Assembly (NCBI GenBank): GCA_009841635.1
Contig: VXLJ01000001.1
Location: 89,400 to 142,113 of the forward strand
Direction: 5' to 3'
From: Gammaproteobacteria bacterium
Lineage (GTDB): Bacteria; Pseudomonadota; Gammaproteobacteria; Pseudomonadales; Azotimanducaceae
Length of the DNA: 52,714 nt
Positions within the stretch are counted from its first letter, which is position 1. The number at the start of each line of letters is the position of its first letter. Positions 1 to 52,714 of this stretch are shown here, one piece after another. A model generated the notes under the pieces. The model ran no database searches. It was given only the letters and a program-made list of their open reading frames with translations, and was not told the DNA's origin. Position numbers and translations under genes: made by a program.

Positions 1-232
1 CGAGTATTTCTTCGTAGCGCTCTTCGATGCACATAGACGCACCCCAAATATCACCTACGTGAATGGTGAATGCGATATCCTGCGCGTTAATTTGCGCTAT
101 GAGTCGCTCATATGCGGCAATGCTCGGTTCACCTTGATAGGCCGTGTCACCGACCGCAATAAATTCAAATGGTGCAGCTGCGAGTGTGGTTGCGACGGTA
201 GCCGCATAAATCGAAATTAGCCAACGTTTCAT
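1..232 (-). CDS. Secreted metallophosphoesterase, N-terminal part only (runs off the left edge)
   Basis: Only the first 77 codons lie in the window. The protein starts MKRWLISIYAATVATTLAAA, a short basic stretch followed by a hydrophobic segment and small residues, so it is probably exported through a Sec signal peptide. Just after this come FIAVGDTAY and, about 40 residues later, HVGDIWG. These look like the first metal-binding blocks (GD and GD plus neighbours) of calcineurin-like metallophosphoesterases, which hydrolyse phosphoesters with a two-metal centre. The start codon overlaps the stop of the upstream gene by four bases (ATGA type), so the two are translated from one message. The metal ligands of the rest of the domain and the substrate cannot be judged from this fragment. 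Confidence 0.6.
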   Translation of the reverse strand, partial: MKRWLISIYAATVATTLAAAPFEFIAVGDTAYQGEPSIAAYERLIAQINAQDIAFTIHVGDIWGASMCIEERYEEIL

Positions 233-786
233 GAAGGCGCAGCTTCAAGCAATTCGAAAGAGCCAAGAACTGCATTCAATCTTGTTCGCCAAGGGTTATC
301 TCGATAGGTCTGATTTACGCGTAACACGTACCACCAACCATCTGCATAAAACGAAATGAGCTTCGTTTCGATGAAGTGTCTACCAGCATCATCCGTGGTC
401 CAATTGACTGTGACCGACAAGGCGTCGAAACCAGCGAAACGAATTTGCTTCACGCCCAGCGGATCCTGATTCGTGTATGTCGACAGATCCAGCAAGTCAA
501 TCGAGTCTGCCAATGCCGCGTCTGGTTTCTCAAGAACTGTTACCGAGAAAGATGGCATGGCGAACGGCGCACCTACGTAGAAATCCGCGTCACCAACAGG
601 ATCGCTAGAAGGATGCCACTCGTACGGATAGTCAACTCGAAAACCGAGTTCTTCGTCCACGTGTGTGCGTGTGGTAACTTCAACAAACTCGTTGAGATAG
701 TCTGGTATTTGACAAGTCGCAGCTGTACTAACGAATGCCACTATGAAAATCACGACTAATCTGCAGCAGCTCAACGTTTTAGCCAT
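229..786 (-). CDS. Exported protein of unknown function, PsbP/DcrB-like look
   Basis: I do not recognise the gene with certainty. From the ATG at 784-786 the protein begins MAKTLSCCR, then a hydrophobic run and TAATCQIPD, which fits a signal peptide with cleavage around residue 25. The frame stays open to a TTG at 832-834 inside the end of leuS, with ATGs at 814-816 and 805-807 as other options. I prefer 786 because GCAGG lies six bases upstream and the signal peptide is then of normal length. The mature part has a FRVDYPYEWHP segment and a later SFYADGWWYVLRV strand, a pattern seen in small secreted PsbP/DcrB-like domains. It follows leuS directly, where many gammaproteobacteria have lptE and holA; it does not resemble LptE. 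Confidence 0.6.
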   Translation of the reverse strand: MAKTLSCCRLVVIFIVAFVSTAATCQIPDYLNEFVEVTTRTHVDEELGFRVDYPYEWHPSSDPVGDADFYVGAPFAMPSFSVTVLEKPDAALADSIDLLDLSTYTNQDPLGVKQIRFAGFDALSVTVNWTTDDAGRHFIETKLISFYADGWWYVLRVNQTYRDNPWRTRLNAVLGSFELLEAAPS

Positions 787-823
787 ACATCGCCTGCCAA
801 TCTTCATAAAACACATAGGCACT

Positions 824-3247
824 TCACCCGACAATGATGTTCAAAATCCGGCCAGGCACATAAATGACTTTACGAATGCTCCCGGTAGCCAAGTGCGCAG
901 CAATACGTTCATTTGCACGGGCAGATACCATCGCCTCATCTTCGGTTGTAGCTTGCGAGACAGCGATGGTCCCACGCAGTTTACCGTTAATCTGCACGCC
1001 TATATCGATGGTCTCAACCTTGGCTAAATCCTCATCCGCTTCAGGCCATGCAGCTGTATCAAAAATCGAATTCGCATGACCCAACCGCTCCCACAACTCT
1101 TCAGCAAGGTGAGGCGCAAACGGCGCTAACATGATGACGATCGGTTCGACCTCGGCACGGTTGCATGCCCGTCCGCCTTCGCGCACTCGATTCAGGTATT
1201 CCATGAGTGCCGAAATGACGGTATTGAACTTAAGTTGCTCAATGTCGTTGGTGACTTTTGCGATGGTTTGATGCATCGCGCGAACCACTGCCGAATCCGC
1301 TTCTGAAGAATCCGCTTCAGCCACGCTCAATACCAATCGCTCAAGAAAACTCGCCGGTCCTCGAATGCCGGTTTCTTGGTAATCGCCACCCTGCTCGAAT
1401 GGACCTAGAAACATCAGGTAGAGCCTTACCGTATCCGCACCCCATTCTGCAATCAAGTCGTCCGGAACGATGATGTTGCCGCGACTTTTCGAGATCTTGC
1501 GACCTTCCTTAGTAAGAATTCCGTGAGCCCGGAACTTGCCGAACGGTTCTTCAAATTCCAGCGCACCAATATCACTAAGCGCCATCGTGATAAAACGTGC
1601 ATACAAGAGATGAAGGACGGCATGTTCATGACCGCCGATGTACGAATCTACAGGCAGCCACTTCTTGACCATGCCATCGTCAAGAGCTGCAGAGTGAAGG
1701 TCAGTACATGGATAACGCATGAAATACCACGCACTATCGAGGAACGTATCCGAAACATCGGTTTCGCGCGTTGCTGGTTGGCTGCATTCAGGACAGGTCG
1801 TGGCACACCACGACTTAACTCGGGCTAGCGGACTCTCACCCGAGTCATCTGGCTTGAATTGCTCAAGACGCGGGAGCACCACCGGTAGATCGGATTCTGG
1901 TACAGGTACCGCGCCGCAAGCGTCGCAATAGACAATTGGGATGGGTGGTCCCCAGTAACGTTGTCGAGAAATACACCAATCGTGCAAGCGGTAGCGCACC
2001 TGCGTGGTTGCGTTTCCTTCGCTTTCTAATGCAGCCACAATCTGCCGTTTTGCTTCGGCTACCGTCAAACCATCGAATTGATGCGAGTTCACCAAAATGC
2101 CGTCACCTATATAGGCAGCATCGACGGATTGATCTTTGCTTGAAATGTCTTGCGCAATCACGCGATGAATAGGCAACTCGAACGTCGTGGCGAACTCAAA
2201 ATCACGTTCGTCATGGGCCGGCACCGCCATGATCGCGCCGGTGCCGTATTCGATGAGCACGTAATCTGATACCCATATTGGCATAGCATTGCCTGTGATC
2301 GGATTAGTGCAATACGCGCCAGTCCAAACGCCGGTCTTCGGTCGATCGACGTACTGTCGAGCCTTCAAGTCGAGACGTTTTGTCTCGGCGACGTAGTCTT
2401 CGACTACAGTCTGCTGTTCTGCAGTTGTCAGACTGCCAACGAGGTCGTGTTCTGGTGCAAGCACCATATACGTTGCACCACAGATGGTGTCAGGTCGAGT
2501 GGTGAATACACGAATGGATTCGTCACGACCTTCGATCGAAAAGTCAATCTCGGCACCTTCGCTCCGACCAATCCAATTGTGTTGCGCCGTGAGGGTGCGA
2601 GATGACCAATCTATCTGTTCGATACCGTCCAACAAGCGTTGCGCGTATGCCGTGATCTTGAGAAACCACTGCGCGATTTGACGTTGTTCTACTGCGGAGT
2701 CGCAACGTTCGCACAACCCCTGAATGACTTGCTCATTTGCGACCACAGTTTTGCAAGATGGACACCAATTAACCGGCGCTTTTCGCTTTTCAACTAGACC
2801 AGCATCGAACAGCTTTAAGAACACCCATTGTGTCCAGCGGTAGTAGTCGGGGTCGGTGGTATCGACCGTGTGGTTCCAATCGAACATCGCCCCGATGCGA
2901 CGTAATTGACGCGTGAAATTGCGGATATTGGATGGAATCAGGTCATTGGGATTTGCGCCGACTTTGAGCGCGTGGTTTTCTGAGTGAATGCCAAAGGCAT
3001 CAAAACCTATCGGTTGAAACACGTCGAAGCCGCGCAATCGCTGATAGCGACCCCAAACATCGGCGCCGGTATAGGCGTAGATATTGCCCACGTGCAACCC
3101 TTCCGCGGACGGATAGGGAAACATCATGAGGTTGTAGTAAGGGTTGCGTGCTTGCGCTAAATCTTCGCGCGAAAAGAGGTTCGTGCCTGACGCTTCCCAG
3201 CGCTGCTGCCACTTATGTTCAATCTCCGTTGGTGAATAGGAATTCAT
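824..3247 (-). CDS. leuS: Leucyl-tRNA synthetase
   Basis: Charges tRNA-Leu with leucine using ATP, in the cytoplasm. Class I synthetase: the HIGH-type motif is HVGN at residues 52-55, preceded by PYPSAEG, and the KMSKS loop is KISKSRGN in the C-terminal third. Between them lie the CP1 editing region (with the GTGAIMAVPAHDERDFEFA block) and a DWCISRQRYWGPPIP segment typical of LeuRS. Cysteine pairs (CDACG, CPEC) sit where LeuRS has zinc-binding insertions. Length 807 residues, somewhat shorter than the roughly 860 of E. coli. The start is an ATG at 3245-3247 with no clear Shine-Dalgarno sequence. Its end overlaps possible upstream starts of the next gene, so the two are probably cotranscribed. 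Family assignment is secure. Confidence 0.97.
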   Translation of the reverse strand: MNSYSPTEIEHKWQQRWEASGTNLFSREDLAQARNPYYNLMMFPYPSAEGLHVGNIYAYTGADVWGRYQRLRGFDVFQPIGFDAFGIHSENHALKVGANPNDLIPSNIRNFTRQLRRIGAMFDWNHTVDTTDPDYYRWTQWVFLKLFDAGLVEKRKAPVNWCPSCKTVVANEQVIQGLCERCDSAVEQRQIAQWFLKITAYAQRLLDGIEQIDWSSRTLTAQHNWIGRSEGAEIDFSIEGRDESIRVFTTRPDTICGATYMVLAPEHDLVGSLTTAEQQTVVEDYVAETKRLDLKARQYVDRPKTGVWTGAYCTNPITGNAMPIWVSDYVLIEYGTGAIMAVPAHDERDFEFATTFELPIHRVIAQDISSKDQSVDAAYIGDGILVNSHQFDGLTVAEAKRQIVAALESEGNATTQVRYRLHDWCISRQRYWGPPIPIVYCDACGAVPVPESDLPVVLPRLEQFKPDDSGESPLARVKSWCATTCPECSQPATRETDVSDTFLDSAWYFMRYPCTDLHSAALDDGMVKKWLPVDSYIGGHEHAVLHLLYARFITMALSDIGALEFEEPFGKFRAHGILTKEGRKISKSRGNIIVPDDLIAEWGADTVRLYLMFLGPFEQGGDYQETGIRGPASFLERLVLSVAEADSSEADSAVVRAMHQTIAKVTNDIEQLKFNTVISALMEYLNRVREGGRACNRAEVEPIVIMLAPFAPHLAEELWERLGHANSIFDTAAWPEADEDLAKVETIDIGVQINGKLRGTIAVSQATTEDEAMVSARANERIAAHLATGSIRKVIYVPGRILNIIVG

Positions 3248-3837
3248 GGAAAAGCTTGGGAATCTGAACAGGGGCGAGGCGCGGCAATTTTAGAAAGCCG
3301 CTACTGATTGCCCGTAAGCCCTAATAGACGCTTAGCGAATCAAAAATACGAGCAGTCGAAACTATTAATCTTGAATTTACGAGGAAAAACCAAACCTATC
3401 GTTTGATTTTGGGCGCAAAATCTCACTGGGCCAAACTAATATCAAAAGACCAGCATAAACGCCGCAGATTACGGAGCGCGGCGGAGTCTTAGCGGGTTAT
3501 TGGAATCCGTTAACCATAGTACTGACGTTTCTAAGAGCGACGATGCGAACTTCAAGCCTGAGTCCAATCACAATAACAGTGGGGACTAACCTGAGATATG
3601 CCGAAATATGGACCTACAGCAACGGTCGAAAAGAACTTGCCAAATTCCTCGAGTCAGCGTTTGCACCCACCTACGACCAAACGCCAAAATTGATGCGGTC
3701 ATTGCGGATTTGAGATGGACATCAAACAGCTAGGGACTTAGATCTGTTTGGGAACGAGCGCAACGATGCCTCGAATGCGCTGTTAAGTGATATGAGTCGT
3801 TGTTTGCCCACGATTTTTCACATGGAATATTCTTCGA
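3248..3837. other. 590-base gap between divergent leuS and the PdxA-family gene
   Basis: The 5' regions of leuS (minus) and the PdxA-family gene (plus) must lie here. I find no RNA gene and no convincing sigma-70 promoter. A short hairpin is visible at 3405-3422: seven-base arms GATTTTG and CAAAATC around a four-base loop. A 56-codon reading frame at 3543-3713 is listed separately. The rest has no recognisable coding pattern. Confidence 0.5.
3543..3713 (+). CDS. Possible small protein or gene remnant (56 residues)
   Basis: An ATG-started frame of 56 codons ending in TGA lies in the middle of the leuS/PdxA-family gap. Its second half (AEIWTYSNGRKELAKFLESA) has a protein-like mix of residues and looks helical, unlike random non-coding DNA. 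There is no good Shine-Dalgarno sequence before the ATG, and I do not recognise a family. It could be a genuine small gene, the last piece of a decayed gene, or chance. Confidence 0.2.
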   Translation: MRTSSLSPITITVGTNLRYAEIWTYSNGRKELAKFLESAFAPTYDQTPKLMRSLRI

Positions 3838-4830
3838 ATGATTGAAAAAGCCATCCCAATCGCCATCACGATGGGCGATGCGTCAGGCGTTGGTCCTGAA
3901 ATCCTGTTGCGGTCTTTTTCGGCTAAGACGCTACCTGAACGATGTGTGGTGTACGGCGACCCAAGTATCCTGCGCATTGGCGCACAAAAACTCGCATTAA
4001 AAATCGAGCCTCGCGTCATTGAACGTATAACAGACGCCGAACCTGGCCAACTAAATGTCATTGATTGCGATTCGCTAACTGCAGCGGATTTCACGCCTGG
4101 TCAATTGAACGTCAAAGCTGGTCGTGCTGCGTATGAGTATGTAACACAGGCTACGCAGGCCGCTATTGATGATCGGGTCGCGGCTGTCGTGACCTTGCCA
4201 ATGAACAAAGAAGCGACGCAGCGGTCCGTACCGAATTTCACTGGCCATACGGAGCTCTTGGCGGAACTTTGCGGCGTGGATGATGTGGTCATGATGTTAG
4301 CAACCGATGAAGTTGCTGTAAGCCACGTCAGCACTCACGTATCGCTTAAACAAGCCATTACGAAACTAACGCCTGAACGCCTCGAACGAACCATCGAGCT
4401 GACCCACATGGCGCTCAATCGCTTTATGCGTAACCCGCGTATTGGTGTTTGTGGCCTGAATCCTCACGCTGGTGAAAGTGGGTTGTTTGGCTCTGAAGAG
4501 AGCAAACTCATAGAACCAGTAATCAGCACCCTTGCACAGCGTTCCTTAGCGATTAGCGGCCCATTTCCCGCTGACACGGTATTTCGACAAGCCATCGAAT
4601 TAGATCGCTTCGATGCGCTCATTTGCATGTATCACGATCAAGGTCACGCACCGATGAAGCTATATGCATTCGATCGCGCAGTGAATGTGACATTAGGTTT
4701 GCCGATAATCCGAACCTCTGTCGACCATGGCACCGCATTCGACATCGCATGGCAAGGCCAAGCTCGCATCGAGTCTTTGAACCATGCCATTCGCTACGCA
4801 GAGAAGATGCTGAATGCGGTCAGACCATAG
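3838..4830 (+). CDS. pdxA: PdxA-family NAD-dependent 4-phosphohydroxy-acid dehydrogenase
   Basis: PdxA oxidises 4-phosphohydroxy-L-threonine to a product that decarboxylates, in pyridoxal phosphate synthesis. PdxA2 relatives act on D-threonate or D-erythronate 4-phosphate. The three metal-binding histidines are at H167 (STH), H210 (NPHAGE) and H266 (MYHDQGHAP), almost exactly where E. coli PdxA has them. TMGDASGVGPEI near the N-terminus and GHTELL are further family blocks. The wording around GHTELL and VSTHVSLKQAI seems closer to PdxA2-type proteins than to biosynthetic PdxA, so a catabolic role is quite possible. A ThDP-enzyme gene follows after 22 bases, which also fits a metabolic pair rather than vitamin synthesis. 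Length 330 residues, normal for the family. Confidence 0.85.
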   Translation: MIEKAIPIAITMGDASGVGPEILLRSFSAKTLPERCVVYGDPSILRIGAQKLALKIEPRVIERITDAEPGQLNVIDCDSLTAADFTPGQLNVKAGRAAYEYVTQATQAAIDDRVAAVVTLPMNKEATQRSVPNFTGHTELLAELCGVDDVVMMLATDEVAVSHVSTHVSLKQAITKLTPERLERTIELTHMALNRFMRNPRIGVCGLNPHAGESGLFGSEESKLIEPVISTLAQRSLAISGPFPADTVFRQAIELDRFDALICMYHDQGHAPMKLYAFDRAVNVTLGLPIIRTSVDHGTAFDIAWQGQARIESLNHAIRYAEKMLNAVRP

Positions 4831-4852
4831 ACAAAGCTGAAGAGTAACAAAG

Positions 4853-6508
4853 ATGAATGGATTCGACCTTATTGCCCAATGTTTAAAAGCCGAAGGTGTC
4901 GAGTGGATGGCATGCTTTCCTGCGAACGCGCTGATTGAAGCAGCCGCGCGGGTAGGAATCCGACCCATAGTGTTCCGCCAAGAACGCGGCGGCATCAATG
5001 CTGCCGATGGCTACGCACGAACTCTCGCAGGCAAGCAAGTTGGCGTATTCGCTTCGCAATCGGGACCGGGGGTTGAAAACTCCTTCGGCGGTATCGCGCA
5101 AGCTTGGGGCGAGGCTGTGCCAGTATTGTTTCTGCCAGGCGGCGCTGGCACCGGCAGCTATGACATCAAACCGAACTTCTCTGCGGTCAAAAACTACCAA
5201 CACGTATCAAAACTCGCCATCTCAATAGACCAGATTGGTCAGACGTCGCGAGAAATGCGGCGCGCTTTCCATGCACTCAAACATGGTCGTCCAGGTCCCG
5301 TCGTTGTCGAAATGCACGGCGACGTCCTAGGAAGAGATGTGCCAGAAAGCTCTCAAACCTATCGCCCGACCAAAGTGATGCGTTCCGCACCAAGCGCTGG
5401 TGACGTCAAGGACGCTGTCGCTGCACTACTCAAGGCAAAGAATCCAGTGCTATGGGCAGGTCAAGGTGTCCTGTATGCGGATGCAACGAATGAACTGCGC
5501 TCGCTTGCTGAGTTAGCGCAAATTCCTGTGATTACAACCATGGAAGGCAAAAGTGCATTCCCAGATGATCATCCACTCGCACTTGGTTCCGCCAATCGCA
5601 CCGCACCGAAAGCCGTCTACAAGTGGCTCGGCGAATCAGACGTACTTTTCGCAATCGGGTCCGGGCTCACCCGCACCTCATTTGGCTTGGACATACCAAA
5701 CAACAAGATGCTAATCCAAGCCACAGTATCTGCAGAAGACATTAATAAAGACTATGACGTCGACCTCGGTTTGGTGGGCGATGCGAAATTGACGCTCCAA
5801 GCTATGGTCGAGGAAGTAAAAGCCCAAGTTGGCGACAACGGCCGCGAAACAAACACGACGTTGCAAAGTGATATTGCCACAACCAAAGGCGACTGGCTAA
5901 AGGAGTGGGACCCATTGCTTACGTCCGATGAGATTCCTGTGAACCCATATCGAGTGATTAATGAAATCAATAACGTCATTGATCACGAAAACTCGGTGGT
6001 AACCCACGATGCTGGAAATCCGCGCGATCAAATCATGCCGTTTTACAAAGCGACACTGCCTCGCGGCTACATCGGTTGGGGTAAAACCACCCATCTTGGC
6101 TATGGTATACCGCTCGCCATCGGCGCAAAACTCGCAGCGCCTGATAAGTTCTGCATGAACTTCATGGGTGATTTGGCATTTGGCCATACTGGTACTGAAA
6201 TCGAAACCGCAGTTCGGGCGGAAGTGCCGATCACAACCGTTGTCATCAATAACGGTACGATGGGTGGTTACGATTCAAAAATGCCTGTGGCGATGACGAA
6301 GTACGGCGCTGGTAACCAAACTGGCGATTACGCAGATCTTGGTAAGGCGATGGGTGCTACAGGCATAAAGGTTGAAGATCCGAACGAGCTCGTGCCTGCG
6401 TTAGAAACTGCGCACCGAGAAAACGCTGAAGGTCGCGTAACCGTGATTGAAGTCATCACCCGGCAAGATACCCGGTTTTCGCAGTATGGCGATTACCTCG
6501 CCACCTGA
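4853..6508 (+). CDS. Thiamine-diphosphate-dependent enzyme, acetolactate synthase / benzoylformate decarboxylase superfamily
   Basis: Three-domain ThDP enzyme of 551 residues. The catalytic glutamate that activates the cofactor is E44 in RQERGGINAADGYAR. The middle domain holds the linker and nucleotide-like fold. The C-terminal domain has the ThDP/Mg motif beginning GDLAFG and ending about 28 residues later in INNGTMGG. Such enzymes cleave or form C-C bonds next to a carbonyl (decarboxylases, carboligases); sequence alone does not tell which. The gene starts 22 bases after the PdxA-family gene and is probably cotranscribed with it. A dehydrogenase-decarboxylase followed by a ThDP lyase suggests stepwise breakdown of a hydroxy acid, which is inference. 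Its last 16 bases overlap the convergent end of lnt. Confidence 0.85.
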   Translation: MNGFDLIAQCLKAEGVEWMACFPANALIEAAARVGIRPIVFRQERGGINAADGYARTLAGKQVGVFASQSGPGVENSFGGIAQAWGEAVPVLFLPGGAGTGSYDIKPNFSAVKNYQHVSKLAISIDQIGQTSREMRRAFHALKHGRPGPVVVEMHGDVLGRDVPESSQTYRPTKVMRSAPSAGDVKDAVAALLKAKNPVLWAGQGVLYADATNELRSLAELAQIPVITTMEGKSAFPDDHPLALGSANRTAPKAVYKWLGESDVLFAIGSGLTRTSFGLDIPNNKMLIQATVSAEDINKDYDVDLGLVGDAKLTLQAMVEEVKAQVGDNGRETNTTLQSDIATTKGDWLKEWDPLLTSDEIPVNPYRVINEINNVIDHENSVVTHDAGNPRDQIMPFYKATLPRGYIGWGKTTHLGYGIPLAIGAKLAAPDKFCMNFMGDLAFGHTGTEIETAVRAEVPITTVVINNGTMGGYDSKMPVAMTKYGAGNQTGDYADLGKAMGATGIKVEDPNELVPALETAHRENAEGRVTVIEVITRQDTRFSQYGDYLAT

Positions 6509-7986
6509 CGCTTTTCAAACCCACGTAGAACCACTGCTGTGAGGAATCCAGCTGCTAACAACATGGCTAGCAGCAAGCTACCATAGCGCGTGAAGGGGGT
6601 TGCGCCACGCATTGTGTGGACAGTCCCCTCAAGCGTTGTGCGTTGGAACTGTGGTGCTTTCGCAACAAGGCGTCCGTCTGGTCCAACGATGCCGGAAATA
6701 CCGCTATTGGCTGCGCGAATGACATAGCGACCATGCTCGCGTGCTCGCATGCGTGCCATTTCAAAATTCTGGTGCGGCGCTAATGAATCGCCGAACCATG
6801 CATCTTCACTCACCACCACAATGGCATCTGCATCGCTTTGCCGAACCGCATCACGTGTGTCAAACTCGAAGCTAGCTTCATAGCAAATGGCAGCCGCTAG
6901 TCTCAGACCTGCGACATTGAGCGAGCGTGAGTTTGAATCGCTCACGTCCAAGCTCGAATGAGGCACCTCGACGAAACCGCTTAAGAGTGGGCGTAAAAAG
7001 CTTTCGAGTGGCACGCGTTCGCCAAATGGCACAAGCCGAAGCTTGCGGTAATTAGCGCTGTCTTCGCCATAGACTAAGAGGGAGTTGTAACGCTGTTCAT
7101 TAGCGGCTTCTAAATAACCTCCCGCGATGTAACGATGCCCCGTCGACGCGCGAACTAGCGCAAACGCCTCCTCTAGATGGGGACGCGTGGTCACAAATGC
7201 CGCCTCGCTCCAAAGGACAAGATCCTTCGCTTTCATGCGTTGGGACAGTTGCTCATAGATTCGAAAAGTTGCCCCAGAAGTAGCCATCGACCACTTTTCG
7301 TTTAGCGAAATGTTTATCTGGGCGATCCCTATCTGACGTGCTTCACCTCGCTCTGTAAAGCTAAGCAAGCCAGCCAAGCTACAGAGTACCAAAACCCCAC
7401 CTGCACACGCTAGTAAATGCCAGCCGGATACCAGTGCGGCTGCCACAAACGCCACGACGAAACTCACTCCCTTGACCCCGAAGATTGGTGCGAATCCGTC
7501 CAACCAAGTACCAACTGTCACGTAACCCGCATCGAGAATCGGGAAGCCCGTGAACAACCAGGTTCTGATTAGTTCATAAAGAACCCAAACAACTGCGAAA
7601 TAGAAACAGCCAGCTAAACGACTGATATGCATTGAGTTGTCAAGGCGCCGATCTTTCGGCCATTGCATCGCCAAACCGACCAAGCCGGTTATTAATGCCA
7701 ACAAACCTACAAACAACATCACAAAGAATGTCGCAAGCGGTGGTGCAACATCGCCATACTGCTGCAGCGCGACATACACCCACGAAACGCCAACGCCGAA
7801 TTTGCCGACCCCGAACAACCAGGCGTAGCAAAAGCCTTTACTTAGACGATCGGTTTGATTGAGTAGGTAGTAGAGGCCAGCCAACGCGACAAACGTCGCT
7901 GGGTAAAAGTCAAACGGCGCAAACCCAAGCGGGTAAATCGCGCCACAAGCTAAGGGAAGAAGAAACGCGAATTTGGAACGCGCTAT
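6493..7986 (-). CDS. lnt: Apolipoprotein N-acyltransferase, apparent AUA start
   Basis: Adds the third acyl chain to the N-terminal cysteine of lipoproteins in the inner membrane. The N-terminal half is a set of membrane helices. The C-terminal half is a nitrilase domain with WSEAAF (catalytic Glu), YRKLRLVPFGERVP (Lys region) and CYEASF (catalytic Cys). The first ATG/GTG/TTG in frame is a TTG at 7882-7884. The frame upstream of it still reads like the Lnt N-terminus (FLLPLACGAIYPLGFAPFDF), so translation must begin earlier. The only plausible site is ATA at 7984-7986, overlapping the corC stop (ATAG), with AAGAGG ending eight bases upstream. That gives 497 residues against 512 in E. coli. 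A sequence error is less likely, since ATA to ATG would also destroy the corC stop. Confidence 0.9.
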   Translation of the reverse strand: MARSKFAFLLPLACGAIYPLGFAPFDFYPATFVALAGLYYLLNQTDRLSKGFCYAWLFGVGKFGVGVSWVYVALQQYGDVAPPLATFFVMLFVGLLALITGLVGLAMQWPKDRRLDNSMHISRLAGCFYFAVVWVLYELIRTWLFTGFPILDAGYVTVGTWLDGFAPIFGVKGVSFVVAFVAAALVSGWHLLACAGGVLVLCSLAGLLSFTERGEARQIGIAQINISLNEKWSMATSGATFRIYEQLSQRMKAKDLVLWSEAAFVTTRPHLEEAFALVRASTGHRYIAGGYLEAANEQRYNSLLVYGEDSANYRKLRLVPFGERVPLESFLRPLLSGFVEVPHSSLDVSDSNSRSLNVAGLRLAAAICYEASFEFDTRDAVRQSDADAIVVVSEDAWFGDSLAPHQNFEMARMRAREHGRYVIRAANSGISGIVGPDGRLVAKAPQFQRTTLEGTVHTMRGATPFTRYGSLLLAMLLAAGFLTAVVLRGFEKRQVAR

Positions 7987-8864
7987 TGGCCGTTCCTCTT
8001 CACACGAATCTTCACAATGCGACGTTCCGTCGCCTCTAGGACTTCAAATCGAATATCGCCATCTTTGGTTTTTTCGCCAACCACAGGCACATGACCCAGT
8101 TTTGTCGATAAGTAACCGCCGATGGTATTGTTTTGGTCGTTGGATAAAGAGGAATCAAAGTGCTCGTTGAATTCATCAATGGAAAGGTCCGCACTCACAT
8201 CCGTATGACCGTTGTCGTGAGGACTCGCACCACCGTCTTCCTCTTGGATCAAATCCTCGACGGCTTCACCCATATCGTGCTCGTCATGAATTTCACCAAA
8301 GAACTGTTCGAAGATATCTTCCATCGTGACCAAGCCGACAATCTGCGAATACTCATTCTCGACGACGGCTAGATGCACACGATCGCGTTGAAATTCCCGC
8401 AGCAACGAAACGATGCTTTGATCCTGCGGCACGACTTTGGCATCGCGACGTAACTCAGCGACATCGAAGAAACTCCCATTGTCGCCGCTGATCAACGTAG
8501 CCAGTAGATCTTTCGCATGCAACAACCCTAATACGGAATCGACATTGTGACCTTGAATTGGGTACCGCGAGTGCCCGGTTTCCTTGATGATCCCAACCAC
8601 CTTTTCCAGGCTCATGTCCCGTGACACCGTGACGACACGAGACCGTGGCACCATGATGTCATGGGCATTCTTCGTTGAAGATTCGAGCAAGGTCGTGATG
8701 AACGGTACTGCTTCTTCATCGAAGTCCTGATCAAACGTAAAAACGCTATCCATGAGAATTTTGAATTTCTCTTCGAAGGACAAGTCCACGCCTTTGCGGA
8801 CAGCGCCTCGAACAAGATGGCGCCACCCTTTACCGCCGCGTGGTCTTTCTGCAGCGTCACTCAT
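7983..8864 (-). CDS. corC: CorC/YbeX-type CBS-domain protein
   Basis: A soluble 293-residue protein with two CBS domains (first around MVPRSRVVTVSRDMSLEKVV, second ending in VGLVTMEDIFEQFFGEIHDE) and a C-terminal CorC/HlyC domain. Relatives are linked to magnesium/cobalt efflux and, as YbeX, to ribosome metabolism next to YbeY. The start chosen is ATG at 8862-8864, giving MSDAAERPRGG and a length like E. coli YbeX (292). A TTG 18 bases further upstream is also open. The start overlaps the end of ybeY by eight bases, and the stop overlaps the proposed lnt start, so the block phoH-ybeY-corC-lnt is one tightly coupled operon. Confidence 0.93.
   Translation of the reverse strand: MSDAAERPRGGKGWRHLVRGAVRKGVDLSFEEKFKILMDSVFTFDQDFDEEAVPFITTLLESSTKNAHDIMVPRSRVVTVSRDMSLEKVVGIIKETGHSRYPIQGHNVDSVLGLLHAKDLLATLISGDNGSFFDVAELRRDAKVVPQDQSIVSLLREFQRDRVHLAVVENEYSQIVGLVTMEDIFEQFFGEIHDEHDMGEAVEDLIQEEDGGASPHDNGHTDVSADLSIDEFNEHFDSSLSNDQNNTIGGYLSTKLGHVPVVGEKTKDGDIRFEVLEATERRIVKIRVKRNGQ
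7995..8000 (-). promoter_or_regulatory. Shine-Dalgarno sequence that supports the AUA start of lnt
   Basis: On the minus strand AAGAGG lies inside the last codons of corC, with eight bases between it and the ATA at 7984-7986. This is ideal spacing and the main support for that unusual start. The corC stop and the lnt start share bases, so translational coupling is expected. Confidence 0.5.
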
Positions 8865-9309
8865 AAGGATTCGCGACCCCAAGCTCGCGTAGTAAGTTAA
8901 TTTCTAGCATCTCCATCACATTTGCAGCAGTGTCTTCGATGTGATCGTAACCGCGCAGATGCAGGACGCCATGAATGATCAAGTGTGCCAAATGTGCATT
9001 GAAGGACTTATTTTGTGCTGTGGCTTCGGCCTGTAGGACTTTGACACAGATCGCGATGTCACCTAGGACTGCATCTCCCAACGCTGGAAACGACAACACA
9101 TTGGTCGGCGCGTCGATGTCGCGGAATTTTGAGTTCAATTGGCGACTTTCACGCTCATCGACGAATCGTAGGTATAGATCACCAATAGCATCGCCTAGAG
9201 CTAACTCCAGCCAGCCACGCATGGTCTCTGATGCTGGCAGGTTTGTAAATCCGCCATGATCGATCACAATTTCGCGAGGCATGGTTTGTCGTTCGATCAA
9301 TGCAGTCAT
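8857..9309 (-). CDS. ybeY: Endoribonuclease / rRNA maturation factor YbeY
   Basis: Metal-dependent single-strand endoribonuclease for 16S rRNA 3'-end maturation and ribosome quality control. The signature HGVLHLRGYDH gives the three zinc ligands H113, H117 and H123. The upstream LNSKFRDIDAPTNVLSFP block is also typical. 150 residues, normal length. The ATG at 9307-9309 overlaps the phoH stop in an ATGA arrangement. Confidence 0.96.
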   Translation of the reverse strand: MTALIERQTMPREIVIDHGGFTNLPASETMRGWLELALGDAIGDLYLRFVDERESRQLNSKFRDIDAPTNVLSFPALGDAVLGDIAICVKVLQAEATAQNKSFNAHLAHLIIHGVLHLRGYDHIEDTAANVMEMLEINLLRELGVANPYE

Positions 9310-10355
9310 TGCTCGATAGGACCATCATTTCGATGCTGTTGCTGCTGTTCGTCGCGTTCATAAGCATCAACGATACGCTGTACGATGGGATGTCGAACCA
9401 CGTCTCTTGACGTAAAGCGGGTGATATGAATGCCGGCGATGTCCTTCAGCAAAGGTAAAACGTGCGCCAAGCCGGAACGTTGACCATGCTGCCTGCCGGT
9501 CAAGTCGATTTGGGTGAGATCGCCTGTAATCGCCACCTTCGATCCAAAACCGATGCGTGTCAAGAACATCTTCATTTGTGAAATCGTGGTGTTTTGACTT
9601 TCATCGAGAATGATGAACGCTTCATTCAAAGTTCGACCTCGCATATACGCAAGTGGCGCGATTTCAATCACCTTGCGGTCAATCAAACGCTCAACGCGTT
9701 CATTACCGATCATCTCAAACAACGCATCATAGAGTGGTTGTATGTATGGGTCGATCTTTTGGGTCAAATCGCCAGGCAAAAATCCCAGCTTCTCACCCAC
9801 TTCGACCGCCGGCCGCACAAGGAATATACGATTGACTTGATCGTTCGCAAGCGCGTTCACGGCGCACGCTACGGCAAGATAAGTCTTACCAGTACCTGCA
9901 GGTCCAATCGCGAAATTCACGTCGATATCTTCTGATAGTAAATCGCGAACAAACTGGGTTTGTCGAGGCCCGCGCGGGCGTACGGTCTTCTGCCACAATT
10001 TCAGCGCAACTTGATTAACGTTTGGTGAATCCTTGCCATTTTCCGCAGGCGCTTCCACCAATTCATTCACGCCCGCCTCTTGTAGATACAGATGCAGCGT
10101 TTTGGGATCAAGCGTCGCGCCGCCACCTATTTGTGCGTACAAATGAGTGAGGAGGGCTTCGCCTTTGCGCACGCCGTCACGGGGACCCTCAAGTTGAAAG
10201 TCGTGACCCCGATTCTTGATGTGAATACCGAGCCGTTGTTCTAATTGACGGATGTTTTGATCAAGCGGCCCGCACAAGGTTGCAAGCCGTCCTGCATCGC
10301 TAGGCTTTAAATTAAGACTTTTAGTAGACCTTGATTCAGCTGAATCGTCGCTCAA
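9306..10355 (-). CDS. phoH: PhoH-like ATPase (YbeZ)
   Basis: P-loop NTPase of the PhoH family, the usual partner of YbeY; thought to act in RNA metabolism, possibly as a helicase. Walker A is GPAGTGKT at residues 151-158 and Walker B is IILDESQNT at about 248-256. An N-terminal region of some 100 residues resembles the KH-like part of YbeZ. The start is TTG at 10353-10355; no ATG or GTG is available in frame, and AGGAG lies about 12 bases upstream. 349 residues, similar to E. coli YbeZ (346). In most gammaproteobacteria miaB precedes it directly; here a cyclase-family gene lies between. Confidence 0.95.
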   Translation of the reverse strand: MSDDSAESRSTKSLNLKPSDAGRLATLCGPLDQNIRQLEQRLGIHIKNRGHDFQLEGPRDGVRKGEALLTHLYAQIGGGATLDPKTLHLYLQEAGVNELVEAPAENGKDSPNVNQVALKLWQKTVRPRGPRQTQFVRDLLSEDIDVNFAIGPAGTGKTYLAVACAVNALANDQVNRIFLVRPAVEVGEKLGFLPGDLTQKIDPYIQPLYDALFEMIGNERVERLIDRKVIEIAPLAYMRGRTLNEAFIILDESQNTTISQMKMFLTRIGFGSKVAITGDLTQIDLTGRQHGQRSGLAHVLPLLKDIAGIHITRFTSRDVVRHPIVQRIVDAYERDEQQQQHRNDGPIEQ

Positions 10356-10467
10356 AGAGCTTGAGAACTCCTATGTATTGAAGAAGCGGGAATTATCAGT
10401 TATTGATTTTGCTTGATAAGCATGAATCAACGATGCGTTCACCAAGCATCACAAGCCTTGCAGACGT

Positions 10468-11403
10468 TCAAAGAATCGCCACTGGATTGATGTACATCTG
10501 CACCGCACCACGCACCTTCGCTTGACCAAGGACAAAAAGGAATTCATGCGCACCGTCCCGCACGAGTGGTCCGGTATTCATCGTTTCCAATATGAATATC
10601 CCATTCTCTTGCAACAAGATGACATGGCCTTGAAATGGCCGACCTTCATGTTGCGGTGGTACGACGTCTAAACCCCAAGTATCCGCGCCAGCGGCGGCGA
10701 CATTCTTAGATACGAGGTAGCTCGCGACTTCTTCACTCTGGCCTGGTTCAGCTGCGACCCACACGTCAGGTTCCGATACTAATTTGGCGTCGGTCCAGCC
10801 AGTATGAAATAGCACAACATCGCCTTCTTGAATTGGCGTGCCTTGTTTCTCCTCTACCGCTTGTACATCTTCGACGGTGAAAAACTGTCCAGCTTCCATC
10901 GACTCAACGCCGAAATGTGCCGCCATATCAAGGATGATGCCTCGCGCCACGATCGGTGGTACCGTTTCGATGCCGAGCTTGGTCAAGCCAGTGACCGTCG
11001 CAATGTCAACTGAATGGTTGCAGTTGTAGTACATGCCGTCCGGATCGCCGATGTGACCGAGACCATCTAGTTGCGACCCAATCCCAAACCAACCAGAGAT
11101 GATGTCATCGTTGTAGGTCATATTCGGATAAGGTTGTCCTTCGTGCTGTTGGCCTGGCTGGACGACATAGAGATTCAAACCTCTTGGCGCAAAAGCTGGC
11201 GTGGTGCTATCGATCGCTATCCCAAGGCTATATACCTTGCCCTCTTTGATCAGACTTGCCGCGGCCAGCACGGTATCCGCACTCATCAAATTCAAATTAC
11301 CGATTTGGTCGTCCGCACCCCATTTTGAATGCTCGCATTCTTCTTGTGCGTGCACAATCGTTGCACCAAGCGCAACACCGAATAACAACACCAGTTTTTT
11401 CAT
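10468..11403 (-). CDS. Secreted cyclase-family (kynurenine-formamidase-like) hydrolase
   Basis: 311 residues from the ATG at 11401-11403 (a TTG precedes it). MKKLVLLFGVALGATIVHAQ is a clear Sec signal peptide with an AxA-type site, so the enzyme acts in the periplasm or outside. The mature protein belongs to the cyclase family (PF04199), metal-dependent hydrolases related to kynurenine formamidase: QLDGLGHIGDP with a following NCNH occupies the place of the metal-binding HxGTHxDxPxH block, and VVLFHTGWTD is another conserved segment. The substrate is unknown. It sits between miaB and phoH with about 105-110 bases on each side, so it probably entered a conserved gene block. A 14-base perfect palindrome (GTACGC-CA-GCGTAC, 11454-11467) lies in its upstream gap. 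Confidence 0.82.
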   Translation of the reverse strand: MKKLVLLFGVALGATIVHAQEECEHSKWGADDQIGNLNLMSADTVLAAASLIKEGKVYSLGIAIDSTTPAFAPRGLNLYVVQPGQQHEGQPYPNMTYNDDIISGWFGIGSQLDGLGHIGDPDGMYYNCNHSVDIATVTGLTKLGIETVPPIVARGIILDMAAHFGVESMEAGQFFTVEDVQAVEEKQGTPIQEGDVVLFHTGWTDAKLVSEPDVWVAAEPGQSEEVASYLVSKNVAAAGADTWGLDVVPPQHEGRPFQGHVILLQENGIFILETMNTGPLVRDGAHEFLFVLGQAKVRGAVQMYINPVAIL

Positions 11404-11510
11404 CAAGGACGCTCGAATGGCGAGTGTTCGTTAAGCATAGTCACAATGATTGCGTACGCCAGCGTACACAAGCTTGAAATATGAATTGAGGATTTGCTTG
11501 CGGATTGGTG

Positions 11511-12818
11511 CTAAGCGATGGCACCGCGCAACGAGTTTGGCAAAACTTCGTCGATGCGAACGGCTACTAAATCGTCAGTAGGCGCACCGTCGAAATTTAC
11601 GACGCGATTGCATTCGGTACGGCCTTGCCATTGCACTGGATTGCGTTTGGACGGGCCGTGGACGAGCACGGTTTGCACCGTATCGCGCAGTCGTGCAGCA
11701 TGGCGATCTGCTTGCATGCGTAATTGGTCTTGCAAGCGTTGAAGCCTTTTTCGCTTTATGTCGTTCGGCGTCAAGTCATGCAAATCCGCAGCCGGTGTAC
11801 CCGGTCTCGCGCTGTAAATAAAGCTAAAAGAAGTATCGAAATCTAGTTCTTCTACTAATTGCATGGTGTCCTCGAAATCCCGCTCCGTTTCACCTGGGAA
11901 ACCGACAATGAAATCGGACGACAGCGCAATATCTGGTCGAATCTTGCGCAGTTTGCGAATCTTTGACTTGTATTCAAGCACGGTATGACCTCGCTTCATC
12001 GCACTTAGTATGCGATCGGACCCAGACTGAACTGGCAAGTGCAGGTGATTCACCAATTTCGACTCTTCTGCGTAAGCATTAATTAGAAAGTCCGAGAACT
12101 CGATTGGATGCGATGTCGTGTAGCGAATTCGCTCGATGCCATCAATTTCACCCACGTAGTGGATCAGTTCGGCCAGATCTACTTGGGCACCATCTAAGTT
12201 GCCGCGATATGCGTTCACGTTCTGCCCGAGTAGATTGATTTCACGCACGCCTTGACTAGCAAGGCTGACTATTTCGCGCATGACATCGCTCACGCCGCGA
12301 CTCACTTCTGGTCCGCGTGTGTAAGGCACGACACAAAATGAGCAGTATTTGCTACAACCTTCCATGACTGTGACATATGCCGACACGCCGCTCGCGTGCG
12401 GCTGCGGCAAATAATCGAATTTTTCAACTTCAGGAAAACTAATGTCGACAACAGGTTGCCGTTTTGCTCGAGCTGTATCGAGCATTTCAGGTAGTTTGTG
12501 CAACGATTGCGGGCCGAATACGATGTCGACATACGGGGCTCGCGCGGTGATCGCTGAACCTTCCTGACTTGCAACACAGCCGCCAACTCCAATTAGAAGA
12601 TCCGGATTGGCTTTTTTCAGCCGTCGCCAACGACCAAGTTCATGAAAAACCTTCTCTTGCGCTTTTTCACGAATTGAACACGTGTTCAGCAAAATAACAT
12701 CGGCTTGCGCAGGGTCTTCGACCATGTTGGCATCATGAGATTCTCGCAAAAGATCTCCCATGCGATCCGAGTCATACTCGTTCATCTGACAGCCATGCGT
12801 CTTGATGAAGAGGTTCAT
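11511..12818 (-). CDS. miaB: tRNA-2-methylthio-N6-isopentenyladenosine synthase MiaB
   Basis: Radical-SAM methylthiotransferase modifying A37 of tRNAs that read UNN codons. Counting from the ATG at 12816-12818 ([16 protein letters not shown]), the auxiliary cluster cysteines are C10, C47 and C81, and the radical-SAM cysteines are C155, C159 and C162 (CSKYCSFC). A C-terminal TRAM domain follows. The frame is open to an ATG-less extension at 12962 whose 48 residues look unlike any MiaB, and homology to the family starts at the internal ATG, so I use that. 435 residues, a little short against 474 in E. coli. The gene is divergent from the CreD-like gene. Confidence 0.95.
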
Positions 12819-13013
12819 ACAGCTGGGTTGAATTGCAATTTGGCGGAAGTTTATTAAAGCAAAGACACACCGTAGGGCTTCATCTAGTCGTTTGCCAGGA
12901 TTAGTTGCTTCACTGTCGCACTTCGAACTTTGGTGCGCACGCAGTGTCTTACGCAAAATCACCGCATCATTCGTTGAACTAGCTGTAGTGCCACAACAAA
13001 AGGTCGAGTGCTA

Positions 13014-14309
13014 ATGGCCATTGCTGAGCTGCAACAGTCGATAACGTTCCGACTCTTTGCAGTCATCGTATTGACGGTCGCGCTCGCCGTTCCAATCGCT
13101 ATGGTTTGGATCGTCGTGGAACTTCGATCGGATTACGAGCTAGAAGTTGCCAATGAGATTTCACAGGGTTGGGGCAGTGACCAGGTCGTGTCTGGGCCAT
13201 TTCTGCATCTGCAATCCCGCATACCAGGCGCAGAACATGAAGACGGCTCAACAAGCCAGGACCACGTTCAGGATTATTTCTTCACACCTGCTGAATTCAC
13301 TGTTCAATCTACCTCAGAGCATGAAATACGAGAAAAAGGCATATTTAAAAAACCAGTATTTCTCAGCAATATCAAAATAAGCGGCAAATTCGCTATCGAT
13401 TTGGACGAATTCACGGTCCAACGTCGGCTGGATCCAACGACGATCGAAAGCTGCGGCATCGTGCTCGCAGTCTCGTCATCGCAGGCCATTCGCTCTCTTG
13501 AAGGCCAGATGGGTGTAAGACCACTACATTTCGAGCCAGCTAATTTACAAATGCAATGGCAAGCGGAACCTATTGCGGCAGCGCTAGAAACGACTGAATG
13601 CAGCGGAGGTTCATTCGAATTAGCGCTAGCCGTGCGCGGTTCAAACCGGCAAGCCATTGCGCTTGTTGGTAATACAAGCAAAGTAACGATGCAATCAACT
13701 TGGCCGCACCCTAAATTCAAAGGGCGGCAGCTACCCGATGACCACGATATCTCGGAAGGTGGCTTCTCCGCTCATTGGACGTCCAATGCGTTAGCAAGGG
13801 GGTTCGCATCCGAACTTGATTTGGATGAATGGCAGGGCATCACCGACACTAGCGCTGTTGGCTTCACCTACCACGACCCAATTACGGTGTACCGTATGGT
13901 CACGCGTGCCGTAAAGTACGGCTTTTTTGTGGTTGGCCTAACGCTGCTAGCGGTTTTTTGTCTGGAAATGTTGTCCCACGCAAAGATCCACCCTATTCAA
14001 TATGGTGTGGTCGGCGCGGGGCTAGCGCTGTTCTACTTGCTGCTCTTATCGTTTTCTGAACACATTGGCTTCCCCACGGCCTATGTGGTCGCGAGCAGTG
14101 CTCTTACCTTGTTAATTTCAGGTTATTCATGGTTTAGCACTCGGAACGCAAGATTTGCCATTACGGTGACAGTTTTGCTTGGCACCATTTATGGGGCTCT
14201 ATATCTATGCCTGTCTTCGACCGATTACGCGCTACTAATCGGCAGCTTGATGATGGTGGTCTTGTTAATCGGCTTGATGTTTGCAACGCGCAATCTCGCG
14301 AATCATTAA
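13014..14309 (+). CDS. creD: CreD-like inner membrane protein
   Basis: Related to CreD (Cet), a membrane protein linked in Enterobacteria and Pseudomonas to the CreBC response and beta-lactam stress. One N-terminal membrane helix (about residues 12-35) is followed by a large periplasmic region beginning with EISQGWGSDQVVSGPFL, a typical CreD block. Five or six helices fill the C-terminal third, where HPIQYGVVGAGLALFYLLLL and SEHIGF are close to CreD. No creBC genes are nearby. The start is the ATG at 13014, with AGG ten bases upstream; the GTG at 13008 is too close to that ribosome site. Confidence 0.85.
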   Translation: MAIAELQQSITFRLFAVIVLTVALAVPIAMVWIVVELRSDYELEVANEISQGWGSDQVVSGPFLHLQSRIPGAEHEDGSTSQDHVQDYFFTPAEFTVQSTSEHEIREKGIFKKPVFLSNIKISGKFAIDLDEFTVQRRLDPTTIESCGIVLAVSSSQAIRSLEGQMGVRPLHFEPANLQMQWQAEPIAAALETTECSGGSFELALAVRGSNRQAIALVGNTSKVTMQSTWPHPKFKGRQLPDDHDISEGGFSAHWTSNALARGFASELDLDEWQGITDTSAVGFTYHDPITVYRMVTRAVKYGFFVVGLTLLAVFCLEMLSHAKIHPIQYGVVGAGLALFYLLLLSFSEHIGFPTAYVVASSALTLLISGYSWFSTRNARFAITVTVLLGTIYGALYLCLSSTDYALLIGSLMMVVLLIGLMFATRNLANH

Positions 14310-14446
14310 ACGAAGGCACCTGGCATTGCAAAGTTTCGCAAGACTGATCGAGCATATTTGTCCACTAACGCTCGTAACCATCAAGAAGAGCTTTCGTCGT
14401 TCCCCACCTAGAATAAACTCATCCTTTATCCAATCGAACGCCATTC

Positions 14447-14773
14447 ATGGATGAATCGTCGGACCGAGTCTATCGAGTTTTATTCCACAATCAAGGCAAG
14501 ATTTTTGACGTTTTCGTACGTAGTGTTGGACGCGCCGAATTGTTTGGCTTCCTTGAACTGCAAGATTTCGTCTTTTCAAACCCTACCTCGATGGTGATCG
14601 ACCCAACTGAAGATAAGCTGCGTCACGAATTCGACTCAGTGAAACGCGTATTCATTCCCATTGCCTCGGTTGAGCGCATAGACGAGGTCAAGGAAATTGG
14701 CGAAGCGAAGATAACGGAGGCCGACGGTACGCAGATACATCAATTCCCTACTCCGGTGCGCCCTAAGCACTAA
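14447..14773 (+). CDS. DUF1820 family protein
   Basis: A 108-residue cytoplasmic protein. The pattern YRVLFHNQGKIFDVFVR, then GFLELQDFVF, VIDPTEDKL and VKRVFIPIASVERIDEV, matches the DUF1820 family found in many gammaproteobacteria, whose function is not known. It stands alone, about 135 bases after creD and 32 bases before the FAD reductase gene. Confidence 0.85.
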   Translation: MDESSDRVYRVLFHNQGKIFDVFVRSVGRAELFGFLELQDFVFSNPTSMVIDPTEDKLRHEFDSVKRVFIPIASVERIDEVKEIGEAKITEADGTQIHQFPTPVRPKH

Positions 14774-14805
14774 CGCCACTATTTAGCTAATCTAGATTTA
14801 TTCAT

Positions 14806-16020
14806 ATGTCAGTCGTTGTAGTTGGCGGCGGTCACGCAGGTGGTCAGTTAGCCGCGAGTTTGCGTCAGCTCAAATTTGACAGCTCGATTACGTTAGTCGC
14901 GGAAGAACAACACCTCCCATACCAACGCCCGCCGCTTTCTAAGGAATATCTGAGTCAAGAAGTTGAGTTAGATCGCGTTACTCTTCGACCAGAGACGTTC
15001 TATGTCAAGAACGAAATCAATCTGCACATGGGCCGACGAGTCAATGCGATTGATCGAGTTCACAAGATGGTAGAACTCGATAACAACCAGACCATCGCCT
15101 ACGATAAGTTGGTGCTTGCGACGGGTTCTTCGCCCATTCGACCAAACATTCCTGGCGGCGATTTAGCAGGCGTCCATTTATTAAGAACCATTGACGACGT
15201 CGACGCGATTGTGGTTGATCTATCGCCGAATGCGTCCATTGGCATAGTAGGTGGTGGCTATATTGGTTTAGAGGTCGCCGCTTCGCTGCGCAAACTAGGT
15301 CATTCTGTCGCCGTCGCCGAAATTGAAGATCGGCTTCTGAAACGAGTTGCGACCAAAGAACTGGCAGCGTTTTTCTTGGACCTACATCAATCGAATGATG
15401 TCGAGCTACATCTAGGTTCCCAAGTAGCCTCGATTCAAGACAATGGTGAAGGTCGCGTTGCTGGCTGGACAACGACCGATGGATCTGTACTTAACCTAGA
15501 TATGGTTGTCATTGGTGTTGGCGTTCGTCCCAACGTCGAATTAGCAGAACTTGCAGGGCTCGCGGTAGATAACGGCATCGTTGTGAATGAACGCTGTGAG
15601 ACGGCAGATTCGAGCATTTACGCTATTGGCGACTGTACAAACCATCCCAACCCGTTACTCAATCGCAGGTTGCGACTTGAATCCGTTCCCAATGCCACAG
15701 AACAGTCACGAGTTGCCGCAGCAAATCTAATGGGTAATGAGTCGACCTACGTAAGTTATCCATGGTTTTGGTCCGATCAATATGACGTGAAATTGCAGAT
15801 GGTTGGTTTCGCGGAAGGTCGCGATGAAACGGTCGTACGACGGAAGCCAGATTCGAACTCATTCATTCACTTTCACCTACGCGAGGGCGTCTTGATAGGG
15901 TCCGACGCAATCAATTCGCCACGCGAGTTTCTAGCGTCAAAACAATTGTGCGGGAAGTCGGTGGACGGCAAAATTCTTGGCGATCCATTGGTCGATTTAA
16001 AGACGCTGCTCGTTCGCTGA
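14806..16020 (+). CDS. FAD-dependent ferredoxin/rubredoxin-type NAD(P)H reductase
   Basis: A 404-residue flavoprotein of the pyridine nucleotide-disulfide oxidoreductase fold. The FAD-binding Rossmann motif is VVVGGGHAGGQLA at the very N-terminus, and the NAD(P)H motif is GIVGGGYIGLEVA near residue 150. The FAD-closing block IYAIGDCTNHPNP comes near residue 270. PYQRPPLSKEYL is characteristic of reductases that feed ferredoxins, rubredoxins or P450/dioxygenase systems. No ferredoxin gene is adjacent, so its partner is unknown. The next gene, a PhyH-type oxygenase, begins seven bases after its stop, so they form an operon. Confidence 0.9.
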   Translation: MSVVVVGGGHAGGQLAASLRQLKFDSSITLVAEEQHLPYQRPPLSKEYLSQEVELDRVTLRPETFYVKNEINLHMGRRVNAIDRVHKMVELDNNQTIAYDKLVLATGSSPIRPNIPGGDLAGVHLLRTIDDVDAIVVDLSPNASIGIVGGGYIGLEVAASLRKLGHSVAVAEIEDRLLKRVATKELAAFFLDLHQSNDVELHLGSQVASIQDNGEGRVAGWTTTDGSVLNLDMVVIGVGVRPNVELAELAGLAVDNGIVVNERCETADSSIYAIGDCTNHPNPLLNRRLRLESVPNATEQSRVAAANLMGNESTYVSYPWFWSDQYDVKLQMVGFAEGRDETVVRRKPDSNSFIHFHLREGVLIGSDAINSPREFLASKQLCGKSVDGKILGDPLVDLKTLLVR

Positions 16021-16027
16021 GGACCCA

Positions 16028-16882
16028 GTGGCCGATACACATCTACAGCAAGAACACGATGATCTTCGTGTTGTCCAATCATCGGATTTGCGATTTATTC
16101 CCGTTCAAAACGAACAGCCAAAGAAGTTAACTCACGAACAAATTGAGCGCTTCAATACCGATGGCTTTGTTGAGCCGTTGACGTTTTGTGATGAGAGTGA
16201 GGCGACCAAACATCGTACCGATTTCGATGTGCTCTTAGCTGAGTTAAAGAGCGATGGTCGAGACTCCTATGCTCTTGACGGCTATCACGCTCAGAGCAAA
16301 ACCATCTGGGACTTGGCGACAGATTCCCGGATCCTCGACTACGTTGAAGATCTGATTGGTCCAAACATCATTTGTTGGTCCACGCACTATTTCTGCAAAC
16401 TCGCCGGCGACACACGTGAAGTCCCATTTCATCAAGACGCGGCATATTGGCCACTACGGCCAGCTCGGACGGTAACTGTCTGGCTCGCGATCGATAAGGT
16501 CACCATGGAAAATGGACCGCTTTGCTTCATTGCAGGAAGCCATCGCTACGGCCGATTTGAATGGCGAAAACGAGAGCACGATGTTGTTTTGAATCTCGAG
16601 GTTCAAGGACATGAGAACCTTGGCAAAAAGCACCCGTTAGTACTCTTTGCTGGTCAGTTTTCCATGCACTCAGACATGCTCGTTCATGGGTCGGCACCTA
16701 ATCCTTCTGGCGTTCGACGTTGCGGTATCGCATTACGCTACGTGATGCCTGAAGTATGGTTAAAGCACCCGGAGCATGGTGCTGCGATGAAAAACTCGAT
16801 TATTTGCCGTGGCATGGATCCAACGGGAAATTGGCCACACAACAGTCGCCCTTTAGGTGACGACATTAGGAAGAGGCATTAG
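16028..16882 (+). CDS. Phytanoyl-CoA dioxygenase (PhyH) family protein
   Basis: Fe(II)/2-oxoglutarate-dependent oxygenase, 284 residues, GTG start with GAGGA upstream. The iron-binding HxD is in EVPFHQDAAYW. The distal histidine and the 2-oxoglutarate arginine are in MLVHGSAPNPSGVRRCGIALRY. The segment MENGPLCFIAGSHRYG is typical of PhyH proteins. Members hydroxylate fatty acyl-CoAs or many small molecules; the substrate cannot be read from sequence. It follows a flavin reductase gene by seven bases, an unusual pairing because PhyH enzymes do not need a reductase. The two may serve consecutive steps rather than one complex. Confidence 0.88.
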   Translation: MADTHLQQEHDDLRVVQSSDLRFIPVQNEQPKKLTHEQIERFNTDGFVEPLTFCDESEATKHRTDFDVLLAELKSDGRDSYALDGYHAQSKTIWDLATDSRILDYVEDLIGPNIICWSTHYFCKLAGDTREVPFHQDAAYWPLRPARTVTVWLAIDKVTMENGPLCFIAGSHRYGRFEWRKREHDVVLNLEVQGHENLGKKHPLVLFAGQFSMHSDMLVHGSAPNPSGVRRCGIALRYVMPEVWLKHPEHGAAMKNSIICRGMDPTGNWPHNSRPLGDDIRKRH

Positions 16883-16907
16883 CTCATTCGGGTGCAATTA
16901 AAAAAGA

Positions 16908-16936
16908 TTGACTAACCCGAGGGATTAGCGTATAGG
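16908..16936 (+). promoter_or_regulatory. Sigma-70 type promoter for the gene at 16980
   Basis: TTGACT (16908-16913), a 17-base spacer, then TATAGG (16931-16936). Five of six bases at -35 and four of six at -10 agree with the consensus, and the spacing is ideal. Transcription would start near 16943, about 37 bases before the ATG at 16980. Confidence 0.5.
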
Positions 16937-16979
16937 CTAATGCACGGCGAGCGACGATAAGTTACAACCAACTAAACGT

Positions 16980-17540
16980 ATGTCTGATCCATTGCAGTCC
17001 AATGACATGACGCCTAGAGACACTGCTATTCTCAAGCTCGAGGATGTGAAGCAAGATCTGCTAGCCGCAAATGACATCAAAGCAGCGGAAATGATCGAAC
17101 AGGTCATTTCCATTTTGGCGAGCCTTGGCGAATTCAATGATGACACCCAAACTGTCGTTAGCACGGCATTAGCTAATCTGGGTCAAGCCGTCAGTCATGC
17201 AGGCTCACGCCTCAAAAACGCATCAGACGTTACGGTCGCTACGGCTTCACAGCTAGTCACGCAGGCTGGCGAAGGTTTTGCTAATGCTAAAGATCTTCTT
17301 GTAGACAAGGCCAACGAATTGCGCCGATCTACGCTAGTCGCGGGGGCGTCTTCAGGGCTCGGTATCGCCGCGCAAACATTGACTAAGTTCGCAGAAAACC
17401 TAGACTGGAGCACGATCGATCCAACCAAATACCTTTACGCGGGGACGAGAGGAATAAGCCGGGGCATGGACCAAGCTATGCTCGTTTGGGAATCGATTCC
17501 CGAACCATTGCGAGCATTAGATCCAGAGGAGCTGCTTTAA
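16980..17540 (+). CDS. Helical protein of unknown function, N-terminal half of an interrupted gene
   Basis: 186 residues, rich in alanine and predicted helical, with many short heptad-like stretches (residues 20-55 and 65-120) and no signal peptide. It ends SIPEPLRALDPEELL before a TAA. I do not recognise a family for this part. The next codons stay in the same frame and read as convincing protein, so this is most likely the N-terminal half of a longer protein (see the entry for the split gene). A good promoter lies 44 bases upstream of the ATG. Confidence 0.65.
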   Translation: MSDPLQSNDMTPRDTAILKLEDVKQDLLAANDIKAAEMIEQVISILASLGEFNDDTQTVVSTALANLGQAVSHAGSRLKNASDVTVATASQLVTQAGEGFANAKDLLVDKANELRRSTLVAGASSGLGIAAQTLTKFAENLDWSTIDPTKYLYAGTRGISRGMDQAMLVWESIPEPLRALDPEELL

Positions 17541-17630
17541 CGCCTCGACGGTTTCGATTGGAGTCACAAAATCCCACATAGTGAAGGTGGCAGCAGCGAT
17601 GCAGCGAATGGCGTTTTTGAGTTAGCGTTT

Positions 17631-18122
17631 TTGAACCGTAGCCGAGGCGCGGAAGAAATGACGTCTGTTGAAGTTTTGGCCGCACAGCAGGTACTTACGG
17701 ATATGTCGTTTCGAGCGGCGCTTGCCAATACTGCTGCGCAAGTATTCAAAGGCGCGGCTGCTGGTGCAGCGGTGGCGTGCGTCATTAGCTGCCTAGAACA
17801 CGGACTTGAGTACCAACAGGGGAAGATTGACCAAAAGGAAATGATCAGGCGAATCGGTCATTCCGTTGCACTGTCTGCCGCTCTGGGCGGCACGGTAGCA
17901 GGCATCATGGCAGTGGTTGCTTTGTCCTTCCCGGCAATCCTTCCTGTCGCGGCACCATTGATGATTCCTTTAGCTGTCATGGGATTCTGTGCAACCGGCA
18001 TGAAGGTAGCGAGGCTTACCAAGGAGTGGTACGAGTTATTGCGGCACGTCGAAGTTTGTGAGCGAATAGGGATGTTTTCGTTTACGTTCATCCCTCAATC
18101 GATGAAGCTGGCACCAGAATAA
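17631..18122 (+). CDS. Downstream half of the interrupted gene: hydrophobic protein of unknown function
   Basis: If translated on its own this would start at TTG 17631 or, better, at ATG 17658 (GGAAG upstream), giving about 154-163 residues. The protein has a glycine/alanine-rich hydrophobic stretch near KGAAAGAAVACVISCLEHG. Two or three further membrane-type segments follow, from SVALSAALGGTVAGIMAVVA to VAAPLMIPLAVMGFC. Short helical and charged segments (EYQQGKIDQKEM, KEWYELLRHVEVCER) flank them. It is in the same frame as the preceding ORF, separated only by the TAA at 17538-17540 and 30 codons that are also protein-like. Confidence 0.6.
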   Translation: MNRSRGAEEMTSVEVLAAQQVLTDMSFRAALANTAAQVFKGAAAGAAVACVISCLEHGLEYQQGKIDQKEMIRRIGHSVALSAALGGTVAGIMAVVALSFPAILPVAAPLMIPLAVMGFCATGMKVARLTKEWYELLRHVEVCERIGMFSFTFIPQSMKLAPE

Positions 18123-18234
18123 AAAAGTACTAATCAAGCAAACGATTGGTTCGTTCAACGCGATAGAGATTGACGAGCACTTAGTCGTGTGGGGTCTAGG
18201 AACCATCGGCCGCGACAAGTGATTACGCAAATTC

Positions 18235-19410
18235 TTAATCGATCCCAACGACGCCAGCTGTCACTAATCTCGACAGCTCATCGTCATCTAATCCTAATTC
18301 TTCGTTAAGCACGTTCGCGGTATGCTCGCCGAGCAACGGCGCAGCTTCAATGGCAACTTCGCTGGCCGACATCTTTGCAGGCCATCCCATTAACTTGATT
18401 TGGCCATGAATTGGATGGTCTACTTCGTGCACGAAGCCTCTTTCAACTAAATGCTCGTTTAGATACAGTTCCTGCGTCGATAAAACCGCGCTAGCAGGCA
18501 CCCCAGCCTCGGCTAACTCCTTCATTGCTTCGTATTTGGTACGTTGGCTCGTCCAGTTCGAAATCTCTCCTCGCAATCGATCTCGATCTTCCGCACCGGG
18601 CCAGCCTTGCGGCTCGGCATCTTGGCGCGCAGAGTGAATAACCCCAAGTACAGCTTGCCACATTTTGGGTGTAACTGCCATGACATAGACGTAATCATTC
18701 GGTCCACCGCCTTTACACGGATATAGGGTCATGTTTGGCCCGCCACCATTTCCCGATCTGCCGGCTGCACGCTCGCCAAAGCGACCACCAGAAGTGGCCG
18801 TGCGCAGGTAGTAGGTCATCGCTTCCTGCATGGATAGTTCGATGTACTGCCCTGCACCAGTGCGCATCTTTTGAATGTAAGCAGCGGATAGCGCCAACGC
18901 CATTTGCACGCCTGTCCCTGCATCCCCTGTGGTCGGGCCAGGACGCATAGGCGGACCGTCAGCTTCGCCAGTGATAGAAAAAGCGCCTGCAGCCGCTTGC
19001 GCCACCATGTCATAACACTTGTAACTCGACCAAGGACCCTCAACGCCAAATCCTTTCAACCGTGCGTAAATGATGTCTTGCTTATGTTTACGCAAGTCGT
19101 CGTAGGTCAAGCGAAGTTTTTCTATAACGCCGGGACCGTAGTTTTCGACAAAAATATCGAACTTTGGCAAGAGTTGCATAAACAGGTCGCGGCCAGCCTC
19201 TGACTTTAAGTCAATCGCGACGCTTCGTTTGTTTGAGTTCCAAACAACGAAATACTCAGCGTTACCAGTCGGGCCCCGACCTGGGTCCCCGCCACCAGGC
19301 GCTTCAATTTTCACCACATCTGCGCCCATCCAAGCCAATGCTTGCGTACAGGAAGTCCCCGCTTCGTATTGCGTCATATCCAAGATGCGCATCCCGTCTA
19401 ACGCAGGCAT
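18235..19410 (-). CDS. CaiB/BaiF family (class III) CoA-transferase
   Basis: Moves CoA between carboxylic acids (formyl-CoA, carnitine, bile-acid type substrates) in the cytoplasm. 391 residues. The N-terminal LDMTQYEAGTSCTQALAWMG and DVVKIEAPGGGDPGR blocks and KRSVAIDLKSEAGRDLF are characteristic. The catalytic aspartate is D163 in TTGDAGTGVQM. The typical VENYGPGVIEKLRL segment is present. It faces the TauD-type gene head-to-head with about 155 bases between, which must hold both promoters. Substrate unknown. Confidence 0.92.
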   Translation of the reverse strand: MPALDGMRILDMTQYEAGTSCTQALAWMGADVVKIEAPGGGDPGRGPTGNAEYFVVWNSNKRSVAIDLKSEAGRDLFMQLLPKFDIFVENYGPGVIEKLRLTYDDLRKHKQDIIYARLKGFGVEGPWSSYKCYDMVAQAAAGAFSITGEADGPPMRPGPTTGDAGTGVQMALALSAAYIQKMRTGAGQYIELSMQEAMTYYLRTATSGGRFGERAAGRSGNGGGPNMTLYPCKGGGPNDYVYVMAVTPKMWQAVLGVIHSARQDAEPQGWPGAEDRDRLRGEISNWTSQRTKYEAMKELAEAGVPASAVLSTQELYLNEHLVERGFVHEVDHPIHGQIKLMGWPAKMSASEVAIEAAPLLGEHTANVLNEELGLDDDELSRLVTAGVVGID

Positions 19411-19564
19411 CGATTTTTCTCCGAAAATTTCAATGATGGCATGCGTGCCTTTGATTGCCGATTATGTAGCAAAGGCATGAATAAACCTTCGGTTGGCTTT
19501 GCCACATTGGCTGATGGTCTATATTTAGACAAACCAAATCCACCTGCACAAGAACAACCAATCC

Positions 19565-20380
19565 ATGCGTTCGTCAAGTTCCATTGAAATTGAACCTCTA
19601 AATCCGGTTATCGGCGCAGTCGTTAGAGGAGTCGATTTGACGGAATCACTAACAGACGCTATGTTCCAGCAAATCCATGACGCGTGGATGGAACATTTGG
19701 TGCTGTTTTTTCGAGACCAACCAATAACACCAGAGCGGCATTTGGAGTTCGGCAAGCGCTTTGGTGAGCTTCACATTCATCCAGCAGCGCCGTATGCGCA
19801 CGAGAATCCACAGCTCATGGTCATTCACACCGATAAGGACTCTAAGCGACAAAACGGCTCAGGTTGGCACTCCGATGTATCCGCAGATGAGGAACCACCA
19901 TTAGGATCGATTCTGCATCTACACCACGTACCCACCTATGGCGGCGACACCTTGTTTGCCAACATGTATGCTGCCTTTGAAGCCTTAAGCGAGCCAATCC
20001 AAGGGCTCTTATTAGAGCTCGAAGCTAGGCACGTTTCCGATTACACTGGCCAATACGGCGATCACAAACCACAACGAGCCTTTCCGTCAGCGACTCATCC
20101 CGTCGTCAGAACTCACCCAGTGACCGGTCGGCAAGCGCTCTTCGTCAATGCTGGTTTTACGCGGCGAATACTTGGCGTTTCGCGCAACGAGAGCAATGCA
20201 TTGCTTACTATGTTGTTCGAACACATTGCGAACCCAGCGTTCCAGTGTCGTTTCCAATGGCAAAAGGATTCGATTGCTATGTGGGACAACCGCTGCGTCC
20301 AACACTTCGCCATATGGGATTACTACCCCGAATCGCGTAGTGGTATTCGGGTTACTGTGAAAGGCGATAAACCGTTTTAA
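19565..20380 (+). CDS. TauD/TfdA family Fe(II)/2-oxoglutarate dioxygenase
   Basis: 271 residues, a full-length member. Iron ligands are H102 and D104 (GWHSDVS) and H247 (VQHFAIWDY); the 2-oxoglutarate-binding arginine is R258 or R262 in ESRSGIRVTV. PTYGGDTLFANMYAA is the conserved turn before the core sheet. TauD releases sulfite from taurine, TfdA cleaves 2,4-D and others act on alkyl sulfates; nothing here selects among them. No sulfonate transport genes lie nearby. Confidence 0.92.
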   Translation: MRSSSSIEIEPLNPVIGAVVRGVDLTESLTDAMFQQIHDAWMEHLVLFFRDQPITPERHLEFGKRFGELHIHPAAPYAHENPQLMVIHTDKDSKRQNGSGWHSDVSADEEPPLGSILHLHHVPTYGGDTLFANMYAAFEALSEPIQGLLLELEARHVSDYTGQYGDHKPQRAFPSATHPVVRTHPVTGRQALFVNAGFTRRILGVSRNESNALLTMLFEHIANPAFQCRFQWQKDSIAMWDNRCVQHFAIWDYYPESRSGIRVTVKGDKPF

Positions 20381-20473
20381 TAGATGCGTGCTGTCCAATT
20401 GAGCCCGCTCAATCGATTCGTCAATTGCCTATTCACCTTCTAAACTTCAAATCACATAGACACTTCGTTCTAG

Positions 20474-20863
20474 ATGTCAGAGTTAGTTACCACTAAGAAA
20501 AAACCGACCGTCATCGAATCACTGCTCGATGACTTTGAAGAAAAACTCAAAAAGCGCTCAGACAATTTCATAAAGTGCGCAAATTGCAAGCACGTGCTTA
20601 CTCACGAAGATACAGCCATAAGCGTGGGTGGCACGCATCGCCATGTAAAAACAAACCCGTTCGGACTCACGTTTGAGTTCCGTTGCTATAGCGAAGCGCT
20701 AGGTTGCGCCATTTCAGGTCCGGACGAGAGCGCTCATAGCTGGTTTCCCGGTTGTGTTTGGCAATACCTGCATTGTGAAGCGTGCAATCAGCATTTAGGC
20801 TGGTTTTTTCACGGCAGCGAGAGTTTTTATGGAATGCGGTCCGACGCAATTTGTATTGAATAA
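20474..20863 (+). CDS. Cereblon-like CULT domain protein
   Basis: 129 residues: a charged N-terminal helix (about 1-31) and one CULT domain, the fold that in human cereblon binds thalidomide and cyclic-imide degrons. Zinc ligands are C35, C38, C101 and C104. The three tryptophans of the binding cage are W90, W96 and W110. Spacings equal those of human cereblon: 6 and 14 between tryptophans, 5 from W96 to C101 and 6 from C104 to W110. The HSWFPG turn with its histidine (H88) is also kept. Stand-alone bacterial CULT proteins are known (for example from Magnetospirillum), and their natural ligand and role are unclear. No signal peptide, so cytosolic. Neighbours are a dioxygenase and a HAD hydrolase, with no obvious functional link. 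Confidence 0.88.
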   Translation: MSELVTTKKKPTVIESLLDDFEEKLKKRSDNFIKCANCKHVLTHEDTAISVGGTHRHVKTNPFGLTFEFRCYSEALGCAISGPDESAHSWFPGCVWQYLHCEACNQHLGWFFHGSESFYGMRSDAICIE

Positions 20864-20929
20864 CCGACTCAAGCTGAACCAAATTACAAGATTCGTTTAA
20901 TTCGCCGCCCTGTATGCCGCCCTAACTAC

Positions 20930-21628
20930 ATGACTGCGCTTCGCACAAGCGATTACGACGTATTCTCGTTTGATTGTTACGGCACGCTCGTCGATTGGGA
21001 GAAGGCAATCGTTGAATATTTGCAGAGTGTGCTACTTGCACACGACGTGCACGTGTTCGACGGTACGATCCTGGAGTTTTATGCGGAATGGGAACCGCTG
21101 GAGCAGCGTGCTGGTGGTTCCTATCGGGATGTGCTTACTCGAGTCATGGGGCGTTACGGTTCACGACTTGGCTTCACGGCGACGAGTGAAGAGTCAGATG
21201 GGTTCATTCAAGCAATCGCCAGAGCGCCTGCCTTTGAAGATACGCCAGAAGCTCTAACCAAATTGAGTGATTGTGGCGAGCTTGCGATTATTTCTAACAC
21301 CGATAGCGATTTAATTCAGGAAACGATTGAGCCGTTGCCTGTTGAGTTTCAAACTGTCGTTACGGCACAGGACCTAGGTGCGTACAAGCCAAACCTTGAA
21401 ATGCTCAAAAAAGCTTTTGACAAAATCAGTGCAGGAGGGAAACGCATTCTCCATGTCGCAGAAAGCTCTTTTCACGATATAGCACCTGCTTCTGAGCTAG
21501 GATTCGACACAGTGTGGATTCAGCGTAGCCGCGAGCATAGTTCCGCTACTCAGAATGTAGAGATCGAGCCAACGTGGGTGTTCTCGAGCCTTGCTGAGTT
21601 AGTCGACTCGATCGAATCGCAAGCGTAA
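20930..21628 (+). CDS. HAD-superfamily hydrolase, type II haloacid dehalogenase-like
   Basis: 232 residues. The nucleophile motif is DVFSFDCYGTLVDWE at the N-terminus (catalytic Asp in FDCYGTL), as in 2-haloacid dehalogenases. Motif II is IISNTD and the lysine motif is near GAYKPN. The late HVAESSFHDIAPASELGFDTVWIQR block is also typical of this subgroup. Despite the name many relatives are phosphatases, so the substrate is open. It is convergent with the carboxylase genes, 42 bases apart. Confidence 0.88.
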   Translation: MTALRTSDYDVFSFDCYGTLVDWEKAIVEYLQSVLLAHDVHVFDGTILEFYAEWEPLEQRAGGSYRDVLTRVMGRYGSRLGFTATSEESDGFIQAIARAPAFEDTPEALTKLSDCGELAIISNTDSDLIQETIEPLPVEFQTVVTAQDLGAYKPNLEMLKKAFDKISAGGKRILHVAESSFHDIAPASELGFDTVWIQRSREHSSATQNVEIEPTWVFSSLAELVDSIESQA

Positions 21629-21670
21629 ATTCGGTAAGAGCGGGACGTCTGCCTAGGCGTCTCAACACAT

Positions 21671-24600
21671 CTACCAAGTATCGACGTAAGGTCTCTTTTT
21701 TGCCGTCCTTGGTGGCGTAGGCGGAAGACTCTTCATCCCCTGCACGATAAAGGCGCGTGTGTCCGCTGGATCGATGACGTAACGCGCGCCCGAATTGACT
21801 GCACGGGCGGACTCATAGCCTTGCGCTACACGGGTGTCGTATGCGATTTTGCGTTCCTCAGGATCTTCGATTGCCATGAGCTCACGTCGCGCGGAGAGCT
21901 TTACCGCCCCGTCAATATTCATGCCTGCAAACTCCGCGGTCGGCCATGCAACATTCAAAAACGGTACAGATGATGCGCCACCGATCATAGCTTGCACACC
22001 TAACCCGTAAGCCTTTCGAACCATGACACCAAACATAGGTGTCGTGCAGTTTGCACCGATATTGAAAAGCCGCACTGCATGGCGCACCAATGCAGTTCGC
22101 TCGTGGTCGGGACCGACCATGATGCCAGGACAATCCATAAACACAACGACAGGTATATCGAATGCGTCACAGAGTTGAAAGAACCGCGCCCCTTTGTCGG
22201 CACCTGGACTATCCACCGCGCCAGCTAAATGAGCAGGATTGTTTGCGACGACACCCATCGGCTGCCCTTCGACGCGAATGAGCAACGTATGCACACCAAT
22301 TCCAAAGTCTTTACGAAGTTCAAGCATCGAGCCCTTATCGGCAAGCGTCTCGACAATATCTCGCATGACGTATGCTCGAACACGATCTTCTGGGATGATG
22401 TGGCGCATCTTGCGCTGGTCTTGTGCTTCCCAATCGGCAACTGGTCCTTGAAAATACGACAGATACTGCTTCACCGTTTTCATGGCAGACGCGTCATCTT
22501 CGACGACCACATCGACGTTACCAGTAGGCGCTTGGAAATGCATGGATCCGAGCTCGTCTGCATCAAACTCACCGATACCACTTGCAGCCGCAACATCTGG
22601 CCCAGTAAAACCAATGGTCGAGTCTTTTGTAGCGATGATGACATCGCAACACGAAAGCAATGCCGCATTGCCGGCGTAACAGTGTCCTAAGTTGACGCCC
22701 ACGAGTGGAACCAAGCCGGAGAGTTTGGCGAAATCAGTAAACACACTCGCATCCATACCAACGCCGCCCACGCCACCAAATGGCTGCCCTTCACCTTCTG
22801 AAAACAGCACTATAGGTACACGCCAGTCTTGCGCTATTTCGTGGATTTGCTCTTGTCGATAGTGCCCGTGAGTGTAAGAAGCAACGGGATAGTTGCTATG
22901 GACGATCGCCACGCGACTTTGGTTTTCACCTACGAGATGTGTATTGACACTACCAAAACCAATGATTGTTCCACCTGCTGCAGATCCCGATGCTGCCGGT
23001 CCAAATTCCTTGAATGTATCTGCATCTACTAAGTCAGCAATGTTTTCACGTGGCGTGCGTCGATTCTGCGCACGCAGATTTGCGACTGCTTCCTCATGTG
23101 CTGGATCGAGTCGTTGTTCGATCAGTTCGTTGAGTTCATCTAGGTCGTTTCGTTGTTGGTCAAGATCAATGCCTTGGTCAAGAGCGATTCCGTCAGCGTC
23201 ACTATCGCTTTCATGAATAAAAACAATAGGAAACCCTTCCCGTACGACATCACCTTCAGCCATCGACACCGCGCACACGACGCCGTTCCGTTCAGCCCGA
23301 ATGTCATGCTGGAGCTTCATTGCTTCCACCACTGCAACAACCTGTCCTACGACGACGTTTTCACCAATCCCAACGTCGATCCCAACAATCGTGCCTTGCA
23401 TTGGCGCGACCAATCCGATCGATCCGGGTGGTCCTATTGCATGGGCCGCGTCGTCTTCAGATGCAACGGCGATTTCATATCCCTCCGGCACGACGAACTG
23501 GCGATGCGCCAATGTAGTGGCAAGTTCCTGCATGCGCTCGTCGACGAAGCGCGTGTGCACCGCGCCCGCGGCGAAATCCTCATGCCGCAAGATGCTCTGC
23601 AAGAAGCCGATGTTCGTGTCCACGCCCTCGACGCGAAACTCGCTCAACGCCCGATGCGTGCGCTTGATCGCCGCCGCCAACCCGCCCGTCGACGCATAGC
23701 CGATCACCTTCGCCAGCAGCGAGTCGAAATGCAAGCTCGTTTCATAGCCCGCATAGCCGAAGCCGTCCGTGCGCATGCCTGGTCCGCTCGGCGCTTCGTA
23801 CGCCGCCAACGTCCCGCTCGCCGGCCGGATCGCGCCATCCTCGCCCACCGCTTCCATGCACACCCGCGCTTGGATCGCATAGCCGCGCGGTTCAATGGGC
23901 TCCGCCAAGCCCAACTCCGCCAACGTCGCGCCAGCCGCAATGCGCAACTGCGCTTGCACGATGTCCACCCCCGTCACTTCTTCGGTGACCGTGTGCTCGA
24001 CCTGCAAGCGCGCGTTCGTCTCGATGAAGGCGAACGGCTGCCCACCGTCCGCGCCCGCCGCGTCCACTAGAAATTCGAACGTGCCGGCGTTCGTGTAGCC
24101 GATGTGCCGCGCCATCCGCACCGCCGCGTCAATGATGCCGTCCCGCACCCCGGCGTCCAACGCCGGCGCCGGCGCCACCTCCACAATCTTCTGGAAGAAC
24201 CGCTGCACGCTGCATTCGCGCTCCCCCAAATGCGTGATCGCCCCCGTCGCATCGCCAAGAATCTGCACTTCCACATGCCGCGCGCGCTGCATGAATTCTT
24301 CTACGTACAGCTCGCCATTGCCGAACGCCGCCAATGCTTCCGCTTGGCAACGCGCATATGTGGCGGCCACCTCGGCCGCGTCCGCCACCATCCGCGAACC
24401 CCGGCCGCCACCGCCGCCGAGCGCCTTGATCATCATCGCGCGCCCCTCGCCCAACTCCGCGAAAAACGCTTGCGCTTCCGCCACGTTGACCGCGCGGTCG
24501 ATGCCGCGCAGCACCGGAATCCCAGCCGTGACCGCCGACGCGCGTGCTTGCGCCTTGTCGCCGCACAGGCTCAAAATCTCCGCCCGCGGCCCCACGAACG

Positions 24601-24892
24601 TCAGGCCCGCGGCGGCGCACTGCGCCGCGAACCGCGGGTTCTCCGACAGGAACCCATAGCCTGGATGCACCGCGTCGCACCCCGCCGCTTGCGCAACCTG
24701 CACCAGTTGCTCGATGTCCAGATAGGCGGCCGCGCCCACGCCATCCAACGCCACCACCTCGTCCGCCTTGCCGGTGTGGAGCGAGCCGCGGTCGTCCGCC
24801 GGCGCAACCCCCACCGTCGCAACCCCCAACTCCGCCGCCGCGCGCATGATCCGTATCGCAATCTCGCCTCGATTGGCCACCAGGAGCTTCAT
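21671..24892 (-). CDS. Single-chain acyl-CoA carboxylase (biotin carboxylase - biotinyl domain - carboxyltransferase)
   Basis: 1073 residues holding all three activities, as in the single-chain long-chain acyl-CoA carboxylases (LCC). Residues 1-470 are biotin carboxylase: ATP-grasp loop GGGGGRGSRM, HVEVQILGD, KIVEVAPAP and ETNARLQVEH. About 491-560 is a biotinyl domain with the acceptor lysine K526 in VEAMKLQHD. The remainder is a carboxyltransferase of the propionyl-CoA carboxylase beta type (HSNYPVASYTHGHY, CDVIIATKDSTIGFTGP, VFMDCPGIMVGPDHERT), ending KKRPYVDTW. It would carboxylate an acyl-CoA at the alpha carbon using ATP and bicarbonate; the substrate is unknown. The first 1415 bases appear identical to those of the upstream paralogue and are GC-richer than the rest. 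It lies 31 bases downstream of that paralogue in one operon. Confidence 0.92.
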   Translation of the reverse strand: MKLLVANRGEIAIRIMRAAAELGVATVGVAPADDRGSLHTGKADEVVALDGVGAAAYLDIEQLVQVAQAAGCDAVHPGYGFLSENPRFAAQCAAAGLTFVGPRAEILSLCGDKAQARASAVTAGIPVLRGIDRAVNVAEAQAFFAELGEGRAMMIKALGGGGGRGSRMVADAAEVAATYARCQAEALAAFGNGELYVEEFMQRARHVEVQILGDATGAITHLGERECSVQRFFQKIVEVAPAPALDAGVRDGIIDAAVRMARHIGYTNAGTFEFLVDAAGADGGQPFAFIETNARLQVEHTVTEEVTGVDIVQAQLRIAAGATLAELGLAEPIEPRGYAIQARVCMEAVGEDGAIRPASGTLAAYEAPSGPGMRTDGFGYAGYETSLHFDSLLAKVIGYASTGGLAAAIKRTHRALSEFRVEGVDTNIGFLQSILRHEDFAAGAVHTRFVDERMQELATTLAHRQFVVPEGYEIAVASEDDAAHAIGPPGSIGLVAPMQGTIVGIDVGIGENVVVGQVVAVVEAMKLQHDIRAERNGVVCAVSMAEGDVVREGFPIVFIHESDSDADGIALDQGIDLDQQRNDLDELNELIEQRLDPAHEEAVANLRAQNRRTPRENIADLVDADTFKEFGPAASGSAAGGTIIGFGSVNTHLVGENQSRVAIVHSNYPVASYTHGHYRQEQIHEIAQDWRVPIVLFSEGEGQPFGGVGGVGMDASVFTDFAKLSGLVPLVGVNLGHCYAGNAALLSCCDVIIATKDSTIGFTGPDVAAASGIGEFDADELGSMHFQAPTGNVDVVVEDDASAMKTVKQYLSYFQGPVADWEAQDQRKMRHIIPEDRVRAYVMRDIVETLADKGSMLELRKDFGIGVHTLLIRVEGQPMGVVANNPAHLAGAVDSPGADKGARFFQLCDAFDIPVVVFMDCPGIMVGPDHERTALVRHAVRLFNIGANCTTPMFGVMVRKAYGLGVQAMIGGASSVPFLNVAWPTAEFAGMNIDGAVKLSARRELMAIEDPEERKIAYDTRVAQGYESARAVNSGARYVIDPADTRAFIVQGMKSLPPTPPRTAKKRPYVDTW
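23478..24892 (-). repeat. Direct repeat, copy A: biotin-carboxylase module (1415 bp)
   Basis: Matches 26980-28394 with an offset of 3502 bases. Every stretch I compared is identical, and translations in several frames on both strands are the same. The match ends exactly at the ATG on one side (next bases differ, A against G) and in the third base of codon 472 on the other. The block is clearly GC-richer than the neighbours: for example 47 of 60 bases at 24121-24180 against 34 of 60 at 22201-22260. Confidence 0.9.
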
Positions 24893-24923
24893 ATTTCTGA
24901 ATCCGTTTTACTTCGTGCTGTCT

Positions 24924-27900
24924 CTACCATGTATCTACGTTCGGTCGTTTCTTCTCCTTACGCGGGCCAACTTTCGGCACGCTGCGCAAGCCTTGTGCGA
25001 GCCATGCCCTTGTGTCCGACGGATCTACAACGTCATCGACACCATAGTTGGTACCACCAGAGTTAGCGGCCTGGACGCGATCGATGTGCGCGTTTATGAG
25101 ACGCTCTGTAATTTGCGCCCGCTCGGATTCGTCATCAATACCTTCGAGCTCTTCACCATAGGTCAAGTTGACGCGTCCTTCAACCGTCATTTCTGCGAAC
25201 TCAGCCGTTGGCCACGCGATCGTGAAAAACGGTTCTAATGAACTACCGCCGCACATCGCGCGAACACCCATGCCGTAGGCTTTTCGGACCACGACGCCAA
25301 ACAAAGGTGTCGTGAGATTTGCGCCCGTAACGAACAAACGACCTACGTGACGAACCAACCCAGTTCGTTCTTGTTCTGGGCCTGCCGCGATGCCAGGACA
25401 ATCCATCAGCGATATCACTGGAATATCGAACGAATCGCACAGCTGTAGAAAACGTGCCGCTTTGTCCGATGCGTCGCTGTCGACAGCTCCTGATAGGTGA
25501 TGAGGGTTGTTGGCAATGAGTCCCGCAGGATGGCCTTCAACCCGAACGAAGCCGGTGATGATCCCCACGCCAAAATCCTTGCGAATCTCTAGAAATGAAC
25601 CTTCATCCGCAACCGTCAAAATGATTTCGCGCATGTCATAGAGCTCGTCTCGCGATTCCGGCACCACACTTCGCAAGCGCCGTTGATCGCGTGCCGACCA
25701 ACGATCAATCGAGCCTTGAAAGTAGGACAGATACTGCTTCGTCGTGGTAATCGCAGCTTCGTCGTCTTTTACAAGAATGTCGACAACACCATTGGGCACC
25801 TGGAAAGACATTGGTCCCACTTCTTCCGGTGTGTAAATGCCTAAACCACCTCCTTCGATCATGGCAGGACCACCCAAGCCAATCGTCGAATTCTCTGCCG
25901 CGATGATGACATCGCACGAAGCCAACATAACGGTATTACCTGCGAAGCATCGGCCTGAGTTAACGCCTACGAGTGGCACTAAGCCGCTCAAGTCGCATAG
26001 TTTTGTGAACGTGTAAGAGTCCGTTGGCACACCACCACCACCTCGACCTGCAACGTCCACAGCAGCGTGTCGTGATCGTGGTGCTGGTTGCCCTGGTTTG
26101 CGCAAGCCAGACTCAACGGCAATATCCTGAGCTTCAGCGCGCTCGCCACCACTGATACCTGGACGACCGCCGCCGCCTTCAGCAAATAGCACCAATGGCA
26201 GACGATAGCGTCCGGCTAATTCGTAGATTCGATCTTGCTTGTAGTGGCCTCGACCGCCTTGAGTGCCAGCAACCACCATATAGTCGTAGTGCACGACAAC
26301 GGCACGTGATCTTTCGTCGTCAAACAAATCCCCATTGATATTGCCGATACCCATCACGAGCCCGTCGGCTTGAGTAGTCTCACGAAGCCATTGCTGTTTT
26401 TGCCAACTAGCTGCTGTTACCAGCGGTCCATATTCGCGAAACGTGCCGTCCATCAGATGCGAGATGTTTTCAGCTGGGCTGCGCTGTTCCTTCGCGTGGC
26501 GACGACTGATTTTTTCTGCACGAAAATCGTCAGAAATAAATGAGCGACGCTCGTCTACCAGTGCAAGGTCGTCGCGACGTAGATCTGGATCATGATCAAC
26601 CCGATCTCGGGCTATTTCGGCGGTGTTTTCAGATGGCGCAAGCTCGACGATAGGGTCGCCTTGTTGAACTTGATCGCCAACTGACAAGAACACCGTCTCG
26701 ACGAATCCCGATGTAACTGACCGTACGACATGTTCAAGCTCGAGATACTTGATTGACGCAATCGCTTGGCCATTGGCAACTTCCTCCCCTTCACTGACAG
26801 AAACACTCTTCAAATAGCCAGGAACTAACGCTGTCACCTGAATAGGTCCGGAATCCTCCGCGTCGCCAGCTGCATTCTCTGCTGCCTTAACCTGCGTGTC
26901 GTGCGTGAATAAAGCAAGTGGATCGCTGGAGTCATCAACTCTCGCACCGGCATACCCGTCGGCCTGCTGTTCCGCGTCGTATCCCTCCGGCACGACGAAC
27001 TGGCGATGCGCCAATGTAGTGGCAAGTTCCTGCATGCGCTCGTCGACGAAGCGCGTGTGCACCGCGCCCGCGGCGAAATCCTCATGCCGCAAGATGCTCT
27101 GCAAGAAGCCGATGTTCGTGTCCACGCCCTCGACGCGAAACTCGCTCAACGCCCGATGCGTGCGCTTGATCGCCGCCGCCAACCCGCCCGTCGACGCATA
27201 GCCGATCACCTTCGCCAGCAGCGAGTCGAAATGCAAGCTCGTTTCATAGCCCGCATAGCCGAAGCCGTCCGTGCGCATGCCTGGTCCGCTCGGCGCTTCG
27301 TACGCCGCCAACGTCCCGCTCGCCGGCCGGATCGCGCCATCCTCGCCCACCGCTTCCATGCACACCCGCGCTTGGATCGCATAGCCGCGCGGTTCAATGG
27401 GCTCCGCCAAGCCCAACTCCGCCAACGTCGCGCCAGCCGCAATGCGCAACTGCGCTTGCACGATGTCCACCCCCGTCACTTCTTCGGTGACCGTGTGCTC
27501 GACCTGCAAGCGCGCGTTCGTCTCGATGAAGGCGAACGGCTGCCCACCGTCCGCGCCCGCCGCGTCCACTAGAAATTCGAACGTGCCGGCGTTCGTGTAG
27601 CCGATGTGCCGCGCCATCCGCACCGCCGCGTCAATGATGCCGTCCCGCACCCCGGCGTCCAACGCCGGCGCCGGCGCCACCTCCACAATCTTCTGGAAGA
27701 ACCGCTGCACGCTGCATTCGCGCTCCCCCAAATGCGTGATCGCCCCCGTCGCATCGCCAAGAATCTGCACTTCCACATGCCGCGCGCGCTGCATGAATTC
27801 TTCTACGTACAGCTCGCCATTGCCGAACGCCGCCAATGCTTCCGCTTGGCAACGCGCATATGTGGCGGCCACCTCGGCCGCGTCCGCCACCATCCGCGAA

Positions 27901-28394
27901 CCCCGGCCGCCACCGCCGCCGAGCGCCTTGATCATCATCGCGCGCCCCTCGCCCAACTCCGCGAAAAACGCTTGCGCTTCCGCCACGTTGACCGCGCGGT
28001 CGATGCCGCGCAGCACCGGAATCCCAGCCGTGACCGCCGACGCGCGTGCTTGCGCCTTGTCGCCGCACAGGCTCAAAATCTCCGCCCGCGGCCCCACGAA
28101 CGTCAGGCCCGCGGCGGCGCACTGCGCCGCGAACCGCGGGTTCTCCGACAGGAACCCATAGCCTGGATGCACCGCGTCGCACCCCGCCGCTTGCGCAACC
28201 TGCACCAGTTGCTCGATGTCCAGATAGGCGGCCGCGCCCACGCCATCCAACGCCACCACCTCGTCCGCCTTGCCGGTGTGGAGCGAGCCGCGGTCGTCCG
28301 CCGGCGCAACCCCCACCGTCGCAACCCCCAACTCCGCCGCCGCGCGCATGATCCGTATCGCAATCTCGCCTCGATTGGCCACCAGGAGCTTCAT
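24924..28394 (-). CDS. Single-chain acyl-CoA carboxylase paralogue without the biotin-accepting lysine
   Basis: 1156 residues in the same order as its neighbour: biotin carboxylase (1-471, identical), linker, biotinyl-like domain (about 517-585) and carboxyltransferase. The biotinyl fold is recognisable (ALVPGYLKSVSVSEGEEV, then VTSGFVETVFLSVGD). Where the partner has EAMKLQH it reads KYLELEH, placing E552 at the biotin lysine, so it should not be biotinylated. The carboxyltransferase is divergent but complete, with an extra glycine-rich and basic loop of about 35 residues after FAEGGGGRPG, and ends KKRPNVDTW. It is the first gene of the pair. It may work as a subunit using biotin carried by the other protein (both share one biotin carboxylase), or act as a decarboxylase or inactive partner; this is inference. 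Confidence 0.88.
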   Translation of the reverse strand: MKLLVANRGEIAIRIMRAAAELGVATVGVAPADDRGSLHTGKADEVVALDGVGAAAYLDIEQLVQVAQAAGCDAVHPGYGFLSENPRFAAQCAAAGLTFVGPRAEILSLCGDKAQARASAVTAGIPVLRGIDRAVNVAEAQAFFAELGEGRAMMIKALGGGGGRGSRMVADAAEVAATYARCQAEALAAFGNGELYVEEFMQRARHVEVQILGDATGAITHLGERECSVQRFFQKIVEVAPAPALDAGVRDGIIDAAVRMARHIGYTNAGTFEFLVDAAGADGGQPFAFIETNARLQVEHTVTEEVTGVDIVQAQLRIAAGATLAELGLAEPIEPRGYAIQARVCMEAVGEDGAIRPASGTLAAYEAPSGPGMRTDGFGYAGYETSLHFDSLLAKVIGYASTGGLAAAIKRTHRALSEFRVEGVDTNIGFLQSILRHEDFAAGAVHTRFVDERMQELATTLAHRQFVVPEGYDAEQQADGYAGARVDDSSDPLALFTHDTQVKAAENAAGDAEDSGPIQVTALVPGYLKSVSVSEGEEVANGQAIASIKYLELEHVVRSVTSGFVETVFLSVGDQVQQGDPIVELAPSENTAEIARDRVDHDPDLRRDDLALVDERRSFISDDFRAEKISRRHAKEQRSPAENISHLMDGTFREYGPLVTAASWQKQQWLRETTQADGLVMGIGNINGDLFDDERSRAVVVHYDYMVVAGTQGGRGHYKQDRIYELAGRYRLPLVLFAEGGGGRPGISGGERAEAQDIAVESGLRKPGQPAPRSRHAAVDVAGRGGGGVPTDSYTFTKLCDLSGLVPLVGVNSGRCFAGNTVMLASCDVIIAAENSTIGLGGPAMIEGGGLGIYTPEEVGPMSFQVPNGVVDILVKDDEAAITTTKQYLSYFQGSIDRWSARDQRRLRSVVPESRDELYDMREIILTVADEGSFLEIRKDFGVGIITGFVRVEGHPAGLIANNPHHLSGAVDSDASDKAARFLQLCDSFDIPVISLMDCPGIAAGPEQERTGLVRHVGRLFVTGANLTTPLFGVVVRKAYGMGVRAMCGGSSLEPFFTIAWPTAEFAEMTVEGRVNLTYGEELEGIDDESERAQITERLINAHIDRVQAANSGGTNYGVDDVVDPSDTRAWLAQGLRSVPKVGPRKEKKRPNVDTW
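26980..28394 (-). repeat. Direct repeat, copy B: biotin-carboxylase module (1415 bp)
   Basis: Partner of 23478-24892. Here too the block ends at the ATG start codon and gives way at codon 472 to a linker of different sequence and lower GC. The tandem orientation would allow recombination that removes 3502 bases and leaves one carboxylase. Confidence 0.9.
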
Positions 28395-28529
28395 GGCAAA
28401 AGTTCATCCATCGGTTGCTAATACTCGACTCAGAGCTAAGTTGGCGCGTAAGGATACAGAGACCTTGCTAGTACCTAGATTCTGAGTGGATGGGCGAGTC
28501 GGTGATATTTTTGGGGAGCGCTAGGACGA

Positions 28530-30002
28530 GTGAACGGTGTGAGAAAAAGCACACTTCGCTTTGATCGACGGAATTCAAACCTCTCAGTTCGATTGCTGTG
28601 CAGAATAAAGGAAGTTTTTACGTTAAAGCTATTCGTGTCACGAACGCACTATCTCTTGCTAGATGATCGCATCATCGAATCAGTCGAAAACGCACGCCTC
28701 AATTTAGGAAAGGCGACTAAACATGAAGCTAATCCACTATTTTCAGAAGATCAACCTTGGGAAATGCGCTTCGACAATCTCTATGCCAATGTCATTTACG
28801 ACCATGAAGAAGAACTATTCAAGTGTTGGTATAGCCCGTTCATTGTCGACTACTCTGCTAAGGACATGGGTCTCGACGAACGAAGAAGCACACCTTATCG
28901 CGCGCCATCTAATCGAGAGATGGGACTCTGCTATGCCACATCTCAAGATGGACTAACGTGGGAGAAACCTGCCCTAAATCTTGTCGAGTACGCTGGCAGT
29001 TCGACCAACAACATTCTTTGGCGCGGTTCTGGTAATACCAGAGCGAGCAAGGCGGGTCCCCATGGTGCAGGCATCATGAAAGATCTCAGTGAACCTAACC
29101 CTCGACGACGCTACAAGGCGATACTCAAATCAGGGGTCCTCTCTGTCGCTTTCTCGCCCGATGGCATTCATTGGGATGCCGCTCGGCAATGCCCTGAAGC
29201 TGATAGCGCCGGTGATACTCACAACAACGCATTTTGGGCTCCTACTCTCGGCAAATATGTCGGCATAACACGGCAATGGAGTGAGGACTTCCAACGACAG
29301 ATCGCTCGCACATCGAGCGAGGACTTTTTAAATTGGCAAAAGGTCGAGATAGTCCTTGAGGGAACGACTCACCGACACCAGACCTACGCCATGCCGGCTT
29401 TCTATTACGGGGGTATCTACCTCGGTTTATTGTCAGTGCATGATCAAGACACTGACAGAGTTCAATTAGAGCTAACTTGGAGTCCGGATGCGGTCACTTG
29501 GAAACGAGTCTGTCCTGGCACGCCGCTAATTCCCAATGGTGTGGCTGAAGGTGACTACGACTGGGGTTGTATATATGCAGCTGCTGTGCCGATCATCCGC
29601 GAAAATGAAATCTTGATCTATTACGGCGGAAGCGATGGGTTGCACACAAGCTGGCGTACCGGCTATTTTTGCCTAGCAACGTTAGGCGCGGACAGATTTG
29701 TTGGTTATGAATCAATCGATAAGCTAGGTGTAGCAACGATAACGACGGCAGAGATGTTTGATGCAACATCTACATTAGCTCTCACAGCTGACATCTACAA
29801 AGGTGGTAATTTGGTGGCTGAAATCATCGACGAAAAACAAAATGTGCTTTATCGAAGCCAACTATTCAGCCAGTCGGTCACCAATGAAAAAGTGAATTGG
29901 TCCAATGTAGCTGCAGCTTCGAATACGTATGAAGAGACGTATAGGTTGCGATTTAAGTTCAAGCAAGGCTGTATCTATACGATTAAAAAAGGTGCAAGTT
30001 AA
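28530..30002 (+). CDS. Predicted five-bladed beta-propeller protein (glycoside-hydrolase 43/32-like), function unknown
   Basis: 490 residues. Repeated blade-like segments carry aspartate/tryptophan turns: ATSQDGLTWEKP, FSPDGIHWD, RTSSEDFLNWQK and TWSPDAVTWKR. These are typical of the propeller fold shared by GH43/GH32-type enzymes and related proteins of unknown activity. A beta-rich C-terminal domain of about 110 residues follows. There is no clear signal peptide. The start is uncertain: GTG 28530 gives a basic N-terminal extension, while the domain seems to begin near LKLFVSRTHYLLLDDR, where no ATG exists. It is divergent from the carboxylase genes, with 135 bases between. No sugar-uptake genes are nearby, so I do not assign a substrate. 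Confidence 0.7.
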   Translation: MNGVRKSTLRFDRRNSNLSVRLLCRIKEVFTLKLFVSRTHYLLLDDRIIESVENARLNLGKATKHEANPLFSEDQPWEMRFDNLYANVIYDHEEELFKCWYSPFIVDYSAKDMGLDERRSTPYRAPSNREMGLCYATSQDGLTWEKPALNLVEYAGSSTNNILWRGSGNTRASKAGPHGAGIMKDLSEPNPRRRYKAILKSGVLSVAFSPDGIHWDAARQCPEADSAGDTHNNAFWAPTLGKYVGITRQWSEDFQRQIARTSSEDFLNWQKVEIVLEGTTHRHQTYAMPAFYYGGIYLGLLSVHDQDTDRVQLELTWSPDAVTWKRVCPGTPLIPNGVAEGDYDWGCIYAAAVPIIRENEILIYYGGSDGLHTSWRTGYFCLATLGADRFVGYESIDKLGVATITTAEMFDATSTLALTADIYKGGNLVAEIIDEKQNVLYRSQLFSQSVTNEKVNWSNVAAASNTYEETYRLRFKFKQGCIYTIKKGAS

Positions 30003-30285
30003 AACATTTAGAAAGAACTCGCATTTTCGAATCGGTTAATTCCTCCATGGGCTAAGTGTTTAGATCCTGAAAGGGTATTTGGACCAATCAAATCGTACTC
30101 GGGCAAGTCGAAGCGACCTGTGGTTTTAGATAACCCGTCGCCGGTGAGAAATACCAGTGATTTTGTAGGCTCTAGTCAGTAAACGATATTTCCGTGTCAA
30201 CTATTCGAAAAACCCTAAAGTTGCCATTCAGAGCTAAACTCGCGAGGTAATGTGTATCCGTAATCTACTTTGTCTAGTATGCAAT
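30003..30285. other. Convergent gap with no recognised feature
   Basis: 283 bases between the propeller gene and the end of ftsZ. lpxC, which follows ftsZ in many gammaproteobacteria, is not here. I see no RNA gene, no open frame of note, and no strong stem-loop with a T-run for either gene. Confidence 0.5.
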
Positions 30286-31596
30286 TCAGCTAGGGTTTTT
30301 TCTTGTAAATTCTGTTGTTGCTTCCTTGTTATCTGCAAGATCTAGTGGCTTGTATTGTGCACTTGCTTCATCTTTCGCGCTTATTTCCGCTTCGAAATCC
30401 TCGGCTCCTTCGTTGAGATCGTTAATTTCCTTTGCGGTGCGCAGCGATGATGGATTGAACTGCTGCGCTTCCTCGTATACAGCAGGTTTCGGCATCTCTT
30501 GAGATGCGACATTTTGATTTCTCCGCCCATCCGATTGCGCATGCGAGGCTCGTAGGACGATCGTGGCATTCATCGCGCCTTTAGGGAGATCCGCGTCGAC
30601 ATACGACGCGATTTTTAGCTTGTGATTTTTCGCGCCAGTCTGCAGCTCTTCCACTTTACGCTTGATCGACGATTCATCTGTGATATCGTCAATCTCCTCG
30701 TCGTCTTCGTCACCACCTAGCGTAAAACTCAATATCCCGCGCCCTTCATCCATCGGCGCACCGAAATCTACGTCTAGCCAGTCCGTTGCTAAAGCTTCAT
30801 CTAATAGACCCTTGAAACGGGCTTGACTGTCCGTCTCCTCCAGCATTAGGTCATCAGGTTGTTCAATGTTCGAATCCAACGAAGCGGTACCAATGAACAT
30901 GTCCACCGCACGGCCGTCTAATTGGGTAAGTGTCGTCTTGAGATCGGCCATGTCCACGTTCGGCACCTGCGTGTTTGCAAGCAAACGCGTGATCGCTTCG
31001 ATCTTTTGGTAAACCAAACGATTGATTTCGCGGTGCCGCTTGCGCATGCCAACGCCTTCCTTGTCGTTTGGCACGACCATCATGGCGTCTACTTGCCCGC
31101 GCATGGTTGCCAGACCTTCGTCCGCGATGACGACCGTTTGGTCACCTTCGCCACCTCGAGGGGTAGTGAGAATGGCGATGGTCAATAGGCCCCTATTTTC
31201 GTGCGTTGCATAGTCGGCGATAACTGGACTGGCACCTGAACCGGTACCACCACCCATGCATGACACAATGAACAACAAGCGCTTTTCGTTGAACTTCGAC
31301 ATGAGCAACTGCATGTTCTCTTGTGCAGCGCTACGACCAACTTCGGGGTCCCCACCTGCGCCTTCTCCATCGCAGATGCGATCCCCGATTTGGATGGTTT
31401 CGATATCGGCGTGCAGTTCATCTAGCGCTTGCCGATCTGTGTTTATCGCATAGAAATCGACTTTGTCAATGCCTTGCTTGCATAGATGACTAACGATATT
31501 GCCACCGCCACCGCCTATCCCAACGACGCCCACACTAAACGTGTTAGGCGCAGAGCCAGTCGGTCTGATTCTTCGGTCGCGCGCTTCTAATGTCAC
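30286..31596 (-). CDS. ftsZ: Cell division protein FtsZ, divergent
   Basis: Tubulin-like GTPase that forms the division ring. The glycine-rich nucleotide loop GIGGGGGNIVSHL, the tubulin signature GGGTGSG and the T7 loop NVDMADL with its catalytic aspartates are all present. The start chosen is GTG at 31594-31596, eight bases after AAGGAG; the GTG at 31605 touches that site. Unusual points: an acidic insertion (GGDEDDEEIDDI) in the C-terminal domain, an extra segment after FIGTASLD, and no conserved C-terminal peptide of the DIPxFLR type that binds FtsA and ZipA. The protein ends in TEFTRKNPS. 436 residues. It is the only ftsZ in the window and lies 39 bases after ftsA, so it is very likely the division FtsZ. 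Confidence 0.93.
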   Translation of the reverse strand: MTLEARDRRIRPTGSAPNTFSVGVVGIGGGGGNIVSHLCKQGIDKVDFYAINTDRQALDELHADIETIQIGDRICDGEGAGGDPEVGRSAAQENMQLLMSKFNEKRLLFIVSCMGGGTGSGASPVIADYATHENRGLLTIAILTTPRGGEGDQTVVIADEGLATMRGQVDAMMVVPNDKEGVGMRKRHREINRLVYQKIEAITRLLANTQVPNVDMADLKTTLTQLDGRAVDMFIGTASLDSNIEQPDDLMLEETDSQARFKGLLDEALATDWLDVDFGAPMDEGRGILSFTLGGDEDDEEIDDITDESSIKRKVEELQTGAKNHKLKIASYVDADLPKGAMNATIVLRASHAQSDGRRNQNVASQEMPKPAVYEEAQQFNPSSLRTAKEINDLNEGAEDFEAEISAKDEASAQYKPLDLADNKEATTEFTRKNPS

Positions 31597-31635
31597 TAAC
31601 GTCACTCCTTAGCGATGCAACTCACAAACCCTCCG

Positions 31636-32937
31636 TCAAACATTTCCGCCCATCCAACGAAAGACCGAACGTGCGACAGTGCTTGCAACCCCATGGGGTT
31701 TGACCGACTTTACTTGGTGCGTTTTTATTCTACCAACTACGTGCCGGTGTAACAGACCAACGGCGGTTGCCATGGTCGGATCATTGAGTAAATTCGCGTT
31801 CACGCCGTTCGTTGCTACGAACGCGGGCTGAGATCCATGCCCATTGGCCTTAGCCTTGTCCAACGCATGAATCTTCGGGTGTTCGACATACGCTTCTCGA
31901 CCCAATACCTCTGCGGCAAGGTACGCGATATTCTTGATTTTCGAGCCGCCGCCTGTCAATACGATGCGACTAGTCTTGAGGTCATCCAACAAACCATATC
32001 GAGCTAATTCCGCTTCAATTTCGGTAAAGATCCTTTCGTAAACCGCTCGGATAATTTGCGCTAACGCGCCTTTGCTAATTCTTGAATCCGGCTGGCCATT
32101 GACTCCTGGTACGACAACTTCGCTGTCATCCATCTCATGACCTGCGACACTGCCATGCCGTTCTTTTAATTGCGCCGCCGCTTGTGGTGGCGTAAATAGC
32201 GATTTAGCAATATCTTGATTTACTTGGTGACCTCCCCAATTCAATACGCTGGTGTGTTTCAACTCACCCGCTACGAATAACACCACGCCCGTCGTGTCGT
32301 GGCCAATGTCGATGACACAGACACCGAGTTCCCGTGATGCATCGTCCAACACGGCATTTGCCGCCGCCAGTGGCGATGCAATGAGTTGCAAATTCGGCAA
32401 CTTGCAACGCGTTATGCACTTTGACAGATTTTGTTCGGCGTTGCTCGATGCCATGACCAAATGAACGAAAGCGTCTAGACGCTTCCCCGCTTGATTGAGC
32501 GGTTGAACGATACCACCCTGATTGTCCACTACGTACTGCTGCGGCAGCACATGCAGCATGACCTGTCCAGCGTCGACGTTGACCGCTTGCGCAGTATGCA
32601 GGGCTTGCTTCACGTGTTTGTCCCCGACTTCACCTTTGTGCGTAACGGCCGAACCGGTGACATTCAAGCATTGCAAGTGATCACCATTGAGATTGGAGAC
32701 CGCAGCATCTAATGGAGCGTCAACTTTCGCCATAGCTGCAGCAGTTGTTTGCGCGATCTCAGCGATGGTACGCTCGATATCGACAACGATGCCACGTTGC
32801 ACGCCAGTCGAATTGCAACGAGCCGCGCCAGCTACTTCGAGTCGACCGCCGCCATAGGATTCACCAACACAAACTGCAATCTTGCTAGATCCGACATCAA
32901 TCGCCGCAAATCGGCTTTGCAACTTTGCTTTGCTCAT
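31636..32937 (-). CDS. ftsA: Cell division protein FtsA
   Basis: Actin-like ATPase that tethers FtsZ to the membrane. The N-terminal FAAIDVGSSKIAVCVGE is the phosphate-1 motif, CVIDIGHDTTGVVLF the phosphate-2 motif, and RIVLTGGGSKIKN the adenosine motif. The C-terminal ARSVFRWMGGNV is a plausible amphipathic membrane-targeting helix. 433 residues, near E. coli (420). Its ATG overlaps the ftsQ stop as ATGA. Because the FtsZ here lacks the usual tail peptide, the FtsA contact must differ or use other residues. Confidence 0.95.
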   Translation of the reverse strand: MSKAKLQSRFAAIDVGSSKIAVCVGESYGGGRLEVAGAARCNSTGVQRGIVVDIERTIAEIAQTTAAAMAKVDAPLDAAVSNLNGDHLQCLNVTGSAVTHKGEVGDKHVKQALHTAQAVNVDAGQVMLHVLPQQYVVDNQGGIVQPLNQAGKRLDAFVHLVMASSNAEQNLSKCITRCKLPNLQLIASPLAAANAVLDDASRELGVCVIDIGHDTTGVVLFVAGELKHTSVLNWGGHQVNQDIAKSLFTPPQAAAQLKERHGSVAGHEMDDSEVVVPGVNGQPDSRISKGALAQIIRAVYERIFTEIEAELARYGLLDDLKTSRIVLTGGGSKIKNIAYLAAEVLGREAYVEHPKIHALDKAKANGHGSQPAFVATNGVNANLLNDPTMATAVGLLHRHVVGRIKTHQVKSVKPHGVASTVARSVFRWMGGNV

Positions 32938-33551
32938 TGCATAGCCATTAGTGGTTGGATCTCAGAAATCGCAACCCCACGTGAATACCTAGCGTCGATC
33001 AAGCTAGAGGTGCCTTCTGTTGGGATTGGGATGACTTCGACCATATACAACGCACGGTTCAAGCGAGCCGCGATGGACTCGTCACCCAACGCAACTTTTT
33101 CGCCTGTATCAAGCAAAACCGTCCAACCAAAACTATCGCTGAAAACAATTTCGGCAATTGTTTTTCGGTGTTTCAACGCGATGGTTGCGATGTCAGAACG
33201 AACCGATTCTTCGTCAATCTTGGATAAATCCGAAAACGACAACGTAGCGTCCTGATTCCAACTAGGGAGATAGCTAGAAACATCAATACCATCCCAATTC
33301 TGAACGGATTCCGTAATCTGTGACTTGGTCGCATCGAATAAATCGACGAATTTGGTGAGTTGCTCATCGACGCCAGCGAACTGCGAGGACGTGCCCCACA
33401 CTTCCGCGACGGGAATACTCTCAAAGCCTGGAATTTGGGGTTTGAATTGATAGACAACGAATGACCCACATAAGAGTGCGAGTACGAAGCCTGTCATGAA
33501 GCTGATGAGACGAGTCATCGCGTTAACAATCCATGTTTTGTAGGCGAACAA
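32934..33551 (-). CDS. ftsQ: Probable cell division protein FtsQ, short and divergent
   Basis: Assigned mainly by position between murC and ftsA and by layout: short cytoplasmic N-terminus, one membrane helix (FMTGFVLALLCGSFVVYQF), then a periplasmic part. The sequence GFESIPVAEVWGTS fits the start of a POTRA-like domain, and the end SLIDARYSRGVAI resembles the FtsQ block with DLRYxNG. Only 205 residues, against about 270 in most FtsQ proteins, so the middle of the beta domain is reduced. Start: TTG 33549-33551 with GGTGG seven bases upstream, or ATG 33516-33518. FtsQ normally links FtsB/FtsL to the early divisome. Confidence 0.75.
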   Translation of the reverse strand: MFAYKTWIVNAMTRLISFMTGFVLALLCGSFVVYQFKPQIPGFESIPVAEVWGTSSQFAGVDEQLTKFVDLFDATKSQITESVQNWDGIDVSSYLPSWNQDATLSFSDLSKIDEESVRSDIATIALKHRKTIAEIVFSDSFGWTVLLDTGEKVALGDESIAARLNRALYMVEVIPIPTEGTSSLIDARYSRGVAISEIQPLMAMQ

Positions 33552-33571
33552 TCCGTGTCCACCAAGTCATT

Positions 33572-34987
33572 TTACCCTCTTCGAAGCAGTTCGGACACCT
33601 TGCTAACGTCCCCTGCGCCTTGCACAAGCACGACATGGTCCGCTTGAGCCTTCAGACTCATCCACTCGACCGCTTCAACCGCACTGTAGGCTAACGCAAC
33701 CTCGTGGTTTGCGAAACGATTGATGGCTTGAGAAAGGGACTTGGCATCTGCGCCGGCAATGGCGGTTTCGCTTGCCGCATAGGTGTCCAAGATAATCAAT
33801 TCGTCAGTGGCGGCAAGCACTTCAACAAACTCATTGAATAGATCGCGGGTACGCGAGAATCGGTGAGGCTGGTAAACCATCAAATGGCGTTTGTCAGGCC
33901 AAACGCGCTTGACCGTATCCAGCGTGCACGCAATTTCTGTTGGGTGGTGCCCGTAATCGTCGACCAATGGCAAATCGAAACCACCCAGGCTAATGTCGAA
34001 CACCTCAAACCGCCGCCCCACGCCAATGAAGCTGCGGATGCCTTGTTGGATAGGTTCATCGGCAATGCCTTCATCTGTCGCTACTGCGATCGCCGCCAGT
34101 GCATTCTGAACGTTTTGAATGCCGGGCAAGCAGAGTTCGATCGGCAATAGTTCTTTTTTACCTGGCCGCTTGACATTGAATCGCCAAATCAATCCTTCTG
34201 CATCCAGGTCTAAGGCTTGGTAATCAGCGTCATCGTTAAGACCGTATGTGATGACGGGTCTTGAAACATGCTCAGCAAGTTTGCGAGTTTCGGCGTCGTC
34301 TGTGCACATGATCACTGCGCCATAAAAAGGTAACTTCGATACGAAGTCACGAAAGGCGAGATTCAGTTGTTCGAAATCTTGTTCATAGGTGTCTAAGTGG
34401 TCGTAGTCGATGTTGGTAACCACGGCCAGCATTGGGTGCAAGTACAAGAAAGATGCATCGCTTTCATCAGCTTCCACGATGATGTAGCGACTTGAACCAA
34501 GTTTCGCATTGCGGTTGTCGCTCTTGAGCAACCCACCGATCACATAGGTCGGATCGACTTTGGCGGCTTGAAAAATGTCCGCAATGAAACTGGTCGTTGT
34601 CGTCTTGCCATGCGTACCGGCGACCGCAATGCCATAGCGTTGGCGCATGAGTTCCCCGAGCATTTCCGCGCGTGGAACGACAGGTTTACGAAGTTCATGA
34701 GCGTGGGCAACTTCTGGGTTGTCGGATGCGATCGCGCTCGATGTGACCACGACGTCGGCGTTTTCAATGTTCTTAGCACTGTGCACCGAGGCAATTGGAA
34801 TCCCTAGCGACTCCAGACGTTGCGTAACCGGTGATGGTTCAATATCGGACCCGGTGACGATAAAGCCAAGATTCGCCATAACTTCTGCGATACCGCACAT
34901 ACCTGCGCCGCCAATGCCAACAAAATGGATGTGGCGTACATGCCGCATAGAACGATTCGAGCATGCGTCTTGTCGCGTCGCACTCAC
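33572..34987 (-). CDS. murC: UDP-N-acetylmuramate--L-alanine ligase
   Basis: Adds L-Ala to UDP-MurNAc in the cytoplasm. FVGIGGAGMCGIAEVM is the N-terminal UDP-binding motif, GTHGKTTTT (about 124-132) the ATP loop, EADESDASFL and DYGHHPTEI the conserved catalytic and C-terminal blocks. 471 residues from GTG 34987; an internal ATG at 34946-34948 (MRHVRHIHFVG) is the other candidate. It directly follows ftsW; murG, normally between them, is absent. Confidence 0.96.
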   Translation of the reverse strand: MSATRQDACSNRSMRHVRHIHFVGIGGAGMCGIAEVMANLGFIVTGSDIEPSPVTQRLESLGIPIASVHSAKNIENADVVVTSSAIASDNPEVAHAHELRKPVVPRAEMLGELMRQRYGIAVAGTHGKTTTTSFIADIFQAAKVDPTYVIGGLLKSDNRNAKLGSSRYIIVEADESDASFLYLHPMLAVVTNIDYDHLDTYEQDFEQLNLAFRDFVSKLPFYGAVIMCTDDAETRKLAEHVSRPVITYGLNDDADYQALDLDAEGLIWRFNVKRPGKKELLPIELCLPGIQNVQNALAAIAVATDEGIADEPIQQGIRSFIGVGRRFEVFDISLGGFDLPLVDDYGHHPTEIACTLDTVKRVWPDKRHLMVYQPHRFSRTRDLFNEFVEVLAATDELIILDTYAASETAIAGADAKSLSQAINRFANHEVALAYSAVEAVEWMSLKAQADHVVLVQGAGDVSKVSELLRRG

Positions 34988-34989
34988 TG

Positions 34990-36090
34990 CTAGCTGGCGT
35001 TCATCTGGTCGCGGTGTATTTTCAGTGCCATGCCTACGAGCGCGCTCAATATGACCAAGCTGTTCCCTCCGTAGCTCATAAACGGTAAGGTCAGTCCTTT
35101 AGTCGGAAACACACCAGCGTTGACGCCTATGTGAATGAGCGCTTGAAAACCGATTAACAACGCTACGCCATAGCAAAACAACGATTCGAAATGTTGGTCG
35201 AGTTGCATCGCCTTCCGAGCGATTTTGCCAAGTTTGTATACCAAGGCCAAAATCAATACCAAGACCAACGTTGCACCTAGAAGCCCCGTTTCTTCTGCAA
35301 TCGTGGCAAAAATAAAGTCATTGTGCGACGCAGGCGTGAAGGTTTTTTGCAAGCCTGTGCCAAGACCCGTACCTGTGACCTCGCCTCGTGCAAATGCGAT
35401 CAACGAATTCGTTAATTGATACCCTTCATTCAGACGAATCTCCTCGTCCCAAGGTGACAACAACGTCATGAGTCGAGCCACTCGATACGGTTCTACAGCG
35501 AGAAGCGCACCAATGCCGGTTAGCGCGAAACTACCAAGCAAAAGCAAATGTGACATGCGGGCATTTGCCATGAACAGCATGCCCACCACAACCAAACCCA
35601 TGATGGCCACGGTCCCATAGTCTGGCTCGACGAACACGAGCGCTAGGACCACGCCTACGGCGAACAACACCAACAATAACGGACCTAATGAGCGCTGTAC
35701 GCTCTCGTAGTTTTTCGCTAGGTAGCCTGCCACGAAAACAATCAATAGCGGTTTGATCACTTCTGACACTTGTAGCGTGAAGAAATGCAGTGGGATCCAC
35801 CTACGACTCCCCCCTTCCGCGATGCCAATGCCAGGTACCAATACAGCAGCTGCGAACAGAAGCGCGACTAACCACCCGACGCGGTGGAATTGATAAAAAG
35901 GTTGGGTGGGTAGAGCGTAAAAAACGCCTAACGCGGCGGCACTTAGCGCGACGTACGCGAGATGGCGGAGCAACCACTTGTTGACCCAAGCATCGAAAAC
36001 GTGCACTGAAACGCTTGCCAACGCAAGTACGCCTACCACAACAAGCACACCCCAAAGATAGAGCAACGCGAAATCGCGAGTTTGGGTCAT
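34990..36090 (-). CDS. ftsW: Septal peptidoglycan glycosyltransferase FtsW (SEDS family)
   Basis: Polytopic membrane protein (about ten helices, 366 residues) that polymerises lipid II together with FtsI. Conserved SEDS blocks: PDYGTVAIMGLVVVGMLF with the functional aspartate, SPWDEEIRLNEGYQLTNSL, GTGLGTGLQKTFTPASHNDFIFATIAEETG, and FPTKGLTLPFMSYGG near the C-terminus. The start ATG overlaps the murD stop (ATGA). Confidence 0.95.
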   Translation of the reverse strand: MTQTRDFALLYLWGVLVVVGVLALASVSVHVFDAWVNKWLLRHLAYVALSAAALGVFYALPTQPFYQFHRVGWLVALLFAAAVLVPGIGIAEGGSRRWIPLHFFTLQVSEVIKPLLIVFVAGYLAKNYESVQRSLGPLLLVLFAVGVVLALVFVEPDYGTVAIMGLVVVGMLFMANARMSHLLLLGSFALTGIGALLAVEPYRVARLMTLLSPWDEEIRLNEGYQLTNSLIAFARGEVTGTGLGTGLQKTFTPASHNDFIFATIAEETGLLGATLVLVLILALVYKLGKIARKAMQLDQHFESLFCYGVALLIGFQALIHIGVNAGVFPTKGLTLPFMSYGGNSLVILSALVGMALKIHRDQMNAS

Positions 36091-37394
36091 GCGGCCATAT
36101 CCTGTACGATACTGGTGAACGAATCGCCGCGATGTTCGAAGTTCGCGAACATATCAAAACTTGCGCAAGCAGGCGAAAGCAATATGACATCACCAGGCTT
36201 GGCTGCCTCTCGTGCACGCAGTACCGCCTGCTCTAATGAATCTACCTGCGCGACTTGCGTCACTGCATCAGCGACAACCGCTATTTTTTGGGCATCCTTG
36301 CCAAACAGCACAGCCGTTTTCACATGATCGTGCAGCGCTTCATTGAGCGAAGCAAAATCTGCGTCCTTACCTTCGCCACCCGCTAGTAACACGATGTTTG
36401 GCTTTTCGTCGGCGAACGCTTCTATCGCCGCAAGCGTGGCGGCAACGTTAGTTGCTTTTGAATCGTTCACGTAATGCACGTTGTCAATGCGAGCTACGGT
36501 TTGCAGCCGATGCGGCAAGCCTTGGTAGTTTTGCGCAATCTCAATCACATGGCTCATCGCCACGCCAGATGCATGCGCGAGCGCAGCTGCAGCAACGATG
36601 TTGTAGTGATTTATCGAACCTAGAAGCTGTAGTTCCGAGGTCGGAATTTGATGACCATCGATCACGATTTCGTGCTGGCGCACACACCATGACACGCTGC
36701 CATTGATCGCAATCCCTGGCTTTTTGGTGCCTGGCGCGGTGCGGGGATCGTTATTGTTGAAAACCGCAAGCTCGCACCGTTCGTAAATACGTCGTTTCGT
36801 TGCTGCGTACTCTGCGAACGTGCGATGGTGATCGAGATGATCTTCCGCAATGTTCAGAACCGTCGCGCAAGTTAATTGCGGTGGTCGCATGCGCTCAAGT
36901 TGAAAGCTCGACAGCTCTAAAACAAAACCTGGCGCTTCCTCACTCAATAGGTCTAATACTGGCACACCGATATTTCCACCGGCCTTGAACCCTAGCGGCT
37001 GCAGCATCTTCGCAGTCAGATCCGTCGTCGTGCTCTTGCCATTGGTTCCAGTAATCCCAATTACGGCGCCGTCGACTTGCTCCATGAACAGTTCAATGTC
37101 ACTGGTCAGTCGCGCACCAGTCGCGAGAATGACATCGAACATCTCATCGTGCATTGGAATCCCTGGACTCATGTAAACGAATGAATCTGAACCCGCAATT
37201 TCCGCCACCTGGGCTGGTGAGATAAACCGCACCTCTGGATACTTCGCACGAAGTTCGTTGACGCGATTGTGAACCGAAGCGTCCTTCGGCAGGCGAGTAT
37301 CAGTCACAAAAACTGGCGCACGACCGTACCAAAAGTGAATGCAAGATTCACCCGTGACACCGACGCCAACGATCACAATGCGATCCGGTTTCAT
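36087..37394 (-). CDS. murD: UDP-N-acetylmuramoyl-L-alanine--D-glutamate ligase
   Basis: Adds D-Glu to UDP-MurNAc-L-Ala. The start is ATG 37392-37394 ([15 protein letters not shown]), overlapping the mraY stop as ATGA; the open frame continues upstream but without family similarity. [10 protein letters not shown] is the ATP loop, [10 protein letters not shown] and [10 protein letters not shown] are the conserved central and C-terminal blocks. 435 residues, as in E. coli (438). Confidence 0.96.
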
Positions 37395-38473
37395 CGCAAT
37401 TTCAACGTCGCCAACCCAATCATCACGAGCAAAAAGGTGATGATCCAAAACCGCACCGTGACTTTAGGCTCAGGCCAACCTTTCAACTCAAAGTGATGGT
37501 GCAATGGGGCCATCCGCAGCACCCGTTTGCCTCGCAACTTGAAACTCCCTACCTGTGCTATCACCGACGCAGTTTCAAGCACGAATAAGCCGCTCATGAT
37601 CAACAGCACGATCTCCTGGCGCGCCAATACGCCAATGACGCCTAGGGCTGCTCCTAGCGGTAATGCACCAATGTCGCCCATGATCATTTGCGCCGGGAAT
37701 GAGTTGAACCAAAGGAACCCAAGCCCAGCACCCACGATTGCGCCGCAAACGATTGCGACTTCCCCCATGCCTTCAATGTACGGGATTTGCAGATAGGCCG
37801 CGAACTCAAAATGCCCAACTGCGTAGGTAAACAATCCCAGTGCGCCAACGATCATGACAGCAGGAAGAATGGCTAGTCCATCTAAGCCATCCGTTAGGTT
37901 CACTGCGTTGCTCATGCCAACGATCATCAGAACCGTCAGAATCACAAAACCCCACCCCAATGGGATGGATATTTCCTTGAAAAACGGGATAAGCAATGCA
38001 GTCTCTGCAGGATTTGTGGCGGATTGATAGAGAATCAGTGCGACAGCTGAAGCGCACACGATCTGCAAGAAAAATTTGAGCTTGGCAGACAGTCCACCCT
38101 TATCGGTCTTGGCAAGCTTCAGATAGTCGTCGAAAAATCCAATAACGCCGAAGCTGAGCAAGACGGCCAACACGACCCAAATCTGTCGATTTGCAAGGTC
38201 AACCCAGCACACGGAAGCGATAAAGACGCTGACCAGGATCAGCAGCCCGCCCATCGTCGGGGTGCCTTCTTTGGCGGCATGCTGTTCGGGTCCGTCGCTT
38301 CTAATGACGTCGCCGATTTGTCGCCGTTCAAGCCAACGAATCAGCAACGGTCCAAACAGCAGACTAATGAAGAGTGCCGTGCCTGTCGATACGAGGGTTC
38401 GAAACGTGATATAGCCAAACACGTTGAACGCAGACACATGCTCGGCGAGCCATTCAGTTAACCAAAGAAGCAT
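37391..38473 (-). CDS. mraY: Phospho-N-acetylmuramoyl-pentapeptide transferase MraY
   Basis: Makes lipid I by joining UDP-MurNAc-pentapeptide to undecaprenyl phosphate in the inner membrane. 360 residues, the same length as E. coli, with ten predicted helices. [14 protein letters not shown] (Asp-rich motif), [10 protein letters not shown] and [10 protein letters not shown] are the signature blocks. It begins ten bases after murE; murF, usual between them, is missing here. Confidence 0.97.
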
Positions 38474-38483
38474 GGCATTCCCC

Positions 38484-39902
38484 TCACATGAACCGCAACG
38501 CGGCCTCGCGGTCGCTAAAAGGTGTTTTCACACCGTTGGCTTCTTGATATGTTTCAGCACCTTTCCCAGCAACCAATACCAAACTCCCTTCAGAAGCGCT
38601 TCCAATCGCTTCCTCAATGGCACTTTCACGGTCTAATATCTTGGTCGCTTTCTCCGGTTGGTCCATGCCGTGTAAGGTCTCTGCGACGATTTTTTCAGGA
38701 TTTTCGTTGCGGGGATTGTCATTCGTTACGACCACTCGATCTGCATTTGCTTCTGCTATGGCTCCCATCAGCGGTCGTTTGCCTGGATCACGATCACCAC
38801 CACAACCGAACACGCAAATTAGCTCAAGGGGTTTGAGCTGCCGCAAAGCTCGAAGGGTCTTCTCTAACGCGTCTGGTGTGTGCGCGTAGTCGATGACCAC
38901 CTGAATGTTCCCATGGTGCTTGATAAATTCGAGTCGCCCCGGCACAGGTGGCAAATCTTTAAGCTGCTCGCAAGCATGTGCAAATTCAACGCCGCAATGT
39001 AGCATAGTGCCGAGAATTGCGGCGCAGTTTTCTACGCCGAATTCGCTACGAATCGGTAAACGTAGTGGTGCATCGCCCCATTTGGTACGCCACGTGCCAA
39101 TCGCACCGTCAAGCGTAAGCGAATCTATGACCGCGGATATATCAGCCTCTTCACTCCTACCATAAGTTGTCACGTCTATGCCTCGTTGCTTACACAACGT
39201 GAAGAGTTGACGGCCAAATTCATCGTCGATATTCAAGACCGCACGTGAGAGCTCGAATTCCTTAAATAGCAAGCGTTTCGCGTTTGCATAGTTCGCCATG
39301 GAATCGTGATAGTCCAGATGGTCGCGTGAGAGATTCGTGAAGATCCCAATGGCTAAGTCCACGTCACTCAAACGACCTTGCACCAGGGCGTGTGAACTTG
39401 CTTCCATGGCGACTCTACACGCACCCCACTCATGGAGCTTGGCTAAGCGCTTTTGCAACGCAATGCCATCCATGGTTGTTAGATCGGAGGTTTCAAGATT
39501 CGGGCACATGCCCCAGCCAAGCGAGCCCATAAAACCAGTGTCTCGCAGCATGTTTGCGAGGCCATGTGCGACGCTAGTTTTGCCATTGGTGCCTGTCACG
39601 GCAACACATTCAATAGATTGGCTTGGATTGCCAAACAACCGCGCCGCTATGGCATTGCGCTGACTAACCAACTCACTATCCGCCACGACGAAGCAGTCGT
39701 TAACCACTCCAATGGGTCGTTCCGTTAAGACAACGCTTGCTCCACGCTGAACAGCTTCATCGACATAAGTGTGACCATCGTTCAAACCACCTTGAACGGC
39801 AACGAAAAGGTCACCACGCGCCACCGTTCGCGAATCGCAACTCATCCCGTTGATTTCGATGCCGGGCAAATCACTTCGTTGCAACAGTTCGTTAAGCCGC
39901 AT
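38484..39902 (-). CDS. murE: UDP-N-acetylmuramoyl-tripeptide synthetase, meso-diaminopimelate type
   Basis: Adds the third residue of the stem peptide. [11 protein letters not shown] is the ATP loop. [11 protein letters not shown] contains the DNPR motif that selects meso-diaminopimelate over lysine, which predicts a DAP-type wall. [12 protein letters not shown] and [10 protein letters not shown] are further family blocks. 472 residues; the ATG lies inside the last 11 bases of ftsI. It is not fused to MurF, whose gene is absent from this position. Confidence 0.96.
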
Positions 39903-41586
39903 CGTCTAGTTCGACCCTTTCTGCGACAGGTGGTCGACTGTCTACGCCACGGAGCTGTAACGCTTTGGTGGCCACTCTCTTAAACACTGGTGCCGATACT
40001 GATCCGCCTGAAACTTTGCCACCCGGGACCTTCGGCTTAGGACCGTCGACGACGACGACACCTAAAAACTGAGGATCGCGCATCGGCACCATCCCAACAA
40101 AAAGCGTGACGTGGTCTTGCTCGGAATATCCACCGCGTGCTGATTTCCGTACCGTGCCCGTTTTTCCTGCCATGGTGAATCCTGGAATAGCAGATTTGCT
40201 CGCCGTGCCGGTTGGACCAACGACACCTGCGAGCATGTTCATCACCTGCGACGTCAAGCGTTCGTCAAATACACGTCGGTCAGGTTCATTGCGTTCATCG
40301 TACGACAATACTGATATTTGCCGTTGGACACCACCAGTTGCAATCGTCAAGTAAGCTCGTGCAAGCTGCATCGGTGTTACCGAAAAACCATAGCCAAAGG
40401 ACATCGTTGCCCTTGTAATCGGATCCGCTATGTCATCACCGGAGAGCTTGCCAATGGTCTCACCGGGGAAACCAGAATAAACAAAATCACTGAAACCAGC
40501 TCGTTCGTGCACGTTCAGGAGCGCCGCTTCATCGAGATCCAAGGCAATCCGCGTGGCACCTACTTGACTTGACTTGACGAGCACGTCCCTCAACGACAAA
40601 ACGCCGTAATTACGCGGATCTTCTATCGTCTTCCAGCGCACGACGATCCAACCGGGGTTCGTGTCGACTTCGGTTTCAGGCGTATAGCGACCGCTTTCTA
40701 AAGCCAACATCGCGACAAATGGCTTGAACGTCGAGCCTGGTTCAACGAGGTCCGTAATCGCGCGATTCCGCATGGCGTCCCAATCTCGCTGTTGGGTGTA
40801 ATTCGGGTTGTACGAAGGCACATTCGCAAGTGCAAGAATCCCACCCGTTGGTACGTCCAATAAGATCATTGACGCCGCATTGGCTTGAAATTCCGCGACG
40901 ACATTCTCCAATTCCTTGAATGCAAAAAACTGCAGTCGGCTATCGATTGAAGTCTTTAGATCTTCGCCAAATTTAGGTAAATTGACGTACCGCAAATCTC
41001 GAATTAGCCGTCCAGCACGATCACGTACGACTCGCCTCGAACCTTGCTCTCCTTTGAGATGGTCATCAAAAGTTTTTTCCATCCCTTCCAAACCTTGCTC
41101 ATCAATATCCGTGATACCCGTGAGATGCGCGGCAACTTCGCCCATCGGATAGTAACGGCGATATTCGGTTTGTATATCCAAGCCATCTAGTTTGAGTTGT
41201 TGCAAAGCCAGCGCTTTGCGCGCGGGTTGTCGTCGCGCCAGATACATAAACGCTCTTGAGCTGTTTTCGGTGAATTTGCGACGCAGCGACGTGGCATCCA
41301 ATTCAAGGATTTCGGCCACGTTCTCAATGGCGGTATCCGACCATGCAATTCGAGAAGGGTTCACCGTCACTGCAATTACTGGGGTGCTAATTGCCAGCGG
41401 TTCACCTAGGCGATCGTAAATCATGCCGCGATGAACGGGTATGAACTGGGTGCGTTCGCTCTGTTGCTGACCAAACGCCTGCATGAAGTAGCGCTCAATG
41501 AAGGCGATGTAACTCATTTGGCCGACTAACACACCTGCTACTGCAACAAAGCAAATCGTTGCGAGCTTGTGCCGACGATCGTTCAA
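39892..41586 (-). CDS. ftsI: Septal transpeptidase FtsI (PBP3), with SSQ in place of SxN
   Basis: Class B penicillin-binding protein that cross-links septal peptidoglycan. One N-terminal membrane helix (about 8-28), a non-penicillin-binding domain, then the transpeptidase. The active-site serine motif is STFK (S285, K288) and the third motif is KTGT (K475). The second motif, normally SxN (SSN in E. coli), reads S339-S340-Q341, an unusual Asn-to-Gln change; its codons fall in a pentanucleotide repeat. TTG start overlapping the ftsL stop (TTGA). 564 residues, like E. coli (588). Confidence 0.95.
   Translation of the reverse strand: MNDRRHKLATICFVAVAGVLVGQMSYIAFIERYFMQAFGQQQSERTQFIPVHRGMIYDRLGEPLAISTPVIAVTVNPSRIAWSDTAIENVAEILELDATSLRRKFTENSSRAFMYLARRQPARKALALQQLKLDGLDIQTEYRRYYPMGEVAAHLTGITDIDEQGLEGMEKTFDDHLKGEQGSRRVVRDRAGRLIRDLRYVNLPKFGEDLKTSIDSRLQFFAFKELENVVAEFQANAASMILLDVPTGGILALANVPSYNPNYTQQRDWDAMRNRAITDLVEPGSTFKPFVAMLALESGRYTPETEVDTNPGWIVVRWKTIEDPRNYGVLSLRDVLVKSSQVGATRIALDLDEAALLNVHERAGFSDFVYSGFPGETIGKLSGDDIADPITRATMSFGYGFSVTPMQLARAYLTIATGGVQRQISVLSYDERNEPDRRVFDERLTSQVMNMLAGVVGPTGTASKSAIPGFTMAGKTGTVRKSARGGYSEQDHVTLFVGMVPMRDPQFLGVVVVDGPKPKVPGGKVSGGSVSAPVFKRVATKALQLRGVDSRPPVAERVELDDAA
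40562..40578 (-). repeat. Pentanucleotide repeat in ftsI covering the SxN motif
   Basis: Seventeen bases with a five-base period (GTCAA on the coding strand, slightly more than three units) encode the residues around K338-S339-S340-Q341. Gain or loss of one unit would shift the reading frame. Confidence 0.8.
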
Positions 41587-41885
41587 TGCCCAACTTCCTG
41601 CGCAGGTGCTTTGAGCTTTTCCGGATGCACCATGCCTTGAGCTTCTGCATCGCTCAACACCAACGCATAGGAGGACAAGCTCTCTTTCTCAATGAGTAAG
41701 CGCGTGTACTCGCTGAGCTCACGGTCCTGTTGGAGCCGTAACTCTGTTAGGTGCGTATACGTGTCTAAACGAACGAACGATTGACGAATGGTGAACAAAC
41801 CGCTCAAAAGAATCGCGACAATCAAAATCACCGCCAACACATCCCTGCTCGCATGAAGCCGAACTGGTTTGTCTGTCTTCGCCAC
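41583..41885 (-). CDS. ftsL: Cell division protein FtsL
   Basis: 100 residues: short basic N-terminus, one membrane helix (VLAVILIVAILLSGLFTI), then a periplasmic coiled-coil region rich in heptads (LTELRLQQDRELSEYTRLLIEKESL). This fits FtsL, which joins FtsB and FtsQ and activates FtsW-FtsI. Identification rests on size, topology and position between rsmH and ftsI. It starts three bases after the rsmH stop. Confidence 0.9.
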   Translation of the reverse strand: MAKTDKPVRLHASRDVLAVILIVAILLSGLFTIRQSFVRLDTYTHLTELRLQQDRELSEYTRLLIEKESLSSYALVLSDAEAQGMVHPEKLKAPAQEVGH

Positions 41886-41888
41886 CTT

Positions 41889-42812
41889 CTAACGCAACCT
41901 CTCAACGACCTGAAGCATGGCGCTACGCGACCTTGGGTTGCGCGCGCGTTCACTATAGCTCGGTCGGACGCTTTTTTCTACATAACGCGCCAGCGCTTGC
42001 TTAGCGCTCACTGGAATACCACGAGGCGTGCTAGGTGCAACCCACTCACGCAAAGTCAATCTAGCAATGCGATGCTCCAAACTATGAAACGTTATGACCG
42101 CTAATCGACCCTGGGGGGCTAGTTTTGCAAAAGCTTGCTCAAGGCCAAGTTCAAGTTCGCGCAATTCATCGTTCAAGTGAATTCGAACAGCTTGAAACAC
42201 ACGGGCTAGCAACCTTGCGGGAACTTTCGCATTCGTAATTGCGCTTTGCACAGACTCGACGAGATCGTAAGTAGTAGCCAACGGCCGACGCGCCACGATG
42301 GCTTGTGCAAACCTTCGTGCAGAACGAACATCGCCATAGGTTCGCAACACATCCGTGAGATCATCGACTTGAGCTCGATTTAGCCAACTTTTTGCAGTTT
42401 CGCCTCTACGGTTGTCCATCCGCATATCTAATGGGCCGTCTATATCGAAGGCGAAACCGCGCTCAGGGTCTTCCAGCTGCGGCGACGACACGCCGACGTC
42501 AAATATCACCGCATTGACGGATGCAACCCCAACCTGCTCTAGCGCTTGATTTAGATCGCTAAACCTTGCACTTGCAAACTTCACTCGAGGATCTTGCGCA
42601 ATGAGATCTCTCGCGGCAAGTTCTGCGTCAGGGTCACGGTCCATTGCGATCAGAGAGGCTTTTGGCGCTAACTTTGCCAACAACGCACGTGCATGGCCAC
42701 CACGACCAAACGTGGCATCGACGTACGTACCATCAAAATCTGTGATGACCGCTCGCACTAATTCGTCGCGAAGCACCGGTTCGTGGTGCAGCACCAATGG
42801 TGAATCCGTCAT
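41889..42812 (-). CDS. rsmH: 16S rRNA (cytosine1402-N4)-methyltransferase RsmH
   Basis: SAM-dependent methyltransferase; DATFGRGGHARALL is the SAM loop, and HHEPVLRDELV, FDIDGPLDMRMD and ITFHSLEHRI are family blocks. From ATG 42810-42812 it is 307 residues, as in E. coli (313). The frame is open without a break to an ATG at 43034. A TTG at 42999-43001 has AGGAGG six bases upstream, a much better ribosome site than the internal ATG, so the real protein may carry about 63 extra N-terminal residues of unfamiliar sequence. First gene of the dcw cluster here; mraZ, its usual upstream neighbour, is missing. RsmI, made nearby, modifies the same nucleotide C1402. Confidence 0.95.
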   Translation of the reverse strand: MTDSPLVLHHEPVLRDELVRAVITDFDGTYVDATFGRGGHARALLAKLAPKASLIAMDRDPDAELAARDLIAQDPRVKFASARFSDLNQALEQVGVASVNAVIFDVGVSSPQLEDPERGFAFDIDGPLDMRMDNRRGETAKSWLNRAQVDDLTDVLRTYGDVRSARRFAQAIVARRPLATTYDLVESVQSAITNAKVPARLLARVFQAVRIHLNDELRELELGLEQAFAKLAPQGRLAVITFHSLEHRIARLTLREWVAPSTPRGIPVSAKQALARYVEKSVRPSYSERARNPRSRSAMLQVVERLR

Positions 42813-43208
42813 CGTTTGGCGCAACGATCCGAATCGCGTGGACGAAACGTCATCACGTAAATAAATGTGCGCAGGTTGACGTACAAAAGACTTGGTTTGG
42901 TACGCACCGGTTGCACGGTACCTGACCACCGAGGCGGCGACCATCGAGGACTCCATTCTTGAGTCGGTGTACGCGGCCTCAGCAGATGCGCCACGTACCA
43001 AACCATCCCTCCTTGGATAGGTTTTCAACGCCATGATAGCCGTAATTTGGCAAGTTCACGACGCGTTTCGATTATACGAGCGATTTCAACCTTATGACCT
43101 GGTTGGATCGGTGGAATTCAACTGTTTTACGACACCTACTAACTCGCTTTGGCGTCATAGAAGTCGATCCCAATTTATTGCTAGGTCGAAGCCATTGCCA
43201 AGCAAAGC
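42813..43208. other. Region between rnpB and conserved rsmH: dcw leader in the place of mraZ
   Basis: 396 bases where many relatives carry mraZ. No frame here resembles MraZ and I see no GTGGG-type MraZ boxes. On the minus strand a perfect TATAAT lies at 43071-43076, without a convincing -35 element, and is a candidate promoter for the cluster. AGGAGG followed by TTG at 43001 could start an extended RsmH. Confidence 0.45.
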
Positions 43209-43550
43209 GGGTGCCAACCGATAAGCCGGGTTCTGTCGAGAGCAATCATTCATCTAGAACGCACGTCGCCGTACATTTCCATTAGCAGCCTACCCAAATC
43301 GACGCGGACCACGCCATTGATTCCTATTCGGCCTTGCACTCGGTGGGGTTTACCTTGCCGATCCTGTTACCAGCATCGCGGTGCGCTCTTACCGCACCAT
43401 TTCACCCTTACTGACTTGCGTCAAGCGGTATTTTTTCTGTTGCACTTGCCGTGAGCTTGCGCTCCCCAGGCGTTACCTGGCACCGTGTCCTGTAGTGCCC
43501 GGACTTTCCTCCCGCGCAAACATGCGCCGGCGATTGCTTGGTTGGCACCC
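43209..43550 (-). ncRNA. rnpB: RNase P RNA (M1 RNA type, bacterial class A)
   Basis: Catalytic RNA that trims the 5' end of pre-tRNAs. On the minus strand the 5' part contains GGAGGAAAGTCCGGGC and the 3' part contains ACAGAACCCGGCTTATCGG, the two best-conserved RNase P segments. Between them lie GGTGCCAGGTAACGCCTGGG, GTGCGGTAAGAGCGCACCG, GCTGGTAACAG and GTAGGCTGC, all in the expected order. The ends pair as helix P1 (GGGTGCCAACC with GGTTGGCACCC), which sets the limits within a few bases. It lies between rsmI and rsmH, as in Pseudomonas. Confidence 0.97.
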
Positions 43551-43560
43551 AATGCAAATC

Positions 43561-44427
43561 CTATTCGTTGGTCGCAGTTTTTGCCATATACAAGCGATAT
43601 GCGTCACGTCTCGATAATCCTGTGAGTTGCGCAATCAATCTTGCTGCGGCACTCGGTGAAATACCCTCGGCTGCAAACGTCGTTGCCAATACGCTAGCTT
43701 CGTAGGCGTCTGCATCGTCGCTCGCTGCAAATACCACGACAAATTCACCAACTACCCGCGCTCTTTTAGTCAGTTCTGCATAAACCTGTTGCACAGTCGC
43801 AAAAATCTTCTCTTCGTGGAGCTTCGTCAATTCACGTGCAATAAAAACTTGCCGTTCACCAAATCCCAAATCTATGGCAACCTCAAGTGTCTCCAAGATT
43901 CGCACTGGCGCTTCGAAACACACCACCGGTACAGATTGAGCAAGCAATCGCTGGAGTTGCTTACTTTTGGCTTGTCGTTTGCGCTCAAGAAAACCAACGA
44001 AGCGAAAGTCGTTCATGGGCAAGGGACATGCGGATAGACAGGCCGTTAATGCACTAGGACCTGGAATCGGCACTACGTTCAAGCCAGCATCGAATGCGAG
44101 CTGGAGCAGTGGAAACCCAGGATCTGAAACCAGCGGCGTGCCTGCATCGCTGATGACGGCGATGTCTTGTCCAGCTTGAACGCTAGCTATGATTTTCCTT
44201 GCTTCCTCGTTTTCGTTTAGAACGTTGAAACTAAACAACTGTTTTTCATTCGCATCGAGCCCTAAGAGTCGTAGTAATTTCCCCGCCCTACGCGTGTCTT
44301 CACAAGCAATATAGTTTGTTTGCGCCAAGACGGATCTAGCTCGTTCACCCATGTCACCGATATTCCCAATCGGCGTAGCAACTACGAATAGTGTGCCACT
44401 TGGAGGTGGCGTGCGTTGGTTATGCAT
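43561..44427 (-). CDS. rsmI: 16S rRNA (cytidine1402-2'-O)-methyltransferase RsmI
   Basis: Methylates the ribose of C1402. FVVATPIGNIGDMGERA, CEDTRRAGKLL, ISDAGTPLVSDPG and IPGPSALTACLSACPLP are the defining blocks of this tetrapyrrole-methylase-fold family; the C-terminal GLSRRDAYRLYMA is typical. 288 residues from ATG 44425-44427 (E. coli 286). The open frame extends further but into the divergent lpoA. The two starts overlap by 17 bases, so each gene's promoter must lie inside the other's coding part. Confidence 0.95.
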   Translation of the reverse strand: MHNQRTPPPSGTLFVVATPIGNIGDMGERARSVLAQTNYIACEDTRRAGKLLRLLGLDANEKQLFSFNVLNENEEARKIIASVQAGQDIAVISDAGTPLVSDPGFPLLQLAFDAGLNVVPIPGPSALTACLSACPLPMNDFRFVGFLERKRQAKSKQLQRLLAQSVPVVCFEAPVRILETLEVAIDLGFGERQVFIARELTKLHEEKIFATVQQVYAELTKRARVVGEFVVVFAASDDADAYEASVLATTFAAEGISPSAAARLIAQLTGLSRRDAYRLYMAKTATNE

Positions 44428-46210
44428 CGTTGGCTTGATTGTAGTGTGCTCAGGCTGCGGTGATGTCGGTACCTCGACCATCCCTTCACCTACGACACTA
44501 GCCGATCAAGTTGGTACCAAGGATGCAGAAGTACCGACTGGCAACGATCTAATGACGGCTCTCAGTGACGCAACCGCGGCCTATGCGAGGGGTGATGTTG
44601 AACGAGCACGCCGCAATATCGACATCCTCCAGAGTGAGCCTCGCTTTGAAGCGAGCTTAAGTCCGTCTCAGGCATTTCTCCTGCAAGCACTATTGGCGAA
44701 TTTTGCGCTCGACGACGAACGTGACGCTAGCGAGTTCGTTCGTGCACTTCGCCCTGATGGCCTGAGCCAACGGTTGACTGCGCTTGATCTTTGGGCACGC
44801 TATCTCGCTAGCGAAGGTCGCTACATCGGCGCGAGTCGATTGTTGTTGCAAGCAGCTGAACTTAGTGCTGTAGTCGACCCAGAACGACAAAATGAGCTGC
44901 GTACGCAATTGTGGCAGCTCGTCATTTCCTTGCCTGCACAGCACATCGCGGACATCATCCCGCAAGTTGATGACGGCGACTTGCGTCGTTGGTGGGAAAT
45001 TGCCCAGCGCTTCAATAGCAGCCTCAGTCTTGCAAGTTGGCGAGTGAGGTTGCAGGAGTGGATACGTGAATACCCAGATCACGAAAGCGGCCAGTGGCTT
45101 GAAGAGCAGATTGGCAGCGCATACGACGAGTCACCTCACATCACTGTTTTATTGCCACAATCAGGCGACGACGCATATGCACGCGCCGCACAAGCAATAC
45201 GCGATGGTTGGTTGTTGGCGTACGTAACCGACGCGGCGCGCGTGAACCCATCGGACCTACCGACAGTCACCTTCATCGACACCTTCAATCAGGACGTAAC
45301 GTCGCTAGCGAGACAGGCATTTGCAAATGGCGCAGATCGGGTTGTCGGTCCGCTTAAGAAAGATGCGGTCACCGCCATGATCCGCGAATCCAATTACGGC
45401 GGACCAATTCTGTTGCTCAATGAGCCATTTGCTGAACGTTTAGCACGACCGCAGTCGATTCGCTTTCTAGCATGGTCGATCGAAGATGAAGCTCGAGAGA
45501 TTGCGCGTACACTCTCGCAAAACCCTGAACTTCGATGTGCACTCATGTATGGCAATGAACCGTGGATGCTTCGCGCACGGGCAGAATTTGAACTAGGGTT
45601 ACAGCCACCAGCACGAGTTGTCGCAAGCCAGCTCATCGACGACTTCGAACTCTTGACTGCAACAGTTGGCGCATCGTTAGGCATTGAGGAAAGCACCAAT
45701 CGATTCGAGACCATTCAGTCGATCGTGAACTTCCCGCTTGAATTTCAGCCTAGGATGAACAAGGAAATTAACAGCGTCGTCGCATTCATCAATTCAAATC
45801 AACTCGAGGCCGTGCTCGAATCGGTGCGTTATCACGCAGATCGCCAGTTGACGTTTTATGTGACGGATTCCGCGGTGCGTGATAGCTTGCCGACACTAGC
45901 AGATGGCGTGCGATTCACTTCCGATGCATGGCGTCTGTATGACTCAACCATTGCAACCTCCGTCGCAGACCACTTCAATGCCGATCCAAGCATCGCGTCC
46001 CTTTATGCTATGGGTATTGACGCATATCGACTGAGCAACTTTTGGCGCTACATGGAAGTTAACGAGACCATCGCTGGAGTTGCAGGCCGATATCGTTTAG
46101 AACCATCCGGGAAGATGCGCCGCTTGCCATATTGGGGTTTGGTTTCAAATCAAAAACTCGAACCGCTCGTTCCGCAACTTTTTTCGGAATCCGAAGTGCC
46201 GTTTCTATGA
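44411..46210 (+). CDS. lpoA: Outer-membrane lipoprotein LpoA, activator of PBP1A (LppC family)
   Basis: Start GTG 44411 with GGAGG five bases upstream, giving VRWLCIVGLIVVCSGCGD: a lipoprotein signal with cysteine after CSG. The N-terminal half is helical with TPR-like repeats. The C-terminal half is a periplasmic-binding-protein-like domain (ITVLLPQSGDDAYARAAQAIRDGWLLAY, GADRVVGPLKKDAVTAM, GPILLLNEP) as in LpoA. LpoA reaches through the wall to stimulate PBP1A. About 599 residues. yraN and diaA, which often follow it, are absent; dolP comes directly after with a four-base overlap. Confidence 0.9.
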   Translation: MRWLCIVGLIVVCSGCGDVGTSTIPSPTTLADQVGTKDAEVPTGNDLMTALSDATAAYARGDVERARRNIDILQSEPRFEASLSPSQAFLLQALLANFALDDERDASEFVRALRPDGLSQRLTALDLWARYLASEGRYIGASRLLLQAAELSAVVDPERQNELRTQLWQLVISLPAQHIADIIPQVDDGDLRRWWEIAQRFNSSLSLASWRVRLQEWIREYPDHESGQWLEEQIGSAYDESPHITVLLPQSGDDAYARAAQAIRDGWLLAYVTDAARVNPSDLPTVTFIDTFNQDVTSLARQAFANGADRVVGPLKKDAVTAMIRESNYGGPILLLNEPFAERLARPQSIRFLAWSIEDEAREIARTLSQNPELRCALMYGNEPWMLRARAEFELGLQPPARVVASQLIDDFELLTATVGASLGIEESTNRFETIQSIVNFPLEFQPRMNKEINSVVAFINSNQLEAVLESVRYHADRQLTFYVTDSAVRDSLPTLADGVRFTSDAWRLYDSTIATSVADHFNADPSIASLYAMGIDAYRLSNFWRYMEVNETIAGVAGRYRLEPSGKMRRLPYWGLVSNQKLEPLVPQLFSESEVPFL

Positions 46211-46764
46211 AATCTCCATGTGTCCTAGCGTTTACCGTGATCATTTTTACTGCGTTGGTCACGGCCTGTGCTTCCAACTCACCTACGATTGAATCACGTC
46301 TGTCACCTGGGCGATTGCTTGACGATCGGTTGTTGGTAACCGCGATTACGAAAGAAATTCGCGAGGTGCTGCCGCAACGCCGCGACAACGTGCAAATCAC
46401 GCCAATCGTGTTAGATGGCCGTGTGTACCTTATCGGTTCTGTACGCGAAAAAGCGATTCGTGACCAACTGACTGAAGTTATTGGTGACTTTCGTCACGTG
46501 CGCAGTGTGCACAACGAACTGCATGTGGGCCAATTGCGCACCGATCAACGTGCGCGGGCAGATCGTCGACTACGCACGCAAGCACGGTTTGCGCTGGTTA
46601 ACGATCCTCGCACGCGAAATATAGAAATAAACCTGTACGTACATAAGGGGTCGATATTCGTGATTGGCATGGTAGATCGCGGAACCGGATCAGCCGTAGC
46701 CGACGTGCTCAAATTCGTCCGCGGCGTTGAAGGCGTCGTTCTGCTTCTCGACTATCTCGATTGA
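46207..46764 (+). CDS. dolP: BON-domain outer-membrane lipoprotein DolP (YraP)
   Basis: 185 residues from ATG 46207, which overlaps the lpoA stop (ATGA). MKSPCVLAFTVIIFTALVTAC is a lipoprotein signal ending in a lipobox-like TAC. Two BON domains follow, the first around ITPIVLDGRVYLIGSVREKAIRDQL, the second around IEINLYVHKGSIFVIGMVDRG. DolP supports outer-membrane integrity and BAM function. Its 3' end is six bases from the convergent sspB stop. Confidence 0.92.
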   Translation: MKSPCVLAFTVIIFTALVTACASNSPTIESRLSPGRLLDDRLLVTAITKEIREVLPQRRDNVQITPIVLDGRVYLIGSVREKAIRDQLTEVIGDFRHVRSVHNELHVGQLRTDQRARADRRLRTQARFALVNDPRTRNIEINLYVHKGSIFVIGMVDRGTGSAVADVLKFVRGVEGVVLLLDYLD

Positions 46765-46770
46765 AGGTGC

Positions 46771-47169
46771 TTAGTCCTTCACCACGCGTAGGTGAGGTGG
46801 CAGCTTCGGCTCATCATCTTCGCCTGCCTCAGCCGCACCACCTTGTGCGGGTGCACCATCTAGGGTGGCCTTAAATGCCATACCTTCGCCGTTTTCTTTA
46901 GCGAAGATACCAACAATCGCACCAACTGGACAATTTACGTGATGTGGTTGGCCCTGGAATCGTGCGTCGAATTCGAGACCATCCTGATCAAGTTTGAAAT
47001 TGCGAACCGCGGTACCTGAAACATTGATAACGAGGCGGTTTTCGGTGGCGTATTCCGTGGGGGCTATGACGCCATCAATGGAAAGATCCAACACCACGTG
47101 CGGTGTGCAGCCGTTGTCGACTATCCAATCAATTAGAGCGTTAACTAGATACGGCCGCGAGGAGTTCAT
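46771..47169 (-). CDS. sspB: ClpXP adaptor SspB
   Basis: Delivers ssrA-tagged proteins to ClpXP. 132 residues: a globular domain (SSRPYLVNALIDWIVDNGCTP at the start, GLEFDARFQGQPHHVNCPVGAI in the middle), a flexible acidic/alanine linker, and the C-terminal ClpX-binding motif PPHLRVVKD. Nine bases after sspA, same operon. Confidence 0.95.
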   Translation of the reverse strand: MNSSRPYLVNALIDWIVDNGCTPHVVLDLSIDGVIAPTEYATENRLVINVSGTAVRNFKLDQDGLEFDARFQGQPHHVNCPVGAIVGIFAKENGEGMAFKATLDGAPAQGGAAEAGEDDEPKLPPHLRVVKD

Positions 47170-47178
47170 GTGCGCACT

Positions 47179-47814
47179 CTAGCGCATTTCTTTTTCTTCT
47201 TCCGAGAGACTAGCTTGGAATCCCTCGCGTTCAAAGAGTCGATTCATGTATCGACGTAGTGAGCGCGCCGATCGATCAGGCAATTTGATTTGAAATATCT
47301 CAAGTCGCCACAGTATTGGCAGAATCGCACAGTCCACCAGCGTGAACTCTTCACTGCCGAAATGTTCTTCGTCACGTAAATAGTGGGACTGAAACGCCAC
47401 CAAATTAGATTTCAGCGCTTCACGAGCAGTGTTTTTTTGCGCGGTGTTCGGTTTGCCGGCCTTGGCGAGCACATCGACGAATGACGCTAGATGGTCATCT
47501 ACTTCCCTCATGATGGAGCGACTACGCGCTTTATCGACCGGATAAATTGGAAACAATGGTGGATGTGGGTAGCGCTCGTCTAGATATTCCATGATGACGG
47601 AGCTGTTATTGAGCACCGTGCCACGATCTTGCAAAGTAGGCAGCGTCATCGACGGATTTATCAGAAGCAAATCTTCGTCCTTCGACGGATCAAGCACGTC
47701 ATAGCGTTCCACGTCCAGATCTTTCTCGGACAACGCAATGCGAACGCGGTGACTATATTGAGACGTTGGATCAGAATATAGCTTGAGTGGCGTGTGACGT
47801 GAAGATAGACTCAT
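47179..47814 (-). CDS. sspA: Stringent starvation protein A (GST fold)
   Basis: RNA polymerase-associated regulator with a glutathione-S-transferase fold but no expected transferase activity. 211 residues. The thioredoxin-like half starts LKLYSDPTSQYSHRVRIALSEK and has NPSMTLPTLQDRG and SSVIMEYLDERYPHPPLFP, a pattern specific to SspA. Situated between petC and sspB as in many beta- and gammaproteobacteria. Confidence 0.95.
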   Translation of the reverse strand: MSLSSRHTPLKLYSDPTSQYSHRVRIALSEKDLDVERYDVLDPSKDEDLLLINPSMTLPTLQDRGTVLNNSSVIMEYLDERYPHPPLFPIYPVDKARSRSIMREVDDHLASFVDVLAKAGKPNTAQKNTAREALKSNLVAFQSHYLRDEEHFGSEEFTLVDCAILPILWRLEIFQIKLPDRSARSLRRYMNRLFEREGFQASLSEEEKEMR

Positions 47815-47874
47815 GCAGGTGCGTACCTTTGACTTGGTAAAAACAAGATTAACGAAATTTACGGGTTCGGTGCG

Positions 47875-48717
47875 TTAATCGCTCTTAACGTCTTTCCAGT
47901 AATTTCGATTCAAGAAATAAGCCAACACTAGTAGGATCAATAGAAAGCCAATCACGTATTTGCCTAGTGACTCGCGCTCGGCGCGTGTTGGATCTCCCAC
48001 ATAGTGCAGGAAATTCGAAATGTCGAATGCGGCTTGATCAAACTCTTCTGCGCTGTAAATGCCAGTACTGGCTTTCATAGCTAGTTGGCCGCAGTTATCG
48101 TCGCCACTGCCTTTGATCGAATCCACTCGATCTTGATCAATGGCTGTCTTTGACTTCAACAAATCGACAGGTCGTTTGCCGAAACATACTTCCTCTTGTA
48201 GACCTTGCAATGGCAGCAACGCATGTGGCATACCAACGTTCGCAAAGACTTTGTTATTGACGCCAAATGGTCGCGTGGTGTCCTCGTAAAAAGTCAGAAG
48301 AAAGTTGTATACCCATTCTGGACTACGGACACGCGTTACCATCGTAAGATCTGGCGGCGCTGCACCGAACCACCCCTTCGCATCTTCTTCAGACATGGAT
48401 GACTCAATGTGTTCGCCGATCTTTTGATCTGTGAAGATCACATTCGATTCCATGAGTTCATGCGGAATCGAACCCAAGTCGTCGGCAGTTCTCTCGTAAC
48501 GCTGGTGTTTGAGCGAATGGCAACCTAAGCAAAAATTAACGTAGAGATTAGCGCCACGCTGCAACGAAGCAGTGTCGTCAAGATTCGGCGCCATCGGTTT
48601 CATAATCCAATCGGTATCCGCCGCCAACGCTGACACGCCAAAAAGCAGAGCAGATGCGTAAATAACGGTTCGCAATTTGGTTCTGCTACTAAGTTTGCTC
48701 TGCGCATTTGCTTGCAT
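47875..48717 (-). CDS. petC: Ubiquinol-cytochrome c reductase, cytochrome c1 subunit
   Basis: Covalent haem c site CLGCH (about residues 63-67), axial methionine region VGMPHALLPL, a cleavable signal peptide (TVIYASALLFGVSALAA) and a C-terminal membrane anchor (VIGFLLILLVLAYFLNRNYW). 280 residues. ATG 48715-48717 overlaps the petB stop as TGATG. Passes electrons from the Rieske centre to soluble cytochrome c. Confidence 0.95.
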   Translation of the reverse strand: MQANAQSKLSSRTKLRTVIYASALLFGVSALAADTDWIMKPMAPNLDDTASLQRGANLYVNFCLGCHSLKHQRYERTADDLGSIPHELMESNVIFTDQKIGEHIESSMSEEDAKGWFGAAPPDLTMVTRVRSPEWVYNFLLTFYEDTTRPFGVNNKVFANVGMPHALLPLQGLQEEVCFGKRPVDLLKSKTAIDQDRVDSIKGSGDDNCGQLAMKASTGIYSAEEFDQAAFDISNFLHYVGDPTRAERESLGKYVIGFLLILLVLAYFLNRNYWKDVKSD

Positions 48718-49979
48718 CAATGCTTCACCCGCTCAGGCTCTGGTTTCGTGCTCTCGATCGAGGTGTACCAAGGCATCAGAAAGAAATATGCGAAATACAC
48801 GATGGTCATGATCTGCGCAACGGCCGTCGCAAAAGCAGACGGGGGAATGGTGCCCAGATAGCCGAGCACAAAGAACGCAACTATGAAATTCATGAGTGCA
48901 ATCTTCGAAAACCAACCCTTGTAGCGCATTGATTTCACTTTGCTTCGATCAAGCCACGGCAACGCAGCTGGAATCAGAATCGCGCCAATCATGATGATCA
49001 GGCCCCAAAACTTGGCGTCGATGCCCAAAAATGGGAACGTCGCTGCTCGCAACATCGCATAAAACGGCGTGTAGTACCAAACGGGTGCGATGTGATCAGG
49101 AGTCTTTAGCGGGTCTGCTTCAGCGAAATTCGGTTTCTCTATGAAGTAACCGCCCATTTCAGGTGCGTAAAAAACAATGGCACAAAAGGCGATGAGAAAT
49201 ACGACGATGGCCACAAAGTCCTTGGTAATGTAGTACGGATGGAACGGAATGCCGTCCACCGGATTGCCGTCAGGTCCTTTGTTCGCCTTGATTTCTATGC
49301 CATCTGGATTGTTCGAACCTACTCGATGCAAAGCCACGATGTGCAAGAACACCAAACCAACCAAGGCGAGTGGTAATGCAATCACGTGCAGCGCAAAGAA
49401 GCGATTGAGCGTGATCCCGGACATCACGAAATCGCCTCGTACCCATTCCATCAAATCGGGGCCGAAATACGGAATTGCGCCGATCAGGGACACGATGACC
49501 TGTGCACCCCAGAAAGACATATTGCCCCATGGCAACAAATAGCCGAAAAAGCCTTCAGCCATAAGCACGAGATAGATAGCCATGCCGATTAGCCACAACA
49601 GCTCACGCGGCTTTCGATACGAACCGTAAGCGAAACCACGAAACATATGCAGGTAAACGACCACGAAGAATGCTGATGCGCCCGTCGAGTGCAAGTAGCG
49701 GATGAGATAGCCGAAATCGATATCCCGCATGATGTACTCAACGCTAGCAAACGCGCCTTCACCCGTTGGCACATACGCCATCGTCAACCAGATCCCAGTC
49801 AGGATCTGAATGACAAATACGACTAGGGATAGAGCGCCGAATACATACCAAAAGTTGAAATTGCGCGGTGCGTAGTACTCGGATGCGTGCTCTTTAAACG
49901 TCTTGGTGAGGGGAATCCGCTCATCAATCCAGTCCGTCGCGCGCGTTAACCAAGAATCATTTTGACTAACTTCAGACAC
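48717..49979 (-). CDS. petB: Ubiquinol-cytochrome c reductase, cytochrome b subunit
   Basis: Membrane protein of 420 residues holding two b haems. Histidine pairs are in the LIRYLHSTGASAFFVVVYLHMFRG helix and the ALHVIALPLALVGLVFLHIVALH helix. The quinol-site motif reads PVWY, a variant of PEWY seen in many proteobacteria. FFGYLLPWGNMSFWGAQV is also diagnostic. GTG start sharing one base with the petA stop (TAGTG). Confidence 0.97.
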   Translation of the reverse strand: MSEVSQNDSWLTRATDWIDERIPLTKTFKEHASEYYAPRNFNFWYVFGALSLVVFVIQILTGIWLTMAYVPTGEGAFASVEYIMRDIDFGYLIRYLHSTGASAFFVVVYLHMFRGFAYGSYRKPRELLWLIGMAIYLVLMAEGFFGYLLPWGNMSFWGAQVIVSLIGAIPYFGPDLMEWVRGDFVMSGITLNRFFALHVIALPLALVGLVFLHIVALHRVGSNNPDGIEIKANKGPDGNPVDGIPFHPYYITKDFVAIVVFLIAFCAIVFYAPEMGGYFIEKPNFAEADPLKTPDHIAPVWYYTPFYAMLRAATFPFLGIDAKFWGLIIMIGAILIPAALPWLDRSKVKSMRYKGWFSKIALMNFIVAFFVLGYLGTIPPSAFATAVAQIMTIVYFAYFFLMPWYTSIESTKPEPERVKH

Positions 49980-50581
49980 TACGCGACGCTCCGTTCGTCA
50001 ACGCCAATTACCAGCGTCTTCTCATCTTCGAATACGTGAGGCGGCACAATCAAGTTGGTAGGTGCCGGCAGGTTCTTTTCTACACGCCCAGCAAGATCAA
50101 ACTTCGAACCATGACAAGGGCAAAAGAATCCGCCTTGCCAATCACTTGCAAATGCTTCAGGTTGAACGGCCCCGTAGTATTTAGGCGAGCAACCTAAATG
50201 CGTGCACAAACCAAGATAAACGCCAATTTCTGGATTGCGAGAACGGGTGGTGTTCTGCGCGTAGTCTGGTTGCTCGCTGCCGTCGGAATCAGGGTCCGCT
50301 AGATTAGCGACATTGGCCTCTAGACGGGCAATGCTCGCTGCGGTGCGGCGCACCACAAACACCGGTTGTCCACGCCATGCTGGTACTGGACCCAGGATCT
50401 CACCTGGTTGTAGCTTGCTTATATTGACTCGAATCGGCGCCCCTAGAGCTTTGGCAAGCGCACTCGGCTGCCAAGACTGTACAAATGGGATAGCAGCACC
50501 TACAGCGCCAACGGCAGACACGCCAGCCGTCGCCAACAGCAAATATCTGCGATTCGTGTGAAGTGTGTCCTCGCTCACCAC
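49979..50581 (-). CDS. petA: Ubiquinol-cytochrome c reductase, Rieske iron-sulfur subunit
   Basis: 200 residues. The [2Fe-2S] ligands are in CTHLGC (C126, H128, C131) and CPCHG (C154, H157). The N-terminus has an RR pair (TNRRYLLLA) before a hydrophobic helix, as expected for Tat export with an uncleaved anchor. First gene of petA-petB-petC; together they form the bc1 complex. Confidence 0.97.
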   Translation of the reverse strand: MVSEDTLHTNRRYLLLATAGVSAVGAVGAAIPFVQSWQPSALAKALGAPIRVNISKLQPGEILGPVPAWRGQPVFVVRRTAASIARLEANVANLADPDSDGSEQPDYAQNTTRSRNPEIGVYLGLCTHLGCSPKYYGAVQPEAFASDWQGGFFCPCHGSKFDLAGRVEKNLPAPTNLIVPPHVFEDEKTLVIGVDERSVA

Positions 50582-50645
50582 TCTTCTACCTGTTCATCGA
50601 TGCGCAGACTGCACATTACAGCTGCGACGTTCGGGAGTTTGCCTA

Positions 50646-51038
50646 TTAGCGCTTGGAATATTGCGGGCGTTTTCGCGCTTTGCGTAAACCCACCTTTTTC
50701 CGCTCAACCGCACGTGCGTCGCGAGTCAGGAACCCAGCTGCGCGCAATTGTGGTTTCAGTTCTTCGTTGTAGTCGACCAACGCCCGAGCAATACCATGCC
50801 GAATTGCGCCGGCTTGACCTGAACCACCACCCCCACGGACGGTTACCTTCAGATTGACTCGCTCGGTCATTTCCGTCGTTTCTAAAGGCTGGCGTACGAC
50901 CATGCGCGCTGTTTCGCGACCGAAATACTCGTCAAGCGGCTTGCCGTTGACAACTATCTGCCCAACACCTTGGCTCAGAAATACGCGCGCAGTTGAAGCC
51001 TTGCGTCTACCTGTACCGTAGCTGTAATCGCCTACCAA
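50646..51038 (-). CDS. rpsI: 30S ribosomal protein S9
   Basis: 130 residues, same length as E. coli S9. [16 protein letters not shown] at the start, [19 protein letters not shown] in the middle, and the basic tail ending RPQYSKR that reaches the P-site tRNA. Second gene of the L13-S9 operon, 63 bases after rplM. Confidence 0.98.
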
Positions 51039-51101
51039 CTAATATCCCCTGCTATGTGCACCCATCCTGTGAAGGATGGTTTGACTTCTTCCCAAGCTTG
51101 C

Positions 51102-51530
51102 TTACAGCTCAAGTTCTTTTGGCAATTGAGCGCCGTGTGGATGTTCCGGCCCGCGATACACCTTGAGTTTACGCAGCATGTCCCGCCCGAGTGGGTTGCG
51201 CGGAAGCATTCGCTTCACTGCCAATCGAATCACTTCTTCTGGATACCGCTCGCGCATGTCGCGCAGCGATCTAGTTTTCAATCCGCCAGGAAAGCCGCTA
51301 TGCCGATGGTATAGCTTGTCGGTTTCTTTACGACCAGTCACTCGCACGCGTTCAGCATTGACCACAACAACGTAATCGCCGGTATCCACATGAGGCGTGT
51401 AAATAGCCTTGTGCTTGCCGCGTAGCCGCACCGCAATCGCAGACGCGAGGCGACCCAAATTGTGCTGCGAGGCATCGACGACCAACCAATCGCGCACGAC
51501 GTCTTCACGACGCACACTTGCAGTCCTCAC
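51102..51530 (-). CDS. rplM: 50S ribosomal protein L13
   Basis: 142 residues, as in E. coli. [44 protein letters not shown] and [16 protein letters not shown] are conserved L13 blocks. GTG start at 51528-51530 without a good Shine-Dalgarno sequence, in keeping with translational control through the leader described next. Confidence 0.98.
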
Positions 51531-51538
51531 GAACTAGT

Positions 51539-51590
51539 GCACCCAGAAAATTTAAGGTGCGAATGATAAGAAAACGATAGCTTGATTCAA
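51539..51590 (-). promoter_or_regulatory. rplM promoter and leader hairpin (candidate L13 autoregulatory leader)
   Basis: On the minus strand TTGAAT (51585-51590), a 16-base spacer and TATCAT (51563-51568) form a sigma-70-like promoter. Just downstream, arms GCACC (51556-51560) and GGTGC (51539-51543) can pair around a 12-base AT-rich loop, ending nine bases before the GTG. L13 leaders with a small hairpin are known in other bacteria. That this one binds L13 is inference, and with this promoter much of the hairpin would lie at the very 5' end of the message. Confidence 0.4.
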
Positions 51591-51678
51591 CGAAAAACTC
51601 AAAATAACAAATCACTGCACATCCATTGACCGAAATTCGCCAGCTAGAATGCGAAGCGATTGTTCATCCGATGTGACT

Positions 51679-52714
51679 ATGAGCGAAGTTGAACTGACGC
51701 CAGTCCGCCCTGGGCACGAATTCGACTTGTCCCAAATTGACCGCTATATGCGCAAGCATGTAGCAGGCTATCGCGGTCCGTTCACAATCCACCAATTCGA
51801 AGGCGGTCAAAGCAACCCAACATTCTTGTTGGAGACGCCATCACAGCGATACGTACTGCGCAAACAACCACCTGGCGAGCTACTGCCTTCAGCTCATGCG
51901 GTGGAACGTGAATACCGCGTCATGCATGCACTCTTCGATACTGCTGTACCCGTGCCAGAAATGCTCGCTTTATGTGAGGACCCAGCCGTGATTGGCACTA
52001 AGTTCTACATCATGTCGATGGTAGAAGGTCGCTTGTTCACGAAGACAGCTTTACCGGATCTCGAAAAATCAGATCGCCGTCCGATTTATCTGGATATGGC
52101 ACGCATTCTTGCCGCCTTGCATCGCGTGGACCCGACGGAGGTGGGACTGGCGACTTTCGGTCGACCAGGTAATTACTTCGCAAGGCAAATATCGCGTTGG
52201 ACGCGCCAATATCAAGCTTCTGAAACAGAAACCATCGCCGCCATGAATTCACTTATTGAATGGCTGCCGCGTCACTTACCAGACGAAGTACCGCCCGTCA
52301 TCGTGCACGGCGACTTCCGACTCGGCAATGTCCTGCTGGACGAAAATGAACCTAAAGTCGTAGCCGTATTGGATTGGGAACTCTCGACACTGGGCGATGG
52401 TTTAGCGGATATTGGCTATTGGTGTCAGGAGTATTACGGCGAGAAAAGCGAAAAGCCGGGAGGTATCGCAGGCATGGATTTAGCGGGGCTCGGCATACCT
52501 GACGAAGCAGAGGTGGTTGACGCATACTGCAAGCATTACGGTCGCGAACGGATTGAGCGTTGGCTGTTTTATGTGATATACAACCTTTTTCGATCGGCCG
52601 GCATCATCCAAGGCGTGTACAAGCGTGGTCTCGATGGCAACGCAAGTTCTGCGCAAGCCTTGGAATATGAAGGCGTCGCGCGCAAGCGCTCAGAATTGGC
52701 CTGGCAGCTCGTCG
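51679..52714 (+). CDS. Aminoglycoside-phosphotransferase-like kinase family protein (runs off the right edge)
   Basis: 345 codons are visible from ATG 51679. The protein-kinase-like fold is shown by GGQSNPTFLLET (nucleotide loop), YVLRKQPPGELLPSAHAVEREY, the catalytic HGDFRLGNVLL and the metal-binding LDWELSTLGDGLADIGY. This wording fits the phosphotransferases associated with acyl-CoA dehydrogenases (ACAD10/11 N-terminal-like) rather than antibiotic resistance enzymes. Relatives are thought to phosphorylate hydroxy-acyl-CoAs for 4-hydroxy acid breakdown. Divergent from rplM with about 150 bases between. Only a few residues should be missing, because family members are about 340-360 long. Confidence 0.85.
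   Translation, partial: MSEVELTPVRPGHEFDLSQIDRYMRKHVAGYRGPFTIHQFEGGQSNPTFLLETPSQRYVLRKQPPGELLPSAHAVEREYRVMHALFDTAVPVPEMLALCEDPAVIGTKFYIMSMVEGRLFTKTALPDLEKSDRRPIYLDMARILAALHRVDPTEVGLATFGRPGNYFARQISRWTRQYQASETETIAAMNSLIEWLPRHLPDEVPPVIVHGDFRLGNVLLDENEPKVVAVLDWELSTLGDGLADIGYWCQEYYGEKSEKPGGIAGMDLAGLGIPDEAEVVDAYCKHYGRERIERWLFYVIYNLFRSAGIIQGVYKRGLDGNASSAQALEYEGVARKRSELAWQLV

What the first reader, a model, noticed from the sequence alone, without database searches (positions are those of the whole stretch)
23478..28394. Identical biotin-carboxylase module in two otherwise divergent carboxylase genes
Two tandem single-chain carboxylases share a 1415-bp block (23478-24892 and 26980-28394) that appears identical base for base, while the linker, biotinyl and carboxyltransferase parts have clearly diverged. 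The block starts exactly at both ATG codons and ends at the domain border. It is far GC-richer than the rest of either gene (47/60 bases at 24121-24180 against 34/60 at 22201-22260). This could mean recent import of a foreign biotin carboxylase that replaced both native modules, or ongoing gene conversion that keeps one half identical while the other specialises. An assembly artefact should be excluded, because the repeat is longer than short reads.
Basis: partly seen in the sequence, partly recalled or inferred. Interest (0 to 1): 0.82.

Follow-up and report, generated by a model that had tools for sequence, protein, structure and literature searches.

The report
Carboxylase halves kept identical by recombination
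Two neighbouring bacterial enzyme genes share a front half that is identical letter for letter, and related species show the same thing with their own different letters, so the two halves seem to be kept alike by DNA copying between them, which may also make them rich in G and C.

Summary
It is not a recent import, and hardly an assembly error. The tandem pair (A, 1156 aa; B, 1073 aa) was readable with both modules in 12 of 206 genomes of the family (13 pairs). In 7 of 13 the biotin-carboxylase (BC) modules are 99.9-100% identical within the genome, yet ours is only ~81% identical in protein to those of three congeners. Trees of the rest separate A from B; the BC tree joins A and B of one genome in 9 of 13 pairs. 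This is domain-limited concerted evolution by gene conversion; G216 shows a single tract. In 7 of 7 homogenised pairs BC has much higher third-position GC than the rest of the same genes; 21 unpaired homologues do not, though G216, G004 and a solo B in G204 fit poorly. GC-biased conversion is the likeliest cause, not proven. Unexpectedly, 17 of 17 A proteins lack the biotin-accepting lysine and 19 of 19 B keep it, and some non-homogenised B modules have lost active-site residues: A and B may form one mixed enzyme.

The parts
24924..28394 (-). gene A: single-chain acyl-CoA carboxylase-like protein, 1156 aa, without the biotinyl lysine
21671..24892 (-). gene B: single-chain acyl-CoA carboxylase-like protein, 1073 aa, with the biotinyl lysine; 31 bp lie between the stop of A and the ATG of B
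26980..28394 (-). BC module copy in A (1415 bp, identical to the copy in B; GC3 83.9%)
23478..24892 (-). BC module copy in B (1415 bp)
26898..26960 (-). linker of A (DGYAGARVDDSSDPLALFTHD), similar in other single-chain carboxylases of the family (G004_C83, G023_C31) and missing from B
26730..26750 (-). biotinyl motif of A, KYLELEH: Glu where the motif lysine of 4rcn aligns
23306..23326 (-). biotinyl motif of B, EAMKLQH: Lys present
24987..26474 (-). carboxyltransferase domain of A (Pfam Carboxyl_trans, residues 641-1136)
21740..23074 (-). carboxyltransferase domain of B (Pfam Carboxyl_trans, residues 607-1051)

Best explanation
A and B are old tandem paralogues of a single-chain acyl-CoA carboxylase. 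Shown by sequence comparison: their carboxyltransferase and biotinyl parts have diverged as two separate lineages, while in many of the genomes the BC modules have been overwritten by one another. Inferred: the overwriting is RecA-type recombination between two direct repeats 3.5 kb apart (non-reciprocal gene conversion). It stops where homology stops, at the ATG (upstream sequences are unrelated) and at the end of the BC domain (linker and biotinyl domain have diverged), which gives the sharp borders. Inferred with moderate confidence (about 0.6): repair during these conversions favours G and C, so the module moves to a GC equilibrium near 0.8 while the rest of each gene stays near 0.5. Inferred (about 0.5): A supplies BC and carboxyltransferase without biotin, B supplies the biotin arm, and the two work as a mixed complex. 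Identity of the modules is not itself required, because some pairs have lost it and B's module then decays. The confidence given below is for the core claim, gene conversion of the BC module.
For: Within-genome BC differences in 470 codons: 0, 0, 2, 1 (G000, G015, G016, G017) and 0, 0, 1 (G212, G215, G203), while the rest of A and B is 48-55% identical in protein in these seven. Between G000 and the three congeners BC is 76.5-77.6% identical in DNA with 43-46% of four-fold sites different; orthologous rests differ at 68-75% of four-fold sites, near saturation. REST tree: A and B separate with 100/99 on either side; BC tree: A and B of one genome together in 9 of 13 pairs, G205 unresolved, 3 not. 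G216: 48 differences in 1362 bp but one exact run of 610 bp, against at most 413 in 2000 codon shuffles. GC3 excess of BC over rest, logit scale: 0.88 to 1.69 in 7 of 7 homogenised pairs, -0.45 to 0.14 in 21 unpaired homologues (with G004's B moved out of that group). A separate GC equilibrium for BC fits better than a shared one, p = 0.00012, or 0.0026 with a free rate. Biotin lysine absent in 17 of 17 A, present in 19 of 19 B.
Against: On GC bias: G216 is 94.9% identical between copies but has almost no excess (0.05), while G209 has 0.92 at 91.9% identity; G204 has a partial B with no A in 4.2 kb upstream and still an excess of 1.15, measured against only 181 codons; G004, of the window's own genus, has a B next to an A cut by the contig edge and no excess (-0.02), its A module being unseen. 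L084, a pair on a contig labelled Chloroflexi, has a deficit in B (-0.65). The homogenised pairs fall into two groups of related species, so independent GC rises are few and rank tests overstate n. Parsimony was too sparse and separate fits did not exclude GC* 0.5 for BC. No unrelated homogenised gene served as control: EF-Tu was found once in each of 6 of 8 genomes. On the mixed enzyme: nothing was measured, and B occurs without A in G058 and G156.
Confidence: 0.85

Rival explanations
1. A GC-rich BC module came once from a high-GC donor into an ancestor, was copied into both genes, and was kept alike by conversion without GC bias; the high GC is a remnant of the donor.
For: The module is GC-rich in both homogenised groups, and relatives with GC-rich genes carry similar modules. 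Two cases without full present-day identity keep an excess (G209, G204).
Against: Four-fold sites outside the module are near saturation between G000 and its congeners, so a donor signal should have faded. A joint model with one shared equilibrium fits worse (p = 0.00012 or 0.0026) and needs a root GC of 0.08-0.18 for the rest. In the GC-rich genus the module exceeds its own background (GC3 92.9-96.6 against 84.4-87.7).
Confidence: 0.22
2. Assembly artefact: the two modules differ in nature but short-read assembly collapsed them into one sequence.
For: The G017 contig has a SPAdes-style name, and several related contigs end at or inside the module (G211, G213, G206, G197), as where an assembler cannot pass a repeat. 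The repeat is longer than short reads.
Against: Collapse can hide only small differences; clearly different copies are assembled apart in G205, G057 and G095. G216 on a 4.36-Mb contig shows an intermediate, mosaic state.
Confidence: 0.04
3. Purifying selection alone keeps the two BC modules identical because both subunits must match.
For: BC is an enzymatic module and is conserved.
Against: Synonymous sites are identical too (0 of 272 four-fold sites differ in G000), which selection on the protein cannot do. Pairs with modules 52-78% identical exist, and B's module lost motif residues in G205 and G095a.
Confidence: 0.01
4. The high GC3 reflects selection on codons or mRNA of the BC half, not biased repair.
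For: One search shows a different equilibrium, not its cause. G204 has the excess without a partner.
Against: The BC half of 21 unpaired homologues, two of them complete solo B genes (G058, G156), shows no excess.
Confidence: 0.15

Closest known systems
[quoted passage not shown] PDB 4rcn)
   Same: Best solved relative of both proteins, matched over nearly the whole length (E 2.6e-265 for A in three stretches, 3.1e-239 for B); same order BC, biotinyl, carboxyltransferase.
   Different: 4rcn keeps EAMKM. Here there are two tandem genes; A lacks the lysine, B lacks the linker and has a diverged first half of the carboxyltransferase.
Gene conversion between rRNA operons of E. coli (PMC8022953, passages read)
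   Same: Homogenisation of copies within one genome, described there as RecA-dependent in bacteria.
   Different: Here only the first 41-44% of two protein genes is homogenised, with borders at the ATG and at a domain end, while the rest diverges.
GC-biased gene conversion in bacteria (PMC4450053, passages read; disputed in PMC8153448, abstract and passages read)
   Same: Recombining sequence is GC-richer than other sequence.
   Different: PMC4450053 compares genes with and without evidence of recombination; here the contrast lies within single genes, with a step at the edge of the converting stretch.

Membership tests
Concerted evolution by gene conversion | paralogous stretches more alike within a genome than orthologous stretches between species | tested here: met
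   99.9-100% within, 76.5-90.0% DNA identity between the four species of the window's genus
Concerted evolution by gene conversion | conflict between trees of the converted and unconverted parts of the same genes | tested here: met
Concerted evolution by gene conversion | mosaic intermediate pairs with exact tracts | tested here: met
   G216 610-bp run, reached by 0 of 2000 codon shuffles; G209 129 bp, p 0.001; G205 none (p 0.34); G057 p 0.05
Concerted evolution by gene conversion | dependence on RecA and conversion seen in culture | not testable with these tools
   no experiment possible
GC-biased gene conversion | GC excess confined to converting sequence and absent from non-converting homologues | tested here: inconclusive
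   present in 7 of 7 homogenised pairs, absent in 21 unpaired; but absent in G216 (94.9% alike), present in G209 (91.9%) and in the solo partial B of G204; G004 unclear
GC-biased gene conversion | GC equilibrium different from the rest of the gene | tested here: met
   (p 0.00012 / 0.0026); separate fits were underpowered
GC-biased gene conversion | excess of AT-to-GC among observed conversion events | tested here: inconclusive
   only 2-3 ancestral AT sites could be polarised in BC
Single-chain acyl-CoA carboxylase (LCC type) | BC, biotinyl and carboxyltransferase domains in one chain | tested here: met
   both proteins
Single-chain acyl-CoA carboxylase (LCC type) | biotin-accepting lysine in an E-A-M-K motif | tested here: not met
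   not met by A (0 of 17), met by B (19 of 19). So B passes and A does not as a self-sufficient member
Single-chain acyl-CoA carboxylase (LCC type) | homo-oligomer active on long-chain acyl-CoA | not testable with these tools
   no assay

The most novel reading that the evidence does not exclude
A natural test of GC-biased gene conversion in bacteria inside single genes: where the BC halves of two tandem carboxylase genes keep converting each other, third positions rise to a new GC equilibrium with a step at the edge of homology. The two genes encode a mixed carboxylase in which one chain has given up its biotin and depends on its partner, and conversion from the selected copy keeps the partner's otherwise dispensable BC module from decaying.
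Probability: 0.4. Interest if true: 0.85.

Novelty: new variant of a known kind. Interest (0 to 1): 0.7.

Why it matters
Whether gene conversion in bacteria is GC-biased is disputed: PMC4450053 argues yes from differences between genes, PMC8153448 states that it has not been observed. Here the converting and non-converting parts lie in the same gene, under the same expression and in the same genome, so the question becomes directly testable. The pair also points to a carboxylase built from two unequal copies of a single-chain enzyme, one of which lacks the biotin lysine in every genome read.

Tried and rejected
Recent import: rejected. A third copy of the module in the genome: only two weak matches of 93-94 bp on other contigs. 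Plasmid origin: best plasmid match to A is 46.4% identical. Selection on the protein alone: rejected on synonymous identity. Parsimony polarisation and separate likelihood fits were too weak; only the joint fit separates the models. EF-Tu as a homogenised control failed, because it was found once per genome or not at all. Pop-out between the direct repeats as the origin of solo B genes: no shared flanks found, undecided. A first reading that the two carboxyltransferase halves degenerated in strictly complementary fashion was softened: B's first half is clearly diverged (47.9 against 65.5% to seven intact relatives), A's second half only slightly (63.5 against 70.7%), and solo B genes share B's divergence, so a changed substrate is as possible. 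Order and phylum samples, drawn from larger groups, gave no further A gene at their thresholds. Structure prediction was not used.

Rows left out of the counts: one search left out three of the 22 single loci (L009, L018, L027: rest too short or broken), of which L009 came back as G004_C145 from the longer stretch. Not and computed later: G211 A 1.30, G213 A 1.17, G206 B 1.10 (contigs end at the pair, so homogenisation cannot be read), G204 partial B 1.15, L084 B -0.65. The rank-test p values include it.

Failed scripts: (failed at a print, finished as 44; printed the GC counts, then failed; its other part was dropped).

Full report
Observation. The two blocks are identical over 1415 bp with no mismatch, and the exact repeat is neither longer nor shorter. 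On the minus strand the upstream gene A (24924-28394) and the downstream gene B (21671-24892) are 31 bp apart. Pfam finds three BC domains, a biotinyl domain and a carboxyltransferase domain in both. The closest solved protein to both is the single-chain long-chain acyl-CoA carboxylase 4rcn. The block has 67.6% GC; other 1415-bp stretches of the window, sampled every 50 bp, average 51.1% and reach 55.1% at most.

Not an import, not confined to this assembly. Among 18 genomes of the genus, four (G000, G015, G016, G017) hold the complete tandem pair, with 3502, 3503, 3499 and 3502 bp between the starts of the copies; in each the two modules differ by 0 to 3 of 1413 bases. Ours is only 80.9-81.5% identical to theirs in protein and 76.5-77.6% in DNA. 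A fifth, G004, has B with the end of an A gene directly upstream at the contig edge.

Wider survey. In the family (206 genomes), the search with the rest of A gave 16 places at 57% identity or more over nearly the whole query, in 15 genomes; the other matches are 43-50% over most of it or 56-66% over residues 314-685 only. In 13 of the 16 a complete or nearly complete B lies next to A; in G197 a 3.3-kb contig holds the rest of A and the start of B; in G211 and G213 the contig ends about 100 bp after A. The order is A-B in 11 of the 13 and B-A in G057 and in one of the two pairs of G095. B stands without A on the stretches read in G058 and G156, and a partial B does so in G204; in G206 the contig begins inside B's module.

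Degree of homogenisation, 13 pairs. BC DNA identity is 100, 100, 99.9, 99.9 (G000, G015, G016, G017), 100, 100, 99.9 (G212, G215, G203), 94.9 (G216), 91.9 (G209), 78.2 (G205), 60.4 (G057), 55.8 and 51.9 (G095). The rest of A and B is 45-55% identical in protein in all 13. G216, on a 4.36-Mb contig, is a mosaic: 48 differences in the first 1362 bp but a 610-bp exact run, against at most 413 in 2000 codon shuffles. G209 is weakly patchy (129 bp, p 0.001); G205 is not (p 0.34).

Trees (36 rows). For the rest of the genes, A and B fall on two sides with 100/99 each; two intact single-chain relatives sit at the base of the A side. For BC, A and B of the same genome group together in G000, G015, G016, G017, G212, G215, G203, G209 and G216; A and B of G057 and of both G095 pairs do not; G205 is unresolved. 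The two G216 modules are sister to the A module of G095a (99/98), and the unconverted B modules sit on long branches elsewhere, which suggests that conversion ran from A to B. Long branches make this tentative.

GC. GC3 of BC against the rest is 84.0 against 49.3, 77.4 against 53.3, 76.9 against 49.8 and 78.2 against 54.4 in the window's genus, and 92.9-96.6 against 84.4-87.7 in G212, G215 and G203. At 20-codon resolution the step lies at the border of the identical block. On the logit scale the excess is 0.88 to 1.69 in 7 of 7 homogenised pairs, -0.45 to 0.14 in 21 unpaired homologues, and -0.28 to 0.92 in the six other pairs (G209 0.92, G205 0.22, G216 0.05). Further rows: 1.30, 1.17 and 1.10 for G211, G213 and G206, whose partner module is cut off; 1.15 for the partial solo B of G204; -0.65 for L084 B. 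G004's B has -0.02, its A module being unseen. A joint two-state model of four-fold sites in the four congeners prefers a separate GC equilibrium for BC (0.80) over the rest (0.53): p 0.00012 with equal rates, 0.0026 with a free rate. Separate fits were too weak and parsimony too sparse. The rows are related, so the rank-test p (6e-7) should not be taken at face value. I read this as GC-biased conversion with past conversion explaining G209 and G204, but G216, G204 and G004 keep it from being settled.

What the pair may do. In the alignment to 4rcn the lysine of EAMKM is matched by Glu in A and by Lys in B. All A proteins read lack it: 16 and G197, with Glu, Asp or Gly there. All B proteins read have EAMKL: 18 and G204. 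Mean identity to seven intact single-chain relatives is, for A and B respectively, 34 and 66% in the biotinyl domain, 65.5 and 47.9% in the first half of the carboxyltransferase, and 63.5 and 70.7% in the second. B's BC has lost residues of the ExNxRxQVEH motif in G205, G095a and L084; in G057 and G095b B it is mostly kept; A's BC keeps it in 15 of 15 A proteins that cover it. That these residues are catalytic is recalled. In fungal acetyl-CoA carboxylase the carboxyltransferase active site is made by two chains in a head-to-tail dimer (PMC4833862, passages read), so a mixed A:B enzyme is plausible. This is inference.

Why identity persists (inference). If A's BC is the one under selection and B's can decay, conversion plus selection on A keeps B's copy intact as a by-product, and pairs that fall below the similarity needed for recombination escape and decay. 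The borders need no special signal: homology ends at the ATG and at the linker. Flanking genes are mostly not shared between the groups of species; a CoA-transferase-like ORF in three genomes is the main exception.

Literature. Gene conversion with acyl-CoA carboxylase and tandem: 0 papers. Two of biotin carboxylase, gene conversion, homogenization: 10 of 707 listed, none on carboxylases by title. Non-biotinylated carboxylase paralogues: 12 of 102 listed, none describing such a protein in its title or the start of its abstract. No earlier report was seen in these listings of an open-access library. PMC6491548 (passages read) describes LCC activity on C2-C16 acyl-CoA, citing Tran et al. 2015, which I did not read.

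Noticed in passing
window 26730-26750; relatives L035-L037, L067-L079, L193: The A paralogue lacks the biotinyl lysine in every genome read (17 of 17), although the domain around it remains.
   Followed up: yes
L067 (G205), L078 (G095a), L084: These B genes have lost residues of the ExNxRxQVEH motif of their BC module.
   Followed up: partly
L081 (G204): A partial B gene with no A in the 4.2 kb upstream still has a GC-rich BC module.
   Followed up: partly
L036 about 5956-8433 (minus strand): In G015, G016 and G017 the gene upstream of A encodes a protein of about 825 aa that looks like the F420 cofactor enzyme FbiC (name from recall); no match within 5 kb of the pair in our window.
   Followed up: no
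window 18235-19410; L069; L078: A CoA-transferase family III gene (Pfam for the window's copy) has similar ORFs within about 2.5 kb of the pair in G215 and G095a.
   Followed up: no
L084: A contig titled Chloroflexi carries an A-B pair close to the gammaproteobacterial ones: transfer or a mis-binned contig.
   Followed up: no
window 28530-30002: A 490-aa open frame next to A has no Pfam match at 1e-5.
   Followed up: no
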